Below, piece after piece: positions 1-64,000 of a DNA stretch of 64,000 bases. Source of the stretch: Microbulbifer celer (lineage in GTDB: Bacteria; Pseudomonadota; Gammaproteobacteria; Pseudomonadales; Cellvibrionaceae); assembly GCF_020991125.1 (NCBI RefSeq), contig NZ_CP087715.1, positions 1,577,501-1,641,500 of the forward strand, given 5' to 3'. Every line of letters begins with the position of its first letter. Position 1 is the stretch's first letter. The translations under genes were made by a program, and so were the position numbers. The notes below the pieces were generated by a model. That model did no database searches. It saw only the letters and a program-made list of their open reading frames with translations, and was not told where the DNA came from.

Positions 1-2
1 GG

Positions 3-440
3 GCCAAAACTCCCGAAGTTTCTGACGACGAGAAATCCGCAGTCGCCGTACAATTGGATGCCTTTCACCAGGCTGCTGCGGATGCAGATTATGACGCTTA
101 CTTCGATAGTTTCAGCAAAGAGGGTGTTTTTATCGGCACTGACGCCAGCGAGCGCTGGACCGTGGATACCTTCAAAGATTATGTGCGACCGTACTTCAGT
201 CAGGGCATAGGTTGGACCTATGTGCCGAGAGACCGCACCATCGTGATTCGTGGGGATGTCGCCTGGTTTGACGAGTTACTGGATAACGCAGCCTACGGAG
301 AATGTCGGGGTAGTGGCGTATTGGTGAAAGTGGGCAATCGGTGGAAGATCGCCCAGTACAATTTACATTTCCCGGTGCCCAATAATCTCGCCAGGCAGAT
401 CACTCAAATGATCAAGCAGGCCGCCTCAACGGTACACTAG
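3..440 (+). CDS. SnoaL/NTF2-like protein, 5' end outside window
   Basis: The frame is open from base 3 to the stop at 438-440, so the gene begins left of the window; the TTG at 54 is only the first possible start inside it. The visible 145 residues look like a SnoaL_3/DUF4440-type alpha+beta barrel: an N-terminal helix (DAFHQAAADADYDAYF), then GVFIGTDASERW, a hydrophobic strand around VAWFDELLD, and a C-terminal VKVGNRWKIAQYNLHFPVP pattern typical of the family. Such proteins are small-ligand binders or enzymes with no single shared reaction, so no function can be assigned. A signal peptide may be present in the missing part. It converges on the MFS gene that ends at 448. Confidence 0.75.
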   Translation, partial: AKTPEVSDDEKSAVAVQLDAFHQAAADADYDAYFDSFSKEGVFIGTDASERWTVDTFKDYVRPYFSQGIGWTYVPRDRTIVIRGDVAWFDELLDNAAYGECRGSGVLVKVGNRWKIAQYNLHFPVPNNLARQITQMIKQAASTVH

Positions 441-447
441 CGGGCCA

Positions 448-1674
448 TTATATCGTGCCCATCGTTACTTCAGCGTTGCTGCCGCGCCTCTCAATGGCGC
501 GTCCCGCGAAAAAGACCAGCAAGCCTCCAATCGCCAGAACCGTACCTACCGGCCCGGTGATCGACCAGGTGAACCCCGCATTGATCGCGACGCCCGCCAG
601 CCAGGCACCGAGGGCATTGGCGAGATTGAATGCAGCGTGATTGAGTGAGGCAGCCATCGTCTGGCCGTCTTCAGCCACATCCATCAGGCGTGTTTGTAAC
701 GCAGGGCCGAGCGCCATGCTGGTGCCTACCAGACCCACAAACAGAATCCCCGGCCACACATAATCGGCGGCGAAATAAAAACCGCCCTGTACCAGTGCAC
801 ACCAGATCAGAATCAGCGGGATTGCCCGCAACAGGTTCCAGTCCGCGGCCCTTGCGCCCAGCAAGCTACCTGCAGTGGCCCCCAACCCGAATACGACCAG
901 TACCAGCGGACCGAGCACTTCGGACATGCCCGCTTGCTCTGTCAATGTCGGCATCACGTAGCTGAACACGGAAAACATACCGCCAAACCCGATACTGGCA
1001 ATGCCCAGGGTGAACAGTACCCGGTGTTTCAATAGCGCGGAAAGTTCGCGTACAGGGCTGGCGTTCGGGTCAGTCGGTTGAGCTGGTACAAAGCGCCATA
1101 CCATCAAGGCTGTGAGCAGTGCTACCACACCTACGCCTGCGAAGGCGAGTTGCCAGCCGAACAGATTGCCTGCCCAGGTGGCAAGTGGCGCTCCGATCAG
1201 GATTGCCAGGGTGAGGCCTAGCATGACCCTCGCTACTGCACGCGCACGCTGATTGGGTGGAACAGATGCTGCCGCGACAAGAGCCGCAACACCAAAATAG
1301 GCGCCGTGAGGCAGACCGGCGAGGAAGCGCAATCCGACAAAGGACAGGAAACCCGGCGCAAAGGCGCTGGCGATATTACCTACCGCAAATACCAGCATCA
1401 GAGCGATCAACAGTGTCTTGCGGGGCGCGCGCGCTGCCAGTACTGCAATAATCGGCGCACCCACCACAACCCCGAGCGCATAACTGCTGATCGCATATCC
1501 GACCTGTGGGGCAGTTACGCCAAGATCCGTCGCCACCCGGTTCATCAACCCCATGATGACAAATTCCCCGGTGCCAATGCCGAAGCCACCAAGCGCCAGG
1601 GCAATCTCCGCGAGGCGAGAACGAGACGGCGCGCCAACGGATGAATCCGTAGCGAGGGAGGAGGGTACAGACAT
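448..1674 (-). CDS. MFS transporter, DHA1 AraJ/YdhP-like exporter
   Basis: A 408-residue, strongly hydrophobic protein with about 12 predicted membrane segments. The first segment carries GGFGIGTGEFVIMGLM, characteristic of the AraJ/YdhP/NepI branch of drug:H+ antiporters, and the 2-3 loop has a degenerate motif A (AARAPRKTLL). The family exports sugars, purine nucleosides or drugs across the inner membrane using the proton gradient; the substrate cannot be told from the sequence. The gene is single, with about 150 bases to the AraC-type gene upstream on the same strand, which could be its regulator (inference from proximity). Confidence 0.9.
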   Translation of the reverse strand: MSVPSSLATDSSVGAPSRSRLAEIALALGGFGIGTGEFVIMGLMNRVATDLGVTAPQVGYAISSYALGVVVGAPIIAVLAARAPRKTLLIALMLVFAVGNIASAFAPGFLSFVGLRFLAGLPHGAYFGVAALVAAASVPPNQRARAVARVMLGLTLAILIGAPLATWAGNLFGWQLAFAGVGVVALLTALMVWRFVPAQPTDPNASPVRELSALLKHRVLFTLGIASIGFGGMFSVFSYVMPTLTEQAGMSEVLGPLVLVVFGLGATAGSLLGARAADWNLLRAIPLILIWCALVQGGFYFAADYVWPGILFVGLVGTSMALGPALQTRLMDVAEDGQTMAASLNHAAFNLANALGAWLAGVAINAGFTWSITGPVGTVLAIGGLLVFFAGRAIERRGSNAEVTMGTI

Positions 1675-1823
1675 GGATGATCCTTAAGGGAGTACAACAA
1701 CGGGGCACACGGCGTTGCCGTGGCCGCGCACATTAACCAAGGTGTTGAAATTATGCGAGGGAGTTCATCGCGGAAATCTGTACGACTGCCGAGTTAGCAG
1801 CGGCAAAGCCCGCTGCGTGATGA

Positions 1824-2714
1824 CTACAAGGTATCGACGACGTGGTCACCCCATCGAACTGGCAAATAGATATCAGTAACCATCTCGTTCTCCGGAACCT
1901 CTGGGAAAAACTTCACCCGCTCAAAGAAGATAGGAAAGTCCCTGACCTCAAAGTCGGACTGGGGCAGCCACTCTGAATAGAGATAGTTCACCGCAACACC
2001 GATAGCGTCATCGCTGCCAATATGCCGGATAACGGCACATCTCCCGGCAGGTATCACCTTGTACGCGATCCCGCAGGTATTCTCCTCCAGGGGTTGCGCG
2101 ATAGCGCAGGCGACGTCGAATCGATAGTCCTCTGCTGTCACAGTGTTCGGATCGTTATAGATCAGGTTGAAGGTTCTGCTTTTGCTTGGCGGAAGCCGAT
2201 TGGCTTTGCGCCACTCGATAAACTGCCTGATCGTATTGCCCAATTCCTGAGGTGCACCGCGGTGCTCAAGGGCAGCGAGTCGGGTTTCAGGGAAGTCGAC
2301 GATCTGTACATCAAAGTTGGCATTCTCTCTCACGAGCTTGGTCCTCAGCGTCAATATAGGTTCATAGTGCGTGTGCCAAGGAGTCCAGTCAGGAGAGTGC
2401 CTGAAGTCAGTTGGACTTTTGTGAAAAAGCTTTTTGAACGCGCGGGAAAATGCCTCGTGGCTGTCGTAACCATTTGCCAGCGCGATATCAACCACCCGAC
2501 TATCTCTGTATGCCAGCTGATACGCGGCCCGCTTCAGGCGAAGCGCCTTCACCAATGCCATCACAGACATGCCAAAGAAAGCAGAGCACTGCCGGTGAAA
2601 GTGATACTTTGAAAAATGGCTGACCTGGCACAATTGGTCGATATCGAGGTCTTCTTCCAGGTGCTTCTCAATATAGTTTACAACCGTAGAGAACTGCGCT
2701 TCATACCTGCTCAC
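1824..2714 (-). CDS. AraC-family regulator with GyrI-like effector domain
   Basis: 296 residues. The first ~105 are a pair of AraC helix-turn-helix motifs (LDIDQLCQVSHFSKYHFHR and the second HTH around VVDIALANGYDSHEAFSRAFKK). Residues ~130-290 form a GyrI/SOUL-like ligand-binding domain (VQIVDFPETRLAALEHRG at its start, DIYLPVR at its end). This N-terminal-HTH layout matches the Rob/BltR-like multidrug-sensing subgroup. It probably activates nearby efflux or stress genes when it binds a hydrophobic cation or drug; the MFS exporter immediately downstream on the same strand is the obvious candidate target (inference). Confidence 0.9.
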   Translation of the reverse strand: MSRYEAQFSTVVNYIEKHLEEDLDIDQLCQVSHFSKYHFHRQCSAFFGMSVMALVKALRLKRAAYQLAYRDSRVVDIALANGYDSHEAFSRAFKKLFHKSPTDFRHSPDWTPWHTHYEPILTLRTKLVRENANFDVQIVDFPETRLAALEHRGAPQELGNTIRQFIEWRKANRLPPSKSRTFNLIYNDPNTVTAEDYRFDVACAIAQPLEENTCGIAYKVIPAGRCAVIRHIGSDDAIGVAVNYLYSEWLPQSDFEVRDFPIFFERVKFFPEVPENEMVTDIYLPVRWGDHVVDTL

Positions 2715-2813
2715 TGCATTAACTCCGTCTCCTCAGCAAGTGAAGATTAAAACCGAATGACCCCGTTAGCTTGATCAAAATTGCGGATCTATACAGTGGC
2801 TGGCAGCAGAGCT

Positions 2814-3299
2814 TTACTTGCGGATAGCCGACTCAATGGCTGCAATGTCGATTTTTTTCATCTGCATCATTGCGTCAAAAGCACGCTTGGCGACCTCAGG
2901 ATCGGAACTGGTCACGGCTTGAGTGAGCGCGATCGGTGTTATCTGCCAGGACAGGCCCCACTTGTCCTTGCACCAGCCGCAGGCGCTTTCCTGTCCGCCA
3001 TTGGAAACAATGGCATCCCAATAGCGGTCAGTTTCCGCCTGATCGACCGTTGCTACCTGAAACGAGAAGGCTTCGTCGTGCTTGAATGCCGGTCCGCCAT
3101 TTAGCCCGAGGCAGGGAATACCCAGTACCGTGAATTCGACAGTAAGCACGTCGCCTTGCTTGCCAGCGGGGAAGTCTCCCGGAGCGTGGTTAACCGCTTC
3201 CACGGAGGAGTCAGGAAAAACGCTGGCATAGAAGTTTGCGGCTTCCTCGGCACAGCCGTCATACCAGAGGCAAATGGTATTTTTTGCGGGTGTCGTCAT
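2814..3299 (-). CDS. VOC family protein, PhnB-like
   Basis: 161 residues of the PhnB/3-demethylubiquinone-methyltransferase-like branch of the vicinal oxygen chelate fold. The typical features are CLWYDGCAEEAANFYASVF near the N terminus, GGPAFKHDEAFSF in the middle, and CGWCKDKWGLSWQITP near the end, followed by a MMQMKKIDIAAI tail common to this group. The name 3-demethylubiquinone methyltransferase is a database legacy; no methyltransferase motif is visible and the true reaction is unknown. It lies about 60 bases downstream of the DUF1905/YdeI gene on the same strand and may be co-transcribed with it. Confidence 0.88.
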   Translation of the reverse strand: MTTPAKNTICLWYDGCAEEAANFYASVFPDSSVEAVNHAPGDFPAGKQGDVLTVEFTVLGIPCLGLNGGPAFKHDEAFSFQVATVDQAETDRYWDAIVSNGGQESACGWCKDKWGLSWQITPIALTQAVTSSDPEVAKRAFDAMMQMKKIDIAAIESAIRK

Positions 3300-3359
3300 A
3301 TCTGGTCTTCCTTGTTTATGAGATGATCACCGTTTGGGAGCAGTATTTTATCCGGCCAG

Positions 3360-3911
3360 TTAGTCTGCTGCTTCAGGGGCCTTGATCGCCTTACTGTAAA
3401 AACCGGATGTATCAAAGCAGCACACCTTCTTTTTTCCAGAGGCGAGCATGTCACAGGCGTCATGGATCCGCTTAGTGCGTGTTTTTTCCTGCTTGGCAGA
3501 GGTGATCCAGTGAATCCAGTCAATACGGGAGATGGTGGTCGTATTCTCCCAAGTGGACTTGGCATCGGGAGAGGCAGATAGGGCTTGTGAAAAGTCGGAA
3601 GGAACCTCAGGTTCCAGCTCTTCTGCGGCGGACCAGATTTCCAATTCCACAGTGTCCCCGAAATCAGCTCCTGAGCTTTCAAACAGGGGTTGGTCGATTT
3701 TTAGCCAGTGGCTTTTCTTGCCATCTGGTTCAAGCAGGACCGTGAAGGGCTTACCATTGATAGTCCCCTCGACGGTAGTGCGGCCGCGCCTTGGTAGCTT
3801 TGCGCTCACCTCTTTGGGCAGAATGACGAACCCCCAGCGATTGTCGCTACCGGGCGTTCTGGGCTTGAGGATCCGCGCTTTGAACTGGGAGTCTGTATTT
3901 GCTTGCGCCAT
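3360..3911 (-). CDS. DUF1905 / YdeI-OmpD-associated family protein
   Basis: 183 residues. The N-terminal ~85 form a DUF1905 beta-barrel (WGFVILPKEVSAKLPRRGRTTVEGTINGKP is the hallmark region, residues ~27-55). The C-terminal part, with WENTTTISRIDWIHWITSAKQ and TKRIHDACDMLASGKKKVCC, is the YdeI helical domain. YdeI proteins have been linked to peptide resistance and association with outer-membrane porin in enterics; the molecular activity is unknown. The small neighbours (VOC protein, HAD phosphatase) give no pathway clue. Confidence 0.85.
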   Translation of the reverse strand: MAQANTDSQFKARILKPRTPGSDNRWGFVILPKEVSAKLPRRGRTTVEGTINGKPFTVLLEPDGKKSHWLKIDQPLFESSGADFGDTVELEIWSAAEELEPEVPSDFSQALSASPDAKSTWENTTTISRIDWIHWITSAKQEKTRTKRIHDACDMLASGKKKVCCFDTSGFYSKAIKAPEAAD

Positions 3912-4037
3912 TTTTCTACATACTTACTAGAGGAGATGTAATGTCATGAGCATATATCTCGCAACGTCATCAGGGAACCCCGGTATTTTGTCGGTATCCT
4001 CAAGATTGTAGAAAAGGCACTGATTTCTACATACTCA

Positions 4038-4631
4038 TTAATGCTCGTTGATAAGTTCCAATGTCTCTATGAGCCGCCGAACCTCCGGAAAGCCCTTTGC
4101 CAGGTAGGCATTTATTCCGAGCGCCTTGGCAGTAGCCACATTGGCCGCATTATCATCAATGAACACTACTTTCTCCGGTGATACGTCAAGTTCCTGCAAG
4201 GCGTACCGATAAATAGAAGAATCTGGCTTTGCCATGCCTACCTTGTGCGATGCAATGATGGCTTCAAAGTATCGATGTGCACCAAATTCGTCCGTGATTT
4301 TCGGCCAATGAATTTCATTGGTATTGGATAGCGCCGCCACTCGATACACATTGGACAACTGGCTGAGTAGGTCGGTCGCTCCCGGATAAAATCCTTTGGG
4401 CCAGTTTCTGAAATGGGTAATTATATCTTCGGTGGACGCTTTGATACGGAGTGTCTCGCGGAAGTTTTCAGCAAACTCCTGTTTAGATATAAAACCGCGC
4501 TCAAAATCCTTGGCGATACTGGATGAGAGCCATTCGGTAGCTTCCATGTGGGAGCCGGGTAAGGGCGTTCCGTCCAGCTCAATCAGAACACCACCGAGGT
4601 CAAACAGGTAAAGTTCAGTTTTTTGGAACAT
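4038..4631 (-). CDS. HAD-superfamily phosphatase, subfamily IA (YihX-like)
   Basis: 197 residues with the HAD motifs in order: motif I FDLGGVL (the nucleophile Asp is present and the second acid is replaced by Gly, as in YihX-type enzymes), motif II SNTNEIHW, motif III lysine in AKPDSSIY, and motif IV FIDDNAANV. The helical cap lies between motifs I and II. The YihX group dephosphorylates small sugar phosphates such as glucose-1-phosphate; the substrate here is inferred only by family. It ends upstream of a 127-base spacer and starts about 40 bases after the unknown membrane-anchored gene on the same strand. Confidence 0.87.
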   Translation of the reverse strand: MFQKTELYLFDLGGVLIELDGTPLPGSHMEATEWLSSSIAKDFERGFISKQEFAENFRETLRIKASTEDIITHFRNWPKGFYPGATDLLSQLSNVYRVAALSNTNEIHWPKITDEFGAHRYFEAIIASHKVGMAKPDSSIYRYALQELDVSPEKVVFIDDNAANVATAKALGINAYLAKGFPEVRRLIETLELINEH

Positions 4632-4667
4632 AGGATATTCTGCAAGCTGCCCCTCAGTAGCGTCTGG

Positions 4668-5084
4668 TTATGAATTTCCCGTTCTTGGCTGATGATGTAG
4701 AAACATAACTAGATTTCTTACAGATGTGACCTGGTTGAAGTAGGGGTTCTCTTCGGGCTTTTCTGTGTCAATGGCCAAGCGATCAGCAACAGTCCAGTAT
4801 ATTTCATCCAGATCATCCGTATGCAGGTTGTACGTATCTTCGAAAAGGTCATCCGCCTGGACAGGAAATGGTGTGCCGTTGTAGCTGCCTAGGTAATCCT
4901 GAACCTCCTTCCAGACCTCCCGAATAATACTTGTATCTACATTTCGATAGTCAAAGGATCTTGCGTACTCACATATATTTGGCTTGCCACGTTTTAGTGC
5001 GAGCCTTTTCATTCTAAAGTGGTCAAAAATGGCGTAAATCATTCCTACCAACAGTAGTGCTCCGATTGTGTATAAAATAGCCAT
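4668..5084 (-). CDS. Unknown protein with N-terminal membrane anchor
   Basis: 138 residues. Residues 2-20 (LYTIGALLLVGMIYAIFDH) are one membrane segment, followed by a basic stretch (RMKRLALKRGK), so the rest should face the cytoplasm. The soluble part is acidic and helical, with VWKEVQDYLG, PVQADDLFEDTYNLHTDD and NPYFNQVTSVRNLVMFL. The layout slightly recalls DUF1493-type, acyl-carrier-like domains, but no Ser attachment motif is visible, so I do not assign a family. It has its own spacer on both sides. Confidence 0.6.
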   Translation of the reverse strand: MAILYTIGALLLVGMIYAIFDHFRMKRLALKRGKPNICEYARSFDYRNVDTSIIREVWKEVQDYLGSYNGTPFPVQADDLFEDTYNLHTDDLDEIYWTVADRLAIDTEKPEENPYFNQVTSVRNLVMFLHHQPRTGNS

Positions 5085-5203
5085 GGTTTCACCTATGCAT
5101 AACAGTGTAATCGGGGCGGGTGACTAATATTGTAACCCCACTTTCCTTTTCATTCAGTGGATTCTCGGGGCCTGGAAACCTGTAAGTGAGGGCCGGTCCG
5201 GCT

Positions 5204-5229
5204 AAAAAAAAGACCGGCAATGCCGGTCT
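5204..5229 (-). terminator. Intrinsic terminator of the NagB-fold gene
   Basis: Eight-base stem AGACCGGC / GCCGGTCT with a three-base loop (5211-5229). On the minus strand it is followed by eight U residues (A-tract at 5204-5211). It sits 20 bases past the stop of the gene at 5249. Its core CGGCAATGCCG nearly repeats in the terminator at 6187-6215. Confidence 0.9.
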
Positions 5230-5248
5230 CGTAGCGATGAATACGGAG

Positions 5249-6169
5249 TTACAGGCCTAAACTTGGCAATACAAATGATTTGGTGTTCGGATGGAGCCTG
5301 ATCCATAACCCTGGATTGGCATTCAGCTGCCCCAGTAATTCTTCGGGGGCTGTACTTAACTTGGTGTTAAGGACATTGGCATAAGTTTGCACTTTCGCTG
5401 GGGCGGAATCCGCATCGACTACTGACTGCACAACTTTCTTGGCCTGCAATATCGCTGCCGGCCCGAGGGTAAGGATGTATCCGGCAGATCTGCACTCTTC
5501 TTCATCCTGTTCGTTTACGATGCTGCCACCCGCTTTAAACTTGCTGATGTGGTGTTCCAGAATACTGCTTGAAATCGGAATCAGTCCGGCAACATGAGTG
5601 CTCTGGGCGCCGGAAAAGGGCTTGATGTAGGCGAGGTGGGATGCCTGGTTTTCTTCCGGGCCGTGGCCGATAAAGAAGATATCCAGGCCGCCCAGCGCTT
5701 CCAGTTTGTTCAGGTACTCGATCAGTCCGGCTTCCAGATCTTCTTTGTCCGTCTGCATCGGGGTGAAGCTTTTCACTTTCTTGAAAAAGTCCGGGCCCAG
5801 GATGCGCTCGAAGTCCCGGACAAAGCTGAAGCAGTTGTTCATGCTCATGGGGGCGAGAGCATCTTGTGTGAATACGTTCAGGCGGCCGAACAGTTCATCT
5901 TGCTCGGATGTCTTCGCCAGCTCGCCCAGCAGGCGGTGCATCTGCTGGGCGCCGCGGCCGCCGAGCAGGGCGATATTGATGTCGCCTTCTTTGGATGCCG
6001 CGGTTTCCAGTAGCTCATTTAACATCGCTTTGCCGACCTCGGCCTCATTGTCGAGGACCGTGGGCTGGATGCCGTGATCTGTGAGGTCGGAGGTCTGTAC
6101 GTTGTTCTGAGACAGCCACACGTTGCCGCCGTCTTCCTGTTTGGTGAATGTAGAGCTGTCTGTATTCAA
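5249..6169 (-). CDS. NagB/6-phosphogluconolactonase-fold protein, diverged active site
   Basis: 306 residues. After ~35 polar residues the protein resembles the glucosamine-6-phosphate deaminase/6-phosphogluconolactonase fold: INIALLGGRGAQQMH for the phosphate loop region, LNVFTQDALAP where the family has an Asp-Glu-Tyr motif, and LDIFFIGHGPEENQASHLAY where NagB has GIGADGHIAFNEP. The His near the end of that last motif is kept, but the usual spacing and acidic residues are altered, so the known reaction may be lost. It starts 73 bases downstream of aroF and is separated from it by a strong terminator, so it probably has its own promoter. Function unknown. Confidence 0.72.
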   Translation of the reverse strand: MNTDSSTFTKQEDGGNVWLSQNNVQTSDLTDHGIQPTVLDNEAEVGKAMLNELLETAASKEGDINIALLGGRGAQQMHRLLGELAKTSEQDELFGRLNVFTQDALAPMSMNNCFSFVRDFERILGPDFFKKVKSFTPMQTDKEDLEAGLIEYLNKLEALGGLDIFFIGHGPEENQASHLAYIKPFSGAQSTHVAGLIPISSSILEHHISKFKAGGSIVNEQDEEECRSAGYILTLGPAAILQAKKVVQSVVDADSAPAKVQTYANVLNTKLSTAPEELLGQLNANPGLWIRLHPNTKSFVLPSLGL

Positions 6170-6186
6170 ATCGATTACCTCATTTA

Positions 6187-6215
6187 TAAAAAAGGATCGG
6201 CATTGCCGATCCTTT
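6187..6215 (-). terminator. Intrinsic terminator of aroF
   Basis: An 11-base stem (AAAGGATCGGC / GCCGATCCTTT, 6191-6215) with loop ATT. On the minus strand it runs into a U-rich stretch (A-tract 6187-6193). It lies between the aroF stop and the start of the NagB-fold gene and should separate their transcription. Confidence 0.92.
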
Positions 6216-6241
6216 CAGGTTGGGGTGGGTAGAGCTGAATG

Positions 6242-7354
6242 CTAGCCTTTGCGGGCTTTCAGCGGCTCGTGCAGCTGCTCCGCCATGCCCAGTAGCAGCT
6301 TCTCGGTGGTTTCCCAGTCGATACATTTATCGGTCACGGAAACGCCGTATTCCATCTGGCTGCGGTCTTTGTTGATCTTCTGGTTGCCGGCTTTCAGGTT
6401 GCTTTCCACCATGATGCCGATGATGGACTTGTTACCATCCAGGATCTGGTGGGTGACGTTGTCCACGACCAGAGGCTGTAGCTCATGGTTCTTGTTGGAG
6501 TTGGCGTGGCTGCAGTCGACCATGATGTTGGGCACCAGGCCCGCGTCTTCCAGTTCTTTCTCGCACACAGCGACGCTGACGGAGTCGTAGTTGGGCTTGT
6601 CGTTACCGCCGCGCAGTACCACGTGGCCGTATTTGTTGCCGGCAGTGTGGATGATGGCTACCTGGCCTTCTTTGTTGATGCCCAGGAAGCGGTGCGGATT
6701 GGCGGTGGACTGGAGCGCGTTGATGGCCACTTCCAGATTGCCATCGGTACCGTTTTTGAAGCCCACGGCGGAGGAGAGGCCGCTCGCCATTTCGCGGTGG
6801 GTCTGGGATTCGGTGGTGCGCGCGCCGATGGCGGACCAGGAGATCAGATCCTGCAGGTACTGGGGAGAAATCGGGTCCAGTGCCTCGGTGGAGGTGGGCA
6901 GACCCAACTCGGAGATATCCAGCAGCAGTTTGCGGCCGATGTGCAGTCCGTCTTCGATTTTGAACGAGTCGTCCAGGTGCGGGTCGTTGATCAGGCCTTT
7001 CCAGCCCACGGTGGTACGGGGCTTTTCAAAATACACGCGCATGACGATCAGCAGGGTGTCGGAGACCTTGTCTGCCAGCGCCTTCAGGCGGTTGGCATAG
7101 TCCATTGCGGCCTCGACATCGTGAACGGAACAGGGGCCGATGACCACCATCAGGCGGTGGTCTTTACGGTCCAGAATATCGCGCACGGCGGCGCGGCCGG
7201 CGGCTACGGATTTCTCGGCAGCCTCGCTGACGGGCAGTTCCGTTTTCAGCGCTTCCGGGGTGATGAGAACGTCCTGGGAGAGAACATTTAAGTCGTCGAA
7301 CTGCTGCGTGGTCATGATATTTCTGTCACTACTTTCTGAATTTGAGATCGTCAT
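6242..7354 (-). CDS. aroF: 3-deoxy-7-phosphoheptulonate synthase, class I, Tyr-sensitive type
   Basis: 370 residues, the usual length for class I AroF/G/H enzymes. It condenses phosphoenolpyruvate and erythrose-4-phosphate in the first step of the shikimate pathway. Signature regions: VVIGPCSVHD (~72), KPRTTVGWKGLINDP, SWSAIGARTTESQTHRE, GFKNGTDG and MVDCSHANSNK. The stretches INKEGQVAIIHTAGN and YGVSVTDKCIDWE resemble E. coli AroF more than AroG, which suggests tyrosine feedback inhibition (inference). Two ATGs, at 7354 and 7315, are possible starts; neither has a clear Shine-Dalgarno site. A short GC-rich hairpin (about 7359-7380) lies just upstream. Confidence 0.95.
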   Translation of the reverse strand: MTISNSESSDRNIMTTQQFDDLNVLSQDVLITPEALKTELPVSEAAEKSVAAGRAAVRDILDRKDHRLMVVIGPCSVHDVEAAMDYANRLKALADKVSDTLLIVMRVYFEKPRTTVGWKGLINDPHLDDSFKIEDGLHIGRKLLLDISELGLPTSTEALDPISPQYLQDLISWSAIGARTTESQTHREMASGLSSAVGFKNGTDGNLEVAINALQSTANPHRFLGINKEGQVAIIHTAGNKYGHVVLRGGNDKPNYDSVSVAVCEKELEDAGLVPNIMVDCSHANSNKNHELQPLVVDNVTHQILDGNKSIIGIMVESNLKAGNQKINKDRSQMEYGVSVTDKCIDWETTEKLLLGMAEQLHEPLKARKG

Positions 7355-7534
7355 CCATGCCGCAGGGCGTGCGCTGCGGGGCAGTTATGCTACCTAGTGG
7401 CCGGGGGCAGGGCTAGGGTTTCATTTGAAACAGTTTTAGGTGTCACCAGTTTCGGTGCTACGCGCATAGTTTGTTCGCGCCCTCTCGGTGTGTTGAGGAC
7501 AGTTTTGCGCATGTGGCCGGTGGTTTAGGGGTGG

Positions 7535-7576
7535 ATAGGATGGTGGGTGCGCTGCGCTTACTGCCCACCCTATGGA
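7535..7576. repeat. Dispersed GGTGGG...CCCACC palindromic repeat
   Basis: The arms GGTGGG (7542-7547) and CCCACC (7564-7569) flank TGCGCTGCGCTTACT plus one base. The pattern 'AGGGTGGGCA..GCGCAGCG..CCCACC' recurs between genes in many proteobacterial chromosomes, so this is probably one copy of a REP-like dispersed repeat. It lies in the 241-base spacer between aroF and the helicase gene. No U-tract is present, so it is not a standard terminator. Confidence 0.55.
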
Positions 7577-7595
7577 TGCCTAACCCTCTGTGTTT

Positions 7596-10500
7596 TTACT
7601 GAGCGGGGAGCTCGGCCAAGTGCTGCAGTAGCGGGAAATAGAGGGCGCAGCGGATGGATCTTTCTCCGCGCTGGTAGAACAGGCGGCGGTAGTTTTCCAG
7701 TTGGCCGCGGTACTTTTCCAGCTGGTGCTCGATGAAGGTCTCCAGTGGTTCCTCTGCGGCGGGTTCTGCGGTTTTGTAGTCGATGATCCAGCGGGTGCCT
7801 TCAGCATCAATGAAGGTGCGATCGACAATATTGCGACGCAGCTCGCGGCCGCCGCTGTGGAGTTCCAGCTCTGCGGCGCTGTCCTGGTGGTTGGCGTCCA
7901 GTAGCCAGCGGCCGGTCTCGCAGTTGAGGGTGCGCAATACGGACTGTTCCACCTTCTCCAATGCCTTCTCCAGCGTGCCGCCGTTCAGCCCGGCCTGAGT
8001 CAGTCGCAATTGCCACAGGGGAGTGAGCTCCTGCATCAATTGATCTGGCGCGGTAGCCAGTCGTTCGGGAGATTCGGTGAGGGTTGCCAGTGTCTCGTGG
8101 GCGACGGTGCCGGCGTGGCGGTACCAGCGTTGATGTACCTGGCCAAGTTCCGGCAGGTTGGCTTCCTCGTCGTCCTTCCGGTGAAAGTCTCCCATGCGGT
8201 AGCGGGCGAGATATTCCTGGCGCGGGTGTGCCGGCGTTTGCCATTGTTGCGGCAGGTGCAGCAGGTAGCTGCGGTCCTGTACCTCCGCCTGTTGTGCGGG
8301 GGCCTCTGCTTCCAGCCAGTGGCACCAGGGGCTTTCACTATTTTCCAGCACGGTGGACCAGATGCTGGCCAGCAGGGAAGCGCTGCCGGGAGCTTTGAAA
8401 TCTTCGTTTTTCTTGTCCGAGGATTTCACACACGCCAGCAGGTGCAGGGAGTGGATTGCGCGGGTGCAGCCGACGTAGAGCAGGCGCGTGCCTTCCAGGC
8501 GTTCCCGTTCACTGTTGTCGTGTTTGACGTAGGCGTACAGCGGGTCTTTACCGCTGCGGGGGCTTTTGGGGGCGAGCAGAAAGCGGGTATCCGCGTCGCT
8601 GTTGAGCCAGGTACACCAGCGCAGTAGCTGATCGCTGCCACCGCCGCCGCCGGATTTGTCGAGGCCCGGGATCAGTACGTGATCGAACTCCAGGCCTTTG
8701 GATTTGTGAATGGTCATTACCTGTACCCGCGCTTCCTGGGTGGGGCGGGCGAAGAGTTTTTCCAGTGCCTGTTCGAACGCAGGCCAGTCACTGATACTGC
8801 CGCCCTGATCGTATTTTTCCAGCAGCTGGAAAAAGTCGGCGGCGTTACTCAATTCGCGTTTGTCCGCAACGGTGGCAGGGCCACCGAGGGCGAGCCACAG
8901 GCCTTCGACCCACACCCGTAAAGGTTTGCGTCCGCGTTCCTGCCAGCATTGCAGCAACTGTGGTGCACAGCGTTGCAGGCGCTGACGGCCGGCTTCACTG
9001 AGGGGTTCTACGGCATCGAGGTCACGCAGGGTATTGAGGATCGGTGCCAACTTGGGATCGCGGGGGCTTTGCTCTTCAATGTTGTGATTGGCCACGGCGT
9101 ACAGGTCGGGCAGTGACAGGCCACACCAGGGCGCGCGCAGGATGGCGAGCCAGCTGATGCGGTCGCTCGGGTCCTGTAAGGCGCGGGTCAGGCTCAACAG
9201 GTCCAATACCACCATTTTACTGGCCAGTGGCGCCAGGTCCTGGGCCTGGTAGGCGATACCGGCACGGGTCAGTGCGGGCAGGATTTGTTGCAGGTGTTTT
9301 TTGTTGCGCACCAGTACCGCGATGCTGTCTTCTGGCGCTTTGGCTTGCAGGCCCTGAATGATCTCCACCGCCTGTTCCGCTTCCTGCAGGCGTTCGCTGT
9401 CATCCACACAGCCGTAAAAACTGACCGGTTCGCCGTCCCAGCTGCGGGGCTTGAAGGCGACGGAATCCAGATAACGCACCGCGCCGCGGCTGATATTGTC
9501 CCGCGGCGGGAAGGCGCGCAGGAAAGTGTGATTGACCCAGTCCACTACTGCGGTGCTGGAGCGGAAGTTGACCTGCAGGTTGAGTGGCGTCAGGGCTAGT
9601 TCGCCGATGCCTTCGTTGCGCGCGTCGAGAAAGATCCCCACGTTGGCGTTGCGGAAGCCGTAACAGGACTGCATGCCGTCGCCGACGATAAACAGGCTGC
9701 GCCCGTCATCGGGTTCCCAGCCGGCGGTGAGTTTATGCAACAGTTCCAGCTGCAGCTGGGAGGTATCCTGAAATTCGTCCACCAGAATATGCTGAATCTG
9801 TACGTCCAGCTTGAGTGCGACGTCCGTGGGGGCGTCGCTGTCTCCGAGGGCAACCAGTGCGGCCTGGGAAATTTCGGTGAAATCGGTGCTGCCCAGTTGC
9901 TGGAATACCAGTTTCAGTTCCGCGACCAGTAGCGGCAGAACGCGCGCGAGGGATCTGAGAATCTGCCATTGGCTGTCACTCATGCCGGCGGGCAGGGTGC
10001 GCACTTCGGCAATGATCTGCAGTAGTTCTGTGTTGTCCCTGATGTCTTCCAGCAGTGCGGTCATGCGCTCTTTCTGCGCCTTTGCCCGCTCCGGATCAGG
10101 AGACTTCTTGTCTGCCGCTGGAAAGCCGATGGTTTTGGTGACGGACTTGCGAAAAGTGCCTGTGCCGGTGGCCAGCAGTTCCGCCAGTGCCAGCCACTGT
10201 GGTAGCCCTTGATCACTACAGGGGGGGAGGGCGCTGATGCCGGCGAGGTTGCTGACAATATGTTCCGGCTTTTCTTTCTGCAGGTTGTTGCCGGCGTAGT
10301 CCGCCAGTTGCAGCAGTTCTCCGGCGAAGGTGCCGAGGCTATTCTGGAATGCGGTCAGCTGCTGTTCGATCAGTTCTTCGATGACGAAGGTGAAGTAGTC
10401 TTCTGCCTCGGAGTTATGGACCGAGAGCAGCGGCTCCAGCCACTGTTCGCGTTTTTCCAGCAAGGTTTTCAGCAAGTCGCTGACTTCTGGCAGGTTGTTG

Positions 10501-11051
10501 TCCAGGTGCAGCAGCAGGCGGCCGAGGTCTTCGTCCAGTTGTTCCTGTTCAAGTTTTTTCAGCAGGTTGGCGATGGCCATTTCGTAGGCGATGGCGGGCT
10601 GATCCAGTGGTTCACCGGGGGCGCCGAGGCCGCTGTCGATGGGCAGTTGGCTGGCGATGTTGCGGCAGAGGCCGTCGATGGTCTGGATACGCAGGCGTTG
10701 CGGGCTTTGCAGCAGGTGCCACTGGTGTTGCTGGTCGTGGGCCAACAGGTTGCGGGCCAGTTGCCAGGTGATTCTGGCGTGGGGGGTTTCCGGTTCGGGG
10801 TTGTCGCGGGCATCCAGTAGTGCGTCGAGAAGGCGTTCGCGCATTTCGCCGGCGGCTTTGCGGGTGAAAGTGATGGCGAGAACTTCTTCTGGTTGCTGGC
10901 AGGCGCTGAGGAGTTTTAACAGGCGCTGGGTAAGCAGGCCGGTTTTGCCGGAGCCGGCGGGCGCGGAGACGGCAAAGCTCTGGGTAATGTCCAGGGCTTC
11001 TTTTCGTTGCTCGGCGTCTACTGGGGTGTTTGTGTTTGCCGCGTTTGTCAT
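7596..11051 (-). CDS. UvrD-type helicase/nuclease, AddA-like subunit
   Basis: 1151 residues. Superfamily 1 helicase motifs in order: Walker A SAPAGSGKTGLL (~30), LAITFTRKAAGEMR, VDEFQDTSQLQ (motif II), NFRSST, VMTIHKSKGLEFDHV and LLYVGCTRA (motif VI). The C terminus carries a RecB-like nuclease motif, WIIDYKTAEPA (~1095). The layout matches AddA/RecB-type subunits that unwind and resect double-strand breaks for RecA loading. It follows the AddB-like gene on the same strand across a 220-base spacer holding a large palindrome. It is not E. coli-type RecB, and no recC or recD is adjacent. Confidence 0.9.
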   Translation of the reverse strand: MTNAANTNTPVDAEQRKEALDITQSFAVSAPAGSGKTGLLTQRLLKLLSACQQPEEVLAITFTRKAAGEMRERLLDALLDARDNPEPETPHARITWQLARNLLAHDQQHQWHLLQSPQRLRIQTIDGLCRNIASQLPIDSGLGAPGEPLDQPAIAYEMAIANLLKKLEQEQLDEDLGRLLLHLDNNLPEVSDLLKTLLEKREQWLEPLLSVHNSEAEDYFTFVIEELIEQQLTAFQNSLGTFAGELLQLADYAGNNLQKEKPEHIVSNLAGISALPPCSDQGLPQWLALAELLATGTGTFRKSVTKTIGFPAADKKSPDPERAKAQKERMTALLEDIRDNTELLQIIAEVRTLPAGMSDSQWQILRSLARVLPLLVAELKLVFQQLGSTDFTEISQAALVALGDSDAPTDVALKLDVQIQHILVDEFQDTSQLQLELLHKLTAGWEPDDGRSLFIVGDGMQSCYGFRNANVGIFLDARNEGIGELALTPLNLQVNFRSSTAVVDWVNHTFLRAFPPRDNISRGAVRYLDSVAFKPRSWDGEPVSFYGCVDDSERLQEAEQAVEIIQGLQAKAPEDSIAVLVRNKKHLQQILPALTRAGIAYQAQDLAPLASKMVVLDLLSLTRALQDPSDRISWLAILRAPWCGLSLPDLYAVANHNIEEQSPRDPKLAPILNTLRDLDAVEPLSEAGRQRLQRCAPQLLQCWQERGRKPLRVWVEGLWLALGGPATVADKRELSNAADFFQLLEKYDQGGSISDWPAFEQALEKLFARPTQEARVQVMTIHKSKGLEFDHVLIPGLDKSGGGGGSDQLLRWCTWLNSDADTRFLLAPKSPRSGKDPLYAYVKHDNSERERLEGTRLLYVGCTRAIHSLHLLACVKSSDKKNEDFKAPGSASLLASIWSTVLENSESPWCHWLEAEAPAQQAEVQDRSYLLHLPQQWQTPAHPRQEYLARYRMGDFHRKDDEEANLPELGQVHQRWYRHAGTVAHETLATLTESPERLATAPDQLMQELTPLWQLRLTQAGLNGGTLEKALEKVEQSVLRTLNCETGRWLLDANHQDSAAELELHSGGRELRRNIVDRTFIDAEGTRWIIDYKTAEPAAEEPLETFIEHQLEKYRGQLENYRRLFYQRGERSIRCALYFPLLQHLAELPAQ

Positions 11052-11112
11052 TTCGTCAGGTCTTCAGTGTCGGGCCCCGGTACCACGGTGGTCGGAACTT
11101 GGTCCGGTGGCG

Positions 11113-11222
11113 GCAAAGCACCGGGTATAGGTTTTCAAGACCGCTATGGATACATCCCTGTACGCTGCGTCGGCGACGTCCCTGTCGCCGACGCTCTTGA
11201 AAACCTATACCCGGCACTTTGC
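11113..11222. repeat. Large nested palindromic element, copy A
   Basis: The outer arms 11121-11140 and 11195-11214 are a perfect 20-base inverted repeat, extended outward after two mismatches by GGCAAAG/CTTTGCC. Inside is a second perfect 11-base stem (11167-11177 with 11184-11194) closed by GTCCCT, and a short TACA-TCCC-TGTA hairpin at 11151-11162. It occupies most of the spacer between the AddB-like and AddA-like genes. Its arm (CCGGGTATAG...CAAGA) and TCCC-loop hairpins resemble the element at 17801-17927, which points to one repeat family. Confidence 0.85.
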
Positions 11223-11270
11223 CTTCGATTTTTACATTGCTACTGCGTAGCTACGGTTAGCCTTCAGTTC

Positions 11271-13982
11271 TTACTGTCTTTCCGGCCAGCGGTTTAACGG
11301 CCAGAGGGATTTCTGGTTTTCGTTGTCTGCCGGGCGATCAAAAATCAGCGGGGCCTGGCCGGTGCGGTACTCGTCGGCGAGGCCTTCGAGTGCCTGCTGC
11401 CAGTGTTGTTTCAACTGGTCCCAGTGCACGATCTCCGGTTCCTGTTGTTTTGAAGCGCCTTTCTGCGCGTCAGCGACGAGCTTGATGCCGTTGATGGGCT
11501 GGGCGAGTTCGCCGCAGCCCTGGTATTTGCAGTCCCCGTTTTTTACCCCACCGAAGGCGATGGCTTTGGCCTGCGGGTGGAAGAGGGCGTAGAGGGGAAG
11601 CTGGGGTTCGCGGACGCGCGCCTGTAGCCAGTCGCTGAGTGAGGTCTGGCCGGTTTTGTAGTCGATCACCAGTTGTTCGCCATCGACGAGGGTATCCAGT
11701 CGGTCGAGGCGCAATGTGAAGGTGAGGCCTTGTAGAGTGACGGTGAGTTCGGATTCCACCTGACTGACGGTGAAAGCCGGACGTGCCTGTTCCAGGGGGA
11801 GCCATTGGTCGAAGATGGTTTTGAGCCGGGTTTGTTCCAGGGCCCAGAAGGCTTCGGGGAGTTCCGGGTGTTTTTTCTTGAGGCGACCGATGGCGGTGTC
11901 GATGCTGCTACTGATTTGCAGGTTGCGCTGTTCGTCGCCCATCGCGGCGAGGTTTTGCGAGTTTTCGCAATTGAGCCAGAAGGCGGCGAGCATTTCGTGG
12001 ATCAGGTTACCGCGTTCCGCGGCACTGAGGCCGAGGCCCGGCTCGGAGAACTCTTCGGCCCCCAGGCGGTAGCGCAGTTGGGCGTTGAGCGGGCACAGGG
12101 CCTGGGCTTTGAGTACACCGGCGCCGCCGCGGACCTGGGCGCAGTCTGCGGGGCTGAGTGGGGGCAGTTCTCGGTCGTCGGTCTGTTCCAGAGTCGGGCC
12201 ATTTTCCAGTGCCTGGTAAAAATCGCTGATGGCGTCCTGGCCCAGCTGTTCGGCGGGTTGTGGAGCGCCGAACAGAGCGCTGAGGGATTGGCCGACGCCG
12301 TCTTCTTCGCAGGCGTAGCTGACGACGATTTCGCTGCTGGCGTTCATCAGGTCCTGGGTCAGTTCCTGGGCGAGCTTGAGTTCTCGCTCGGCACTGGCGC
12401 GGGGCATTTCCCAGTCTTTCTGCCACTGTACCGGCAGCATGGGATTGGGGGATGGGGGCGGTGGCCACTGCTGCTGGCCGAAGCCTACCAGGCGGATGTG
12501 ATCAAAGGCGAGGCCGCCGGCTTCCAGTACGCCGAGAATCTGCAGCGGGCCGTCGCGGGTCTCTGCCTGGAACGGGGTGCGGCTGGCGATCTGTCGCAGC
12601 AATTGCAATGCTTTGGAAAGCGGTAGGCTGCCGGTGAATTCATTGAGGCCGGCGAAGTTTTCCAGTGCCTGTTCCCACAGCATAAGCTGCTGGTATTCCT
12701 GACTGTTGGGGTTGCGCTTGCCGGGCCATTGCAGGCGCGCGAGCAGTTCGGAGAAGCGCTGCGCCCAGATTTCTGCCGGCGCGCGCTGCCAGCGCCGGGC
12801 CCACTCCCCGAGTTGGTTCAGCTGTGCGGGCAGGGGACTTTCCGGGGCGATCTCGCTGGCGAGCTTTTCCGTGCAGGTGCACAGGATATTGCCGGGGACT
12901 TCCCGTAACTCCTGTTTTTGCAGACGGCGAAAGAGGGCGCTGCGCAGGTGTTGTTCCTCGTTGCTGTCGTCGCCCCAGAATGGCGAGAACAGCAGATTGC
13001 GTAACTGGCTGTAATCGAATTTGTCGCGCAGGGTTTCCAGTAACTGCAGGGTGGCGGCACCTACCGGGGTCTTGGCGAGCGGGGTACCGGCTGAGAAGTT
13101 AAATGGCAGGGTATAGGCCGCTTGCGCCGGGGCCAGCCACTGGGGTTCCAGAACACGGGCAAATACCTGTTCCACCAGGGGGCGGCATTGGCCGAGGTTG
13201 TTCACCACAATACCGACACTGTTGTCCGGATTCTGCGCGAGCTTTTGCGCGGCCCAGCGCGCGGCCTGTTGCAGTTCTTCTTCCAGATTGTGGCAACGTG
13301 CAACCTGGATCTTCGCTTGGTCTTTTTCCGGAATAGGATAGCGCTGCAGCGATTCTGTAGCGCTGGCAAAGATGCGATCCGTGAGAGGGGAATTCTGCAC
13401 GAAGCCCGCGAGTGATATCTGCGGCAATTTCGCAAGTTGCCCTTCGTCAAACGCGCGCGCGATCAGCAGGTCGCGCTGGTCCGGGGTGATGGCGTTGCGC
13501 TGTTGCAACTGTTGCTGGAACAGCGGTAATACCTGGAACAACGGATAGTCGCCTGCCTGCAGACCGATCTTTTCCCAGTGTGGTGCCAGCGCTTCGTCGG
13601 CGGCTGTGAGGTCTTCAACTTTCAGCCACTGAATCAGTTGCGACAGCGCCGTGTCGCAATTGCCGGCGAGCAGCTGGGTGTTGATCAGCCCTTTGTCCAG
13701 CGTGTCTTCCACACACTGCTGCCACAGCAGTTGCCGCTGCTCGCGGTTCAGTACCCTGCACATGGCCGGTTGCCACTGTTTCTGCTGCAGTGTAAACCAG
13801 AGTGTATCCAGCCAGCCCTGCAGGGATTCCACGGCCGGCGGCGCCCAGTTTTTATTCGCCTGCTGGCTGGTGCCGAACACCTGCTGGCAGCGGTTGCGCA
13901 GGCGGTTGGTGGGTGTGAGCAGCAGACCGCCCTCGGGCAGCTGGTCGAGAATGTGCAGCAGGGGGAATGCGGGTTGCAGCAT
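11271..13982 (-). CDS. AddB-like PD-(D/E)XK nuclease, probable DNA repair protein
   Basis: 903 residues, the size of the 'probable DNA repair protein' family related to AddB (TIGR03623 as I recall it). The N-terminal half is an inactivated helicase-like region: TPTNRLRNRCQQVF stands where a Walker motif would be, and GVLEAGGLAFDHIRLVGFGQQQWPP is a helicase-like segment. The C-terminal nuclease has LRLDRLDTLVDGEQLVIDYKTG, with the catalytic D...DYK pattern, followed by QLPLYALFHP. Cysteines at ~630 (ALCPLNAQ) and near 830 (GDCKYQGCGEL) could form part of an iron-sulfur site as in AddB, but this is unproven. It is upstream of, and probably partners, the AddA-like gene. Confidence 0.85.
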   Translation of the reverse strand: MLQPAFPLLHILDQLPEGGLLLTPTNRLRNRCQQVFGTSQQANKNWAPPAVESLQGWLDTLWFTLQQKQWQPAMCRVLNREQRQLLWQQCVEDTLDKGLINTQLLAGNCDTALSQLIQWLKVEDLTAADEALAPHWEKIGLQAGDYPLFQVLPLFQQQLQQRNAITPDQRDLLIARAFDEGQLAKLPQISLAGFVQNSPLTDRIFASATESLQRYPIPEKDQAKIQVARCHNLEEELQQAARWAAQKLAQNPDNSVGIVVNNLGQCRPLVEQVFARVLEPQWLAPAQAAYTLPFNFSAGTPLAKTPVGAATLQLLETLRDKFDYSQLRNLLFSPFWGDDSNEEQHLRSALFRRLQKQELREVPGNILCTCTEKLASEIAPESPLPAQLNQLGEWARRWQRAPAEIWAQRFSELLARLQWPGKRNPNSQEYQQLMLWEQALENFAGLNEFTGSLPLSKALQLLRQIASRTPFQAETRDGPLQILGVLEAGGLAFDHIRLVGFGQQQWPPPPSPNPMLPVQWQKDWEMPRASAERELKLAQELTQDLMNASSEIVVSYACEEDGVGQSLSALFGAPQPAEQLGQDAISDFYQALENGPTLEQTDDRELPPLSPADCAQVRGGAGVLKAQALCPLNAQLRYRLGAEEFSEPGLGLSAAERGNLIHEMLAAFWLNCENSQNLAAMGDEQRNLQISSSIDTAIGRLKKKHPELPEAFWALEQTRLKTIFDQWLPLEQARPAFTVSQVESELTVTLQGLTFTLRLDRLDTLVDGEQLVIDYKTGQTSLSDWLQARVREPQLPLYALFHPQAKAIAFGGVKNGDCKYQGCGELAQPINGIKLVADAQKGASKQQEPEIVHWDQLKQHWQQALEGLADEYRTGQAPLIFDRPADNENQKSLWPLNRWPERQ

Positions 13983-14047
13983 GGAGACGTCTGGTTATTT
14001 GCGTTGTGTTTGTTGCATCGTGGTAGGGCGTGAGCGCGCCGTCGATG

Positions 14048-14923
14048 TCACAGTCTAACCGGGATAACGGCACTGCGGTAATCCGGGGTGAACTCGGAAA
14101 AGGCGCGGAGGATGGTTTCCCGATGGTCGTCGCTGCTGGTGAGTAACTGGCTGCTGTCAGGCGTGTTCGGCAATGTGATATCCAGTTCATCCAGCCACCA
14201 GCGTACGCGACGGGCAATGGCATCGCCGGAATCCAGCCAGGTAAGGGCGCGTGGGGAAGCCGCGGCGAGCTCCTCGCGCAACAGCGGGAAGTGGGTGCAG
14301 GCGAGTACCGCGGTGTCGACGATATCACCGCCGGGGGCATCAAAAATCCGTTCGATCACCGGCGCCAGATCGGCGGCGCTGATGTGCTCTCCGCGGAGCT
14401 TGGCTTCCGCCAGCGCCACCAGTTCCGGTGCCGGCACATTGATCACCTGATGACCATTGGCAAACTGGTCGATCAGCTCACGGGTGTAGTGACGGTTGAC
14501 GGTGCCCTCGGTGGCGATCAGTGCGATGGTGCCGGAGCGGCTGCCGGCGGCGGCGGGTTTGATGGCGGGCACCACGCCGACTACGGGCTGCTTGAGTACT
14601 TCTCGCAGTGGCGGTAATGCCAGGGTGCTGGCGGTGTTACAGCCCACCACCAATATATCGGCCTCGCACGTGGCCATCATGGTGCTGGCCACCTCGACAA
14701 TACGCGGGCGCAGCATCTCCTCGGATTTTGTGCCGTAGGGATAGAAGCCATTGTCGATGCCGAAATGCAACGTCAGGCCGGGGATCTGACGGCGGATCTC
14801 CCGCGCGATGCTGATGGCTCCCACCCCTGAATCGAATATCAATACAGAGGGTGCCTTGTTAGAATGGCGGCTTCCTGATGGCATGTAACAGGCTGTCTCC
14901 CGAAGCGGATTTGCGAACGGCAA
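14048..14923 (-). CDS. murI: Glutamate racemase
   Basis: 291 residues. It interconverts L- and D-glutamate to supply D-Glu for peptidoglycan. The two catalytic cysteines are in VGCNTAST (~97) and LACTHFPLL (~208), each in the expected motif, with IFDSGVGAISI at the N terminus and ATEGTVNRHYT in the middle. The first ~25 residues are extra compared with many homologues, and a later start near the APSVLIFDSG segment is possible. It is divergent from rmuC, whose start is 46 bases away, so both promoters are compressed into that space or lie inside the coding regions. Confidence 0.95.
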   Translation of the reverse strand: MPFANPLRETACYMPSGSRHSNKAPSVLIFDSGVGAISIAREIRRQIPGLTLHFGIDNGFYPYGTKSEEMLRPRIVEVASTMMATCEADILVVGCNTASTLALPPLREVLKQPVVGVVPAIKPAAAGSRSGTIALIATEGTVNRHYTRELIDQFANGHQVINVPAPELVALAEAKLRGEHISAADLAPVIERIFDAPGGDIVDTAVLACTHFPLLREELAAASPRALTWLDSGDAIARRVRWWLDELDITLPNTPDSSQLLTSSDDHRETILRAFSEFTPDYRSAVIPVRL

Positions 14924-14968
14924 AGGATACCCCAGCCGGCGCTCTGTAATAAGTTTAAGTGATTTTTT

Positions 14969-16369
14969 ATGACCTGGTTCCCCCTGCAGATCTCCCTTGA
15001 ACAGTCGATCCTCGCCGGCGTAGTGCTGCTGGCGCTGTTGCTGCTGGTGTTCTGGGCGGGCAGGGCGCGTCTGGTCGGTCAGTTGCGGTCTTTACAGGCG
15101 GAGCAGCAGGTGCTGGATGCGCGGCTGCAAAGTGCCAGCGAGCGGGAAGCGCAGCAGGAGCTGGAGATCCAGCATCTGCGGGATGAGGTGTCCAGCAAGT
15201 CCCAGCAACTGGCGCGCTATCAGGTGCTGGTGGAGAAAAGCGAAGCCTCGCTGGCGGAGCAGAAGCAACAGCTGGAGCAGACCCGCACGGCCATGACCCA
15301 GCAGTTCGAGAATCTTGCCAACCGCATCTTCGAAGAGAAGCAGCAGATGTTTGTGCGCCGCAGCGAAGACAGTCTGCGCAAGAGCCTGGACCCGCTGGAG
15401 CGTCAGCTGGGGGATTTCCGCAAGCGGGTAGAGCATGTCTACGATCAGGAAAACCGCGAGCGCGGCAGCCTCATGGGGCAGATCAAGGCGCTGCGGGAGC
15501 AGACCCAGCGCATCAGTGACGAGGCCCTGAATCTGACTTCCGCTCTCAAGGGCGACCGCAAGATTCAGGGCAACTGGGGCGAGGTGGTACTGGAGCGCCT
15601 GCTGGAAGAGTCCGGCCTGCAGAAGGGGCGCGAGTACGAAACCCAGGTCTCGTTTACCAGCGACGGCCGCCGCCGCCAGCCGGATGTGATCGTGCGCCTG
15701 CCGGAGAACAAGGACCTGATCATCGATTCCAAGGTCTCGCTGGTGGATTACGAACGCTATGCTTCCGCGGAGACCGACGAGGAGCGCACACAGGCCCTGA
15801 AGCAACACGTGAACTCTCTGCGCGCCCATATCACCGGCCTCAACAAGAAAGCCTACGAGCAGCTGGAAGGGGTGCGCACGCTGGATTTTGTATTCATCTT
15901 CGTACCCATCGAGGCAGCGTACATGCTGGCGATGCAGGCTGATCCGGAGCTGTTCCGCTTTGCCTATGAGAAACAGATTGTGCTGGTGAGCCCCACCAGC
16001 CTGATGGCCACACTGCGCACTGTGGAAAATATCTGGCGCTACGAAAAGCAGAACAAGAACGCGGAAAAGATCGCTGCGGAGGCGGGCAAACTGCACGACC
16101 AGTTTGCCCTGGTGCTGGAGTCTCTCGACAATCTCGGCAGCCGTATCCGCCAGGCGGACGAGGCCTTCCAGGAAACCTACAAACGTCTGGCCACCGGCCG
16201 CGGCAATGCGGTGAAACGGATCGACAGCCTGCGCAAGCTCGGAGCCAAGACCCGCAAACAGATTGCCGCGGACCTGCGGGAAAAAGCCGAAGACAGCCAC
16301 AAATTGCCCGGGCCCGATGCCGAGGATTCTGTGGAAGATGAAGTATCCACGGAAAGCGAAGCGGAATAA
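14969..16369 (+). CDS. rmuC: DNA recombination protein RmuC
   Basis: 466 residues. One N-terminal membrane segment (ILAGVVLLALLLLVFWAGRA, ~12-31) is followed by a long coiled coil (~35-150, rich in Gln/Glu repeats) and then the RmuC core: GNWGEVVLERLLEESGLQ, RRRQPDVIVRLPENKDLIID SKVS with the nuclease-like D...K arrangement, and FVFIFVPIEAAY. RmuC restricts DNA rearrangement at inverted repeats in E. coli and is thought to be a nuclease. It is followed after 3 bases by the AEC transporter gene, suggesting one transcript. Confidence 0.95.
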   Translation: MTWFPLQISLEQSILAGVVLLALLLLVFWAGRARLVGQLRSLQAEQQVLDARLQSASEREAQQELEIQHLRDEVSSKSQQLARYQVLVEKSEASLAEQKQQLEQTRTAMTQQFENLANRIFEEKQQMFVRRSEDSLRKSLDPLERQLGDFRKRVEHVYDQENRERGSLMGQIKALREQTQRISDEALNLTSALKGDRKIQGNWGEVVLERLLEESGLQKGREYETQVSFTSDGRRRQPDVIVRLPENKDLIIDSKVSLVDYERYASAETDEERTQALKQHVNSLRAHITGLNKKAYEQLEGVRTLDFVFIFVPIEAAYMLAMQADPELFRFAYEKQIVLVSPTSLMATLRTVENIWRYEKQNKNAEKIAAEAGKLHDQFALVLESLDNLGSRIRQADEAFQETYKRLATGRGNAVKRIDSLRKLGAKTRKQIAADLREKAEDSHKLPGPDAEDSVEDEVSTESEAE

Positions 16370-16372
16370 TCC

Positions 16373-17317
16373 TTGGACGCCGTCGCTGAAACCTTTTCTT
16401 TTGCGCTCTCGGTTACTGCGCCGATTTTTCTTACCCTGCTGGTGGGCTACGGGCTGGCGCGGGTAAAGCTGCTCAGTGACTCTTTTGTGGACGATGCATC
16501 CAAGCTCGTTTTCCTGGTGACCCTGCCGGCGCTGTTGTTTTTCAACATCTTTGGCTCTGACGCCCGCTTGGGTGACGAGTGGCCGTTGTTGCTGGCGGGG
16601 CTGATCGGTACCGTACTGACGGTGCCGCTGGCCTGGGTGTTTGCAAGGCCACTCGAATACGGCGATCGCAGTGCGTTTATCCAAGGGGCTTTTCGCGGCA
16701 ACCTGGGCATTATCGGCCTTGCCTGGGCGGCCAATGCCTACGGCCCCCACGGGCTTGCCCAGGCCGCGCTGTTGATGGCGGTGATCACTATTTTCTATAA
16801 CGTCGCCGCTGTGTCACTGTTTGCGGTGTACAGCCAGAAAGCCAGGTTCAGCTGGAAGAAACTGGGCGTGGATATTCTGCGCAATCCGCTGATTGTGGCC
16901 ATCGTGCTGGCGTTGATCGCAAAGGGCGTGGGCCTCAAACTGCCGCAGATGATCGTGCAGACCGGGGATTATCTGGCCTCGGTAACTCTGCCGCTGGCGC
17001 TGTTGTGTATCGGTGCCAGCCTGGATCTCAGTATGCTCCGCCGCAGTTCATTTGGCGCGTTTGTAGCCAGTGGATTCAAACTGTTCGCGGTGCCGCTGGT
17101 ACTGCTCGGGGTGGGGTTCCTGTTTCAGCTGGATGGGCAGGCCATGGCCATCCTGTTTCTGCTCGCGGCTACGCCTACGGCGTCCGCCTCGTTTATCATG
17201 GCCCGCGCGCTCGGTGGCAACAGCCAGCTGGCAGCGAATATTATTGCCATTAGTACGCTATTTTCGATCGTTACCGCCAGTCTCGGGCTGGCGCTGTTGA
17301 AGGTATATCTCCCATGA
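16373..17317 (+). CDS. AEC family (auxin efflux carrier-like) permease
   Basis: 314 residues with about 10 membrane segments in two halves: SVTAPIFLTLLVGYGLARV at the start, LPALLFFNIFGSD, FRGNLGIIGLAWA, then the second half with PLALLCIGASLDLS and LAATPTASASFIMARALGG. The family moves small carboxylates or related solutes across the inner membrane. The start is TTG, three bases after the rmuC stop; no ATG fits the conserved N terminus. The stop overlaps the next gene's ATG by 4 bases, so translation of the two is probably coupled. Confidence 0.9.
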   Translation: MDAVAETFSFALSVTAPIFLTLLVGYGLARVKLLSDSFVDDASKLVFLVTLPALLFFNIFGSDARLGDEWPLLLAGLIGTVLTVPLAWVFARPLEYGDRSAFIQGAFRGNLGIIGLAWAANAYGPHGLAQAALLMAVITIFYNVAAVSLFAVYSQKARFSWKKLGVDILRNPLIVAIVLALIAKGVGLKLPQMIVQTGDYLASVTLPLALLCIGASLDLSMLRRSSFGAFVASGFKLFAVPLVLLGVGFLFQLDGQAMAILFLLAATPTASASFIMARALGGNSQLAANIIAISTLFSIVTASLGLALLKVYLP

Positions 17318-17778
17318 CTGAAGTACCCGTCTGGATCGTGTTGATCGCAGCATTGATTATCGTCGCACTTTCTGCGGTGGCCACTTATTACAGCCTGGCG
17401 CTGCACAAGGCGCAAAAGCGACAGAAACGGCAGTTGGCGGAGCTGGAAACGGCTGCGGAGGAGCAGCGGGAGCGGGTGAATAACAGTATCCAGATTATTG
17501 CCAAGACGTTGCTGGATGATGGTGTTGGGCTCACTGAGGCTTCGTTGCGGATTCGCGTCTTACTGGATTCGCTGCAGGTGGAGCCTGCGGTGAAAGAGGA
17601 GTTTGTGGCTTTTTACCAGATTGCGGAACAGACCAACCATATTCCGATTCTGGGAGAGTGGAAAAAGCTTTCCCGCAAGGAGCAGTTCGCGTTTGAGAAA
17701 GATATGGCGCGGGTGGAATCCGAGTACCGGGATTTTGCGCTGGATGCGGCGAAGCGGATTCTGGGACGTAACTTCTGA
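17314..17778 (+). CDS. DUF2489 family membrane-anchored protein
   Basis: 154 residues. One N-terminal membrane segment (VWIVLIAALIIVALSAVATYY) is followed by a basic coiled coil (KAQKRQKRQLAELETAAEEQRER) and a helical domain with SIQIIAKTLLDDGVGLTEAS and HIPILGEWKKLSRKEQF, the pattern of DUF2489. The function is unknown. It overlaps the permease gene by 4 bases and is the last gene before the nested palindrome at 17801. Confidence 0.85.
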   Translation: MTEVPVWIVLIAALIIVALSAVATYYSLALHKAQKRQKRQLAELETAAEEQRERVNNSIQIIAKTLLDDGVGLTEASLRIRVLLDSLQVEPAVKEEFVAFYQIAEQTNHIPILGEWKKLSRKEQFAFEKDMARVESEYRDFALDAAKRILGRNF

Positions 17779-17800
17779 GGTTTGGTTTTCGTCCGGTGGC

Positions 17801-17927
17801 GGTGCCGCTGCCGGGTACAGCCTTGTGAGACACGAGCTAGGCGCCCCCTCTTAACCCATCTCTGGGGACTCGTCTAAAACATCCCTGTTTTAGAAGGTCT
17901 CACAAGACTGTACCCGGCAGCGACACC
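17801..17927. repeat. Large nested palindromic element, copy B
   Basis: The arms 17801-17831 and 17897-17927 match in 29 of 31 positions. Both mismatches would be G-U pairs in a minus-strand transcript. Inside, 17874-17893 is a perfect 8-base stem (CTAAAACA / TGTTTTAG) closed by a TCCC tetraloop. The arm CCGGGTACAG and the ACA-TCCC-TGT hairpin resemble copy A at 11113-11222. It starts 22 bases after the DUF2489 stop, so it may also act as a transcription end or RNA-stability structure. Confidence 0.85.
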
Positions 17928-17968
17928 TTCGCATCGGCATCTGTAGCTTCTGAATACCTTAGCCCCAT

Positions 17969-17996
17969 GTCATCCCGGACTTGATCCGGGATCCAG
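17969..17996. repeat. Dispersed GTCATCCCGGA...TCCGGGATCC repeat
   Basis: CCCGGA (17974-17979), loop CTTGA, TCCGGG (17985-17990), inside GTCATC...GATCCAG. This short palindrome is a very common dispersed intergenic repeat in proteobacterial genomes (from memory). It lies just past the trmA stop and directly after the larger element at 17801-17927. Confidence 0.65.
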
Positions 17997-18001
17997 TACT
18001 A

Positions 18002-19093
18002 CTATTTCCTGATCAACAACACCCCAGACTCGGTGTGATCTGTATAGGGAAACTGGTCAAAAATCGCAAACCGCTCCACTTTGTGGGTCTTGGTCAATTC
18101 TTCCAGATTCTCAAGCTGCGTTTGCGGGTTGCAGGAGATGTACAGAATCCGCGGAAAGCGCGCGATCATCGCGCAGGTGTCTGCATCCAGCCCGGCACGG
18201 GGTGGGTCTACCAATACGGTTGAGAAATCGTAACTATCCAGATCGAACTCTTTCAGGCGACGGAAGGGGCGGACTTTGTCGATGGCCTGGGTGAATTCCT
18301 CACTGGACAGGCGCACGATATCCAGGTTCTCCACGCTGTTTGCGGCAATGTTGTCCTGTGCGGAGTTGACGGAAACCTTGGAGATTTCCGTCGCCAGCGC
18401 TTTGCGGAATTTGTTCGCCAGCGGAATGGTGAAATTGCCGTTGCCGCAGTAGAGCTCCAGCAGATCCCGGTCTTGCGTCTCTTCACAACAGCTTCTCGCC
18501 CACCGGATCATCGAACGGCAGATCTCGCCGTTGGGCTGGGTAAAGCTGCCCTCGACCTGTTTGTACTCGTAAGTACGGCCGTCAATATCCAGCTTCTCGA
18601 TCACATAGTCTCGCTCCAGTACCAGCTTCTGCTTGCGCGAGCGGCCCAGGATTGGCACGCCCAGTTGTGTCTGCAGTGCACGGGCTTCGGCTTCCCAGGT
18701 TTCATCCAGTGGTTTGTGGTAGATCAGGGTGATCAGTGCATCGCCGCTCAGGGTGGTGAGGAACTCGGAGGAGAACAGGCGTTTGCGCAGGATCTCGCTC
18801 TGGTTGATGGCTTCCAGCAGTGGTGGCATCAGTTCGTTGATCCGCGCGGAGCCCACGGTAAACTCGTCGATCACAAACGGCTTTTTGTATTCGCCCTGTT
18901 TGTACATGGCATAGTCCACGCGGCCTTTCTCCTGCCACATCTTGAACTCCGCACGCAGGCGGTAGTGGCTGGGCGGGGAGGGGAAGACTTCCGGCTCCAG
19001 ATTGGTAAAGGGCGCGTACGCCTCGCGCAGGCGGTCTACCTTCTGGTCCAGTTGCTGCTGGTAGTCGTCGGTGTTTACGCGGTGAAGTGCCAT
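18002..19093 (-). CDS. trmA: tRNA (uracil-54-C5)-methyltransferase
   Basis: 363 residues from the ATG at 19093, close to the 366 of E. coli TrmA. The frame is open 99 bases further upstream, but that extension is not family-like. It makes ribothymidine (m5U54) in the T-loop of tRNAs using SAM. Visible motifs: QVEGSFTQPN, the SAM-site DLLELYCGNGNFTIPLA, VDPPRAGLD, and the catalytic cysteine in ILYISCNPQTQ. It is divergent from yjbQ (start 19185), with about 90 bases between them. Confidence 0.95.
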   Translation of the reverse strand: MALHRVNTDDYQQQLDQKVDRLREAYAPFTNLEPEVFPSPPSHYRLRAEFKMWQEKGRVDYAMYKQGEYKKPFVIDEFTVGSARINELMPPLLEAINQSEILRKRLFSSEFLTTLSGDALITLIYHKPLDETWEAEARALQTQLGVPILGRSRKQKLVLERDYVIEKLDIDGRTYEYKQVEGSFTQPNGEICRSMIRWARSCCEETQDRDLLELYCGNGNFTIPLANKFRKALATEISKVSVNSAQDNIAANSVENLDIVRLSSEEFTQAIDKVRPFRRLKEFDLDSYDFSTVLVDPPRAGLDADTCAMIARFPRILYISCNPQTQLENLEELTKTHKVERFAIFDQFPYTDHTESGVLLIRK

Positions 19094-19184
19094 GTGTTGA
19101 GCCGTACAATTGGGAAATAGATCGGGGCGCGGATTATAGCGGAAGCGGCCTGTAGTTAAATGTTTACGCGGAGGGAGTGTGCTT

Positions 19185-19598
19185 ATGGCCACAGGACAGC
19201 TGGAAATACTAGTGCGCGGCCAGGGGCTGCACGAGTTTACCGGTGAAATAGAGCGCTGGCTGACCGGTCAGAGTTATGGCGGTGATGGCCTGTGCACGCT
19301 GTTTATCCAGCACACCTCCGCCAGCCTGCTGATTCAGGAGAACGCCGACCCGAGCGCGCGGGTGGATCTGGAAAACTGGCTGAACCGGTTGGTACCGGAA
19401 AATGATCCGCTGTATACCCATACCATGGAAGGGCCAGACGACATGCCGGCCCACATCAAGGCGGCGCTGACGGCATCCAGCCTGAGTATTCCGGTGATGA
19501 ATGGTCGTCTGGCGCTGGGTACCTGGCAGGGGATCTACCTCTGGGAGCACAGACACCATCGCGGCAAGCGACGGGTGATTGTGAATTTGACACAGTAA
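19185..19598 (+). CDS. YjbQ / UPF0047 family protein
   Basis: 137 residues from the ATG at 19185, which has GGAGGGAG at the right distance; the in-frame GTG at 19179 is too close to that site. Conserved family blocks: CTLFIQHTSASLLIQENAD, MEGPDDMPAHIKAAL, LGTWQGIYLWEHR. The family has weak thiamin-phosphate synthase activity in E. coli (YjbQ), and its main role is not known. It is a single gene followed by a palindromic repeat. Confidence 0.92.
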   Translation: MATGQLEILVRGQGLHEFTGEIERWLTGQSYGGDGLCTLFIQHTSASLLIQENADPSARVDLENWLNRLVPENDPLYTHTMEGPDDMPAHIKAALTASSLSIPVMNGRLALGTWQGIYLWEHRHHRGKRRVIVNLTQ

Positions 19599-19614
19599 TC
19601 CCGGCGCACAAACC

Positions 19615-19642
19615 CGTCATGCCGGCCTGCGCCGGAATGACG
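19615..19642. repeat. Dispersed CGTCATGCCGGC...GCCGGAATGACG repeat
   Basis: CGTCAT and ATGACG flank CCGGC-CTGC-GCCGG with one G/A mismatch, giving a near-perfect 28-base hairpin 16 bases past the yjbQ stop. The sequence is of a widespread dispersed class found between genes in many proteobacteria. It may end transcription of yjbQ and tusE, which converge here. Confidence 0.65.
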
Positions 19643-19652
19643 ATGGCAGGCG

Positions 19653-20000
19653 TTACAGACAGTTAGTGGGCTTGGGCAAACCGGCGATCTTGCTGCCAAT
19701 CTTGGCGGGGCTGGGCGGGAACAGCTGCATCAGAAAGATACTGCGGCCTTTATCCGCGCCCAGATGCTGGCCGACATATTTAACCAGCGGGCGCATGGCA
19801 GGAGAGAGTTCGAACTCGCGGTAAAACGCCTGTAACAGACGGATGACATCCCAGTGATCCGGGGTCAGTTCAATGCCTTCCTGTGCGGCAATTGCTTCCG
19901 CGATTTCGGGACTCCAGTCGTCCAGATTGCGCAGGAAGCCTTCTTTGTCCAGGGGGATTTTACGGCCGTCTATTTCCAGGGCTTTCTCAGGGTTGGTCAT
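19653..20000 (-). CDS. tusE: TusE/DsrC-like sulfur relay protein
   Basis: 115 residues from the ATG at 20000; E. coli TusE is 109. It receives persulfide from TusBCD and passes it to MnmA for 2-thiouridine in tRNA. Conserved DsrC features are LDKEGFLRNLDDWSPEIAEAIA, LTPDHWDVIRLLQAFYREFELSP, and the active cysteine next to the C terminus (PKPTNCL). It is the last gene of the tusDCBE operon, starting 9 bases after the tusB stop. Confidence 0.95.
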   Translation of the reverse strand: MTNPEKALEIDGRKIPLDKEGFLRNLDDWSPEIAEAIAAQEGIELTPDHWDVIRLLQAFYREFELSPAMRPLVKYVGQHLGADKGRSIFLMQLFPPSPAKIGSKIAGLPKPTNCL

Positions 20001-20008
20001 CGTCTGTG

Positions 20009-20290
20009 TCACCGGAACCAGCTGACAATCGGGTTGTGTTGGGTACAGAGGTCTACCCACTGGGCGTCGTCAATGGCGCTGATGGATGGATCAATGGTAA
20101 TCCCGCGCGCCTCTGCATCGGCACTCAGACAGTAGGCCGCATTTTGTGGCAGTCCGGTCAGCGTTGCGCCACGTGCCGCGTAGACGCCATCTTCGATCAA
20201 CAGCAGTACATCGCCTTGGTGGAAGGCTTGCAGGCAGTCGTTGAGTGCGTTCCCGGCGTGGGGCGATTGATTGACGATATGCAGTGTCAT
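20009..20290 (-). CDS. tusB: Sulfur relay protein TusB
   Basis: 93 residues, DsrH-like: LHIVNQSP at the N terminus, GDVLLLIEDGVYAA and NPIVSWF at the end. It forms the TusBCD heterohexamer. It sits one base downstream of tusC and 9 bases before tusE. Confidence 0.92.
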   Translation of the reverse strand: MTLHIVNQSPHAGNALNDCLQAFHQGDVLLLIEDGVYAARGATLTGLPQNAAYCLSADAEARGITIDPSISAIDDAQWVDLCTQHNPIVSWFR

Positions 20291-20291
20291 C

Positions 20292-20651
20292 TTAAAAGCT
20301 CAATACCTGATTGAACCCGGCAATAAACTGGCCGGTGTCTTGCACCAATTTCAATTCGGCGCCGGGGATGTCCAGCTCTGCTGGATCAATGCGGCGGGAC
20401 ACCAGGCTGCGTTCGCACAGATACAGGGTCTCTACGCCGAACATGGGCAGCGCCTGGAGGTTTCGGCGCAGGTTCTTTTCGTTGATCCTGTCCGGTTTTT
20501 GCTCCAGCAACTGGAATACCCCGTCGTTGATAAACAGCACTTCCGGCACCTGATCCATCGCGGCGCAGGCGAGTACCGCTTCCAGGCCCTCGCGGGCAAG
20601 CGCGTTGCCGTAGGGGGCGTGGCGGCAGAGTGCGAGAATGGATTTGGCCAC
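20292..20651 (-). CDS. tusC: Sulfur relay protein TusC
   Basis: 119 residues, DsrF-like: ILALCRHAPYGNALAREGLEAVLACAA at the N terminus, EVLFINDGVFQLL, and MFGVETLYLCERSL. Part of the TusBCD complex that carries sulfur for tRNA 2-thiolation. It is 3 bases downstream of tusD and 1 base upstream of tusB. Confidence 0.92.
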   Translation of the reverse strand: MAKSILALCRHAPYGNALAREGLEAVLACAAMDQVPEVLFINDGVFQLLEQKPDRINEKNLRRNLQALPMFGVETLYLCERSLVSRRIDPAELDIPGAELKLVQDTGQFIAGFNQVLSF

Positions 20652-20654
20652 GCT

Positions 20655-21047
20655 TTAACCTCCGAACGTCACGATGCGGTCACTCAGCGCAGCGGCTTCC
20701 GCCAGTTGGCCGAGGCCCGCGAGTTCAAACCCTTCGGCGAGGTTGGCGGCGGGCTTTTCCAGCCGGGACGCTTCACTCTCGCTCAATACACCACGGCGCT
20801 GCGCGGCGGCAATGCACACGGTCAGATCCAGCTGGTGCTGCTGTTGCAGATCCTGCCACTGGCCGAGTAGATCCTGCTCATCCTGGGGGGGAGCGGTGAG
20901 GGCGCTGCCGTTGTGGATGCCGTCTGCATAGAAGAACACCCGGTAGATACCGTGGCCGGAAGTGAGCACCGCGCGGGCAAAGCGCAGCGCGGTGGCTGCA
21001 CCTTGTGACCCGTGGGGGGCGCCGTAGACGACGAGGGTGAACTGCAT
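20655..21047 (-). CDS. tusD: Sulfur relay protein TusD
   Basis: 130 residues, DsrE-like. The active cysteine that takes sulfur from TusA is in LDLTVCIAAAQRRG (~78), the position expected from E. coli TusD Cys78. The segment VFFYADGIHNGSAL is also typical. It is the first gene of tusDCBE and follows the yccA-like gene, with a terminator in between. Confidence 0.94.
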   Translation of the reverse strand: MQFTLVVYGAPHGSQGAATALRFARAVLTSGHGIYRVFFYADGIHNGSALTAPPQDEQDLLGQWQDLQQQHQLDLTVCIAAAQRRGVLSESEASRLEKPAANLAEGFELAGLGQLAEAAALSDRIVTFGG

Positions 21048-21079
21048 GGCGTGTCGATGACCTGAGGGGTTGCACGGAT

Positions 21080-21105
21080 AAAAAAATGCCCCGCAGGGCG
21101 GGGCA
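21080..21105 (-). terminator. Intrinsic terminator after the yccA-like gene
   Basis: An 8-base stem TGCCCCGC / GCGGGGCA (21087-21105) with loop AGG. On the minus strand it is followed by seven U (A-tract 21080-21086). It separates the yccA-like gene from tusD, so tusDCBE should have its own promoter or depend on readthrough. Confidence 0.92.
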
Positions 21106-21131
21106 CTGTGTGAACTTGCTCAGCGAGCTGA

Positions 21132-21812
21132 TCAGTCGTCGGAAGCGAAACCGAAGATGTGCAGCAGGCTGGTGAACAGGTTCAGGATGTTCAGGTACAG
21201 CGAGGTGGTGGCCATGATGTAGTTGGTCTCACCGCCGTTCACGATACGGCTGGTGTCATACAGGATGAAACCGGAGAACAGCAGGGCAATCACGCCACTC
21301 AGGGCAACGCTGGCCAGCGGCATGTGAACGCCGAAGAAGCTGGCAACTACCAGTGCCAGGGCACAGACCAATACCGCAATCAGGCCGACAAACAGGAAGC
21401 CGCCCATAAAGCTGAAGTCTTTACGGGTGGTCAGCACGTAGGCAGACAGAGCAAAGAAGATCAGCGCGGTGGTGCCGAGCGCCTGCATTACGATCTGGCC
21501 GCCGCCGGCGAGGCCTACGTAGTGGTTCAGCATCGGGCCCAGAGAGGCACCCAGCAGGCCGGTAAACGCGAATACCACACCTACGCCCGCCGCAGAGTTG
21601 GCGGTGCGCGGCAGAACGAACCATACCAGCACGATGGCGGCGATGGAGCAGATCAGGCTCAGGCCACGAGGCATGCCGACGGCCATGGAAATACCAGCAG
21701 TGACTGCACTGAACAGGACAGTCATTGCCAGCAGCGCGTAGGTATTGCGCAGTACTTTGGCGGATTCCGAGCGGTCCAGCGCTCGGGACTGTGTGTAAAC
21801 ATTGGGTTGCAT
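21132..21812 (-). CDS. Bax inhibitor-1 / YccA family membrane protein
   Basis: 226 residues and seven hydrophobic segments, beginning with NTYALLAMTVLFSAVTAGISM and ending at NLFTSLLHIFGFASDD, the typical short acidic tail of YccA. YccA modulates the FtsH protease in E. coli. Other segments include GASLGPMLNHYVGLAGGG and SGVIALLFSGFILYDTSRIV. The neighbourhood yccA-tus is the same as in E. coli, where yccA is beside tusE (yccK), so this is probably the orthologue. Confidence 0.93.
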   Translation of the reverse strand: MQPNVYTQSRALDRSESAKVLRNTYALLAMTVLFSAVTAGISMAVGMPRGLSLICSIAAIVLVWFVLPRTANSAAGVGVVFAFTGLLGASLGPMLNHYVGLAGGGQIVMQALGTTALIFFALSAYVLTTRKDFSFMGGFLFVGLIAVLVCALALVVASFFGVHMPLASVALSGVIALLFSGFILYDTSRIVNGGETNYIMATTSLYLNILNLFTSLLHIFGFASDD

Positions 21813-21948
21813 TAGCGTCTCCTGCTAGCGATTAAAATCAAACCTGACGGAATCATATAACCACCTTGTTTGACCATCAAGTAGGCGGCGGGTTCGACGA
21901 TTCCAAAATATTTAGGGCAAAATGGTGCTTTCTCTGGGAGGGACCGAA

Positions 21949-22521
21949 ATGAATTTGCAGCACAAGCCGATCGCCGGCGGCCCCTGGGCCGCACTCCTTT
22001 TTCTCGTACTGGTCATACCGTGGCTTTCGGTGGTTGCCGAAGAGGGTGCCAGCGGCGATGCCAAAGAGGTGCCCTTCGGGGACAATATGGGGGCGGAAGT
22101 CACCAATTACAATCGCCTGCGCCCACATATTGCCACCGGCGGCACCCTGGATCTCTCCGCAATCCCCCAGCTCAAGGCGAAAGGGTTCAAGACCATTATC
22201 GACCTGCGCACGCCGGAAGAGGGCACCGCGGAAGAAAAGACGGCGGTAGAAGCCACGGGTATGCACTATGTGAACCTTCCTGTGGCGAAAGGGCGGCCGT
22301 CAGATGAGCAGATTCAGACGTTGGCGGAAATTCTCGCTGACAGTGGTAACAGGCCGGTTTTGATTCACTGTGCCTCCGGCAATCGCGTCGGTACTGCCTG
22401 GGCCATCTACAGGCTGCAGCAGGGGATTCCGCTGGAGATCGCCATCGAGGAAGGTCGTACCGCGGGCATGCGGCCTTCCAGAGAGGCTCAGGTGCGGACA
22501 TTTGCGGAATCCTGCTGCTGA
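21949..22521 (+). CDS. Exported tyrosine-phosphatase-like protein (DUF442-type)
   Basis: 190 residues from the ATG at 21949, chosen for its GGGAGGG site. The N terminus is a signal peptide or anchor (WAALLFLVLVIPWLSVVA). The core has TIIDLRTPEEG, the catalytic loop HCASGNRVG of the CX5R type, and GRTAGMRPSREAQVRTF. Cysteine phosphatases of this DUF442-type group have few characterised members; a role in the periplasm is inferred from the signal. It is convergent with the fusion gene ending at 22534. Confidence 0.85.
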   Translation: MNLQHKPIAGGPWAALLFLVLVIPWLSVVAEEGASGDAKEVPFGDNMGAEVTNYNRLRPHIATGGTLDLSAIPQLKAKGFKTIIDLRTPEEGTAEEKTAVEATGMHYVNLPVAKGRPSDEQIQTLAEILADSGNRPVLIHCASGNRVGTAWAIYRLQQGIPLEIAIEEGRTAGMRPSREAQVRTFAESCC

Positions 22522-22533
22522 GCTGGACAGTGA

Positions 22534-25119
22534 CTATCGATCGGCGTCCGGTGCCGGGACTTTCAGGTCGACAATCAACGGCAGATGGTCCGACGCGAGG
22601 CGGGTCAGCTCGCTGCGGGGCACGTGAACGCCATGTACCGCCAGTTCCGGGTCGATGAATACATAGTCAATCCGGGCCTTGGGCAGGCGGCTGAAAAAAG
22701 TCCCAAGTGGCTTGTGGCCGGGAAGTTTCAGCTGCGCGTCGTCGAGCACGCTGGTCAATCGCCGAATTTCTGTAGAGCCGGGCAGTGCATTGAAGTCGCC
22801 TACCAGTATTCTCGGGCGGTGACACTCGGGATTGTCTATCCAGTCTGCGCCCAGCAATGCTTCCACCTGTCGCATCCGCTCCCCTTTAGAGAGCCCCAGG
22901 TGCGTGTTGAATACCTGCACCCTGGTGCCGTGAAAGTCCACTTCCACCCACAGGGCGCCGCGCGGCTCTGCGCGACCGTGTTGGCGCGAGCGGGGAGAGG
23001 GGCCGGGTAAAATGTCTTTCCTGATCAGGCGCAGTGGCCAGGGTGATAGGATGGCATCTCCATAGCGTTCGTCCTCCAGATGCATCGCCGGCTGGAAGTG
23101 GCAGTCCATGGATAACAACCGCGCGATCTGCTGGGCCTGATCCACGCCGCCGGTGCGCTGACGGCGAACATCCACTTCTTGCAACGCCACCACATCCGGC
23201 GAGTATCGGGCAATCACACGGGCAATGCGCTCCGGAGACAGCTTGCCGTCCACGCCTTCGCAGATGTGCACGTTGTACGTCATCACCCGTAGTTTGCGGC
23301 GGGGGCAATGGTTGCCGTCCTTTTTTGATGACCGTGTGTGCGCGCTGGAGGTGGGGGCGGTCTCGACGCGCGCGCTCGGTTCTTCTGATGCAGCCTGAGC
23401 GGTAGAGGGCGGTGGGGAGCGCTTGTCCAGCACCGAAATTGCCGGCGGTGATTTGAGTTTCTGCGCCGGTTGCGCTTTCAGGAATGCGAGCGCCGCATCG
23501 CGGATATCCTTTGGCCGCCAGTGTCCGTTGGTGTTGCCGGATAAATGATCAGGGAGGTGAATATCCCCAGGCATCAGGGCGAAGGCGTGGGTTTCATTGG
23601 GCGCGGCGCCCCCGTGGCTGCCGCTTTCGATAGCAAAGGTGATACTTTTACTGCCGGCGCACCATCCGCTGATCACGAAATCTCCCGAGTCTGGATGACG
23701 CACGAGGTTGACCAGGTCTTCCGCTGCCTCGTCGGTAAACGGGTGATCGGAGCCAAGTACTTTGTGGCCATCTTTCGGGAGCTCGAAGGGGCCGTCACGC
23801 CACCAGCCGAGCACCCGGGGTTTGGTGCCTTCCGCCGGGTTCTTTTCCTGATACAGAATCATCGGCACTTTGGTCTGCTCGACGATCAGTTGGGCGATCC
23901 TGGCCGGGTCAGTGCCATTGAGATGAATGTTGTACAGCAGAGCCAACGGTCCCATGGCGGACAGCGCCATCGGGCTTTCGCCTTCCTCCTGCTGCTCGTG
24001 GGTACGGATAGGAAACAACTTCTGTACCCATTGGCCGCCGAACAAACGTACACGCTGTAACTGCAGACCCTCGCGGCCGGCGGCGCGATAACCACTGGGA
24101 CTTTTGGGCAGGCTATTGAGAGCATCGCAAATCGCGTCTGCCAGCGGTTTCCCATGCAGCGTTTCGTAGGGAATGCTGTCTTCCTGGCCGTGATCGGAAT
24201 AGATCCAGACGTCGTAATGTCGCCGCGAAGAACGGTGTGCGGCGCGCCAGATCCTGGCGATGGCATCGTCGATACCTTTCAGGGTCCAGTGGGCAAATGC
24301 GGAGCTGGGGCCGCGGCGGTGGGACTGCTCGTCGTACCCCAGAAAGTTGACATAGATGACCGGTAGCCCGCGGGCAATATCGATTTTTACGCCGACGGTA
24401 GACAGCTCCCGCAACAAAATGGTGATGGCGATGCGCGTGGGAATGAACATCAGCTCCCGCATAAAGTCCTGACCGCGGTGGATACCGCGCACGAAATCCA
24501 CCAGTGACAGAATCAACTCCAGCACTACGAGGCCACCGGTGCGAATCAGGCTCCAGATATTCGCCAGCAGCAGTACCAGCAGCGCCAACGGACCGGCCTG
24601 TTTAAGGCTGTTTCCCCAGCCGTAGGTGGCAGCGCAGTAGTGTGCATCATCAAATTCGGCGCCGCCGCTGAACAGACTGACGTAACAGCTGCCGTGTTTC
24701 AGCAGGGGCTCGTGGCCCGTATCTTTGAGCTTCTGCTCCACCTGAGTAGCTGCTTTGGCTTCGTACATCCGCAGCATTTCCTGGGAGTCGGTGGACATAA
24801 AGCCGAAGGCCGGTACCGCCGCTTTCACACCGTAGAAAATCTCCGCCTGTACCGCTGGCGTGGTTGCCGGAACGCCGGAATACATATGGTCCAGGTGGTA
24901 ATGTTCGCGCTCGATGAGTTTTTTCAGGAAGGGCATTTTGCCGTCGGCCAGGGCGCGGTCCAATTGGGGCCGCGCGAGGCCGTCAACCTGGATCAGCACC
25001 AGCGCTGGTGCATCTGGGGCGCGCTCGTTGATCTGCAACTTGAGCATACGCGCCAGCCATTCACTGCGGCTGATGCGCCGTCGCCAGCGACGCAGGGTGC
25101 TCTCAATGCGAGTCAACAT
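22534..25119 (-). CDS. Fusion: phosphodiesterase (alkaline phosphatase superfamily) + EEP domain
   Basis: 861 residues. Residues ~35-545 are an alkaline-phosphatase-like phosphodiesterase: VLIQVDGLARPQLDRAL, PATTPAVQAEIFYG, VNFLGYDEQSHRRGP, WIYSDHGQED and ESGSHGGAAPNETHAFALMP carry the Asp/His/Thr pattern of its metal site. It contains a hydrophobic hairpin at ~176-208. A Pro/Ser-rich linker (~560-615) leads to an endonuclease/exonuclease/phosphatase domain: VMTYNVHICEG, VVALQEVDV, NTHLGLSKGERMRQ, VGDFNALPGS, IDYVFI and SDHLPLIVDL. EEP enzymes include nucleases, phosphoinositide phosphatases and sphingomyelinase-type phospholipases C, so lipid phosphodiesters are possible substrates. It is the last gene of the cluster, 40 bases after the GT4 gene. 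Confidence 0.82.
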   Translation of the reverse strand: MLTRIESTLRRWRRRISRSEWLARMLKLQINERAPDAPALVLIQVDGLARPQLDRALADGKMPFLKKLIEREHYHLDHMYSGVPATTPAVQAEIFYGVKAAVPAFGFMSTDSQEMLRMYEAKAATQVEQKLKDTGHEPLLKHGSCYVSLFSGGAEFDDAHYCAATYGWGNSLKQAGPLALLVLLLANIWSLIRTGGLVVLELILSLVDFVRGIHRGQDFMRELMFIPTRIAITILLRELSTVGVKIDIARGLPVIYVNFLGYDEQSHRRGPSSAFAHWTLKGIDDAIARIWRAAHRSSRRHYDVWIYSDHGQEDSIPYETLHGKPLADAICDALNSLPKSPSGYRAAGREGLQLQRVRLFGGQWVQKLFPIRTHEQQEEGESPMALSAMGPLALLYNIHLNGTDPARIAQLIVEQTKVPMILYQEKNPAEGTKPRVLGWWRDGPFELPKDGHKVLGSDHPFTDEAAEDLVNLVRHPDSGDFVISGWCAGSKSITFAIESGSHGGAAPNETHAFALMPGDIHLPDHLSGNTNGHWRPKDIRDAALAFLKAQPAQKLKSPPAISVLDKRSPPPSTAQAASEEPSARVETAPTSSAHTRSSKKDGNHCPRRKLRVMTYNVHICEGVDGKLSPERIARVIARYSPDVVALQEVDVRRQRTGGVDQAQQIARLLSMDCHFQPAMHLEDERYGDAILSPWPLRLIRKDILPGPSPRSRQHGRAEPRGALWVEVDFHGTRVQVFNTHLGLSKGERMRQVEALLGADWIDNPECHRPRILVGDFNALPGSTEIRRLTSVLDDAQLKLPGHKPLGTFFSRLPKARIDYVFIDPELAVHGVHVPRSELTRLASDHLPLIVDLKVPAPDADR

Positions 25120-25159
25120 ATCGGGTTGCTCTTACTCCTGAGGGTTTCCAAAACAGAAT

Positions 25160-26443
25160 TTAGTGGTGATGGTTTTTGTGTGGGTGATCAAATGCCGCAC
25201 TGGCAGCACTGGTGACACCCTCAAGAATTTCCCACTGGGCGCCAATCATATTGCGCAGGCGCATCCACTGCGCATACAGTGAGGCATCTACCGGACAGTG
25301 CTGGTGAACCAGAGACTGGTAGTGATCCAACGCAGCTGCAGCGCAGCTTTCCATGGAGTAGGCGTTGGCTGTTTTCAATGCTTCGCGCATTAGCGCGGAT
25401 CGGCTATTGTCATCGAGGTCCACTGCCCACTGCAGGGCCTCGATCATGGCGCGTTCTGTGTGCGGGAGCACCAGGCGGCCATTGATGCGATCTTCCACCA
25501 CCTCGCGACAGCCACTGGCATCCAGCGCTACGACGGGTACGCCTGCGGCCATGGCTTCTGTAAGCACCATGCCCTGCGTCTCACTGGTAGAGGCAAAGGC
25601 GAACAGATCCATGGCGGAGTAGGCATTGCGCAGCGACTCGCCTTGCAAGGTGCCGGTAAAATGCGTGCGTCTTTCCAGCTCGTGCTCGACAAACAGGGAT
25701 TCCATCGCGCGTCGCGAAGGGCCATCGCCGACAATCAGGAAATGGCATTGCGGGTTGCGCTGCAGAATTTCCAGCACGCTGTGGGAAAGGAAGCCGAGAT
25801 TCTTTTCCTCTGCGAGCCGACCGAGATGCCCGATTACAAACGCGGAATCCGGAATGCCGTATTGCATTCGCACGGCGGTGCCGTCGCCGTCCTGGAAGTT
25901 CTCCAGCTGCACACCGGTAGGCACCACGGCAATAGGAGATTTCACCCCGCGCTCTCGCAGGAGTTCGGCGACACTTTCGCTGGGCGCAAATACCGTGCTG
26001 GCCAGGTTGCCGTAGCGGGTCGCCAGCTCGATGACAAACCGTTTAAGCGCTTCGGAATCCGCCGGCACATAGTGAGTGTAGCGCTCGTACAGCGTGTGAT
26101 GAGTGAAGATCAGCGGCAGCTCGCGGCTGCGTGCTATGCGCAATGCTGACATGCCGAGCAAGAATGGATGATGCGCATGGACAATATCGGGTTCAAAGAA
26201 ATCCAGTTGCTCCGTGAGCTCGCCAGATAATGGCAGGGCGACGGAGAAGTCGCTGCCGTTGAAATTCTGTATCGCGGGAATGCGCACCACGTCGCGCTCA
26301 TCTGGAATTTTCTGCGAAAACTCAGGCGCGACAATAAGCACTTTGTGTCCACGTTTCCGGTACTCGCGGGTGAATGCTTCCACCGAGCGCGCTACGCCGC
26401 CCACGTGGGGCAGGTAGGTATTCGTCAGCATAACGATGTTCAC
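25160..26443 (-). CDS. GT4 glycosyltransferase, diacylglycerol glucosyltransferase-like
   Basis: 427 residues. N-terminal Rossmann half: MLTNTYLPHVGGVARSVEAF, VHAHHPFLLG, and FTHHTLYERYTHYVP, which resembles the HTMYEDY-type stretch of 1,2-diacylglycerol 3-glucosyltransferases. C-terminal half: GHLGRLAEEKNLGFL, FLIVGDGPSRRAME, and the retaining-GT4 E-x7-E in SETQGMVLTEAMAAGVPVVA. The GTG start overlaps the upstream glycosidase stop by four bases (GTGA), so the two are translationally coupled. The C terminus ends in a His-rich tail. Lipid glycosylation is the best guess; other acceptors cannot be excluded. Confidence 0.83.
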   Translation of the reverse strand: MNIVMLTNTYLPHVGGVARSVEAFTREYRKRGHKVLIVAPEFSQKIPDERDVVRIPAIQNFNGSDFSVALPLSGELTEQLDFFEPDIVHAHHPFLLGMSALRIARSRELPLIFTHHTLYERYTHYVPADSEALKRFVIELATRYGNLASTVFAPSESVAELLRERGVKSPIAVVPTGVQLENFQDGDGTAVRMQYGIPDSAFVIGHLGRLAEEKNLGFLSHSVLEILQRNPQCHFLIVGDGPSRRAMESLFVEHELERRTHFTGTLQGESLRNAYSAMDLFAFASTSETQGMVLTEAMAAGVPVVALDASGCREVVEDRINGRLVLPHTERAMIEALQWAVDLDDNSRSALMREALKTANAYSMESCAAAALDHYQSLVHQHCPVDASLYAQWMRLRNMIGAQWEILEGVTSAASAAFDHPHKNHHH

Positions 26444-28683
26444 AGACTCTGTAGCTCCATCATTTCCGCATCTTGCGATGCTTCAACAGTCTTGAAGCCA
26501 AAAGCGCGGATTTCAATGGTGGGCGCCGCGCCATGCCAGCGCGCGGACCAGCTGATACGGGGTTTCTTCCCGGGCGTGATCTCGATAGAAATGGGGCCAA
26601 AATGCGTGGGCGCCGGGCCGAATTGGATGGGTTCTTGCGCATTGCTATCTCGCAGCCATTCTTCCGGCAGGCCAGAGGCCAGTATCAATACATCGCCTTC
26701 CTCACGCACGAAGCAATTGCGCTGCATGGTGACCCACTCTGCCGCAGCCCAGGCATGCTGGCCGTCGCCCATACAACCACCGAATGAATGCGGGTGAATG
26801 GCTTCAGGCCACTGGCCAGTGGGGGAGGCGAGCTTGGCGACGTTGCGCATCAGGTCAATGCAGCGGCGGTCGCCCGCGCGCAGTAGGACCTGGGCAACAT
26901 GAATCGTAAGATAGGCGTTGATTCCGGAGTGGATCATATCCTGGAAAAAACCACCGGAGACAAAGCATTTTTCCATCAGGAATTCCACCAGATCCAACAG
27001 CCTTGGATCGTTTTCGGGGAAAAGTTTCAGCGGGTAGCCCGCGGCAATGGAGCCAATTGCCCCGGCGTCCAGGCGGCGGTTGGGGGAGGCGGGCATGGCC
27101 GGGCGGCCAAGCCTCTCCTGGCACTGGCGCAGACTTTCGTCAACCGTGAGCATAAAGTCGTCGGCCTGACTCTGGAACGTCTCGGCATCTTGTGGATGTG
27201 ACTCCCGTTGACAGATGGCGACGGCGGAATGCTGGCCCGCGATACCCCAAAAGTCATCCCAGTAGTAACAATCGTTGGGCCCGAGGTGTTCGGCACTGAA
27301 GCCCGCTGGTAGCAGCCCCCCGGTGCGACTGCCGTCTTTGGGGCGGCGCTTGTTGTGGATCCACTGGGTACCGCGTAGCACCGGGTCCAGAAACTCGGCT
27401 TTCAGCTTCTGGCCGGTCGTGCGACAGAACTGGTCGAGTATCCAGAGCGCTTCGCCATTGGAATCCCATTCTCCATCCTGTGAATGGAAATAGCCGTTGC
27501 GCTTCTGCCGTGAAGGAAAGCGCTCCAGCGCACGCTCGGCGCGCTCGAGCAGGCCCGCATGCAACAGAGACTGGATCATGAATGCGGCATCCCGAAACCA
27601 GAAGCGCTTGTAGGTATAAGGGCCGGGATACACATCGTGTGGAGAGTGCAGTATCAGCGTGCGCACGGCAGCATCGTAGAGAAACTGCATTTCGCTGTCC
27701 GGTACCGTCATTTTGCAGTGACTGTCCAGATTGTCTTGCCAGCTGGACCGCGCATTGCGGCTGTTCAGCTTGCTGTGCTGGGGGATTGTCACCAGCGTAT
27801 CCACCGTTTCCCCTGGCGCCATACGGAACAGTGCCGCCGCAGTGGCCATACCGACTTCGCATTCGGCGTGGGTTTCGTTGCTCTCATCGCGCAGGTAGAG
27901 GGAAATGTCGCCGCGTCGATAATCGGAAGCGTGGTGCCGGTCAATCGGTCGGTCGAACAGGATCTTGTCAGCGCCATCCACGAGCCATTGATTGCGGTTA
28001 TTGTTCAGGGTCACTTTGTGTACCAGCGCCACCCCTTCCGGATTGCAGGGGCGTAGCGACACAACAAGCCAACCACCGGCCGCGTGGCTTCCGCGCAGAT
28101 GCAGCAGGCAGTTGTTGTTCTGTTCTGTCAGCTCGGCCCAGACCCGGGTAGTCAATTTGGCGCCCGCGTTTTCGCTGGTAGTGCGGATGGCCACCCCGTC
28201 TTCGAATTCCAGTGACTGGTCCAGGTCGTCTATCTGTGAAGGGTAAAGGGCACTGCCGTCATCGCCGATGATCCAGCAGTCAATCGACCAGCTGTCGTAG
28301 TGCGGGGTCAACAGGCCACGGGGGTCTACGACGGGCATTTCCTCACTACCCGGCACTCCTACTGCGGTCCAATTGCGATGGCTCAGGTTACAGTGGGTAA
28401 TGGAAAATGCCCGAGGAATAAATGAGATATCTGAAGGGTCGAACTGGCGCTCAATCCAATAGGGCCAAACCCAATCGAGATTGTGCTGGATGACTTTGCT
28501 GTTCATCAGCGCGCGGGCGTGGAAAATCACTCCGGCGCGCAGAAGCTCTATGGGTTCACTGACTTCGGAAGGCTCTGCAAACCGTTGCAGCCGCGCCATT
28601 ACCGTCAGCGGGTCGAGAAATCCGTGGGCTGTCGCAAATCTGCGTATGAAGAACCGCCAGGGGAGCCATTTCATCCACGGCAT
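26440..28683 (-). CDS. Amylo-alpha-1,6-glucosidase-like glycoside hydrolase
   Basis: 747 residues from the ATG at 28683, which overlaps the VTT gene's stop (TGATG). An N-terminal beta-sandwich (~90-330) is followed by an (alpha/alpha)6 barrel (~340-720), with YKRFWFRDAAFMIQSLL and GEWDSNGEALWILDQF carrying the acidic residues typical of glycogen-debranching-type enzymes, plus YWDDFWGIAG and CFVSGGFFQDMIHSGINAYLT. The target may be a short glucosyl chain rather than glycogen, since no glycogen genes are near. It has no evident signal peptide. Confidence 0.75.
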   Translation of the reverse strand: MPWMKWLPWRFFIRRFATAHGFLDPLTVMARLQRFAEPSEVSEPIELLRAGVIFHARALMNSKVIQHNLDWVWPYWIERQFDPSDISFIPRAFSITHCNLSHRNWTAVGVPGSEEMPVVDPRGLLTPHYDSWSIDCWIIGDDGSALYPSQIDDLDQSLEFEDGVAIRTTSENAGAKLTTRVWAELTEQNNNCLLHLRGSHAAGGWLVVSLRPCNPEGVALVHKVTLNNNRNQWLVDGADKILFDRPIDRHHASDYRRGDISLYLRDESNETHAECEVGMATAAALFRMAPGETVDTLVTIPQHSKLNSRNARSSWQDNLDSHCKMTVPDSEMQFLYDAAVRTLILHSPHDVYPGPYTYKRFWFRDAAFMIQSLLHAGLLERAERALERFPSRQKRNGYFHSQDGEWDSNGEALWILDQFCRTTGQKLKAEFLDPVLRGTQWIHNKRRPKDGSRTGGLLPAGFSAEHLGPNDCYYWDDFWGIAGQHSAVAICQRESHPQDAETFQSQADDFMLTVDESLRQCQERLGRPAMPASPNRRLDAGAIGSIAAGYPLKLFPENDPRLLDLVEFLMEKCFVSGGFFQDMIHSGINAYLTIHVAQVLLRAGDRRCIDLMRNVAKLASPTGQWPEAIHPHSFGGCMGDGQHAWAAAEWVTMQRNCFVREEGDVLILASGLPEEWLRDSNAQEPIQFGPAPTHFGPISIEITPGKKPRISWSARWHGAAPTIEIRAFGFKTVEASQDAEMMELQSL

Positions 28684-29387
28684 CAGAGGTCTCCTTCGTC
28701 GATTTTCTGTTTCAGTGCACGCCGCGCCATCCGGGTGAGACCAATAATGGCGATGATCGCCAGCAGGAAGCCCAGTCCATACAGCGTCCACTCAACCGGT
28801 GTCCGGGCGTTGCGCGCGGTACCGATACTGGTGATATCCGCGGCGATGGAACCGATGTAGACGTTATTGACGGTGATGGGAATAACCCCAAACAGGTTCC
28901 CGATAACAAAATCGCGAAATCGCAGTGGGGTCAGCCCGAAGAAATAGTTCGATAGCTTGAAGGGAAACAGGGGCACCATCCGTGTCAGCATGACCATTCG
29001 CCACCCCTCATCGCGCAGAATCTCCCCGAGATTTGGGGGGCGGACCTTGGAAAGTACCCAGTTGGAGACGCGTTGACCGAACAGATAGCGGGCGATGAGA
29101 AATGCGATGGCTGCGCCCAACACTGTACCCAGGACCACATAGAGGGTGCCTTTCGCGACGCCGAACACAAACCCGGCACCCATGGTAAAGACCACGCCGG
29201 GCAGCAGGAATACGATGGCGGCAGCGATGATCAGCATAAACCAGACACCGGCCTGCCAGCCGAGTGTATCCAGCCACTGCAGGAGACGCAGGATTTCATC
29301 ATCAAGGTTGAAATAGTGGAGGATGCCCAGCGCCGCGCCCACGGCAGCGGTGCAGATGACAAGCAACCAAATTGGTGAATACTTCAC
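28683..29387 (-). CDS. TVP38/TMEM64 (VTT/DedA-like) membrane protein
   Basis: 234 residues with about six hydrophobic segments. The VTT core is FLLPGVVFTMGAGFVFGVAKG, then GAAIAFLIARYLFGQRV, RMVPLFPFKLSNYFFGLTPLRF and GTVLGAAIAF. VTT proteins include lipid scramblases and DedA-type undecaprenyl-phosphate flippases. It is the first gene of a four-gene minus-strand unit, overlapping the glycosidase by one base, which fits a role in moving a lipid that the other members modify (inference). Confidence 0.88.
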   Translation of the reverse strand: MKYSPIWLLVICTAAVGAALGILHYFNLDDEILRLLQWLDTLGWQAGVWFMLIIAAAIVFLLPGVVFTMGAGFVFGVAKGTLYVVLGTVLGAAIAFLIARYLFGQRVSNWVLSKVRPPNLGEILRDEGWRMVMLTRMVPLFPFKLSNYFFGLTPLRFRDFVIGNLFGVIPITVNNVYIGSIAADITSIGTARNARTPVEWTLYGLGFLLAIIAIIGLTRMARRALKQKIDEGDL

Positions 29388-29576
29388 GCCATATTGTTCC
29401 GCTGGGCCGGCTTCTGCTACGGCCGAATTCTCAAAGACGATTCCGTATGACTACGCTGTACCCCTTAAGACTAGTCAAGTTAATGACATCTGCGTCGACA
29501 TCGTGATGCGATTAATTTCTCATGGGTATAAGTGATCACGATCTAATTCCACTAAGTGCAGATGAAAGCGGGGACG

Positions 29577-30860
29577 TTATGGCCACAGCCATAAAACCGC
29601 GAGGCCAGCGATGAAGGGGATGGCGAACAGGGCTGTTACGCCGCGCAACAATGAAAGTCCACCGAGAAAGCCGGCAGCGCCCACTTTGAACGTCAGGTTG
29701 GCGAGGCTCGCGATCACCATCGCGCGCCAGGCGGTATCTACCTCCAGACTGCCCGCCGCTGCGAGGTTGGCGGTAGAGAGCGTTATGGCGTCTACGTCGG
29801 TAAAGCCGGAAATCAGGGCCACCACATAGATGCCGCGGTTGCCTAAGTACTCCTCGGCTGCGGCAATCGCCAGTAAGACCAGGGCATAAAGAGCGCCGAA
29901 AAGCAGCGCCGGCTTCAACTCCGCCGGATTGCTCGGTTCCGGCATCGTGTTTTCCCGCTGTCGAATCCGCAGGTAACCGAATGCACAGACTGCAATGCTG
30001 ATCATGAACAGCAGGATAAGTGGCGGCCACAGAGCCAGGGTCTGCCGCGGTGCCACCACGGCAATTTCCACAAACATTCGAATGAACATGCTGGTGGATG
30101 CAATCAGTATGACCAGCGCTGCCAGCCCGGTAGCTTTCTGCTGTGTTCGCGCCAGGCGGGCATAAGTCACGGTGGTGGCCGTGGACGAAATCAGCCCGCC
30201 AATAATCCCGCTAAGGAGCGTCCCGGCACGTGCGCCAACAAACTTGTAAGCCGCATAACCACCGAGGCCAATACCGACAATCAATACGACCAGCAGCCAA
30301 ATGGAGAAGGGGTTCAGTACGTCATAGGGGCCGAAGGTGCGGTCGGGGAGAACCGGCAGGATAATCAGTGACAGGACGGTGAACTGCATGATCGACCGCA
30401 GATCTTTCTCAGACATTTTCTTCGCAAACGCATGCATTCCGGGTTTGAAATGCAAAAGTACTGCGATGGTTCCACCCAGGGTGACGGCCACCGTTTTATC
30501 CCCCAGAACCAGGAAAGCTCCGAGAAAAAACACCAGCAGGGCACTGATTTCAGTGGTGATCCCTTTGTTCTCCTCGTTGCCTCTGAGACGTTCCAGATTA
30601 CCCAGCAGAATCAAAACCGTCATTGCGATAACACCGGCAAGCAACAGCCACTCCATTCCCTGGTTGCGGCTCAAATGCGCAGTAAGGGCGCCGAATAACG
30701 CGATCAGGGGAAAAGTGCGTATTCCGCCCAGGCGATCTGTTGTGCGCTCACGCTGCAGACCGATCAGCAGACCAAGCCCCAATGCGATGGCAAAAGAGAG
30801 GATGCTGTCGAGATCGACCAGTGGTGGAAGAGACGCAGGGTCTTCAAGGTTGCTATTCAT
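29577..30860 (-). CDS. MgtC/SapB + DUF4010 membrane protein
   Basis: 427 residues and about 12 hydrophobic segments. The N-terminal third is MgtC-like (FAIALGLGLLIGLQRERT, GIRTFPLIALFGAL, ITTEISALLVFFLGAFLVLG) and the rest is DUF4010 (GIIGGLISSTATTVTYARLA, YVVALISGFTDVDAITLS). The family is a common but poorly understood inner-membrane protein; MgtC members inhibit ATP synthase or control Mg2+ and phosphate stress. It has a 122-base spacer before the porin gene and is probably transcribed alone. Confidence 0.88.
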   Translation of the reverse strand: MNSNLEDPASLPPLVDLDSILSFAIALGLGLLIGLQRERTTDRLGGIRTFPLIALFGALTAHLSRNQGMEWLLLAGVIAMTVLILLGNLERLRGNEENKGITTEISALLVFFLGAFLVLGDKTVAVTLGGTIAVLLHFKPGMHAFAKKMSEKDLRSIMQFTVLSLIILPVLPDRTFGPYDVLNPFSIWLLVVLIVGIGLGGYAAYKFVGARAGTLLSGIIGGLISSTATTVTYARLARTQQKATGLAALVILIASTSMFIRMFVEIAVVAPRQTLALWPPLILLFMISIAVCAFGYLRIRQRENTMPEPSNPAELKPALLFGALYALVLLAIAAAEEYLGNRGIYVVALISGFTDVDAITLSTANLAAAGSLEVDTAWRAMVIASLANLTFKVGAAGFLGGLSLLRGVTALFAIPFIAGLAVLWLWP

Positions 30861-30982
30861 GTTGCCAATCAGTATTGGCTAAGATTGGTGCCGTGACACG
30901 AACGCAATGTTTCGCTGGCGGAAGAATTTCCGTGTTTTTTGGCTGGCAGGCCTTTTCGCCGGTAATGACACGCTTTCAGGTT

Positions 30983-32380
30983 TCAGAACCTGTATTGCAG
31001 AGTGAGCTCAGTGAAATTGAGATCGGATGATGGCCCCGTTTCCTTCAGGAATGATTCGGGGACACCAAAGGTGTGAATGGCGGTAAAGACGAGACCGCGG
31101 GAAAAGGTGTATTCAGCGGTTAGTGAAAGGGTGGTTGCGGCAAAGTGACGGTTGCTACCCTCCGGAAAGCGGATAATCTGTCCACTGGGGCTGTAGAGTC
31201 CATCTTCAGTCTGCAGGCGCCAGAAAAAGTTCAGATCCGCGGTGAGTGACCAGTCCGTACTGGGCACCAGGTTGATGAAAGTATGAAAGTTGTAGAAGTT
31301 GCGGGGGCCGAAAACCGCCGCTTCAGAAAAGTAGTTGCCGCGGGGGAATAGGGGGTTGAATGTGCCAAGCTCTCTGTCCTCGGCATCAGTATCGCCGCTG
31401 GCAATATTGATACTGAAGAGTATCTCCGGTTTCCAGGCTCGATCACGCCAGCGGTAGCCAGTTTCTGTGGCCAGCGTCCAGGCGTGAATATCGCTGCGGG
31501 AAAATCGGCCAAACTGATAGAGCGTCTCCCAGTTCCAGCGCCAGTTGCCCTGGTCCCCCCAGGCTCTGAGCCCAAGGGAGTGACGTATTTCCCGGCCTGC
31601 GCCCTGAGCGTAGATCGCATCCCGATCCTCAAAGCCCAGATAGAAAAAGTCCAGGTTCCCCGGATAGCCAAAAGGGGTGCCGCTGGTGCCATATGCCCCC
31701 CACAATGCGAAACGGTCACTGGTTTCATCGTCGAATGCGCCGGGCTCATCGGTACGTGGCCGCACAGCCACCAGATCCCAGCGAAGCTTGTCGCGAATGT
31801 GAAAACCGCGGACACCATCAAATGTCCGCCGTACGTTGGGGCCTTCACGGACATCGACCAGGCGGCCGGAGCCAAGCACGATTTCCTGGCGCCCGGTGCG
31901 AAGTGTCGTGGATGTCTTGTTGTCCGAGGGGATCTTGAGGTCGACAAACAGGTTCTGCCACGCGAGCTTGTTTTCATCTACTGGACTGGGGCCGCCCTCA
32001 CGTCCGCTTTGCAGCGCGCTGTTCAATTGGGTAAAGAGCCGAAAATAGTCCCGCCAGTGGAAGTCGGCCAGTATGGAATAACGCTGAAACCAGACACCGT
32101 GAGGGTCTTGAGGATCCTGTCCAAACACGGGGTTGTTGGTGTATTCATAGCGCTGCCGGATTTCGCCTCCGAGTGTGAGGTAGCGCTCCCCGGAGTTATC
32201 CAATGGGATAAATTTCCAGCATCCTGGCCAGCAGGTCGCGGGAGGGGCGTTGCGTAATGCGGAGTAATCTTCGTCAAAACGCAGCTTTTTAATTGCCGGC
32301 AGCGGTTCACTGGCACCCACTGGCGCGATGCTGCAGATCAAGAAACAGCTGGATAAGACTGGCGGAATCACCGGGTTCAT
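30983..32380 (-). CDS. AlgE-like alginate-export-family outer membrane porin
   Basis: 465 residues with an N-terminal signal peptide (VLSSCFLICSIAPVGASE) and the family start LTLGGEIRQRYEYTNNPVF. It then shows alternating beta-strand patterns (RTFDGVRGFHI, WNWETLYQFGRF, PEILFSINIASGDTD) and ends with the aromatic YRF typical of outer-membrane barrels. The family name comes from AlgE, but most members are ordinary porins for diverse solutes, so alginate export is not implied: no alg genes are near. Its ATG overlaps the MFS gene's TGA (TGATG), indicating coupling with the exporter. Confidence 0.85.
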   Translation of the reverse strand: MNPVIPPVLSSCFLICSIAPVGASEPLPAIKKLRFDEDYSALRNAPPATCWPGCWKFIPLDNSGERYLTLGGEIRQRYEYTNNPVFGQDPQDPHGVWFQRYSILADFHWRDYFRLFTQLNSALQSGREGGPSPVDENKLAWQNLFVDLKIPSDNKTSTTLRTGRQEIVLGSGRLVDVREGPNVRRTFDGVRGFHIRDKLRWDLVAVRPRTDEPGAFDDETSDRFALWGAYGTSGTPFGYPGNLDFFYLGFEDRDAIYAQGAGREIRHSLGLRAWGDQGNWRWNWETLYQFGRFSRSDIHAWTLATETGYRWRDRAWKPEILFSINIASGDTDAEDRELGTFNPLFPRGNYFSEAAVFGPRNFYNFHTFINLVPSTDWSLTADLNFFWRLQTEDGLYSPSGQIIRFPEGSNRHFAATTLSLTAEYTFSRGLVFTAIHTFGVPESFLKETGPSSDLNFTELTLQYRF

Positions 32381-34026
32381 CAGAGGAGGGAATCATCGAT
32401 ACCCGGGGGCTCGGCCGGGTGGGGGCGGTCGGGTTCAGGTGCGAGCAGGTGGGTAACCCGAGGTTCAACCCCGGAGCGCTGGAAAGCAATGACGCGCTGT
32501 TGAATTTCTCTGTCCAGCACTGAAGTCCGCTGGTGGTGACGCATATGCGCGACCCAGGATTCCTCGATGAAATATTCAAGCATTCTGCCTGGCTTTGCGA
32601 CGTCTTCAAATACTCCCCAGGCGTAGGCACCATGACGCTGCCGGGATGCTTTCAGGTCACAGATGGCGGCAAGAAAGTCTGCTGCGCTGGCCGGGTCAAT
32701 CTCGTACTCGATAGTTACCATAACCGGTCCCCGGTCCATGGCTATTTCGTCCGCAACCAATGGCTGGGGCCAATAGGCACTTGAGGAGTGATTCAGCCCT
32801 TCCCCCTGCAATAATTTGAACCGCCAACTAAGCAGCCCTGCAATGACGGCGCCGGCGGCCGCAATCAACTGGGTATTCGGAATTCCGATTTTTGTTGCGA
32901 GTTGGCCCCACAAGATACTGCCCAGCGTCATCGCACCGAAGAATATCGTGATGAATATGGAAAGCCCTCTGGCGCGAACCCAGTCGGGCAATGCGAGTTG
33001 TGCGGATACGTTCAGCCGCGAGAGTACAGTGATCCAGCAGGCTCCAGCGAGAAGACTCGCGATAATGGCGGTGTCTGTCCGTTTGATCAGTGCCAACACT
33101 ACTAATACCAGTGCGGTGCCCAGGGTACCCATGGCGACCAGTTGATCGGCATCAAACTTTCTGGTCAGCCAGGGGAGGAACAAAGCACCGCCAACCGCCC
33201 CGACACCAACCGCACCAAGGATGATTCCATATAGCTGCGGACCACCGTTTAGTTCTTGCCGCGCAACGAGCGGCAGCAGCGCCCAGAAGGCACTGACAAA
33301 CAGGAAGAACGCCACGGCGCGCACCAGGGTCGACTGCATGGAGCGGCTGGCCTTGACATAGCGCAGTCCTGCGCGCATCGCACTGAAAAACCTTTCCGCG
33401 GGTAGATCACTGGGTGGGGCTTGTGGTGGACGCCACCAGGCTAGTGCCGCGACGACTACCAGGAAACTCACCGCATTGATCAGGTATGGCCAGGCGATAC
33501 CGATAGCGGCAATGATGGCCCCCGCAAGTGCAGGGCCGATAGCGCGGCTGATATTGATACCCACGCCATTCAGCGCGATGGCGGACTGGAGATCTGACCG
33601 GGGGACCAATTGCGGTACGATCGCCTGCCAGGCTGGGGCTACAAAGGCTGCTCCGGTGCCGGATATAAACGTGAACAGGAGTAGTATCCAGGGCGTGACT
33701 CTTTCCGTAAGTACAAGGGCTGCCAGTGCCAGGGTATTCAGGAACAACAAAACCATGACGGTTGTCAGCAGTTTACGCCGGCTGGCAAGGTCGGCGAGGG
33801 CACCTGCGACGAGTGCAAACAGGAAAACGGGGGCGCTGGTGGCGGCCTGTACTAATGCGACCATCAGTGGTGAGGGCGAAAGGGATGTCATCAGCCAGCC
33901 GGATGCGACATCGTGCATCCAGGTGCCGATGTTGGATATCACCGTGGCCGTCCACAAAACCGCAAACGCGCCGTGGCGAAAGGGGGCCCAGGCGGACCCG
34001 CTTTTCGTCGTTGCTTCAGCCGACAT
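32380..34026 (-). CDS. MFS_3 (EntS-like) transporter with C-terminal ABM-like domain
   Basis: 548 residues from the ATG at 34026 (GCGAGGGAAAG upstream); the frame runs 135 bases further without family-like sequence. About 12 membrane segments (~1-405): GAFAVLWTATVISNIGTWMHD, FVAPAWQAIVPQLVPRSDL, LFLPWLTRKFDADQLVAMG. The C-terminal ~110 residues (VTIEYEIDPASAADFLAAI, RMLEYFIEESWVAHM) form an antibiotic-biosynthesis-monooxygenase-like domain, as in other MFS_3 proteins. This family exports siderophores or other small compounds; the operon suggests export or import of the amidohydrolase substrate or product. Confidence 0.85.
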   Translation of the reverse strand: MSAEATTKSGSAWAPFRHGAFAVLWTATVISNIGTWMHDVASGWLMTSLSPSPLMVALVQAATSAPVFLFALVAGALADLASRRKLLTTVMVLLFLNTLALAALVLTERVTPWILLLFTFISGTGAAFVAPAWQAIVPQLVPRSDLQSAIALNGVGINISRAIGPALAGAIIAAIGIAWPYLINAVSFLVVVAALAWWRPPQAPPSDLPAERFFSAMRAGLRYVKASRSMQSTLVRAVAFFLFVSAFWALLPLVARQELNGGPQLYGIILGAVGVGAVGGALFLPWLTRKFDADQLVAMGTLGTALVLVVLALIKRTDTAIIASLLAGACWITVLSRLNVSAQLALPDWVRARGLSIFITIFFGAMTLGSILWGQLATKIGIPNTQLIAAAGAVIAGLLSWRFKLLQGEGLNHSSSAYWPQPLVADEIAMDRGPVMVTIEYEIDPASAADFLAAICDLKASRQRHGAYAWGVFEDVAKPGRMLEYFIEESWVAHMRHHQRTSVLDREIQQRVIAFQRSGVEPRVTHLLAPEPDRPHPAEPPGIDDSLL

Positions 34027-34040
34027 CTTTCCCTCGCAAT

Positions 34041-36056
34041 TCAGATCGCGAAGCAGGAGCAGCCCAGAGCGCCCCAGAAGTCCCGTGGGTTCTGCGTGGG
34101 AATCGGAGAGTTCCAGGCTATCTGATGGTGATGTCCGTGCAGGGCGCAGGCACTGGCGCATCCATCGTTGCAGGCACGCATGCTTTGTTGGCGGGTCTGT
34201 GCCTTTGCTCCCATACCAGACTGACGCATCCCCGGTGTGGGCTCGCTGTTTACCGGGCTCCAGTCCGGGCTGGCCGGCGGCAGGGGCGGGTCGAACTTCC
34301 CGAAGGGGCCGGCGGCGTAGACGATTTCGCCACCAACCACCGTCAACTCGGAAACAATACGCCTGATTGCTTCGTCGGATACGCTGAAATAATCCTGTGA
34401 CAGAACTGCCAGATCGGCATATTGACCGGGCTTCAGGCTGCCTTTGACGTCATCCTCGCCCGAGAACCACGCGGAGCCTTGGGTCCAAAGGCGCAGTGCG
34501 GTCGCTCTGTCGAGGATGTTCTCCCGGCTGTACAGTGAGAGACCGCCAATGGTTTTCCCGGTGGCGAGCCAATACAGGGCGGTCCATGGATCGTACGATG
34601 CCACGCGCGTAGCGTCCGTACCCGCACCTACCGGAAGGTCCATCTCCAACATTTTTGCGATTGGTGGCGTCGATTTGGCAGCGTCGGCACCGTAGCGATC
34701 GACAAAATATTCGCCCTGGAACGCCATGCGATGCTGCGTGGCGATACCGCCGCCGAGCGCTTTGATTCGCTCGATATTGCGATCACTGATGGTTTCCGCG
34801 TGATCGATAATAAACCGGGTCTTGAACGGCGTTTTGCCATTCACACGCTCGAACAGGGTGAGGAAGCGGTCGATGGATTCATCATAGGTGGCGTGAATGC
34901 GGAACGGCCACTCCCTTTCTGCCAGCAACTCGACGATGGGCTCGAGCTCTTTTTCCATGGTCGGCGCCAGATCGGGGCGGGGCTCGAGAAAGTTTTCAAA
35001 GTCTGCGGCAGACCAGGTCAGGTTTTCCCCGCCGCCATTCATACGCAACATATCATCGCCAGCACCGGGCTCAGTCATTTCTACCCAACGTTCGTAGTCG
35101 TTGAGTTCAGAACCGGCTTTCTGCGCAAATAGGTTATAGGCGATACGTACGGTCAATTGATCGTCATCGTGCAGTTTCTGGACAACCTCGTAGTCGTCGG
35201 GATAGTTCTGGCCGCCACCTCCGGCGTCTATGACGGATGTGATACCCAGTCGGTTCATTTCACGCATGAAATGTCGTGTGGAGTTAATCTGGTCCTGCAG
35301 TGGAAGTTTCGGTCCTTTGGACAGGGTGGAATACAGGATCATCGCCGAAGGCTTGGCGATCAGCATGCCGGTGGGTTCACCTTTGGAATCCCTTTCAATC
35401 ACCCCGCCTGGTGGGTTGGGGGCGTTGCGGTCGATTCCCGCGGCTTTCAGTGCGGCTCGGTTCAGCAGCGCATGAGAGTAAAGGTGGAGAATGAATACCG
35501 GCGTGTCCGGCGCAGCCTTGTTGATTTCATCGAGTGTTGGCATCCGCCGCTCGGCAAACTGAAACTCAGACCACCCACCCACTACCCGTACCCACTGGGG
35601 AGCGGGCGTGCGGTCTGCCTGCTGTTTCAGCATTTGCAGGGCATCGGAAAGGGAGGGGACATTCTCCCAGCGCAACTCCATGTTGAAATTGAGGCCGCCG
35701 CGAATCAGGTGCGTGTGGCTGTCATTGAGGCCGGGGATAACCCGCTTGCCGTCAAGGTCTATAAGCTCGGTTTTGTTGTTCGCCAGGCGCATGATCTCCT
35801 GATCATCGCCAGTATCCAGCACCACCCCATTGCGTATGGCGATTGCAGAAACCTCCGGATTTTTGGGATCCAGGGTAGTGATTTTGCCGTTATGTAAAAT
35901 CAGGTCTGCCATATGGCTTTCTCCTCCCCGGACGCCGCCCGCGCCTATAGGCCCTAGCAGTGCGAACATACCGAGTGCCGCTGTACTTTTTACAACCTTC
36001 CGGCGGCTTATTGCCGCTGGAGGTGTCGAGGTGACTTTGGCGGTTGCTTTATTCAT
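34041..36056 (-). CDS. Tat-exported YtcJ-like amidohydrolase with Cys/His-rich tail
   Basis: 671 residues from the ATG at 36056. Near the N terminus, ISRRKVVKSTAALGMFALLG is a Tat-type signal (SRRxxVK), so the enzyme probably acts in the periplasm. The amidohydrolase core has VIPGLNDSHTHLI, FRIHATYDESIDRFL, TRFIIDHAETI and VGAGTDATRVASYDPW, giving the metal-site His and Asp residues of the YtcJ subgroup. Residues after ~615 are unusual: CNDGCASACALHGHHH and CSCFAI form a Cys/His-rich tail that might bind metal. Substrate unknown. It is between the isochorismatase-like gene and the MFS gene in one probable operon. Confidence 0.85.
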   Translation of the reverse strand: MNKATAKVTSTPPAAISRRKVVKSTAALGMFALLGPIGAGGVRGGESHMADLILHNGKITTLDPKNPEVSAIAIRNGVVLDTGDDQEIMRLANNKTELIDLDGKRVIPGLNDSHTHLIRGGLNFNMELRWENVPSLSDALQMLKQQADRTPAPQWVRVVGGWSEFQFAERRMPTLDEINKAAPDTPVFILHLYSHALLNRAALKAAGIDRNAPNPPGGVIERDSKGEPTGMLIAKPSAMILYSTLSKGPKLPLQDQINSTRHFMREMNRLGITSVIDAGGGGQNYPDDYEVVQKLHDDDQLTVRIAYNLFAQKAGSELNDYERWVEMTEPGAGDDMLRMNGGGENLTWSAADFENFLEPRPDLAPTMEKELEPIVELLAEREWPFRIHATYDESIDRFLTLFERVNGKTPFKTRFIIDHAETISDRNIERIKALGGGIATQHRMAFQGEYFVDRYGADAAKSTPPIAKMLEMDLPVGAGTDATRVASYDPWTALYWLATGKTIGGLSLYSRENILDRATALRLWTQGSAWFSGEDDVKGSLKPGQYADLAVLSQDYFSVSDEAIRRIVSELTVVGGEIVYAAGPFGKFDPPLPPASPDWSPVNSEPTPGMRQSGMGAKAQTRQQSMRACNDGCASACALHGHHHQIAWNSPIPTQNPRDFWGALGCSCFAI

Positions 36057-36067
36057 TGGTCCCGTCA

Positions 36068-36691
36068 CTATTTTCCAGATGCTTGTGCATAGCTGGTCAT
36101 GAGGTTTCGATAGTCGGGAATATGATTGCTGAAGAGGTTGCCCAGCCCTTCGACATCATTGCGCCAATCACGGTGGAGTTCGCATGCAACCCCAAACCAC
36201 GTCATCATTTGCGCGCCTGCGTCCGCCATGCGGTTCCAGGCCGCATCCCGGGTGATCGGATTAAAGGTGCCGGAAGCATCGGCCACAACAAAGACTTCGT
36301 AACCTTCTTCAAGCGCAGACAACGCGGGGAAAGCGACACAGACTTCCGTCACAATACCGGCGATCAGTAGTTGCTTCTTGCCCGTGTCTTTGACGGCTTT
36401 GACAAAGTCTTCGTTGTCCCAGGCATTTATTTGGCCGGGGCGCGCGATAAACGGCGCGTCCGGAAACTTCTCCTTGAGCTCGGGGACCAGCGGGCCATTG
36501 GGGCCGTCTTCAAAACTGGTCGTCAGAATGGTGGGCAGTTTGAAATACTCCGCGAGGTCCGCCATAGCCAACACGTTGTTCTTGAATTTGTCCGGGTCGA
36601 TATCACGTACCAGAGACATAAGTCCGGCCTGGTGATCCACCATCAAGACGGCTGCGTTGTCCTTATCGAGCTTTGTATAGGGTTTACTCAT
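36068..36691 (-). CDS. YcaC-like isochorismatase-fold hydrolase
   Basis: 207 residues from the ATG at 36691, with GTGAGGA in position; the TTG at 36697 is less likely. Catalytic features are the Asp in VLMVDHQAGLMSLV, the Lys region near TGKKQLLIAG, and the nucleophilic Cys in GIVTEVCVAFPAL. The YcaC group forms octamers with unknown natural substrates; isochorismatase itself is one branch only. It is the first gene of the operon 30983-36691, and its stop almost abuts the amidohydrolase start, implying co-translation. Confidence 0.9.
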   Translation of the reverse strand: MSKPYTKLDKDNAAVLMVDHQAGLMSLVRDIDPDKFKNNVLAMADLAEYFKLPTILTTSFEDGPNGPLVPELKEKFPDAPFIARPGQINAWDNEDFVKAVKDTGKKQLLIAGIVTEVCVAFPALSALEEGYEVFVVADASGTFNPITRDAAWNRMADAGAQMMTWFGVACELHRDWRNDVEGLGNLFSNHIPDYRNLMTSYAQASGK

Positions 36692-36963
36692 CGTCAAATC
36701 CTCACGGTTGTCTGTGTAGAGGTAACGCCGGGGAGGGCGGGTAGACTTTCAATGACAGGAAGGTTGAGGGTGCCAACTGGCTGGCCCGAGTTTTTAGCGT
36801 AGCAGGGATTTTCGGGAGGATGCGTGCTGGTGCGCGGTTGTACGATGACGTATGAAAAGTCGGGCTGGGGCTAGGGGGGCGGGCAGGGATGCGCTTCGCG
36901 GGTCTCCGGGGTTCGCCCTCCGAGTCGGACGAGGTTCTCATCCAAATATACCCCGGCACATAT

Positions 36964-36984
36964 AAAAAACCGGCACGAGGCCGG
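36964..36984 (-). terminator. Second tRNA-Ser terminator, diverged copy
   Basis: A CCGGC-ACGAG-GCCGG hairpin (36970-36984) with six U after it on the minus strand (A-run 36964-36969). It is the distal copy of a duplicated terminator, 95 bases further along than the main one. Confidence 0.7.
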
Positions 36985-37058
36985 GGTCTTTTATATGGCG
37001 CGGGCCGCGCCCGCTTGGGCTTAAACCGGGGTCCATCCAAATTTACTCCAGCACATAT

Positions 37059-37085
37059 AAAAAAACCCGGCATAAAGCCGGGTTT
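37059..37085 (-). terminator. tRNA-Ser intrinsic terminator
   Basis: A nine-base stem AAACCCGGC / GCCGGGTTT (37063-37085) with a 5-base loop, followed on the minus strand by a seven-U run. It lies 7 bases beyond the tRNA CCA end. Confidence 0.93.
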
Positions 37086-37092
37086 CTTTGTA

Positions 37093-37180
37093 TGGCGGTG
37101 GGGCAGGGATTCGAACCCTGGGACCTGTTACAGTCAACGGTTTTCAAGACCGCCGCTTTCGACCACTCAGCCACCCCACC
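37093..37180 (-). tRNA. tRNA-Ser (UGA)
   Basis: 88 bases with the CCA encoded (37093-37095 on the plus strand reads TGG). The acceptor arm GGTGGGG pairs with CCCCACC. The D-loop has GGCTGAGTGG, the anticodon loop TCTTGAAAA carries UGA, the T-arm is GGGTTCGAATCCC, and a long variable arm typical of serine tRNAs sits between. It serves UCA and other UCN codons, depending on wobble. It sits between the YcaC-like gene and rne and has tandem terminators. Confidence 0.97.
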
Positions 37181-37244
37181 AATTTGTCCGGCGCATTATA
37201 CCGAGGTGTTGTTTCGGTACAAGGGGAACGCCGAATTTTTTTAA

Positions 37245-37288
37245 ACAGTTCAAAGAGTTAGCGGTAAATTGCTAACTCTCTGAACTGT
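37245..37288. repeat. 18-bp inverted repeat after rne
   Basis: Arms 37245-37262 (ACAGTTCAAAGAGTTAGC) and 37271-37288 match in 17 of 18 positions with an 8-base loop. It begins 9 bases after the rne stop. On the minus strand the hairpin is followed by TTTAAAAAAATT, not a strong U-run, so it may end rne transcription weakly or protect its 3' end. Confidence 0.8.
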
Positions 37289-37296
37289 GCCCGGGC

Positions 37297-40200
37297 TCAA
37301 CCTGCTTCGGAGTCTGCTTCCGCTTCGCTGGTGGAGTTGCTCGCTACGCGAGGATCGTTGGCCGGGCGCGAGAGGGCGCGTGGCTTGTGTTCGATCCCAG
37401 CCGGTTGCGCAGTGTCCAGAGGGCGAAGTTCACCAACTTCCGGGCGTTCAGTAACGACTTTGAAATCCACCAATGGTTTCGGGTTGATTCGCGGGTCGTT
37501 ACTGGCGCGGACAGGTGCGTTGGATTCCGGAGCACTTTCGGAGCGAGGTTCTTTGTGCTCAGCAGCTTTCACCTGGGTTTCAGAGGCTTCCTCATTGGAC
37601 GCTTCAGTACTGGTCGTGACCTCCGCGGCTTCTTCGGTCTGCTCTTCAGCCTTGGCCTCGTGCACTGCAACCGCTGCAGAACCCTGTGGGCTCTCTGCCA
37701 TGAAATCGTCATTTACCTGGGATTTCTGGGTATCGGCAGGTTCCGCTCCGCGGGTTTCCGCTTTCGCCGCCTCCGCTACGTTGGCATTTTGCTCAGCTTC
37801 AGGTTTGCTCTCATGGGAAGCTTTCTCAGAAGAGGCGGCTTCAGAGGTGACTGACTCAGAGGCTGTAGCCTCTGCTGGTGCAGGTTCAGCCGCTTCAGTT
37901 TTTGAGGCTTTCGGCTCGCCACGCTCAGTGGGGGCGGTCGGTGCTTCGGCTTCTGGCTGGTTATCCTCTGCCTTGGGCTGTTTCTTGGCAGGCTCTGCTT
38001 TGGGGGCTTTCGCCGTCTGCGGCTCGCTGCCTGCCACTTTGGTGCTTTCCGCTTCGCTTACCTGTGGTTTGTCGGCTGCAGGCGCTTCCGCTTTACGCTC
38101 ACGCTGCTGACCGGATTCACTGGCTGAAGCTTCAGACTTTGCCTCTGCGCGCTGCTTGCGAGACGGGCGATCTTCACGCTTTTCTTTGCGCGGTTGCTTC
38201 TCTTGCGGGCGTTCGGCTTTGGCCTTTGGCTCGCTGGAAGCGGTTTCGCGTTCCGCCGTGTCGATCGCTTCGTTTACTTCACGGTTCAGTTCCGCCTGCT
38301 CCTGATCGGCTTGATCCGGCGCATTCTGCGCGGCCGCTTCGTTGCGGCGGCCGCGGCGACGGGGCTGCGGGCGGCCGCGTACGTTGCTCGGGCGACGGGC
38401 AGGGCGCTGCTGGTTGTCGCTACTTTCTGTAGACACATCGCTTTCTGTAGCGACGTTGGTGGTTTCGTTCGCTACCGGCTGCTGCTCGTTGCGACGATCG
38501 CTGTTGCGACGGCGACGGCTGCGACGCTGGCCTTCTCTCTGACCGTCGCGGCTACGCGGATTCTCCTGGCGCTCCGATACTTCCTGAGAGTCTCCGCGCT
38601 GAGCTTGAGTGTCACCACGCTGCTTGTCGCCGCGACGTTTGTCACTGCGCTCGCGCTTGTTGTCGTCCTTACGGTCGTCGTCGCGACGATTGCGGTTACG
38701 GCTGCGGTTGCGTCCGCCGCGTTGGCCACGGTTGCGTTGCTGGTAGTTTTTACCGCGTCCGCTGGACTTCGTGTGTTTCTTGTCCGATTTGGACTCCTCT
38801 TCGCTGCCGCCAAACAGGGCTGCGATAGCGCCAATCAGGCGGGAAAAGAGGCCAGCTGGCTTTTTCTTCTCGCTCTGTTTGCGCTTTGGCTTGTCAACCA
38901 CTTGGGGTTTGGCAGCCGGAGTGGGAGCCGGGGCAGTGTGCGTGATCTGCTGCACCGCCGGTTGCGCCGGTGCGCGCAGTGGCTCTTCGTCTTTATCTGC
39001 GGCTTCGTCGATGGTGCCGGCGATCTTGTAAGACGTTTCCAGAGTGGCGGAATCGTCATCACGCAGGCGCTGCACTTCGAAGTGCGGGGTCTCGAGCTCG
39101 GCATTGGGAACCACGACTACAAGGGTCTTGTTGCGGGACTCGATGTCAGAAATTGCTTTGCGTTTTTCGTTCAGCAGGTAGGTCGCTACATTCACCGGGG
39201 TGATCGCCCGGATCTCGGCGCTGCGTTCTTTCTTCGCTTCCTCTTCCACCAGGCGGAGAATGGAGAGGGCGAGGGACTTGGTGCCGCGAATGGTGCCCTG
39301 GCCGCTACAGCGTGGGCAGACACGGAAAGTGGTTTCCCCCAGTGATGGGCGCAGGCGCTGACGGGACATCTCCAGCAGACCGAAACGGGAAATCCGGCCC
39401 ACTTGTACCCGGGCGCGGTCCATGTTCAGAGCCTTTTCCATGCGCTTTTCAACTTCGCGCTGGTTGGACTTGTTCTGCATGTCGATGAAATCGATGACCA
39501 CAAGGCCACCCATATCCCGCAAGCGCAACTGGCGCGCGATCTCGTCGGCGGCTTCCAGGTTGATATTGCGGGCGGTCTCCTCGATGTCGCCGCCTTTGGT
39601 GGCGCGGGAGGAGTTGATATCAATGGAGATCAGGGCCTCGGTCACGTCGATAACGATAGAGCCACCGGAGGGGAGCTTCACTTCGCGCTCAAACGCGGTT
39701 TCGATCTGGCTTTCGATCTGATAGCGGTTGAACAGGGGAATGGGGTCGTTGTAGCTCTTTACCTTGTTGGCGTAGCCGGGCATTACCTGGCGGGCAAACT
39801 CCGCGGCCAGATGATAAGCGCCTTCCTCATCGACAATGACTTCACCGATGTCATCGCGCATGTAGTCGCGGATTGCGCGGATGATGACGTTGCTTTCCTG
39901 GAACAGGAAGTGGGGCGCTTTGGCTTCGTCGGATTCTTTTTTGATCGCAGCCCAGAGTTGCAGCAGGTAGTTGAGGTCCCACTGCAGCTCTTCGCCACTG
40001 CGGCCAACGCCGGCAGTACGCACGATAATGCCCATGCCGGAAGGCACTTCTACACTGGACAGTGCGTCACGTAGCTGGCTGCGGTCGTCACCTTCGATGC
40101 GGCGGGAGATGCCGCCAGCGCGAGGATTGTTCGGCATCAGTACCAGATAGCGGCCGGCAAGGCTGATAAAGGTGGTGAGGGCGGCGCCTTTGTTGCCGCG

Positions 40201-40527
40201 CTCTTCTTTATCTACCTGAACAATGACTTCCATCCCTTCTTTGACAACATCCTTGATCTTGATGCGACCTTCGATGTCTTTGGGTTGCTTGAGGAAGTAT
40301 TCGCGGGAAATTTCTTTCAGCGGCAGGAAGCCGTGGCGCTCAGCACCGTAATCGACAAAGGCAGCTTCCAGGGAGGGCTCTACGCGGGTGATTTTACCTT
40401 TGTAGATATTGGCTTTTTTCTGTTCGCGGGTGCGATTTTCGATATCGAGGTCGTACAGCCATTGGCCATCGACGAGGGCAACGCGCAGCTCTTCGGGCTG
40501 GGTTGCGTTAATCAGCATTCTCTTCAT
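37297..40527 (-). CDS. rne: Ribonuclease E
   Basis: 1076 residues from the ATG at 40527, which gives [20 protein letters not shown], closely like E. coli; the upstream in-frame ATG is not family-like. The catalytic half has an S1 domain (~36-120), the DNase-like site with Asp near 303 ([17 protein letters not shown]) and 346 (VVIDFIDMQ), and the zinc-link CPRC. The C-terminal half is unstructured, with an Arg-rich RNA-binding block ([19 protein letters not shown]) and long Ala/Glu/Pro-rich stretches used for degradosome assembly. It is the main mRNA-decay and rRNA-processing endonuclease. A ~735-base leader is predicted, in line with RNase E autoregulation through its own 5' UTR. Confidence 0.97.
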
Positions 40528-41334
40528 GCGGTTTTGTTTTCCTTGCGTTACGCAAAGGTCAAACACCGCCGAAGCTCGCAGGGCTTGTAGTTGCGACCGC
40601 AACTCCGGGAATTGCAGTGGCGCAGGGGGAAAACCGGATCTAAGCCATTTTGGATGGGTAGATCGCTCTGGTTGTCACACTGCTTTTAACTCCAGAAACC
40701 GGATTTTGGTGCGGTTTCCATTCATATCGCTCGTTACGCTACCTAGCTGGTAGATCACGGTTTGCACGGATAAGCTCGCGCATGCACGTGATGCGTACGG
40801 TCGATTGCTGCCTGTTCGGGTCAGCTTCCGTTACATCGCTGTTTTGCTCCGGGGCCGGGCTCGTGGCTGGGCCTTACGGTTCTGTCTAGTTGTTTGCCGG
40901 GCCTGCCAACGCAGATGTCACCCGGGGGCCAGTTCGGTCGCTGGCAGCTTTCTCTCGGAGCGAGATGTGACGAATCGAGTCTGTTTCAAGCGCTGCGGGC
41001 ATCGGCCCGTCTTACCTTCGCAAATGTCCCGCTGCTGCGGGGTCTGGGGTCAGCGAGACTGATTTTGTCGCGGGATAGCACCATCTGGATGTGGGTGCGT
41101 TTGTTCACCGCGGATTGACTCAGGAGTCTCGCTGACAAAGTTTTGTTGATGACGCGGCCATTCCGCGCACCGGCCCAATTGGCGGTATTTTCTCAAGAAC
41201 GGCACCTGAGTTTTTGTATAGCAGAAAAAACGTGCACCGCCGAAAACCAGCCCAATCTGGACCGACCGAATATATCACGGTGTTCTGGACTGCATCAATC
41301 ATTGCGCTTCAATTGATAGGGACAGGGCGCTATC
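40528..41334. other. Gene-free divergent spacer: rne leader and rluC upstream region
   Basis: 807 bases between rne and rluC. No supported gene was found; the plus-strand ORFs here are rich in Arg/Cys/Trp and look random. It holds a 12-base perfect inverted repeat, GTCAGCGAGACT (41049-41060) and AGTCTCGCTGAC (41125-41136), 64 bases apart, which could fold in the leader of rne, and predicted divergent promoters near 41270-41336. The length agrees with a long, structured rne 5' UTR. Confidence 0.7.
41269..41298 (-). promoter_or_regulatory. Possible sigma-70 promoter of rne
   Basis: On the minus strand, TTGATG (41298-41293) and TATATT (41274-41269) are separated by 18 bases. It would give a leader of ~735 bases before the rne ATG. 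The match is fair, not strong. Confidence 0.45.
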
Positions 41335-42372
41335 ATGCGCCCCATGCGAAGTACACCTCCCGGTCGCCAGCGCGACAAACGTCCCGATACCGTCCATTCC
41401 GACCCGGCTCCAGCCTCTGGCCAGAGCGGCGTGTCCAATGGCGTGCAATTTCTTACGGTCCCGCAGGAGCTTGAAGGGCAGCGAATCGACAATTACCTCC
41501 AGGCGCGCCTTAAGGGGGTGCCCCGTTCCCGGGTCTATCGCATCCTGCGCAAAGGCGAAGTGCGGGTGAATAAAGGAAGGGTGAAGGCGGAGTATCGCCT
41601 GAAGGCAGGAGATGTCGTCAGGGTCCCGCCAATCCGCACTTCCGAGCAGCCGCAACAGGCCGTGGCTGGTGAGCAGCTGCGCAGAGTGCTGGAGCAATCC
41701 ATACTGTTTGATGAGGGTGGGCTTCTGGTGGTGAACAAGCCTTCGGGCCTGGCGGTGCACGGTGGTAGCGGCGTGCGCCTGGGATTAATCGAGGCGTTGC
41801 GGCAGATGTATCCGGAAAGCCCGTTCCTGGAATTGGTGCACCGCTTGGATCGTGACACTAGTGGCGCCATCATGGTCGCTCGCAAGCGTTCGGTGTTGCT
41901 GCATATACAGAAGGCCCTGCGCAGCAGCGGTGGGGTAGGAAAGTCCTACCTGGCGCTGGCAATCGGCAAGTGGCCTCGCGGCCGGAAGCTGGTAGAGGCG
42001 CCGTTGCGCAAGAATACCCTGAAGAGCGGTGAGCGGATCGTTGTGGTCGACGGTGACGGCAAGCCCTCCCAGACCCGCTTTCAGGTAGAAGAGCGCCTGC
42101 CGGGTGCCACATTGGTGAGCGCAGAGCCGATTACCGGGCGCACCCATCAGATTCGTGTGCATGCGCAGTTTGTCGGCTGCCCGCTGGCCGGGGATTCGAA
42201 GTACGCCCCCGATGAGGTGAATAGCGAGTTTCGCGCGGTGGGCCTGAAACGTCTGTTTCTGCACTCGCAGAATGTCCGCTGCACCCTGCCAGATGGACGC
42301 AAGGTGGACGTTGCTGCGCCGTTGCCACCGGAGCTGGAATCCGTGCTTGAGCGGATGAGAAGCCAGGTTTAG
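41335..42372 (+). CDS. rluC: 23S rRNA pseudouridine synthase RluC
   Basis: 345 residues as drawn. It makes pseudouridine at 23S rRNA positions 955, 2504 and 2580. An S4 RNA-binding domain (EGQRIDNYLQARLKGVPRSRVYRILRKGEVRVNKGR) precedes the catalytic domain, with the active Asp in HRLDRDTSG and LVVNKPSGLAVHGG. The start is uncertain: TTCAAT-17-TATCAT (41308-41336) looks like a promoter overlapping the first ATG, so translation may begin at ATG 41344 or near GTG 41431, which would fit E. coli RluC better. Divergent from rne, as in other gammaproteobacteria. Confidence 0.94.
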   Translation: MRPMRSTPPGRQRDKRPDTVHSDPAPASGQSGVSNGVQFLTVPQELEGQRIDNYLQARLKGVPRSRVYRILRKGEVRVNKGRVKAEYRLKAGDVVRVPPIRTSEQPQQAVAGEQLRRVLEQSILFDEGGLLVVNKPSGLAVHGGSGVRLGLIEALRQMYPESPFLELVHRLDRDTSGAIMVARKRSVLLHIQKALRSSGGVGKSYLALAIGKWPRGRKLVEAPLRKNTLKSGERIVVVDGDGKPSQTRFQVEERLPGATLVSAEPITGRTHQIRVHAQFVGCPLAGDSKYAPDEVNSEFRAVGLKRLFLHSQNVRCTLPDGRKVDVAAPLPPELESVLERMRSQV

Positions 42373-42464
42373 CGGGTGTGGCGTCGAATCAATCAGGTCT
42401 GAATGGGATGATCTGAAGGGGAAAGAGTAACTAGTTCGTTACACCACACTAGAGGTAAATCCGC

Positions 42465-43109
42465 ATGCTGGTGATTCTCGACTGGGACGGTACCGTCTGC
42501 AATTCTGAAGCGCGCATTGTGTTCTGTATGCAGCGAGCTTCCGAGCGGGTAGGGCTGCCGGTGCTGGACCCGTCCGCAATCGGTAACATTATCGGCCTTG
42601 GCTTGCCGGAGGCCATTTCTTCGCTGTTCCCGGAGGCCTGTAGTGAGCAGCGTGCTCAGTTGCGGGAATGTTACGCTGAGGAGTGGCTTGCAGTACGTGG
42701 AGAGCCGCTGCCTCTGTTTGATGGTGTGCTGGCCACGCTGGACAAGCTGCTGGGGAATGGGCATCAGCTTGCTGTGGCCACGGGTAAAAGCCGCCGCGGG
42801 CTGAGTCGAGAGTTTGAGGAGCACGGCATAGGCCATCTTTTTGTGACCAGCCGCTGCGCAGATGAAACCGCCTCCAAGCCTCACCCGATGATGCTGCAGG
42901 AAATTCTTGCGGAGACCGGCCGCCCTGTGGATGGGGCGGTAATGGTTGGCGATACCGAGTACGATCTGAAGATGGCAGCTGCCGTCGGCATGTCGTCAAT
43001 TGGTGTTAGCTATGGTGTGCACAGTCGTGATCGCCTGAGCGCCTGCAACCCCAAAGCGATTATTGATCATTTCGGTGAGCTGCTGGGTTGGCCGCCTCTG
43101 GTTGCCTGA
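42465..43109 (+). CDS. HAD-superfamily hydrolase, phosphoglycolate-phosphatase-like
   Basis: 214 residues. HAD motif I is ILDWDGTVCNSE, motif II AVATGKSRRGL, motif III Lys in SKPHPMMLQ, and motif IV VMVGDTEYDLKMA. The same gene follows rluC in Pseudomonas (PA2974-like). Its substrate is unknown; the cap looks like subfamily IA phosphatases that act on phosphoglycolate or small phosphosugars. The start has moderate support (ATG 42465). Confidence 0.88.
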   Translation: MLVILDWDGTVCNSEARIVFCMQRASERVGLPVLDPSAIGNIIGLGLPEAISSLFPEACSEQRAQLRECYAEEWLAVRGEPLPLFDGVLATLDKLLGNGHQLAVATGKSRRGLSREFEEHGIGHLFVTSRCADETASKPHPMMLQEILAETGRPVDGAVMVGDTEYDLKMAAAVGMSSIGVSYGVHSRDRLSACNPKAIIDHFGELLGWPPLVA

Positions 43110-43142
43110 TTACTCTCGGACCCTGGAGTCACGCGCATCGCC

Positions 43143-43727
43143 TTACCGGGTCAGTGGGCTGACTCCCGCCTTTCGAAGCATGGAGATTAATTGAATTAAT
43201 GGAAGCCCAATCAGGCTGCTGGGGTCTGAACCTTCCATTTTTTCGAATAATGCAATCCCCAGACCTTCCGCTTTAAACGAACCGGCGCAATCCAGAGGGT
43301 TGTCCAGCGCGACATAGCGCTCGATCTCTGCGTCAGTCAGGTTTCGGAAGTGTACAGAGAAGATCTCGCAAGTGGTTTGGTGGGTGCCTCTTCTGGTGTC
43401 GAGCAAGCTGACGCCGGTGTGGAAGTTTACCTGCTTTCCCGCGCACAAGCGCAGTTGTTTATAGGCGTTTTCCGTGGTGCCGGGCTTGCCCAGTATCCTG
43501 CCGTCGCACTCGGCCACTTGGTCGGAACCGATAATCAGTGCGTCGTCATGGGATGGCTGCAGCGCCTGCGCCTTCTCTGCTGCCAGGCGCGCGGCAAGCT
43601 GCTCCGGCGCTTCACCTGCAAGTCTTTCTTCATTTATATGAGGAGAGGCCGATTCGAAAGGCAGTCTCAGCCTTTCCAGCAGTTGGCGGCGATAGGGTGA
43701 GCTGGACGCTAAAATGATGCGGCGCAT
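43143..43727 (-). CDS. yceF: Maf-like nucleotide pyrophosphatase YceF
   Basis: 194 residues from the ATG at 43727, beginning MRRIILASSSPYRRQLLERL; the longer frame to 43832 has no family-like sequence. Typical YceF features: IIGSDQVAECDG, FHTGVSLLD, CAGSFKAEGLGIALFEKMEG, DPSSLIGLPL. YceF hydrolyses m7GTP and related modified nucleotides. It lies antisense between the HAD gene and yceD, as in Pseudomonas and E. coli neighbourhoods, and its start is 136 bases from yceD. Confidence 0.93.
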   Translation of the reverse strand: MRRIILASSSPYRRQLLERLRLPFESASPHINEERLAGEAPEQLAARLAAEKAQALQPSHDDALIIGSDQVAECDGRILGKPGTTENAYKQLRLCAGKQVNFHTGVSLLDTRRGTHQTTCEIFSVHFRNLTDAEIERYVALDNPLDCAGSFKAEGLGIALFEKMEGSDPSSLIGLPLIQLISMLRKAGVSPLTR

Positions 43728-43863
43728 GGTGTGGGCCCCAGTGGATATTGCTTTTTGTGCGGCCGGCTGGAGCCTGGTCCAGAACCCGGCTTTGAGGTGG
43801 CTGATAATGCGACCAATGAATTGTTTTGACAAGGCTCATATGAGTCCATAGAATTGCGCGCTT

Positions 43864-44409
43864 ATGTCGATACCCCCTCAGAAAACCGCGCTTCCGCGCC
43901 GCATTGATGCCAGAAAACTGGTGCAGCGTGAGCAGCAACTCGATGGTGTTGTGCCCTCCGAGGCGCTGCCCCGTTTGGGTGAGTCGGTGGAATCTGTCAG
44001 CGGCGACGTGGTCGTTGAGTTGACATTTTCGCGGGATCTCCAGCGCAACCAGATGGCCTCCGGGCATTTGACGCTGGATGTGAATATGCTGTGTCAGCGC
44101 TGTCTGCAGCCGGTGGCCCAGCATGTCGAAGGAGAGCTCGCCTGGGGATTTGTCTGGTCGGAAGAGCAGGGTAAGGCGTTACCCAAATCTTTGGACCCGG
44201 TGATACAGGAAGGTGACGAGCTGGACCTGTATCAGGTGTTGGAAGATGAGATTTTGCTCAATCTGCCGATGGTGGCGTTTCATGACGGAGAGTGCGTCCC
44301 GCAAGAGCACTTCCACAGTGAGGCCCCCGGGAAGGCGGCCGATGAGCAGCAGGAAAACCCCTTTAAAGTACTGGAACAGTTGAAGGGTTCGTCAAGCGGT
44401 TCAAAGTGA
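43864..44409 (+). CDS. yceD: YceD / DUF177 protein
   Basis: 181 residues. Conserved DUF177 features are MLCQRCLQPVAQHVEG and DEILLNLPMVAFHD. Its Cys pair (CQRC) may bind zinc. YceD is linked to 23S rRNA accumulation and sits immediately upstream of rpmF in most proteobacteria, as here. The pair is probably co-transcribed. Confidence 0.9.
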   Translation: MSIPPQKTALPRRIDARKLVQREQQLDGVVPSEALPRLGESVESVSGDVVVELTFSRDLQRNQMASGHLTLDVNMLCQRCLQPVAQHVEGELAWGFVWSEEQGKALPKSLDPVIQEGDELDLYQVLEDEILLNLPMVAFHDGECVPQEHFHSEAPGKAADEQQENPFKVLEQLKGSSSGSK

Positions 44410-44485
44410 CTGCTTGAAGGGTTAGGGCTCGCCGGTAGGCGCCCCGGTTCCGGTGTTAACTGTTAGTTATGTGTAGGAGCACCAA

Positions 44486-44680
44486 ATGGCTGTTCAGAAG
44501 AGCAAGAAAACCCGTTCCCGTCGCGGCATGCGTCGTTCTCACGATGCCCTGAGTGGACCGACTCTGTCCGTAGACGCGACTACTGGTGAGAAGCATCATC
44601 GCCACCACGTGACCAAAGACGGTTTTTACCGTGGCCGCAAGGTTGTTGAAGTTGGCGGCTCTTCTTCTGAAGAAGAGTAA
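44486..44680 (+). CDS. rpmF: 50S ribosomal protein L32
   Basis: 64 residues, rich in Lys and Arg: [21 protein letters not shown] at the N terminus, then [24 protein letters not shown] precedes the ATG. It is of the zinc-free (C-minus) type, as the usual CxxC pairs are absent. First or second gene of the rpmF-plsX-fab transcript. Confidence 0.97.
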
Positions 44681-44683
44681 GCT

Positions 44684-45718
44684 TTGTCCAGCCAATTACG
44701 ATTGGCCGTGGATGCGATGGGCGGGGACTTAGGTCCCCGCTCTGTCGTTCCGGCCTGCGCAAGATTTATTGCCCGCTTTCCCAAAGCCGAACTGAAGCTT
44801 TTCGGCCCCCGCTCCCAACTTCAGTCCCTTCTATTAGATCAGCCTCCAGCTCTGCGTGAGCGCATGGAAATTGTGTGTTGCGAGCAGGTGATTACCCAGG
44901 AATGTAATCCGGTGCAGGCGCTACGGCGCAAGCGGGAGTCCTCTATGGCTCGCGCACTGCAGGCGGTTGCGGATGGTGAATGTGGTGCAGTGGTGACTTC
45001 CGGCAATACCGGGGCGCTGCTGGCGCTGGGGCGCAGCATTCTCGGTACTGTGCCGGGTGTGCGCAGGCCTGCGCTCGGGAAGTCCATTCCCACTGCTGAC
45101 AGCTCCTGTTTTCTGCTCGACCTCGGGGCAAATATTGACTGTACTGCCGAAGATCTGGTGCAGTTTGCGCGTCTGGGCGTAGAGGCCCAGCGTGTTTTCA
45201 GTGGGCGCGAGTCGCTCGAGGTCGCACTGCTCAACATTGGTGCTGAAGAGCACAAGGGAACGGAGGAGATTCGCCGTGCGGGTCAGCTTCTCGGTGCGGA
45301 TCCGACCATTAACTATGTCGGGTTCGTTGAGGGGCACGATATCTTTGCCGGTGTGGTGGATGTTGTCGTCTGCAATGGCCTGATGGGAAATGTGGCGATG
45401 AAATCCGCAGAAGGCGTAATACGACTTATCGGTCAAAAGACCTTCACGATCGACAAAAAGGCGCCAATTAAGCGCTTTTTTGGCCAATTAGCCATAAATC
45501 TGTTGCGAAAATGGCGTACACAGCTAGAGCCCGGTCGCTATAATGGCGCCAGCTTTTTGGGGCTCCAGGGCAACGTGATCAAAAGTCACGGTGGTGCCAG
45601 CAGCGAGGCGTTTTACCGCGCCATGCTGACTGCCCGGGAGTGTGCCGAAGCCGATCTGGCAGGGCGCCTGGATAGCGCGATGTCGGCGGTGGCACAGCGA
45701 CAGATGGGCGACGGCTGA
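44684..45718 (+). CDS. plsX: Phosphate acyltransferase PlsX
   Basis: 344 residues. It converts acyl-ACP to acyl-phosphate for PlsY in phospholipid synthesis, and is peripheral to the inner membrane. It begins with a TTG at 44684 followed by LRLAVDAMGGDLGP, three bases after the rpmF stop, so no ATG fits. Other blocks are SGNTGALLALG, FLLDLGANIDCTAEDLVQF, GLMGNVAMKSAEG and GAPFLGLQG-like ASFLGLQGNVIKSHG. In the rpmF-plsX-fabD operon. Confidence 0.96.
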   Translation: MSSQLRLAVDAMGGDLGPRSVVPACARFIARFPKAELKLFGPRSQLQSLLLDQPPALRERMEIVCCEQVITQECNPVQALRRKRESSMARALQAVADGECGAVVTSGNTGALLALGRSILGTVPGVRRPALGKSIPTADSSCFLLDLGANIDCTAEDLVQFARLGVEAQRVFSGRESLEVALLNIGAEEHKGTEEIRRAGQLLGADPTINYVGFVEGHDIFAGVVDVVVCNGLMGNVAMKSAEGVIRLIGQKTFTIDKKAPIKRFFGQLAINLLRKWRTQLEPGRYNGASFLGLQGNVIKSHGGASSEAFYRAMLTARECAEADLAGRLDSAMSAVAQRQMGDG

Positions 45719-45768
45719 TCGCCCACACGCTGAACCCAACTCCATTTTTCGGGTTTAAAGGATGTTCC

Positions 45769-46713
45769 ATGACCAATTCAACATTGGCCTTCGTATTTCC
45801 CGGCCAGGGCTCCCAGCAGATTGGTATGCTGGCGGACGCCGCCGCGGAATTTCCGCAGATCTCCTCCACCTTTGATGAAGCCTCCTCGGTTCTCGGTTAT
45901 GACCTGTGGAACCTGTGCCAGCAAGGCACTCAGGAAGAGATCAATCTCACTGAGCGCACCCAGCCTCTACTGCTGACCGCCAGTGTGGCCCTTTACCGCG
46001 CCTGGCAGGCAAAAGGTGGAGCGGCTCCGGCAATGATGGCCGGCCACAGTCTTGGTGAGTGGTCCGCACTGGTAGGTTCCGGTGTACTGGCATTTGAAGA
46101 TGCCGTTGCGCTGGTGCGCGAGCGGGGACGCTTGATGCAGCAAGCAGTGCCGGCGGGTGAGGGGGCGATGGCCGCCGTGATCGGTCTCGACGACACTGCC
46201 GTGGAGTCCGCATGTGAAGCCGCGGCCGAGGGCGACGTAGTCGCCGCGGTAAACTACAACTCCCCCGGTCAGGTGGTCATCGCTGGTAGTGCCGCTGCCG
46301 TCGAGCGCGCGATTGAAACCTGCAAGGCCGCCGGTGCCAAACGCGCGATGCCGTTACCGGTGAGCGCGCCATTCCACACTGCGCTGATGCGTCCAGCCGC
46401 AGATCAGCTCGCTCCGCAAATCGAGAGCACGGTATTTCATGCACCGGAAATCCCCGTCATTCACAATGTGCACGCCAAGCCCGAATCTGATCCGCAAGCG
46501 ATCAAGGCGCTGATGGTGGAGCAGATCTACAGCCCTGTTCGCTGGACCGCCTGTGTCCGGGCGATGGCTGGCAGTGGTATCGAGCAGCTGGTCGAGTGTG
46601 GCCCGGGCAAGGTTCTTGCCGGCCTGGCCAAGCGCATTGATCGCGGCCTGAAAGCACACAATATCGAAACACCAGCACAGCTGACTGAAGCTGTGGAAGC
46701 CACCGCGGAATAA
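45769..46713 (+). CDS. fabD: Malonyl-CoA:ACP transacylase
   Basis: 314 residues. It loads malonyl groups onto ACP. It shows FVFPGQGSQQIGMLA, GHSLGEWSAL with the catalytic Ser, the Arg in LVRERGRLMQQAVP, and PLPVSAPFHTALM with the active His. A CCGGAA-TTCCGG hairpin lies after its stop (46731-46750). Second step gene of the fab cluster, 58 bases before fabG. Confidence 0.97.
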   Translation: MTNSTLAFVFPGQGSQQIGMLADAAAEFPQISSTFDEASSVLGYDLWNLCQQGTQEEINLTERTQPLLLTASVALYRAWQAKGGAAPAMMAGHSLGEWSALVGSGVLAFEDAVALVRERGRLMQQAVPAGEGAMAAVIGLDDTAVESACEAAAEGDVVAAVNYNSPGQVVIAGSAAAVERAIETCKAAGAKRAMPLPVSAPFHTALMRPAADQLAPQIESTVFHAPEIPVIHNVHAKPESDPQAIKALMVEQIYSPVRWTACVRAMAGSGIEQLVECGPGKVLAGLAKRIDRGLKAHNIETPAQLTEAVEATAE

Positions 46714-46771
46714 CACCAACAACAACTCTGCCGGAACTCTGATATTCCGGTTGCGGTCAATGGGAGCAATT

Positions 46772-47527
46772 ATGTCTATTTCTACATCACTGGAAGGCAA
46801 GGTGGCACTGGTTACCGGCGCCAGTCGCGGTATTGGCGCTGCGATTGCCGATCTACTGGGCGCCCAGGGCGCTACTGTGGTGGGCACGGCGACAACCGAT
46901 TCTGGAGCCGAAAAAATCTCCGCCCGCTTTGCCGAGAAAGGCGTAAAAGGGGCAGGGATGGCCTTGGACGTCACTTCTGCAGATAGCCTGTCTACGGTAC
47001 TGGGGGCGATCAAAGAAGAATTTGGTGCGCCTACCATTCTGGTCAACAATGCTGGCATCACACAGGACAACCTGTTGATGCGCATGAAAGACGATGAGTG
47101 GGACTCCGTCCTGAATACAAACCTGACTGCCGTCTTCCGTGTAACCAAAGGTTGTCTGCGGGACATGACCAAAGCGCGCTGGGGGCGGATTATCAACATC
47201 AGCTCTGTGGTCGGGAGCATGGGCAATGCCGGCCAGAGCAACTACGCTGCAACCAAGGCAGGTGTCGCAGGTTTTGCGCGCTCTCTTGCGGCGGAAGTCG
47301 GCTCCCGCGGCATTACAGTCAATACGGTTGCGCCGGGATTCATCGATACGGATATGACCAAAGTGCTCCCGGAAGCCCAGCGTGAAGCGCTGCTGGGTAA
47401 GATTCCACTGGGGCGCCTGGGTGCGCCGGAAGAGATTGCCAGTGTTGTTGCTTTTTTGGCCAGTGATGCCGGTGGCTATGTAACTGGTGAGACCATTCAA
47501 GTGAATGGTGGTATGTATATGGCGTGA
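46772..47527 (+). CDS. fabG: 3-oxoacyl-ACP reductase
   Basis: 251 residues from the ATG at 46772, with GGGAGC upstream; the TTG at 46751 is in frame but lacks a binding site. The NADPH site is VTGASRGIGAAI, the SDR catalytic triad is in SSVVGS...YAATK, and the C terminus has FIDTDM and GETIQVNGGMYM. It reduces 3-oxoacyl-ACP in fatty acid elongation. Followed by a 226-base spacer that holds the acpP promoter. Confidence 0.97.
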   Translation: MSISTSLEGKVALVTGASRGIGAAIADLLGAQGATVVGTATTDSGAEKISARFAEKGVKGAGMALDVTSADSLSTVLGAIKEEFGAPTILVNNAGITQDNLLMRMKDDEWDSVLNTNLTAVFRVTKGCLRDMTKARWGRIINISSVVGSMGNAGQSNYAATKAGVAGFARSLAAEVGSRGITVNTVAPGFIDTDMTKVLPEAQREALLGKIPLGRLGAPEEIASVVAFLASDAGGYVTGETIQVNGGMYMA

Positions 47528-47607
47528 TTTTCTTTCGAGAAAGTCTGCCTAAATGATTGATTGGTAAGAATTTTTTTATCATTCAATGGTTGCTGGGAGG
47601 CGAGGCA

Positions 47608-47635
47608 TTACATCCCGAAAAAATCAGGGTACAAT
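47608..47635 (+). promoter_or_regulatory. acpP promoter
   Basis: TTACAT (47608-47613), 16-base spacer, TACAAT (47630-47635). It is 119 bases upstream of the acpP ATG. It lies in the non-coding spacer where acpP is usually expressed separately at high level. Confidence 0.6.
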
Positions 47636-47668
47636 GCCGCCTCGCATTAACCATAAGCTGTGTTAGCC

Positions 47669-47716
47669 GGTTACTGATCCGAATCTTAATGCGGATGTTT
47701 TTTTTGAGCAGTAACC
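47669..47716 (+). promoter_or_regulatory. acpP leader hairpin with internal U-run
   Basis: GGTTACTG (47669-47676) pairs with CAGTAACC (47709-47716). Inside, ATCCG and CGGAT form a second stem, followed by an unpaired run of eight T (47698-47705). The inner stem plus U-run looks like a weak terminator enclosed by an outer stem, 38 bases before the acpP ATG. A regulatory role is suggested but unproven. Confidence 0.45.
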
Positions 47717-47753
47717 ACAATAGATTTTTTTCCACTAGGAGTTAATTTGAATC

Positions 47754-47990
47754 ATGAGCAGCATTGAAGAGCGCGTAAAAAAGATCGTTGCTGAACAACT
47801 GGGCGTGAAGGAAGAAGATGTAAAACCTGAAGCATCCTTTGTTGAAGATCTGGGCGCTGACTCCCTCGACACAGTTGAGCTGGTAATGGCTTTGGAAGAG
47901 GAATTCGAAACCGAGATTCCGGACGAAGAAGCGGAAAAAATTACAACTGTTCAGCTGGCAATCGACTACATCAATCAGAACCTTGGTTGA
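47754..47990 (+). CDS. acpP: Acyl carrier protein
   Basis: 78 residues, acidic. The phosphopantetheine Ser is in [18 protein letters not shown]. The start follows ACTAGGAGTT. It carries growing acyl chains for the Fab enzymes and for PlsX. Between fabG and fabF, with its own promoter. Confidence 0.98.
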
Positions 47991-48046
47991 TTTCTGCTGG
48001 GTAGTTTACAAGTAAGGGGAAAGCTTTCCCTTTACGCGTGAATCGC

Positions 48047-48085
48047 GAGAGCCGTTCTATGTTGCATAGCGCGGCTCTCCGTTTA
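48047..48085 (+). terminator. Probable acpP terminator
   Basis: GAGAGCCG (48047-48054) pairs with CGGCTCTC (48072-48079), enclosing CTATG-TTG-CATAG. It is followed by CGTTTATTTG, which is only moderately U-rich. Confidence 0.6.
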
Positions 48086-48161
48086 TTTGTACCTTACAAA
48101 AAAATGACCGCTGACAGTGATGTTGTCATCGGCATGTTGGATTGATTCGGGGGAGGCGCAA

Positions 48162-49403
48162 GTGTCGCGTAGAAGAGTAGTCATTACCGGTATGGGCACT
48201 GTAAGCCCACTGGGCAATACCCTTGAAAGCACCTGGTCCGCTCTGCTGGCAGGTAAAAGTGGCGTTGTCGATATCGACAAATTTGACGTATCGGCATTTT
48301 CAACTCGCTTTGCCGCCACTGTGAAAGATTTTGATCCGGAGCCCCAATTGCCGGCGAAAGAAGCCCGCAAGATGGACATGTTCCTGCAGTACGGTATGAG
48401 TGCGGGTATTCAGGCCTTCGAGGACAGTGGTCTTGAAGTAAATGATACCAATGCACCTCGTATCGGTGCCTGTATTGGTTCCGGAATGGGTGGCATTGCC
48501 GCCATTGAACAGAACGCAATGCTGATTGCGGAAAAAGGTCCGCGCCGCGTATCTCCTTTCTTTGTCCCAGGTGCCATCATCAACATGGTGTCCGGTAATC
48601 TGTCGATCAAATATGGAATGAAAGGACCGAACCTTTCTACTACTACCGCATGTACAACAGGCACCCACGCCATTGGCCTCGGCCTGCGTACCATTCAGTA
48701 CGGCGATGCCGATGTCATGGTTTGTGGCGGTGCCGAAATGGTCACCACGCCCGTTGGGCTGGGTGGGTTCTGCGCGGCGCGCGCATTGTCTACGCGCAAT
48801 GACGACCCTCAGGCAGCCAGTCGCCCGTGGGATGCGGATCGCGACGGGTTTGTATTGGGGGAGGGCGCTGGTGTGCTGGTGCTTGAGGAATACGAACACG
48901 CCAAGGCGCGTGGTGCGAACATTTATGCCGAGCTCACCGGGTTCGGGATGAGTGGCGATGCCCACCATATGACCTCTCCGCCGGAAGATGGCGCGGGCGC
49001 GGCGCAATCGATGCACAATGCGTTGCAGGACGCACAGCTGGAACCTGCCGCTGTGCAGTATATCAATGCGCACGGTACATCCACCCCCCTGGGCGACAAA
49101 GCGGAAATTGCCGCGGTACGTTCCGTATTTGAAGGCGCCGCAGACACTTTGGCCGTGAGCTCCACCAAGTCTATGACGGGGCACCTGCTGGGAGCGGCTG
49201 GCGCGATTGAAGCCATTTTCTCTGCGATGGCCCTGCGTGACCAGGTGGCGCCGCCCACCATCAACCTGGACAATGTCGACGAGACTTGTTCTGGCCTGAA
49301 CCTGGTGCCGCACACGGCCCAGGAAATGCAGATCGATGCGGTACTGTCCAACTCTTTCGGGTTTGGCGGTACTAATGGCTCGCTCGTCTTCAAGCGCGTC
49401 TGA
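48162..49403 (+). CDS. fabF: 3-oxoacyl-ACP synthase II
   Basis: 413 residues, exactly the length of E. coli FabF, from the GTG at 48162 with GGGGGAGG before it; the ATG at 48117 adds unrelated sequence. Catalytic Cys in [14 protein letters not shown], His in [14 protein letters not shown] and Lys/His in [14 protein letters not shown]. It elongates acyl-ACP with malonyl-ACP. First gene of fabF-pabC-mltG-tmk-holB. Confidence 0.97.
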
Positions 49404-49410
49404 TCCGATA

Positions 49411-49440
49411 GCCGCCTTCTCCTTTCAGGGGAGGGCGGCG
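49411..49440 (+). repeat. Inverted repeat between fabF and pabC
   Basis: GCCGCC (49411-49416) pairs with GGCGGC (49434-49439), enclosing a CTCC/GGAG stem. It follows the fabF stop by 8 bases. No U-run follows, so it is a stability or attenuation structure rather than a standard terminator. Confidence 0.5.
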
Positions 49441-49458
49441 CACTTTAGTATCCACTCA

Positions 49459-50253
49459 ATGCATCCCTCACCAGTTTATTACTCTGCTACCGGAATCACC
49501 GCATCGTCACTTGCGGATGCTGACTACAGCAATGGATATCTGGAAACCATGCGCTGTCAGGGCGGAGCGTTTTCCCTTTGGACCTACCACCGGGATCGGT
49601 TGCAGCGTTGCTCCGGAATTAACGAGGCAACGATCAAACGTATCGAAGCCGGTCTGGCGCAGATTGGCGTGGCGGTTAGCGCGTGGCGCAACGGTGCCCG
49701 GGTGCGTCTGCGCTATGGCAGTGTTGAGGAAATACCCCATTGGGATTTGAGTGCTTTCCCTCTGGAGAGGGAAACCCCGTGGAGTGGCGGGGTAACACTG
49801 TACCCCTGCGCGACCCATTTGGTGAGTGGTTCTGCCTCCGAATCCGGCTGTAAGCGCCTGGATCGGGCCGCCTACGAGAAGGCGTCTGCCGAGCTCCATG
49901 GCAGGGCTGCCGATTGGGAAGGGCTGTTGCTGGATACTTCGGGCGCGCTGGTGGAGACCCTCCGTTGCAACCTGCTGATGTACCGCGACGGGCAGTGGTG
50001 GACGCCGGACCTGGCTCGGTGTGGTGTCCGAGGCGTGATGCGCTCCTGGTTGCAAGACCGGATTCAACTTGGAGAAACGGAGCTCCGGCTGTGCGATCTA
50101 CATACCGCAGAAGAATTGGCACTGTGTAACAGCGTTCGAGGCGTGATTCCGGTAACCTCTGTATTTGACAGCGACTGGATACCCCGCAAAGATTTCGGGT
50201 CAGAATCTCCAGTGACTCAATTGCAGCGCCTGGTCGCGCAAGAATTGTGGTGA
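49459..50253 (+). CDS. pabC: Aminodeoxychorismate lyase
   Basis: 264 residues from the ATG at 49459; the longer frame from 49336 overlaps fabF and is not family-like. PLP-binding Lys in SGCKRLDRAAYEK; GLLLDTSGALVETLRCNLLM and CGVRGVMRSW are fold type IV features. It makes p-aminobenzoate for folate, between fabF and mltG as in E. coli and Pseudomonas. Confidence 0.93.
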   Translation: MHPSPVYYSATGITASSLADADYSNGYLETMRCQGGAFSLWTYHRDRLQRCSGINEATIKRIEAGLAQIGVAVSAWRNGARVRLRYGSVEEIPHWDLSAFPLERETPWSGGVTLYPCATHLVSGSASESGCKRLDRAAYEKASAELHGRAADWEGLLLDTSGALVETLRCNLLMYRDGQWWTPDLARCGVRGVMRSWLQDRIQLGETELRLCDLHTAEELALCNSVRGVIPVTSVFDSDWIPRKDFGSESPVTQLQRLVAQELW

Positions 50254-50254
50254 A

Positions 50255-53053
<2,799 letters not shown>

Positions 53054-53168
53054 ACACCCCGTGGAAGTCGGGGTACCGTAACGCCACAACGCAAAACAAG
53101 AAACTACACACAACAAAAAACTACGTCAGATCAGCGTAGGAACAACACAAAAGGATACGGGGTAGCGT

Positions 53169-53522
53169 ATGAAAGGCATGGGTGGCGGCGCCCGCAACGG
53201 CATTCTATCGCTGAAAATCCAGGACAAGTCGGTGCTCTACGCGGCCTACATGCCGTTTGTGAAGAATGGCGGCCTGTTTATCAGTACTGATAAGTCGTAC
53301 AGCCTGGGAGACGAAGTGTTTCTCCTGTTAAGCCTGATGGACGAACCGGAAAAGCTGCCGGTGGCCGGCAAAGTGGTCTGGATTACACCTAACGGTGCCC
53401 AGGGCAACCGCACGCCGGGTATCGGAATCCAGTTCAGTGACAAGGAAAACACCGCTCAGGCCAAGATTGAGACCCTGCTGGCGGGCTCCCTGGAATCCAG
53501 CCGCCCAACCCATACGCTCTGA
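53169..53522 (+). CDS. pilZ: PilZ-domain protein, type IV pilus type
   Basis: 117 residues. The PilZ beta-barrel shows NGGLFISTDKSYSLGDEVFLLL and VAGKVVWITPNGAQGNRTPGIGIQF. The RxxxR c-di-GMP-binding motif is missing from the N terminus, as in Pseudomonas PilZ itself (PA2960), which acts in pilus assembly with PilF and FimX rather than by binding c-di-GMP. Its position after holB matches Pseudomonas. Confidence 0.9.
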   Translation: MKGMGGGARNGILSLKIQDKSVLYAAYMPFVKNGGLFISTDKSYSLGDEVFLLLSLMDEPEKLPVAGKVVWITPNGAQGNRTPGIGIQFSDKENTAQAKIETLLAGSLESSRPTHTL

Positions 53523-53566
53523 AACTTTCTGGCGAAGTTTCTGACAGGGCTTTCTGCAGCCTGACT

Positions 53567-53598
53567 GACGGGGCAGCATCGCAAGGTGCTGCCCCGTC
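53567..53598 (+). repeat. Strong inverted repeat upstream of tatD
   Basis: A perfect 12-base stem GACGGGGCAGCA / TGCTGCCCCGTC with an 8-base loop. TATAAT (53601-53606) follows at once. It could end pilZ transcription or overlap a promoter for the tatD-type gene. No U-run. Confidence 0.65.
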
Positions 53599-53652
53599 TG
53601 TATAATTCCGTTCACATATTTCCTCACCACACGAACCGGAGGTAAAGTTCCG

Positions 53653-54429
53653 ATGTTGGTCGATTCCCATTGCCATCTCGATAGATTGAAGCTCGAACAG
53701 TTTGACGGCGGATTGAACGAAGTGCTCGATCTCGCCCGCAGCCGTGGTATCGGTAAGTTTCTCTGTGTAGGTATCAGTCTGGACAATGCAGATCGCGTGG
53801 TGGAAATCGCCGGACAACACGATGATGTGGTTTGTTCTGTCGGCGTGCACCCGCTGGACGTGGAGTCCGGGCTCGCTGATGTAGACAGGCTGATTGAGCT
53901 GTCCAAACAACCCAACGTGGTTGCACTGGGGGAAACCGGGCTGGATTACTACTACAGCACCGAAACCAAAGACGTACAAAAGCAGAGTTTCACCGCCCAC
54001 CTGCAGGCAGCGGCCAAAGCCGGGCTGCCGGTGATTGTGCACACCCGGGATGCGCGCGAGGATACGATCGAGTTGATTCGGGAGCACGGCAGCCGCGAGC
54101 ATGCCGGCGTATTGCATTGCTTTACCGAGAGCTGGGAAATGGCCAAGGCCGCCCTGGATCTCAATTACTACATATCCCTGTCAGGCATTGTGACTTTCAA
54201 GAATGCGGCAGAACTACGTGAAGTCGCCAAACAGGTCCCTCTGGATCGCTTGCTGGTCGAGACCGATTCTCCCTATCTGGCGCCAGTGCCGTATCGCGGC
54301 AAACCAAATATTCCCGCCTATGTGCGCGAGGTGGCGGAATTCATCGCCGAGTTGCGCGGGCTCGAATACGAAGAGCTGGCTGAAATCACCACCAATAACT
54401 TCCATCGATTATTCCCCCGCGCCGCTTGA
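53653..54429 (+). CDS. TatD-family metal-dependent DNase
   Basis: 258 residues. Metal-site motifs in order: LVDSHCHLDRL, ALGETGLDYYYS, VIVHTRDAREDTIEL, LHCFTESWEMAK and LLVETDSPYLAP. This is the YcfH/TatD type, thought to be a 3'-5' nuclease acting in DNA repair. It follows pilZ as in Pseudomonas (PA2959-like). Confidence 0.93.
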   Translation: MLVDSHCHLDRLKLEQFDGGLNEVLDLARSRGIGKFLCVGISLDNADRVVEIAGQHDDVVCSVGVHPLDVESGLADVDRLIELSKQPNVVALGETGLDYYYSTETKDVQKQSFTAHLQAAAKAGLPVIVHTRDAREDTIELIREHGSREHAGVLHCFTESWEMAKAALDLNYYISLSGIVTFKNAAELREVAKQVPLDRLLVETDSPYLAPVPYRGKPNIPAYVREVAEFIAELRGLEYEELAEITTNNFHRLFPRAA

Positions 54430-54477
54430 GCGCGCAGGGTTATTACAAGTCATCTAGACGATCATCAGGAATTGCTT

Positions 54478-55110
54478 ATGTTGCAACAGCAATTGCAGAC
54501 CATGCTGGCCTTGCAGGACGACATCAATACGCTCGTCAACGAAAACTGGCGTGGCCAGAATTTCCCCTGGTACCGGGCCATCTGGGTAGAGAGCGCAGAG
54601 CTGCTCGACCACTACGGCTGGAAGTGGTGGAAGAAGCAGGATCCGGAAATGGAGCAGGTGAAGCTGGAGCTGGTGGACATCTGGCACTTTGGGTTGAGCC
54701 TGGAGCTGCAACAGGGTAGTCCGGACGCAGTGGCCGCGAAAATGGAACAGCAGTTGGCTGGTGAGCAGCCTGCTGCCGGTAATTTCCGGGAAAACCTGGA
54801 GGCCTTCACGCTCAACACCCTGTCCAGCAAACAGTTCGATTTGGTCGGCTTCGCACAATTAATGACCGACTGTGAGTTGCCATTTGAGGATCTGTACCGC
54901 CGCTATGTGGGCAAGAACGTCCTCAATCGTTTCCGTCAGGACCACGGCTACAAGGAGGGGACCTACCAGAAGTTGTGGTTCGGAAAGGAAGACAACGAGC
55001 ATCTGGCGGAAATTGCAGAATCTCTGGACAGTACAGCAGAAAATTTCAGTAATCAGCTGTATTCGGCCCTGAAAACCCGCTATACGGGCTCTCAGAAGGA
55101 TTTGGCCTGA
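54478..55110 (+). CDS. dUTP diphosphatase, all-alpha dimeric type
   Basis: 210 residues from the ATG at 54478 (AGGAA at the right distance). Fold features: WRGQNFPWYRAIWVESAELLDHYGWKWW and QVKLELVDIWHF, the E-rich helical metal site of the dUTPase_2 family found in Campylobacter, trypanosomes and many marine bacteria. It turns dUTP into dUMP and so keeps uracil out of DNA. It sits 48 bases after the tatD-type gene. Confidence 0.9.
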   Translation: MLQQQLQTMLALQDDINTLVNENWRGQNFPWYRAIWVESAELLDHYGWKWWKKQDPEMEQVKLELVDIWHFGLSLELQQGSPDAVAAKMEQQLAGEQPAAGNFRENLEAFTLNTLSSKQFDLVGFAQLMTDCELPFEDLYRRYVGKNVLNRFRQDHGYKEGTYQKLWFGKEDNEHLAEIAESLDSTAENFSNQLYSALKTRYTGSQKDLA

Positions 55111-55162
55111 CCATCTGGGCCCGATTCCGACCAAAGGATAATGCAATTAATTCGCAAGGCCC

Positions 55163-55168
55163 TATAAT
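55163..55168 (+). promoter_or_regulatory. mdh promoter -10 box
   Basis: A perfect TATAAT at 55163-55168, 30 bases before the mdh GTG; the -35 (near 55140) is poor. GGAGATTAAAC precedes the start. Confidence 0.5.
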
Positions 55169-55198
55169 GCGGGCGCCTGAAAACAACGGAGATTAAAC

Positions 55199-56179
55199 GT
55201 GAAAGCACCTGTTCGTGTTGCAGTTACCGGCGCCGCCGGTCAGATCAGCTATTCGCTGCTGTTTCGCATCGCTGCCGGCGAAATGCTCGGTAAAGATCAA
55301 CCAGTTATTCTTCAGCTGCTGGAAATCACTCCCGCACTGGAAGCGCTGAAAGGCGTCGCCATGGAGCTGGAAGATTGTGCCTTCCCGCTGCTGGCTGGCA
55401 TCGTACAATCTGACGACGCGACCGTTGCCTTCAAAGACGCGGAGTACGCTCTGCTGGTAGGCGCGCGTCCGCGCGGTCCGGGTATGGAGCGTAAAGACCT
55501 GCTGGAAGCCAACGCCGCAATCTTCTCCGCTCAGGGCAAAGCCCTGAATGATGTTGCCGCGCGCAACGTGAAAGTCCTGGTTGTGGGTAACCCGGCCAAT
55601 ACCAATGCGCTGATTGCCCAGCGTAACGCACCGGATCTGGATCCGCGTAACTTCACCGCCATGACTCGCCTGGACCACAACCGCGCGCTGACGCAGCTGG
55701 CGAACAAGACCGAATCCACGGTGAATGACATCACTCACATGACCATCTGGGGCAACCACTCCGCGACCCAGTACCCTGACCTGCACCAGGCCAAGGTGAA
55801 CGGCGAAGACGCCATGGGTAAAGTGGACCAGGAGTGGTACGAGAACGACTTCATCCCGACCGTACAGCAGCGCGGTGCCGCGATCATCAAGGCGCGTGGC
55901 GCTTCCTCTGCAGCGTCTGCAGCCAACGCCGCCATCGACCATATGCACGACTGGGCGCTGGGCTCTGCCGAAGGCGACTGGACCAGCATGGGTGTGTACA
56001 GCGATGGTTCCTACGGTATCCAGGAAGGCCTGATCTACTCATTCCCGGTTGTGTGCAAGAACGGTGATTGGGAAATCGTTCAGGGCGTAGACATCAATGA
56101 TTTCTCCCGTGAGAAGATGACTGCGACCGAGACCGAACTGGCTGAAGAGCGCGACGCTGTTGCGCACCTGCTGCCGTAA
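55199..56179 (+). CDS. mdh: Malate dehydrogenase
   Basis: 326 residues from the GTG at 55199. It interconverts malate and oxaloacetate. NAD site [17 protein letters not shown]; catalytic regions [12 protein letters not shown] and the active His in [13 protein letters not shown]. It is of the longer MDH type (malate dehydrogenase type 2), typical of many marine gammaproteobacteria and Pseudomonas relatives. Strong terminator downstream. Confidence 0.97.
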
Positions 56180-56203
56180 GCTTTTACTGTAATCAGTAAA
56201 AGC
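56180..56203 (+). repeat. Hairpin past mdh
   Basis: GCTTTTACTG (56180-56189) pairs perfectly with CAGTAAAAGC (56194-56203) around TAAT, immediately after the mdh stop. It may stabilise the 3' end ahead of the main terminator. Confidence 0.7.
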
Positions 56204-56204
56204 C

Positions 56205-56236
56205 AAAAAAAACCCGCACAGTGTGCGGGTTTTTTT
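56205..56236. terminator. Bidirectional terminator, mdh / asnS
   Basis: ACCCGCACA and TGTGCGGGT around a G (56212-56230), with A-tract on the left and T-tract on the right, so it ends mdh on the plus strand and asnS on the minus strand. Confidence 0.95.
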
Positions 56237-56251
56237 GTGCCGGGTTAAGGC

Positions 56252-57652
56252 TCAGAACTTCACATTGCGCGGTGTACGCGGGAAGGGGATGACATCGCGG
56301 ATGTTGCCCATACCGGTCACATAGGAAACGATACGGTCAAACCCCAGACCGAAACCACCGTGGGGCACGGTGCCGTAGCGGCGCAGGTCCCGGTACCAGT
56401 CCAGGTGCGCTTTCGGGATATCCATTTCATCCATGCGCGCATCCAGCTTGTCCAGACGCTCTTCACGCTGGGAGCCGCCGATAATCTCGCCGATACCCGG
56501 TGCCAGGACATCCATTGCCGCAACGGTGTTACCGTCGTCGTTCATGCGCATGTAGAACGCCTTGATGTCCTTCGGGTAGTTGAGCACGATCACTGGCTTT
56601 TTGAAGTGCTTCTCCGCCAGGTAGCGTTCGTGCTCTGAGGCCAGGTCGATACCCCAGGAAACCGGAAACTCGAACTTCTCTTTGCAGTTTTCCAGGATCT
56701 CGATCGCCTCGGAATAGTTGATTCGAGCAAATTCGTTATCAACGATGTTTTCCAGGCGGCTGATGGCTTCCTTATCAATGCGCTGGGCGAAGAACGCCAT
56801 ATCGTCCGGGCGCTCTTCCAGCACCGCGCGGAAGATATACTTCAGCATTTCTTCCGCGAGGTTGGCGCAGTCCGCAAGATCCGCGAAGGCGATTTCCGGC
56901 TCCACCATCCAGAACTCCGCCAGATGACGGGTGGTGTTGGAGTTTTCCGCGCGGAAGGTGGGGCCGAAGGTGTACACCTTGGACAGCGCCAGGCAGTAGC
57001 TCTCCACGTTCAGCTGGCCGGATACGGTGAGGAAAGTCTCTTCGCCGAAGAAATCTTCCGCGTAATCCACAGCACCTCCATCCGTCAGCGGCAGGTTGGT
57101 CTGATCCAGGGTGCTCACCCGGAACATCTCACCCGCGCCTTCACAGTCGGAAGCGGTGATGATCGGGGTGTGGATGTAGTTGAATCCGCGCTCGTGGAAG
57201 AAGCGGTGAATCGCCTGGGCGATGCAGTTGCGTACTCTCGCCACCGCGCCGCTCACGTTGGTGCGCGGCCGCAGGTGCGCGTGTTCGCGCAGGTGTTCCA
57301 TGCTGTGGCGCTTGGGGGACATGGGGTAAGTATCCGGGTCTTCCACCCAGCCCACCACAGTGACGTTAGTGGCCAGCAGCTCGATAGACTGTCCTTTACC
57401 CTCAGAAGGCTTGATGGTGCCTTCGATGTCCACGGCGCAGCCGGTGGTGAGGCGCAGAATTTCGGACTGGTAGTTGCTGATGGAGGCTTCCACAACGACC
57501 TGGATCGGGTCGAAGCAGCTGCCGTCATGCACGGCGAGAAAGGATAGGCCGGCTTTGGAGTCGCGGCGTGTGCGGATCCAGCCCTGAACGCGAACGGTCT
57601 GCCCCTCGCGCCCGCTGGATTTCAATAGCGTATCGATGGATTCAACTTGCAT
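56252..57652 (-). CDS. asnS: Asparaginyl-tRNA synthetase
   Basis: 466 residues from the ATG at 57652, exactly the size of E. coli AsnS; the frame continues 243 bases upstream without family-like sequence. OB anticodon-binding domain [20 protein letters not shown], then class II motifs [42 protein letters not shown] and [16 protein letters not shown]. It charges tRNA-Asn. Upstream on the minus strand, TATACT (57839-57834) may be its -10. Confidence 0.97.
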
Positions 57653-57985
57653 GGTTTTGCTCTTGTTGTCCGGGAATCTTGCCCAGAGCCTTGCCCAATT
57701 TTGACTTGGAATTGGGCGTTGTCTGGTGCACGGCTTGTGGCCGGGCGCTCCCGGGTTACTGCTGGCTACAGCCTTAGGGGTTAACGGCAGGCATCTTGCC
57801 GCCTCCCGGAAGGAAAATCCAGCCCGCGGGGCCAGTATAGAAGCCTCGAATACGCGCAAGTGACGGGACGGTGGCCGGGATCTGTATTCGCACATGACGT
57901 GACACCCCTAATGCCTGACTGGTGACTCTTTGTTCAATTTGGCGCTGTCCTACACTGAGGGGGTCACAGTGATGGATGTTGCATC
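57653..57985. other. Gene-free divergent spacer, asnS / DUF2244
   Basis: 333 bases. No supported gene. CCCAATT/AATTGGG (about 57696-57718) is a short inverted repeat just upstream of asnS. A possible asnS -10, TATACT (57839-57834, minus strand), is the best regulatory signal; no other strong feature was seen. Confidence 0.6.
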
Positions 57986-58507
57986 ATGGTCAAAGAAGTC
58001 ACCGGCCGCCGTGGTCGTCGGGCCTGTATTCTGCTTGCCCCAAACCAATCCCTTTCTCTTGCCGGCAACCTGTGGGTGTTCATCTCCCTGGTTGCGGTTT
58101 CCCTCGGGATCAGTATTGCCTTCGCCCTTGCCGGAGCCTGGATGGTGATCCCGTTTGCCGGGCTGGAAGTCCTCCTGCTGGCGGTGCTGTTTGGGTATGT
58201 GTACCTGGAGGGCACCCGGCGGCAGGTGATCCGGATCAACGATGATCGGGTGGTTCTGGATTCCGGCCGTGGAACCCTGGAGAAGCCGGAGTACCACACA
58301 GAATTCAGGCGTGACAGTCTCGCGGTACTGGTGCGTATGGGGCCGACCACGACAGAACCGGCGGCGGTAACGTTTACTGGCCCCGAGGGCTGTCTGGAAG
58401 TAGGTGATTTCCTGACCGATGGGGAGAAGGCTGCGCTGATCGAAAAACTGGGTGATTGTGGTATCAGCGCCCGCAAAGAGCGCAGCTTTGAATATCAGGA
58501 CTTTTGA
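57986..58507 (+). CDS. DUF2244 membrane protein
   Basis: 173 residues. Two membrane segments near the N terminus (GNLWVFISLVAVSLGISIAFAL and GLEVLLLAVLFGYVYLEGTR) are followed by a soluble domain with VIRINDDRVVLDSGRG and VAVTFTGPEGCLEVG-like VTFTGPEGCLEVGDFL, the DUF2244 pattern. Function unknown; often near cytochrome oxidase genes elsewhere, but not here. The ATG at 57986 has only a weak upstream site. Confidence 0.83.
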   Translation: MVKEVTGRRGRRACILLAPNQSLSLAGNLWVFISLVAVSLGISIAFALAGAWMVIPFAGLEVLLLAVLFGYVYLEGTRRQVIRINDDRVVLDSGRGTLEKPEYHTEFRRDSLAVLVRMGPTTTEPAAVTFTGPEGCLEVGDFLTDGEKAALIEKLGDCGISARKERSFEYQDF

Positions 58508-58587
58508 CCTGGCAGTAATCTGTATAAATCCGCGTCAATCGTTTAATCTCCGCTTTTTCCAGCCTGCACAGAAAGAGGGGAGAGCAG

Positions 58588-59064
58588 ATGGCATTTCCGA
58601 AAATCGGCAATCTCGCACCGGTGTTCACACTGAAGAACCAGAGTGGCGAAAAAGTGGCATTGAAGGACTTCCGGGGCGAGAAAAACGTAGTCCTCTACTT
58701 TTATCCAAAAGCCCTGACCCCAGGCTGTACTACACAGGCCTGTGGTATTCGCGATAGCGCCGATGCCTTTGCTGAACGCGACACAGTGGTTCTGGGGCTC
58801 AGTCCGGATCCAGAAAGCAAGCTGCAGCGATTCATCGACAAGCACGAGCTCAATTTTGATCTGCTCGCGGATGAAGATCACAAGATCGCCGACAAATACG
58901 GTTGTTGGGGATTGAAGAAGTTTATGGGCCGCGAGTTCATGGGGCTGATTCGTACTACCTTCATCATCGACAAAAATGGCCGTCTGCAACACATCATCGA
59001 GAAGGTCAAAACCAAGTCGCACCACGATGATGTTCTGAACTGGATTGACGAGAATCTGGTTTGA
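58588..59064 (+). CDS. bcp: Thioredoxin-dependent peroxiredoxin Bcp
   Basis: 158 residues. Peroxidatic and resolving cysteines are in LTPGCTTQACGIRD (CX4C), with VVLYFYPKALT in front and GLSPDPESKLQRFIDKH after it. It reduces hydroperoxides with thioredoxin. GGGGAGAGCAG precedes the ATG. Confidence 0.95.
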   Translation: MAFPKIGNLAPVFTLKNQSGEKVALKDFRGEKNVVLYFYPKALTPGCTTQACGIRDSADAFAERDTVVLGLSPDPESKLQRFIDKHELNFDLLADEDHKIADKYGCWGLKKFMGREFMGLIRTTFIIDKNGRLQHIIEKVKTKSHHDDVLNWIDENLV

Positions 59065-59443
59065 CAGGATCCGTCATCTCACTGTCATCTTAGACAGTTT
59101 TGTTCAGACAGGTCGCCCTGACTGAAGGGCGGCTAATGACTTATCGACAATTTGGTGTGATTCGGGCGAAAAAAATTCGTTGTCGCGCCTTGCATTCTCC
59201 CCAGATGGTCTATACTGGCTTGTGTAAAGGAGCGCCGCCCAAGCGTATGGCCCAGAGCGATTGAGTGTGGTGCGAGGAAGTAGTATCTCCCATTTGATGT
59301 TCTGGGCAGGCTTTGTGCCTGTTTTCAGGTGCGCCCACACCCAGGTTGTTGCCAGTCGTATTGGTAGTGGTAAATTAGGGACTCGCAGGAAGCGGGCGTA
59401 AAAAAATAACCGCGGCTCAAGGAATCCATCAAGGAGCAGCTCA
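59065..59443 (+). other. Gene-free spacer before the mini-AraC gene
   Basis: 379 bases with no supported gene. TTGCAT (59190-59195), 15-base spacer and TATACT (59211-59216) is a fair sigma-70 promoter, giving a ~220-base leader for the AraC-like gene. No repeat or tRNA seen. Confidence 0.55.
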
Positions 59444-59890
59444 ATGAACCATATTCAGCCAGATCAAGCTTCGCTCTCAGAAGACAAGCCTTTGCAGCAG
59501 GCCAGACTGTCCGGCGATCCGAACATTCTTGACCAGCTGCTGGCGCCGCCGGAGGCAACCAGTTTTGGTATTGCCGCCCGGGTGATCGACGTACTGGAAC
59601 AACGGATCGGTAAAGCATCACTGGCTATTCGCCCGGTGGCCTCCGATCTCAGTATGTCTACCCGGACCCTGCAGCGCCGCCTTCAGGAGCACAACCTCAG
59701 TTTTGCCTCACTACGTGACCATGTGCGTTTCCGCCACGCGGTACATTTCCTGAAAGATACCGCACTGAGTGTCGATGGTATTTCCCGTATCCTCGATTTC
59801 TCAGACAGAACAAGCTTCACCAGCGCGTTCAAGCGTTGGACAGGTATGTCTCCTACCGGTTACCGCCGTCAGGTTCGCCAGCGCTTCTAG
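59444..59890 (+). CDS. Small AraC-family HTH protein
   Basis: 148 residues. Only the DNA-binding domain is present (~60-148), with two HTH motifs: RPVASDLSMSTRTLQRRLQE and VDGISRILDFSDRTSFTSAFKRW. The N-terminal ~55 residues are polar and no ligand domain is visible. Such short AraC proteins are common in marine gammaproteobacteria and may be regulated by level or partners. AAGGAGC precedes the ATG. Its target is unknown. Confidence 0.85.
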   Translation: MNHIQPDQASLSEDKPLQQARLSGDPNILDQLLAPPEATSFGIAARVIDVLEQRIGKASLAIRPVASDLSMSTRTLQRRLQEHNLSFASLRDHVRFRHAVHFLKDTALSVDGISRILDFSDRTSFTSAFKRWTGMSPTGYRRQVRQRF

Positions 59891-59900
59891 TACTTCTGCT

Positions 59901-59926
59901 AGTAGTACCAGGTAAGTAGTACCAGG
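59901..59926 (+). repeat. Tandem 12-bp direct repeat AGTAGTACCAGG
   Basis: AGTAGTACCAGG occurs at 59901-59912 and 59915-59926, two bases apart, directly after the AraC-like stop. It could be a paired operator or simple slippage product; no function is known. Confidence 0.5.
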
Positions 59927-60117
59927 AATCATTGAAAACGGCTGTGCGTGGGCCCCAAGGCCCATCGTCACGTTGTCGGCGATTCCTGTCGGTGTAAATA
60001 CCTCGCGTCGCGCTAATCTGGAGCGTTTGCACTATCGCGCGCTCCGGATTGCCACTGCCCAGTAAAATCGTTAGAGTTGGCGCCCAGAATTTTCCCAACT
60101 CTACCGAGGTTCATAAC

Positions 60118-60450
60118 ATGGATTTCTTTATTCCTGCCGCCATGGCGCAAGAGGCCGCTCCGGCAGCTCAGGGCAACCCCTTGATTACCCTGCTGATGTT
60201 TGCGGGCCTGTTTGTGTTTATGTGGCTGTTTATCATTCGTCCGCAGCGCAAACGCCAGAAAGAGCATCAGGAACTGGTCACCGCATTGAAAAAAGGTGAT
60301 GAGGTTGTAATGACCAGCGGTATGCTGGGTAAAGTAGAGAAAGTCGATGATGACTACCTGATTCTGGAAGTGGCTGACAACATGAAACTGAAGTTCCAGA
60401 AAGTTGCAGTTCACGCTGTTCTGCCCAAGGGCACCATCAAGAACATCTGA
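60118..60450 (+). CDS. yajC: Sec translocon accessory protein YajC
   Basis: 110 residues, same length as E. coli YajC, from the ATG at 60118 with CCGAGGTT upstream. One membrane segment (PLITLLMFAGLFVFMWLFIIRPQRK) precedes the basic cytoplasmic part; VTALKKGDEVVMTSGMLGKV and DNMKLKFQKVAVHAVLPKG are conserved. It associates with SecDF. Here a terminator follows directly and secD and secF are not downstream. Confidence 0.95.
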   Translation: MDFFIPAAMAQEAAPAAQGNPLITLLMFAGLFVFMWLFIIRPQRKRQKEHQELVTALKKGDEVVMTSGMLGKVEKVDDDYLILEVADNMKLKFQKVAVHAVLPKGTIKNI

Positions 60451-60470
60451 TCGTGATTTGATCGATCTGA

Positions 60471-60496
60471 AAACCCGGCCAATGCCGGGTTTTTTT
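60471..60496 (+). terminator. yajC terminator
   Basis: AAACCCGGC (60471-60479), CAAT loop, GCCGGGTTT (60484-60492), followed by T-run to 60496. It isolates yajC from the next gene. Confidence 0.95.
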
Positions 60497-60555
60497 GTAT
60501 TCGGGTTCCGTTTAGCCAATAGTTGGGCAAGCTGATTCAGGGTAAGAGGGCAAGT

Positions 60556-61599
60556 ATGTCAATCCGATATCCCGCACGGGTGCCAATGGCCAACCTCCCC
60601 ACGCCGTTGGAACCTCTGGACCGCATAACGGCCGCGTATTCCACTCCCCATGGCGGGCCCCGTATCTGGGTAAAAAGGGACGACCTCACCGAAAGCGCCA
60701 TGTCCGGCAATAAACTGCGCAAACTGGAGTTCATCATTGCAGAAGCTCGCGCGCAGGGGTGTAACACCCTGATTACCTGTGGAGGAGAGCAGTCCAATCA
60801 CTGCCGGGCTACCGCCCTGGCCGCAGCGAAAGCCGGGTTACAGGCCCACCTGATCTTGCGCGGAGGGCGGGAGCCCCGCGAGTCCGCGGTACCCGCAGAT
60901 GGCAATCTGTTAGTCGACTATCTCGCCGGCGCCACGGTTTCTCTTGTCCCTCTGAGAGAGTACGTGGGGCACCTGCCAGCATTGTTCCAACATTGGGAGC
61001 AGTACTATGCGGAGCAGGGGGATAGGGCACTCAGCATTCCTACCGGCGGTAGTGATGGCCTGGGAATCTGGGGATACATCCGGGCGGCGGAAGAGCTCCA
61101 GGAGGATTTTGCGCATCACGGGATTTCGCCGGAGTACGTGATCTGTGCCAGCGGAAGCGGGGGAACCCAGGCCGGGTTGACCCTGGGCGGATATCTGATG
61201 GGCGCTGCTCACCTGGTGCGCGCATACGCCGTCTGTGACAATCGTAGCTATTTCGAGGAAAAAGTGGCACGGGATGTGCTGGACTGGAATCGGCGTCAGG
61301 CGCACCCTGGTTCGCAAAGTGCCGTTGATCCGCATAAATTATCCATCGACGTGTGTGATGAGTATATCGGCCCTGGTTACGGAATTGCCGATCAGGAAGT
61401 GTACGAAGTGATCAGTGCTGCAGCGAGATTGGAAGGTATTTTATTGGACCCCGTTTATACCGGAAAAGCCTTTAACGGGATGTTGCAGGACATTAAAAAT
61501 GGGGGTTATTCCGGCTGTAAAGATATCGTTTTCGTGCACACTGGTGGCCAGTTCGGGGTATTTCCACACCGGACGCAGTTTGTGCTGGATGCGGGTTAG
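60556..61599 (+). CDS. D-cysteine desulfhydrase / ACC deaminase family PLP enzyme
   Basis: 347 residues from the ATG at 60556 (AAGAGGG before it). PLP Lys is in SAMSGNKLRKLEF; TCGGEQSNHCRATALA, SGSGGTQAGLTLG and VFVHTGGQFGVF are further fold II features. The group includes D-cysteine desulfhydrase and 1-aminocyclopropane-1-carboxylate deaminase; D-cysteine desulfhydrase is more likely by length and pattern, but the two are hard to separate by eye. Confidence 0.85.
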   Translation: MSIRYPARVPMANLPTPLEPLDRITAAYSTPHGGPRIWVKRDDLTESAMSGNKLRKLEFIIAEARAQGCNTLITCGGEQSNHCRATALAAAKAGLQAHLILRGGREPRESAVPADGNLLVDYLAGATVSLVPLREYVGHLPALFQHWEQYYAEQGDRALSIPTGGSDGLGIWGYIRAAEELQEDFAHHGISPEYVICASGSGGTQAGLTLGGYLMGAAHLVRAYAVCDNRSYFEEKVARDVLDWNRRQAHPGSQSAVDPHKLSIDVCDEYIGPGYGIADQEVYEVISAAARLEGILLDPVYTGKAFNGMLQDIKNGGYSGCKDIVFVHTGGQFGVFPHRTQFVLDAG

Positions 61600-61805
61600 C
61601 GGGGCGCAGGAAAATTTGCGCGACAAAAATTTCTTGAATGCCAGAAAAATTGGTGAATTGTGTAATTTATGGCAGAAATCAGGTCTATCCTGCTGTTGAT
61701 TGGCGCACTCCTGTTCTCTGTGGATCGAAACTGCTAATCTGCCTCGCATCGAGCGCCGGAATCCGGTGCTTTTGCTGAAGACAAATTAAACAGAATAAAT
61801 CAGTA

Positions 61806-63476
61806 GTGGGGGTTCGTTTGGAATCTTTTAATCAGCTGCTCTTATCCATGGATGGTTTACTGGGCTCTGCGCCCTGGTTTCCCTGGGTACTGCTCGGTGT
61901 AGGCTTTTTCTTTACGCTCTACCTCGGTTTTCCTCAGGTCCGTTATTTCGGCCACGCCCTGAAAATTGTACGGGGTAAATACGATAAGCCCGGTGATCCC
62001 GGGGATACATCCCACTTCCAGGCACTTGCTACTGCACTCTCCGGCACGGTGGGTACTGGTAATATTGGTGGTGTCGGCCTGGCCATCTTCCTGGGGGGGC
62101 CGGCGGCGCTGTTCTGGATGTGGGTAACCGCGTTTCTGGGTATGACGACCAAGTTCGTCGAGGTGACGCTTTCGCACAAGTACCGTATCAAAGCTGCTGA
62201 CGGTTACTACGCGGGTGGTCCCATGTTTTACATGGAGCGTCGTCTGAACATGAAATGGCTGGCGGTAATCTTCGCGATTGCTACGGTCATCAGCTCGTTC
62301 GGCACCGGTAGCCTGCCGCAGGTCAACAATATCGCCCAGGCCATGTATGACACCTTCGGCTTTAGCAAAATGCTGACAGGTGGTGTGCTGGCTATCCTGC
62401 TCGGCCTGGTGATCATTGGCGGCATCACCCGCATCGCCAAAGTGACGTCCACCATCGTACCGGTGATGGCTGTCCTGTATGTGATTGGCGCGCTGGCGGT
62501 CATTCTCTACAACTATCAGAATATCATTCCTTCCTTCGCTGCGGTGTTCTCCGGCGCGTTTAATGGCAGTGCGGCCATGGGCGGCTTTCTCGGTGCCAGC
62601 TTTGCCTACGCCTTCAACCGCGGTGTCAACCGGGGGCTGTTCTCCAATGAAGCGGGGCAGGGCTCGGCACCGATTGCGCACGCCGCGGCGCGGGCAGATG
62701 AGCCGGTGTCAGAGGGCATGGTTTCCCTGCTGGAGCCGTTCATCGACACTCTCATCATCTGTACGCTGACGGGCTTGGTCATCCTGTCGTCCGGGGTGTG
62801 GAGCGAAAAGCATTTAAACCGGTTTGAGCGTGCGGATATGACGGTCGTTGCGGGTAGCTACACCGATCAGGAAGAGCAGGATGTCAATCAGCTGTTCAGT
62901 TTCCTCAACGGCAAAGAAAGTGAGGTGCGGCCTTATACCGGAACGGTAATAGTCGCCGATGGCCTTCCGCTCAATAAGGAAGAGTTCACCATCATCAATT
63001 CTCGATCCGTTGCCGAGGATATTCAGTTCCGTGTCGGAGACGATGAGTTCAGTGGCGTGCTGAATGTGAACCAGGGCCGCTTCGTCAATGAGAATGTCGC
63101 TATCTGGGGGAACTCGCTGGTGCACTCTGTGGCGCTCACCAACCTGGCTTTCCAGAAGGGCTTCTTTGGTGAATACGGTAGCTACATTGTCACCCTGGGT
63201 ATCCTGCTGTTCGCATTCTCTACGGCCATTGCCTGGTCTTATTATGGCGACCGGTCGATGATTTACCTGTTCGGCCCGAAAGCCGTGATGCCCTATCGAT
63301 TAGTGTACGTAGTGGCGTTCTTCTGGGCTGCCATTGAGGACACTACGGTGATCTGGAACCTATCGGCGGTGGCCATTGTGTTGATGACTCTACCCAACCT
63401 CTTCGGCATCTCCATTCTCGCAAGAGAGATGAAGGATACAGTCAAGGATTACTGGAAAGATCCTGAGCACAAATGA
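61806..63476 (+). CDS. Alanine/glycine:cation symporter with large insertion
   Basis: 556 residues, about 100 longer than typical AGCS proteins. Core: [21 protein letters not shown] (Na+ and substrate site), [27 protein letters not shown], and [14 protein letters not shown]. Between [18 protein letters not shown] and [19 protein letters not shown] lies a polar segment of about 110 residues (~335-445) with no membrane segments, which should be outside the membrane. Start uncertain: GTG 61806 as listed, or TTG 61818 with GTGGGGG as binding site. Na+-driven uptake of small amino acids; substrate unproven. Confidence 0.9.
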
Positions 63477-63492
63477 GTGGTTCATATCCGAT

Positions 63493-63519
63493 AAAAAACC
63501 GGCAATCGCCGGTTTTTTT
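63493..63519. terminator. Bidirectional terminator, AGCS / glutamine-synthetase-like gene
   Basis: AAAAACCGGC (63494-63503) pairs with GCCGGTTTTT (63508-63517) around AATC, with A and T runs on both sides. It serves both converging genes. Confidence 0.93.
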
Positions 63520-63545
63520 ATGGGCTTGGATCTTGGGTGAAGCGG

Positions 63546-64000
63546 TTACACATTCAGCAGCAAGTACTCGCGCTCCCAGGAGCTGATTACCCGTGTGAAC
63601 TCTTCGTACTCATCGCGTTTGATCGCCGCCCAGGCACGTACAAAGGTGTCACCAAACATCTCGACGGCCTCGGGACATTCTGCCAGTAGGCTGAGAGCAT
63701 GCTCCTGGGTACGGGGCAGGGAGATCGGTTCTTTCGAGCAATCCCCTTTATAGGGTTCGCTGGGTTTGATTTTATTCATCATCCCCAGATAGCCGCACGC
63801 CAGCGAGGTAGCGATGGCGAGATAGGGGTTACAGTCTGCGCCCGGGAAGCGGTTTTCCAAGCGCTTTGCCTGGGGAGAGCTGTCAGGCACCCGCAAGCCA
63901 GTCGTGCGGTTGTCGTACCCCCAGTGCAGGCTGGTAGGCGCCGCCATTTCCGGAGTAAACCGGCGGTAGGAATTGACGTTGGGAGCAAAGAAGGTGATAA
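63546..64000 (-). CDS. Glutamylpolyamine synthetase (PuuA/SpuI type), 3' end only
   Basis: The start lies outside the window; 151 codons of the C terminus are visible. The frame reads FFAPNVNSYRRFTPEMAAPTS, then RVPDSSPQAKRLENRFPGAD, NPYLAIATSLACGYLGM and ends SSWEREYLLLNV. The RLENR/PGAD region is in the glutamine synthetase active site. The C-terminal SWEREYLL pattern is typical of gamma-glutamylputrescine/polyamine synthetases rather than GlnA, so polyamine catabolism is likely. Converges with the AGCS gene. Confidence 0.85.
   Translation of the reverse strand, partial: ITFFAPNVNSYRRFTPEMAAPTSLHWGYDNRTTGLRVPDSSPQAKRLENRFPGADCNPYLAIATSLACGYLGMMNKIKPSEPYKGDCSKEPISLPRTQEHALSLLAECPEAVEMFGDTFVRAWAAIKRDEYEEFTRVISSWEREYLLLNV

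Follow-up and report, generated by a model that had tools for sequence, protein, structure and literature searches.

Four adjacent minus-strand genes on the Microbulbifer celer chromosome form a conserved, translationally coupled unit that encodes a VTT-domain membrane protein, a glycosidase-type protein (GH), a GT4 glycosyltransferase and a PDE-EEP fusion protein. Judged from their sequences, the four products may constitute one membrane-surface pathway making and editing a glycosylated lipid, a reading to which we give a probability of roughly 0.45. The genes and the features discussed below lie as follows within the window, that is, the whole 64,000-nucleotide stretch analysed:

28683-29387, minus strand: VTT-domain membrane protein gene (ORF, GTG start, 234 aa)
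26440-28683, minus strand: glycosidase-type (GH) gene (ORF, ATG at 28683, 747 aa)
26704-27696, minus strand: helical barrel part of the GH protein, about residues 330-660 (model secondary structure)
25160-26443, minus strand: GT4 glycosyltransferase gene (ORF, GTG start, 427 aa)
26069-26098, minus strand: HT.YE.Y.HY stretch, GT4 residues 116-125 (sequence motif)
22534-25119, minus strand: PDE-EEP fusion gene (ORF, ATG start, 861 aa)
24478-24600, minus strand: hydrophobic stretch in the PDE domain, residues 174-214 (hydropathy; long helices in the model)
22555-23295, minus strand: EEP domain, about residues 609-855 (Pfam stretch 613-845 and Foldseek)

A conserved and coupled gene order

The junctions described in the earlier note could all be read in the sequence: TGATG between VTT and GH, GTGA between GH and GT4, and 40 bases from the GT4 stop to the PDE start. 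The GH open frame also extends upstream to a GTG at 28791, which would give a protein of 783 aa. A promoter scan returned one site against 2.7 expected, and terminator-like sites numbered 16 against 6.6 expected.

At least 575 loci in the genome collection hold the GH gene, and gene order was determined by tblastn in the best 80 of them. The VTT-GH-GT4-PDE/EEP order and strand were kept in 47 of these 80 loci, including all 25 from Microbulbifer and 22 of the 36 outside Microbulbifer and Marinobacter (two of the 22 are cut by contig ends). GH adjoins GT4 in 61 of the 61 loci outside Marinobacter, and VTT-GH stands alone in 19 Marinobacter loci; a second set of 35 loci shares genomes with the 80-locus set, from which the counts quoted here are taken. 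Of the 36 further Microbulbifer genomes identified, 20 had this region retrieved, and all 20 showed the four-gene order; so did 8 of 15 regions from other families of the class, these 15 being the close full-length GH matches among 30 match rows; PDE-EEP was missing beside 7 of these 15 GHs, and VTT was present in 10. The ORF overlap is conserved at 56 of 70 VTT-GH junctions and 54 of 60 GH-GT4 junctions (70, 60 and 50 junctions were measured, only those with both ORFs placed within 2 kb). Among 369 genomes of the class, a full PDE-EEP was found in 11, a close GH in 16 and both in 9, where independence predicts about 0.5; this search scored few candidates per genome and its counts may be low. 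One genome (G214) contained GT4-PDE without VTT and GH, and a same-family genome (G601) contained none of the cluster genes.

Since the four-gene order recurs in Microbulbifer and in other families, the arrangement is more than chance. The earlier note had named in advance a lack of conserved gene order in relatives as grounds for abandoning its proposal, and the order is kept across genera and families. The carriers, which include methanotrophs, sulfur oxidisers and sulfate reducers, are spread over Pseudomonadota, Desulfobacterota and others. Outside Microbulbifer, few gene families per locus set adjoined the cluster in neighbour clustering, which missed many genes and lost many GT4s to long antisense frames. 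Plasmids yielded three records, all below 25% identity and under discoidin-domain proteins, and a literature search for the cluster itself found no description of it in the titles and abstracts listed.

Predicted properties of the four proteins

The VTT protein matched VTT_dom (PF09335) with an E value of 1.5e-24 and 87.2 bits against a cut-off of 33.9, which by this domain places it in the VTT/DedA superfamily, and hydropathy revealed hydrophobic segments; it is a possible lipid flippase or scramblase.

The GH protein had no match in NCBIfam, nor any in Pfam up to E 10, and its predicted fold (AlphaFold and Foldseek) is a GH15/GH94-like (alpha/alpha)6 barrel. Foldseek matched it to GH15, GH94 and GH65 structures, including 2-O-alpha-glucosylglycerol phosphorylase, with 1ug9 at 9.1e-16, identities of 8-14% in the rows shown and a top rmsd of 16.1; the profile match to 9ju0 reached only E 0.0056, and three conserved stretches align there, the acid stretch among them. 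By Foldseek its fold is similar to those of GH15 glucodextranase/dextran dextrinase and GH94 phosphorylases; the low identity, the weak profile match and the lack of a Pfam GH15 match over the cut-off set it apart from them. Membership of GH15 proper was rejected, because the window protein has no Pfam match and only 3 of 18 relatives reach Pfam GH15 (best E 0.089). The label "debranching" given to this enzyme in the earlier note was likewise dropped, as GDE_C (PF06202) was found neither in the window protein nor among the families listed for the 18 relatives; weak GDE_C matches occurred only in four of five distant exported cousins. Barrel residues R364/D365, E405/D407, D476/D477, D539 and E627 are identical in 35 of 35 sequences, and E627 is a candidate for the catalytic base under a GH15-type mechanism. 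The N-terminus is basic, aromatic and strongly conserved, with no signal peptide visible by eye. The family is nameless in the Pfam and NCBIfam collections searched, yet at least 575 genome stretches encode a relative.

The GT4 protein contains Glyco_transf_4 (Pfam, E 1.1e-36) and belongs to GT4 by PF13439, PF00534 and the EX7E motif, with EX7E (E288/E296), R209 and K214 invariant in 33 of 33 relatives. Its likeness to diacylglycerol glucosyltransferases, proposed earlier, holds in part. On the one hand, its first NCBIfam match is alpha-monoglucosyldiacylglycerol synthase (NF049988, 2.7e-42), alike over nearly the full length, its top two NCBIfam matches are lipid glycosyltransferases that all 33 relatives also match, and the HT.YE.Y.HY stretch, the one quoted in the earlier note, occurs in 59 of 60 GT4s of the 80-locus set (92 of 95 when the overlapping second set is added). 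On the other hand, it scores far below both cut-offs (145.5 bits against 400 for NF049988), and among solved structures a profile search ranks chains 3c4q and 3c48 closest, which we take to be MshA, an enzyme with a soluble acceptor. Orthology to GpgS was considered and rejected (131.3 bits against 480 for NF053787).

The PDE-EEP protein matched Phosphodiest (PF01663; E 2.1e-11, 44.5 bits against 23), covering only positions 162-224 of the 342 in the profile, as well as Exo_endo_phos (PF03372; E 7.2e-24, 85.2 bits against 24.5), and qualifies for both families. Fourteen positions that we assume to be catalytic in PDE and EEP, including seven PDE metal/nucleophile residues, are identical in 29 of 29 relatives. 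All 50 Foldseek rows shown were EEP-type (TDP2-like and bacterial EEP structures); the PDE domain was not visible among them, so that its identity rests on Pfam and the residues. None of these 50 rows names a phospholipase C or a sphingomyelinase in its title. The hydrophobic stretch noticed earlier in the PDE domain was confirmed: hydropathy over 19 residues exceeds 1.6 inside the segment 174-214. PDE, EEP and GT4 keep the residues that, from sequence, are expected for activity.

A possible glycolipid pathway and its alternatives

In the proposed pathway, GT4 would work at the inner face of the inner membrane and glycosylate the head group of a lipid, either diacylglycerol or phosphatidylglycerol, with alpha-glucose as the most likely sugar. 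The GH15-like protein would remove or trim this sugar, either on the lipid or on the freed head group. PDE-EEP, presumably tethered to the membrane through its hydrophobic stretch and a basic N-terminus, could cleave phosphodiesters either in this lipid or in a phospholipid that competes with it, and the VTT protein may move the product between leaflets; the overall design would be a transferase with tailoring enzymes and a flippase-type membrane protein. The cluster genome lacks a PF06925 synthase, which was counted in favour of this pathway, as were the conserved order and overlaps, the co-occurrence of GH and PDE-EEP, the leading lipid-enzyme matches of GT4 and the Marinobacter gene union described below. 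Points against it are that a glycosidase and its own transferase in one compartment need explaining, that the module is not fixed, PDE-EEP and VTT being missing from some class-level loci, and that GT4 falls under both lipid-family cut-offs and has 3c4q/3c48 as its closest solved relatives by profile. A phosphate-limited swap of phospholipid for glycolipid, raised in the earlier note, found no support and was dropped as the leading idea, because the window has three Pho-box-like sites against 4.25 expected by chance, and none of the three is upstream of the cluster.

The same genes could instead build or clear a saccharide that is carried on a polyprenyl lipid and destined for a surface glycan, with GT4 adding a sugar, the glycosidase trimming it, PDE-EEP handling the carrier phosphate and VTT returning the carrier. 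This is unlikely: several glycan GT4 families do match the window GT4 in NCBIfam, at lower scores, and a passage of PMC12893004 reports that proteins of the DedA family flip undecaprenyl phosphate, but no recurrent polymerase, Wzx or ligase adjoined the cluster in neighbour clustering, which missed many genes. A soluble glucoside or alpha-glucan pathway, in which GT4 would make a glucoside, either an osmolyte or a short glucan, for the GH15-like enzyme to degrade, and the phosphoesterases would act on the glucoside phosphate, appears quite improbable. It would suit the fold matches to GH15, GH94 and GH65, including the glucosylglycerol phosphorylase, and the presumably MshA-type solved relatives of GT4; the VTT partner, the PDE membrane stretch, the conserved basic aromatic GH N-terminus and the two leading lipid-enzyme matches of GT4 argue against it. 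That the genes are mere neighbours is already disfavoured and very improbable, for although the parts can separate (VTT-GH alone in Marinobacter, GT4-PDE without VTT and GH in G214), the order is kept across phyla with overlapping starts, and GH and PDE-EEP co-occur.

Comparable systems and lipids of Microbulbifer

The glycolipid pathway would resemble gpgSDF of Pseudomonas aeruginosa, which a passage of PMC12713373 describes as synthesizing GlcN-PG: in both, a single predicted operon joins a GT4 to a tailoring enzyme and a predicted flippase, and gpgSDF acts on a phospholipid. As described there, however, its tailoring enzyme is a deacetylase rather than a glycosidase and PDE-EEP, and its flippase is of the YbhN/AglD2 family (COG0392), not VTT. 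GpgS moreover forms a separate clade in our GT4 tree, which was used only for this separation, having long branches for two own paralogues and L216, and HT.YE.Y.HY occurs in 0 of 17 GpgS-type proteins. The hexSDF system of Clostridium difficile, cited in the same passage, is alike by description in its synthase/flippase logic for a glycolipid and has a deacetylase as well, but that passage mentions neither a glycosidase nor a PDE-EEP for it. In the genomes searched, the nearest GT4 outside the cluster type is that of Marinobacter (272-293 bits), which sits in a long frame in 10 of 10 genomes; the one locus inspected over its whole length shows this GT4 as a fusion with a calcineurin-like phosphoesterase, next to an LPG_synthase_TM protein. 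This is a second union of a phosphoesterase, such a GT4 and a flippase-type membrane family, although this GT4 is about 34% identical to the cluster GT4, lies apart from VTT-GH and has HT.YE.Y.HY in 0 of 10.

Glycolipids and an unidentified phosphatidyl-glycolipid were reported in six of six Microbulbifer strains (PMC9637087), a point in favour of the glycolipid pathway, and all six were negative for alpha-glucosidase in API ZYM, which is weak evidence against a general alpha-glucosidase. Against the pathway, a compiled table of 8 Microbulbifer species lists a glycolipid in only 3, and M. variabilis, a cluster carrier, has none there; the reports on Microbulbifer glycolipids disagree.

More broadly, and doubtfully, the cluster may represent a widespread membrane-lipid sugar cycle, in which a new, Pfam-less (alpha/alpha)6 glycosidase family acts on lipid-linked sugar inside the cell, partnered by a dedicated GT4, the double phosphoesterase and the VTT mover, and which would account for the unidentified phosphatidyl-glycolipids of species descriptions. 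If this is right, these would be the genes for the unidentified glycolipids and phosphatidyl-glycolipids of Microbulbifer, and perhaps of methanotrophs, sulfur oxidisers and sulfate reducers, and the cluster would contribute an intracellular enzyme family with lipid-linked sugar as its target.

Gene order and coupling of the four-gene locus

On the minus strand of the genome, a single contig of 4.35 Mb with Microbulbifer as its near named relatives, four genes lie consecutively in the order VTT, glycosidase-type gene (GH), GT4 and PDE-EEP:

28683-29387, minus: VTT, membrane protein, possible lipid flippase or scramblase
26440-28683, minus: glycosidase-type protein of 747 residues
25160-26443, minus: GT4, glycosyltransferase
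22534-25119, minus: PDE-EEP fusion, double phosphoesterase

The earlier note had described this arrangement with junctions of TGATG, GTGA and 40 bases, and reading the sequence confirms both the four genes and their junctions. The VTT start is preceded, at a distance of 189 bases, by an MgtC-DUF4010 gene read in the same direction, and a tyrosine-phosphatase-type gene downstream is oriented towards the cluster. Elsewhere in the window, three consecutive small ORFs (20009-21047, minus) resemble a TusBCD/DsrEFH sulfur relay, and an ORF at 19653 looks DsrC/TusE-like.

The four-gene order was whole in all 20 genus regions fetched, and the 15 class regions comprised eight with the full order, two with VTT-GH-GT4 and five with GH-GT4. 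Among 80 named loci with the glycosidase-type gene (the best 80 of at least 575), 47 were full, 19 were VTT-GH, four GH-GT4, five VTT-GH-GT4 and five GH-GT4-PDE. Within these 80, the Microbulbifer group contributed 25 loci, each of them full (24 named Microbulbifer and one MAG, L110, whose contig coordinates equal those of G007 from the genus), and the outermost gene was truncated by the contig end in two (L126 and L146) of the 22 remaining full loci; the 19 VTT-GH loci were every Marinobacter locus, in one of which (L144) the contig stops directly after GH. Judged by title, full loci beyond Gammaproteobacteria among the same 80 include Desulfobacteraceae, Desulfuromonadaceae, Thiobacillus and Hydrogenophilales, together with one MAG labelled Halobacteria that may be mis-binned, and partial loci include Rhodospirillales, Nitrospirota and Nitrospinota MAGs. 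Overlapping junctions were found for VTT-GH in 56/70, GH-GT4 in 54/60 and GT4-PDE in 15/50 cases, all 50 of the last lying within 80 bases. Distances between the cluster proteins ran parallel in 20 loci outside Microbulbifer (r 0.79-0.89), part of which shared descent alone could explain.

L084 (3804-4116; genome G013, contig C1) retains, some 3.2 kb upstream of its complete cluster, what is left of another VTT gene's C-terminal end and of a GH N-terminal part (residues 2-51). The Thiohalophilus locus L064 (6248-6826) has an extra 192-aa membrane ORF, DedA-like by eye, just upstream of VTT.

Distribution of the genes

The distribution of the glycosidase-type gene is patchy. It occurred in 37/37 genus genomes searched (own included), in 0/21 genomes of other families of the order (one genome per family) and, at E <= 1e-100, in 5/398 genomes of the phylum sample (own included), two of which belong to family f19 of the same order; it was not seen in a genus-mate within f19 (G054). 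In the class sample, a close full-length GH was present in 16/369 genomes (own included), seven of them without a full PDE-EEP fusion. The full fusion was found in 11/369, nine also with a close GH; in the other two, a cluster-type GT4 overlaps PDE-EEP (G214) or stands partially at a contig end (G324). A search for GH, GT4 and PDE-EEP in a genome from another genus of the same family (G601) returned none of the three at the thresholds used.

Families, folds and conserved residues

The glycosidase-type protein had no Pfam match up to E 10 and no NCBIfam match. A profile of 35 such sequences weakly matched dextran dextrinase 9ju0 (E 0.0056), the alignment covering three conserved stretches including W475-D476-D477 against WED. 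The AlphaFold model (mean pLDDT 80.2, pTM 0.84) shows a beta-sandwich and, C-terminal to it, a helical barrel, the first ~80 residues being poorly modelled yet highly conserved. Its top Foldseek match was glucodextranase 1ug9 (9.1e-16, rmsd 16.1), followed by GH94 phosphorylases and a glucoamylase, with identities of 8-14% among the matches listed, and we term the protein GH15/GH94-like. Residues R364, D365, E405, D407, D476, D477, D539 and E627 were identical in 35/35 sequences; D476 as acid and E627 as base, roles that we assume from the GH15 mechanism, would fit an inverting hydrolase. Twelve further class-sample genomes gave matches at 25-32% identity, mostly to proteins of ~1000 residues. 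All five distant cousins scanned (L047, L049, L050, L054 and L055) contain F5/8 discoidin domains and have weak GDE_C or rhamnosidase matches, and some start with an apparent signal peptide.

The first two NCBIfam matches of the window GT4, alpha-monoglucosyldiacylglycerol synthase and then GlcN-PG synthase (GpgS), were both far under cut-off, and 33/33 GT4 relatives matched both families at E <= 1e-10 along with many other GT4 families. GpgS-type proteins (12 above cut-off, five below) formed a clade apart from the cluster GT4s. In its own genome the cluster GT4 scored 725 bits and the next best 122. The nearest GT4 of Marinobacter lies away from the VTT-GH pair and belongs to an open frame 741-876 codons long (10/10 genomes); of three such proteins scanned for a calcineurin-like domain, one was above cut-off, one just below and one had none. 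At the one locus examined (L194 5049-8338, genome G429), this calcineurin-like phosphoesterase-GT4 fusion is followed by a gene for an LPG_synthase_TM protein, and the two look like a separate lipid-glycosylation pair. The GT4 stretch HT.YE.Y.HY ends in N in 3/95 cluster GT4s (L072, L094 and, in Microbulbifer variabilis, L117 10241-11512).

The EX7E motif and the donor-site R and K of GT4 were identical in 33/33 sequences, as were, in 29/29, seven PDE residues and seven residues of the EEP fold, which we take to be catalytic. A net charge of +7 over the first 35 residues of PDE and a hydrophobic stretch at residues 174-214 fit a protein on the inner face, with signal peptides assessed by eye.

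A putative lipid-glycosylation module

Thin-layer spots do not identify genes. According to PMC9637087, a pair of glycolipids occurred in 6/6 Microbulbifer strains, along with unidentified phosphatidyl-glycolipids, one or two per strain. The cluster is present in M. rhizosphaerae (L104), as it is in a different M. aggregans strain (L098). The table compiled in PMC11426391 counts against a link between cluster and glycolipid: it gives glycolipid for 3/8 Microbulbifer species and none for M. variabilis, which carries the cluster (L117). The M. rhizosphaerae profile in that table differs from PMC9637087, and text and table of PMC11426391 conflict on the paper's own strain. M. variabilis combines the N-ending GT4 stretch with the absence of a glycolipid entry in the compiled table (PMC11426391).

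No paper describing the cluster was found, judged by titles and the starts of abstracts. The layout is similar to that of gpgSDF (PMC12713373): there, PG receives its sugar from a GT4, another enzyme modifies this sugar, and the remaining protein is predicted to be a flippase. In the proposed pathway, GT4 would act at the inner leaflet, the glycosidase could edit the sugar, PDE-EEP could edit the phosphodiester and VTT may be the mover. The gene unit, its conservation, the folds of GH and EEP and the invariant residues are observed; sugar, acceptor, direction, location and lipid movement are what we infer. The proposal in the earlier note that the four genes form a module for a glycosylated lipid, here a putative substrate, is plausible, and the conservation of the genes strengthens this interpretation.
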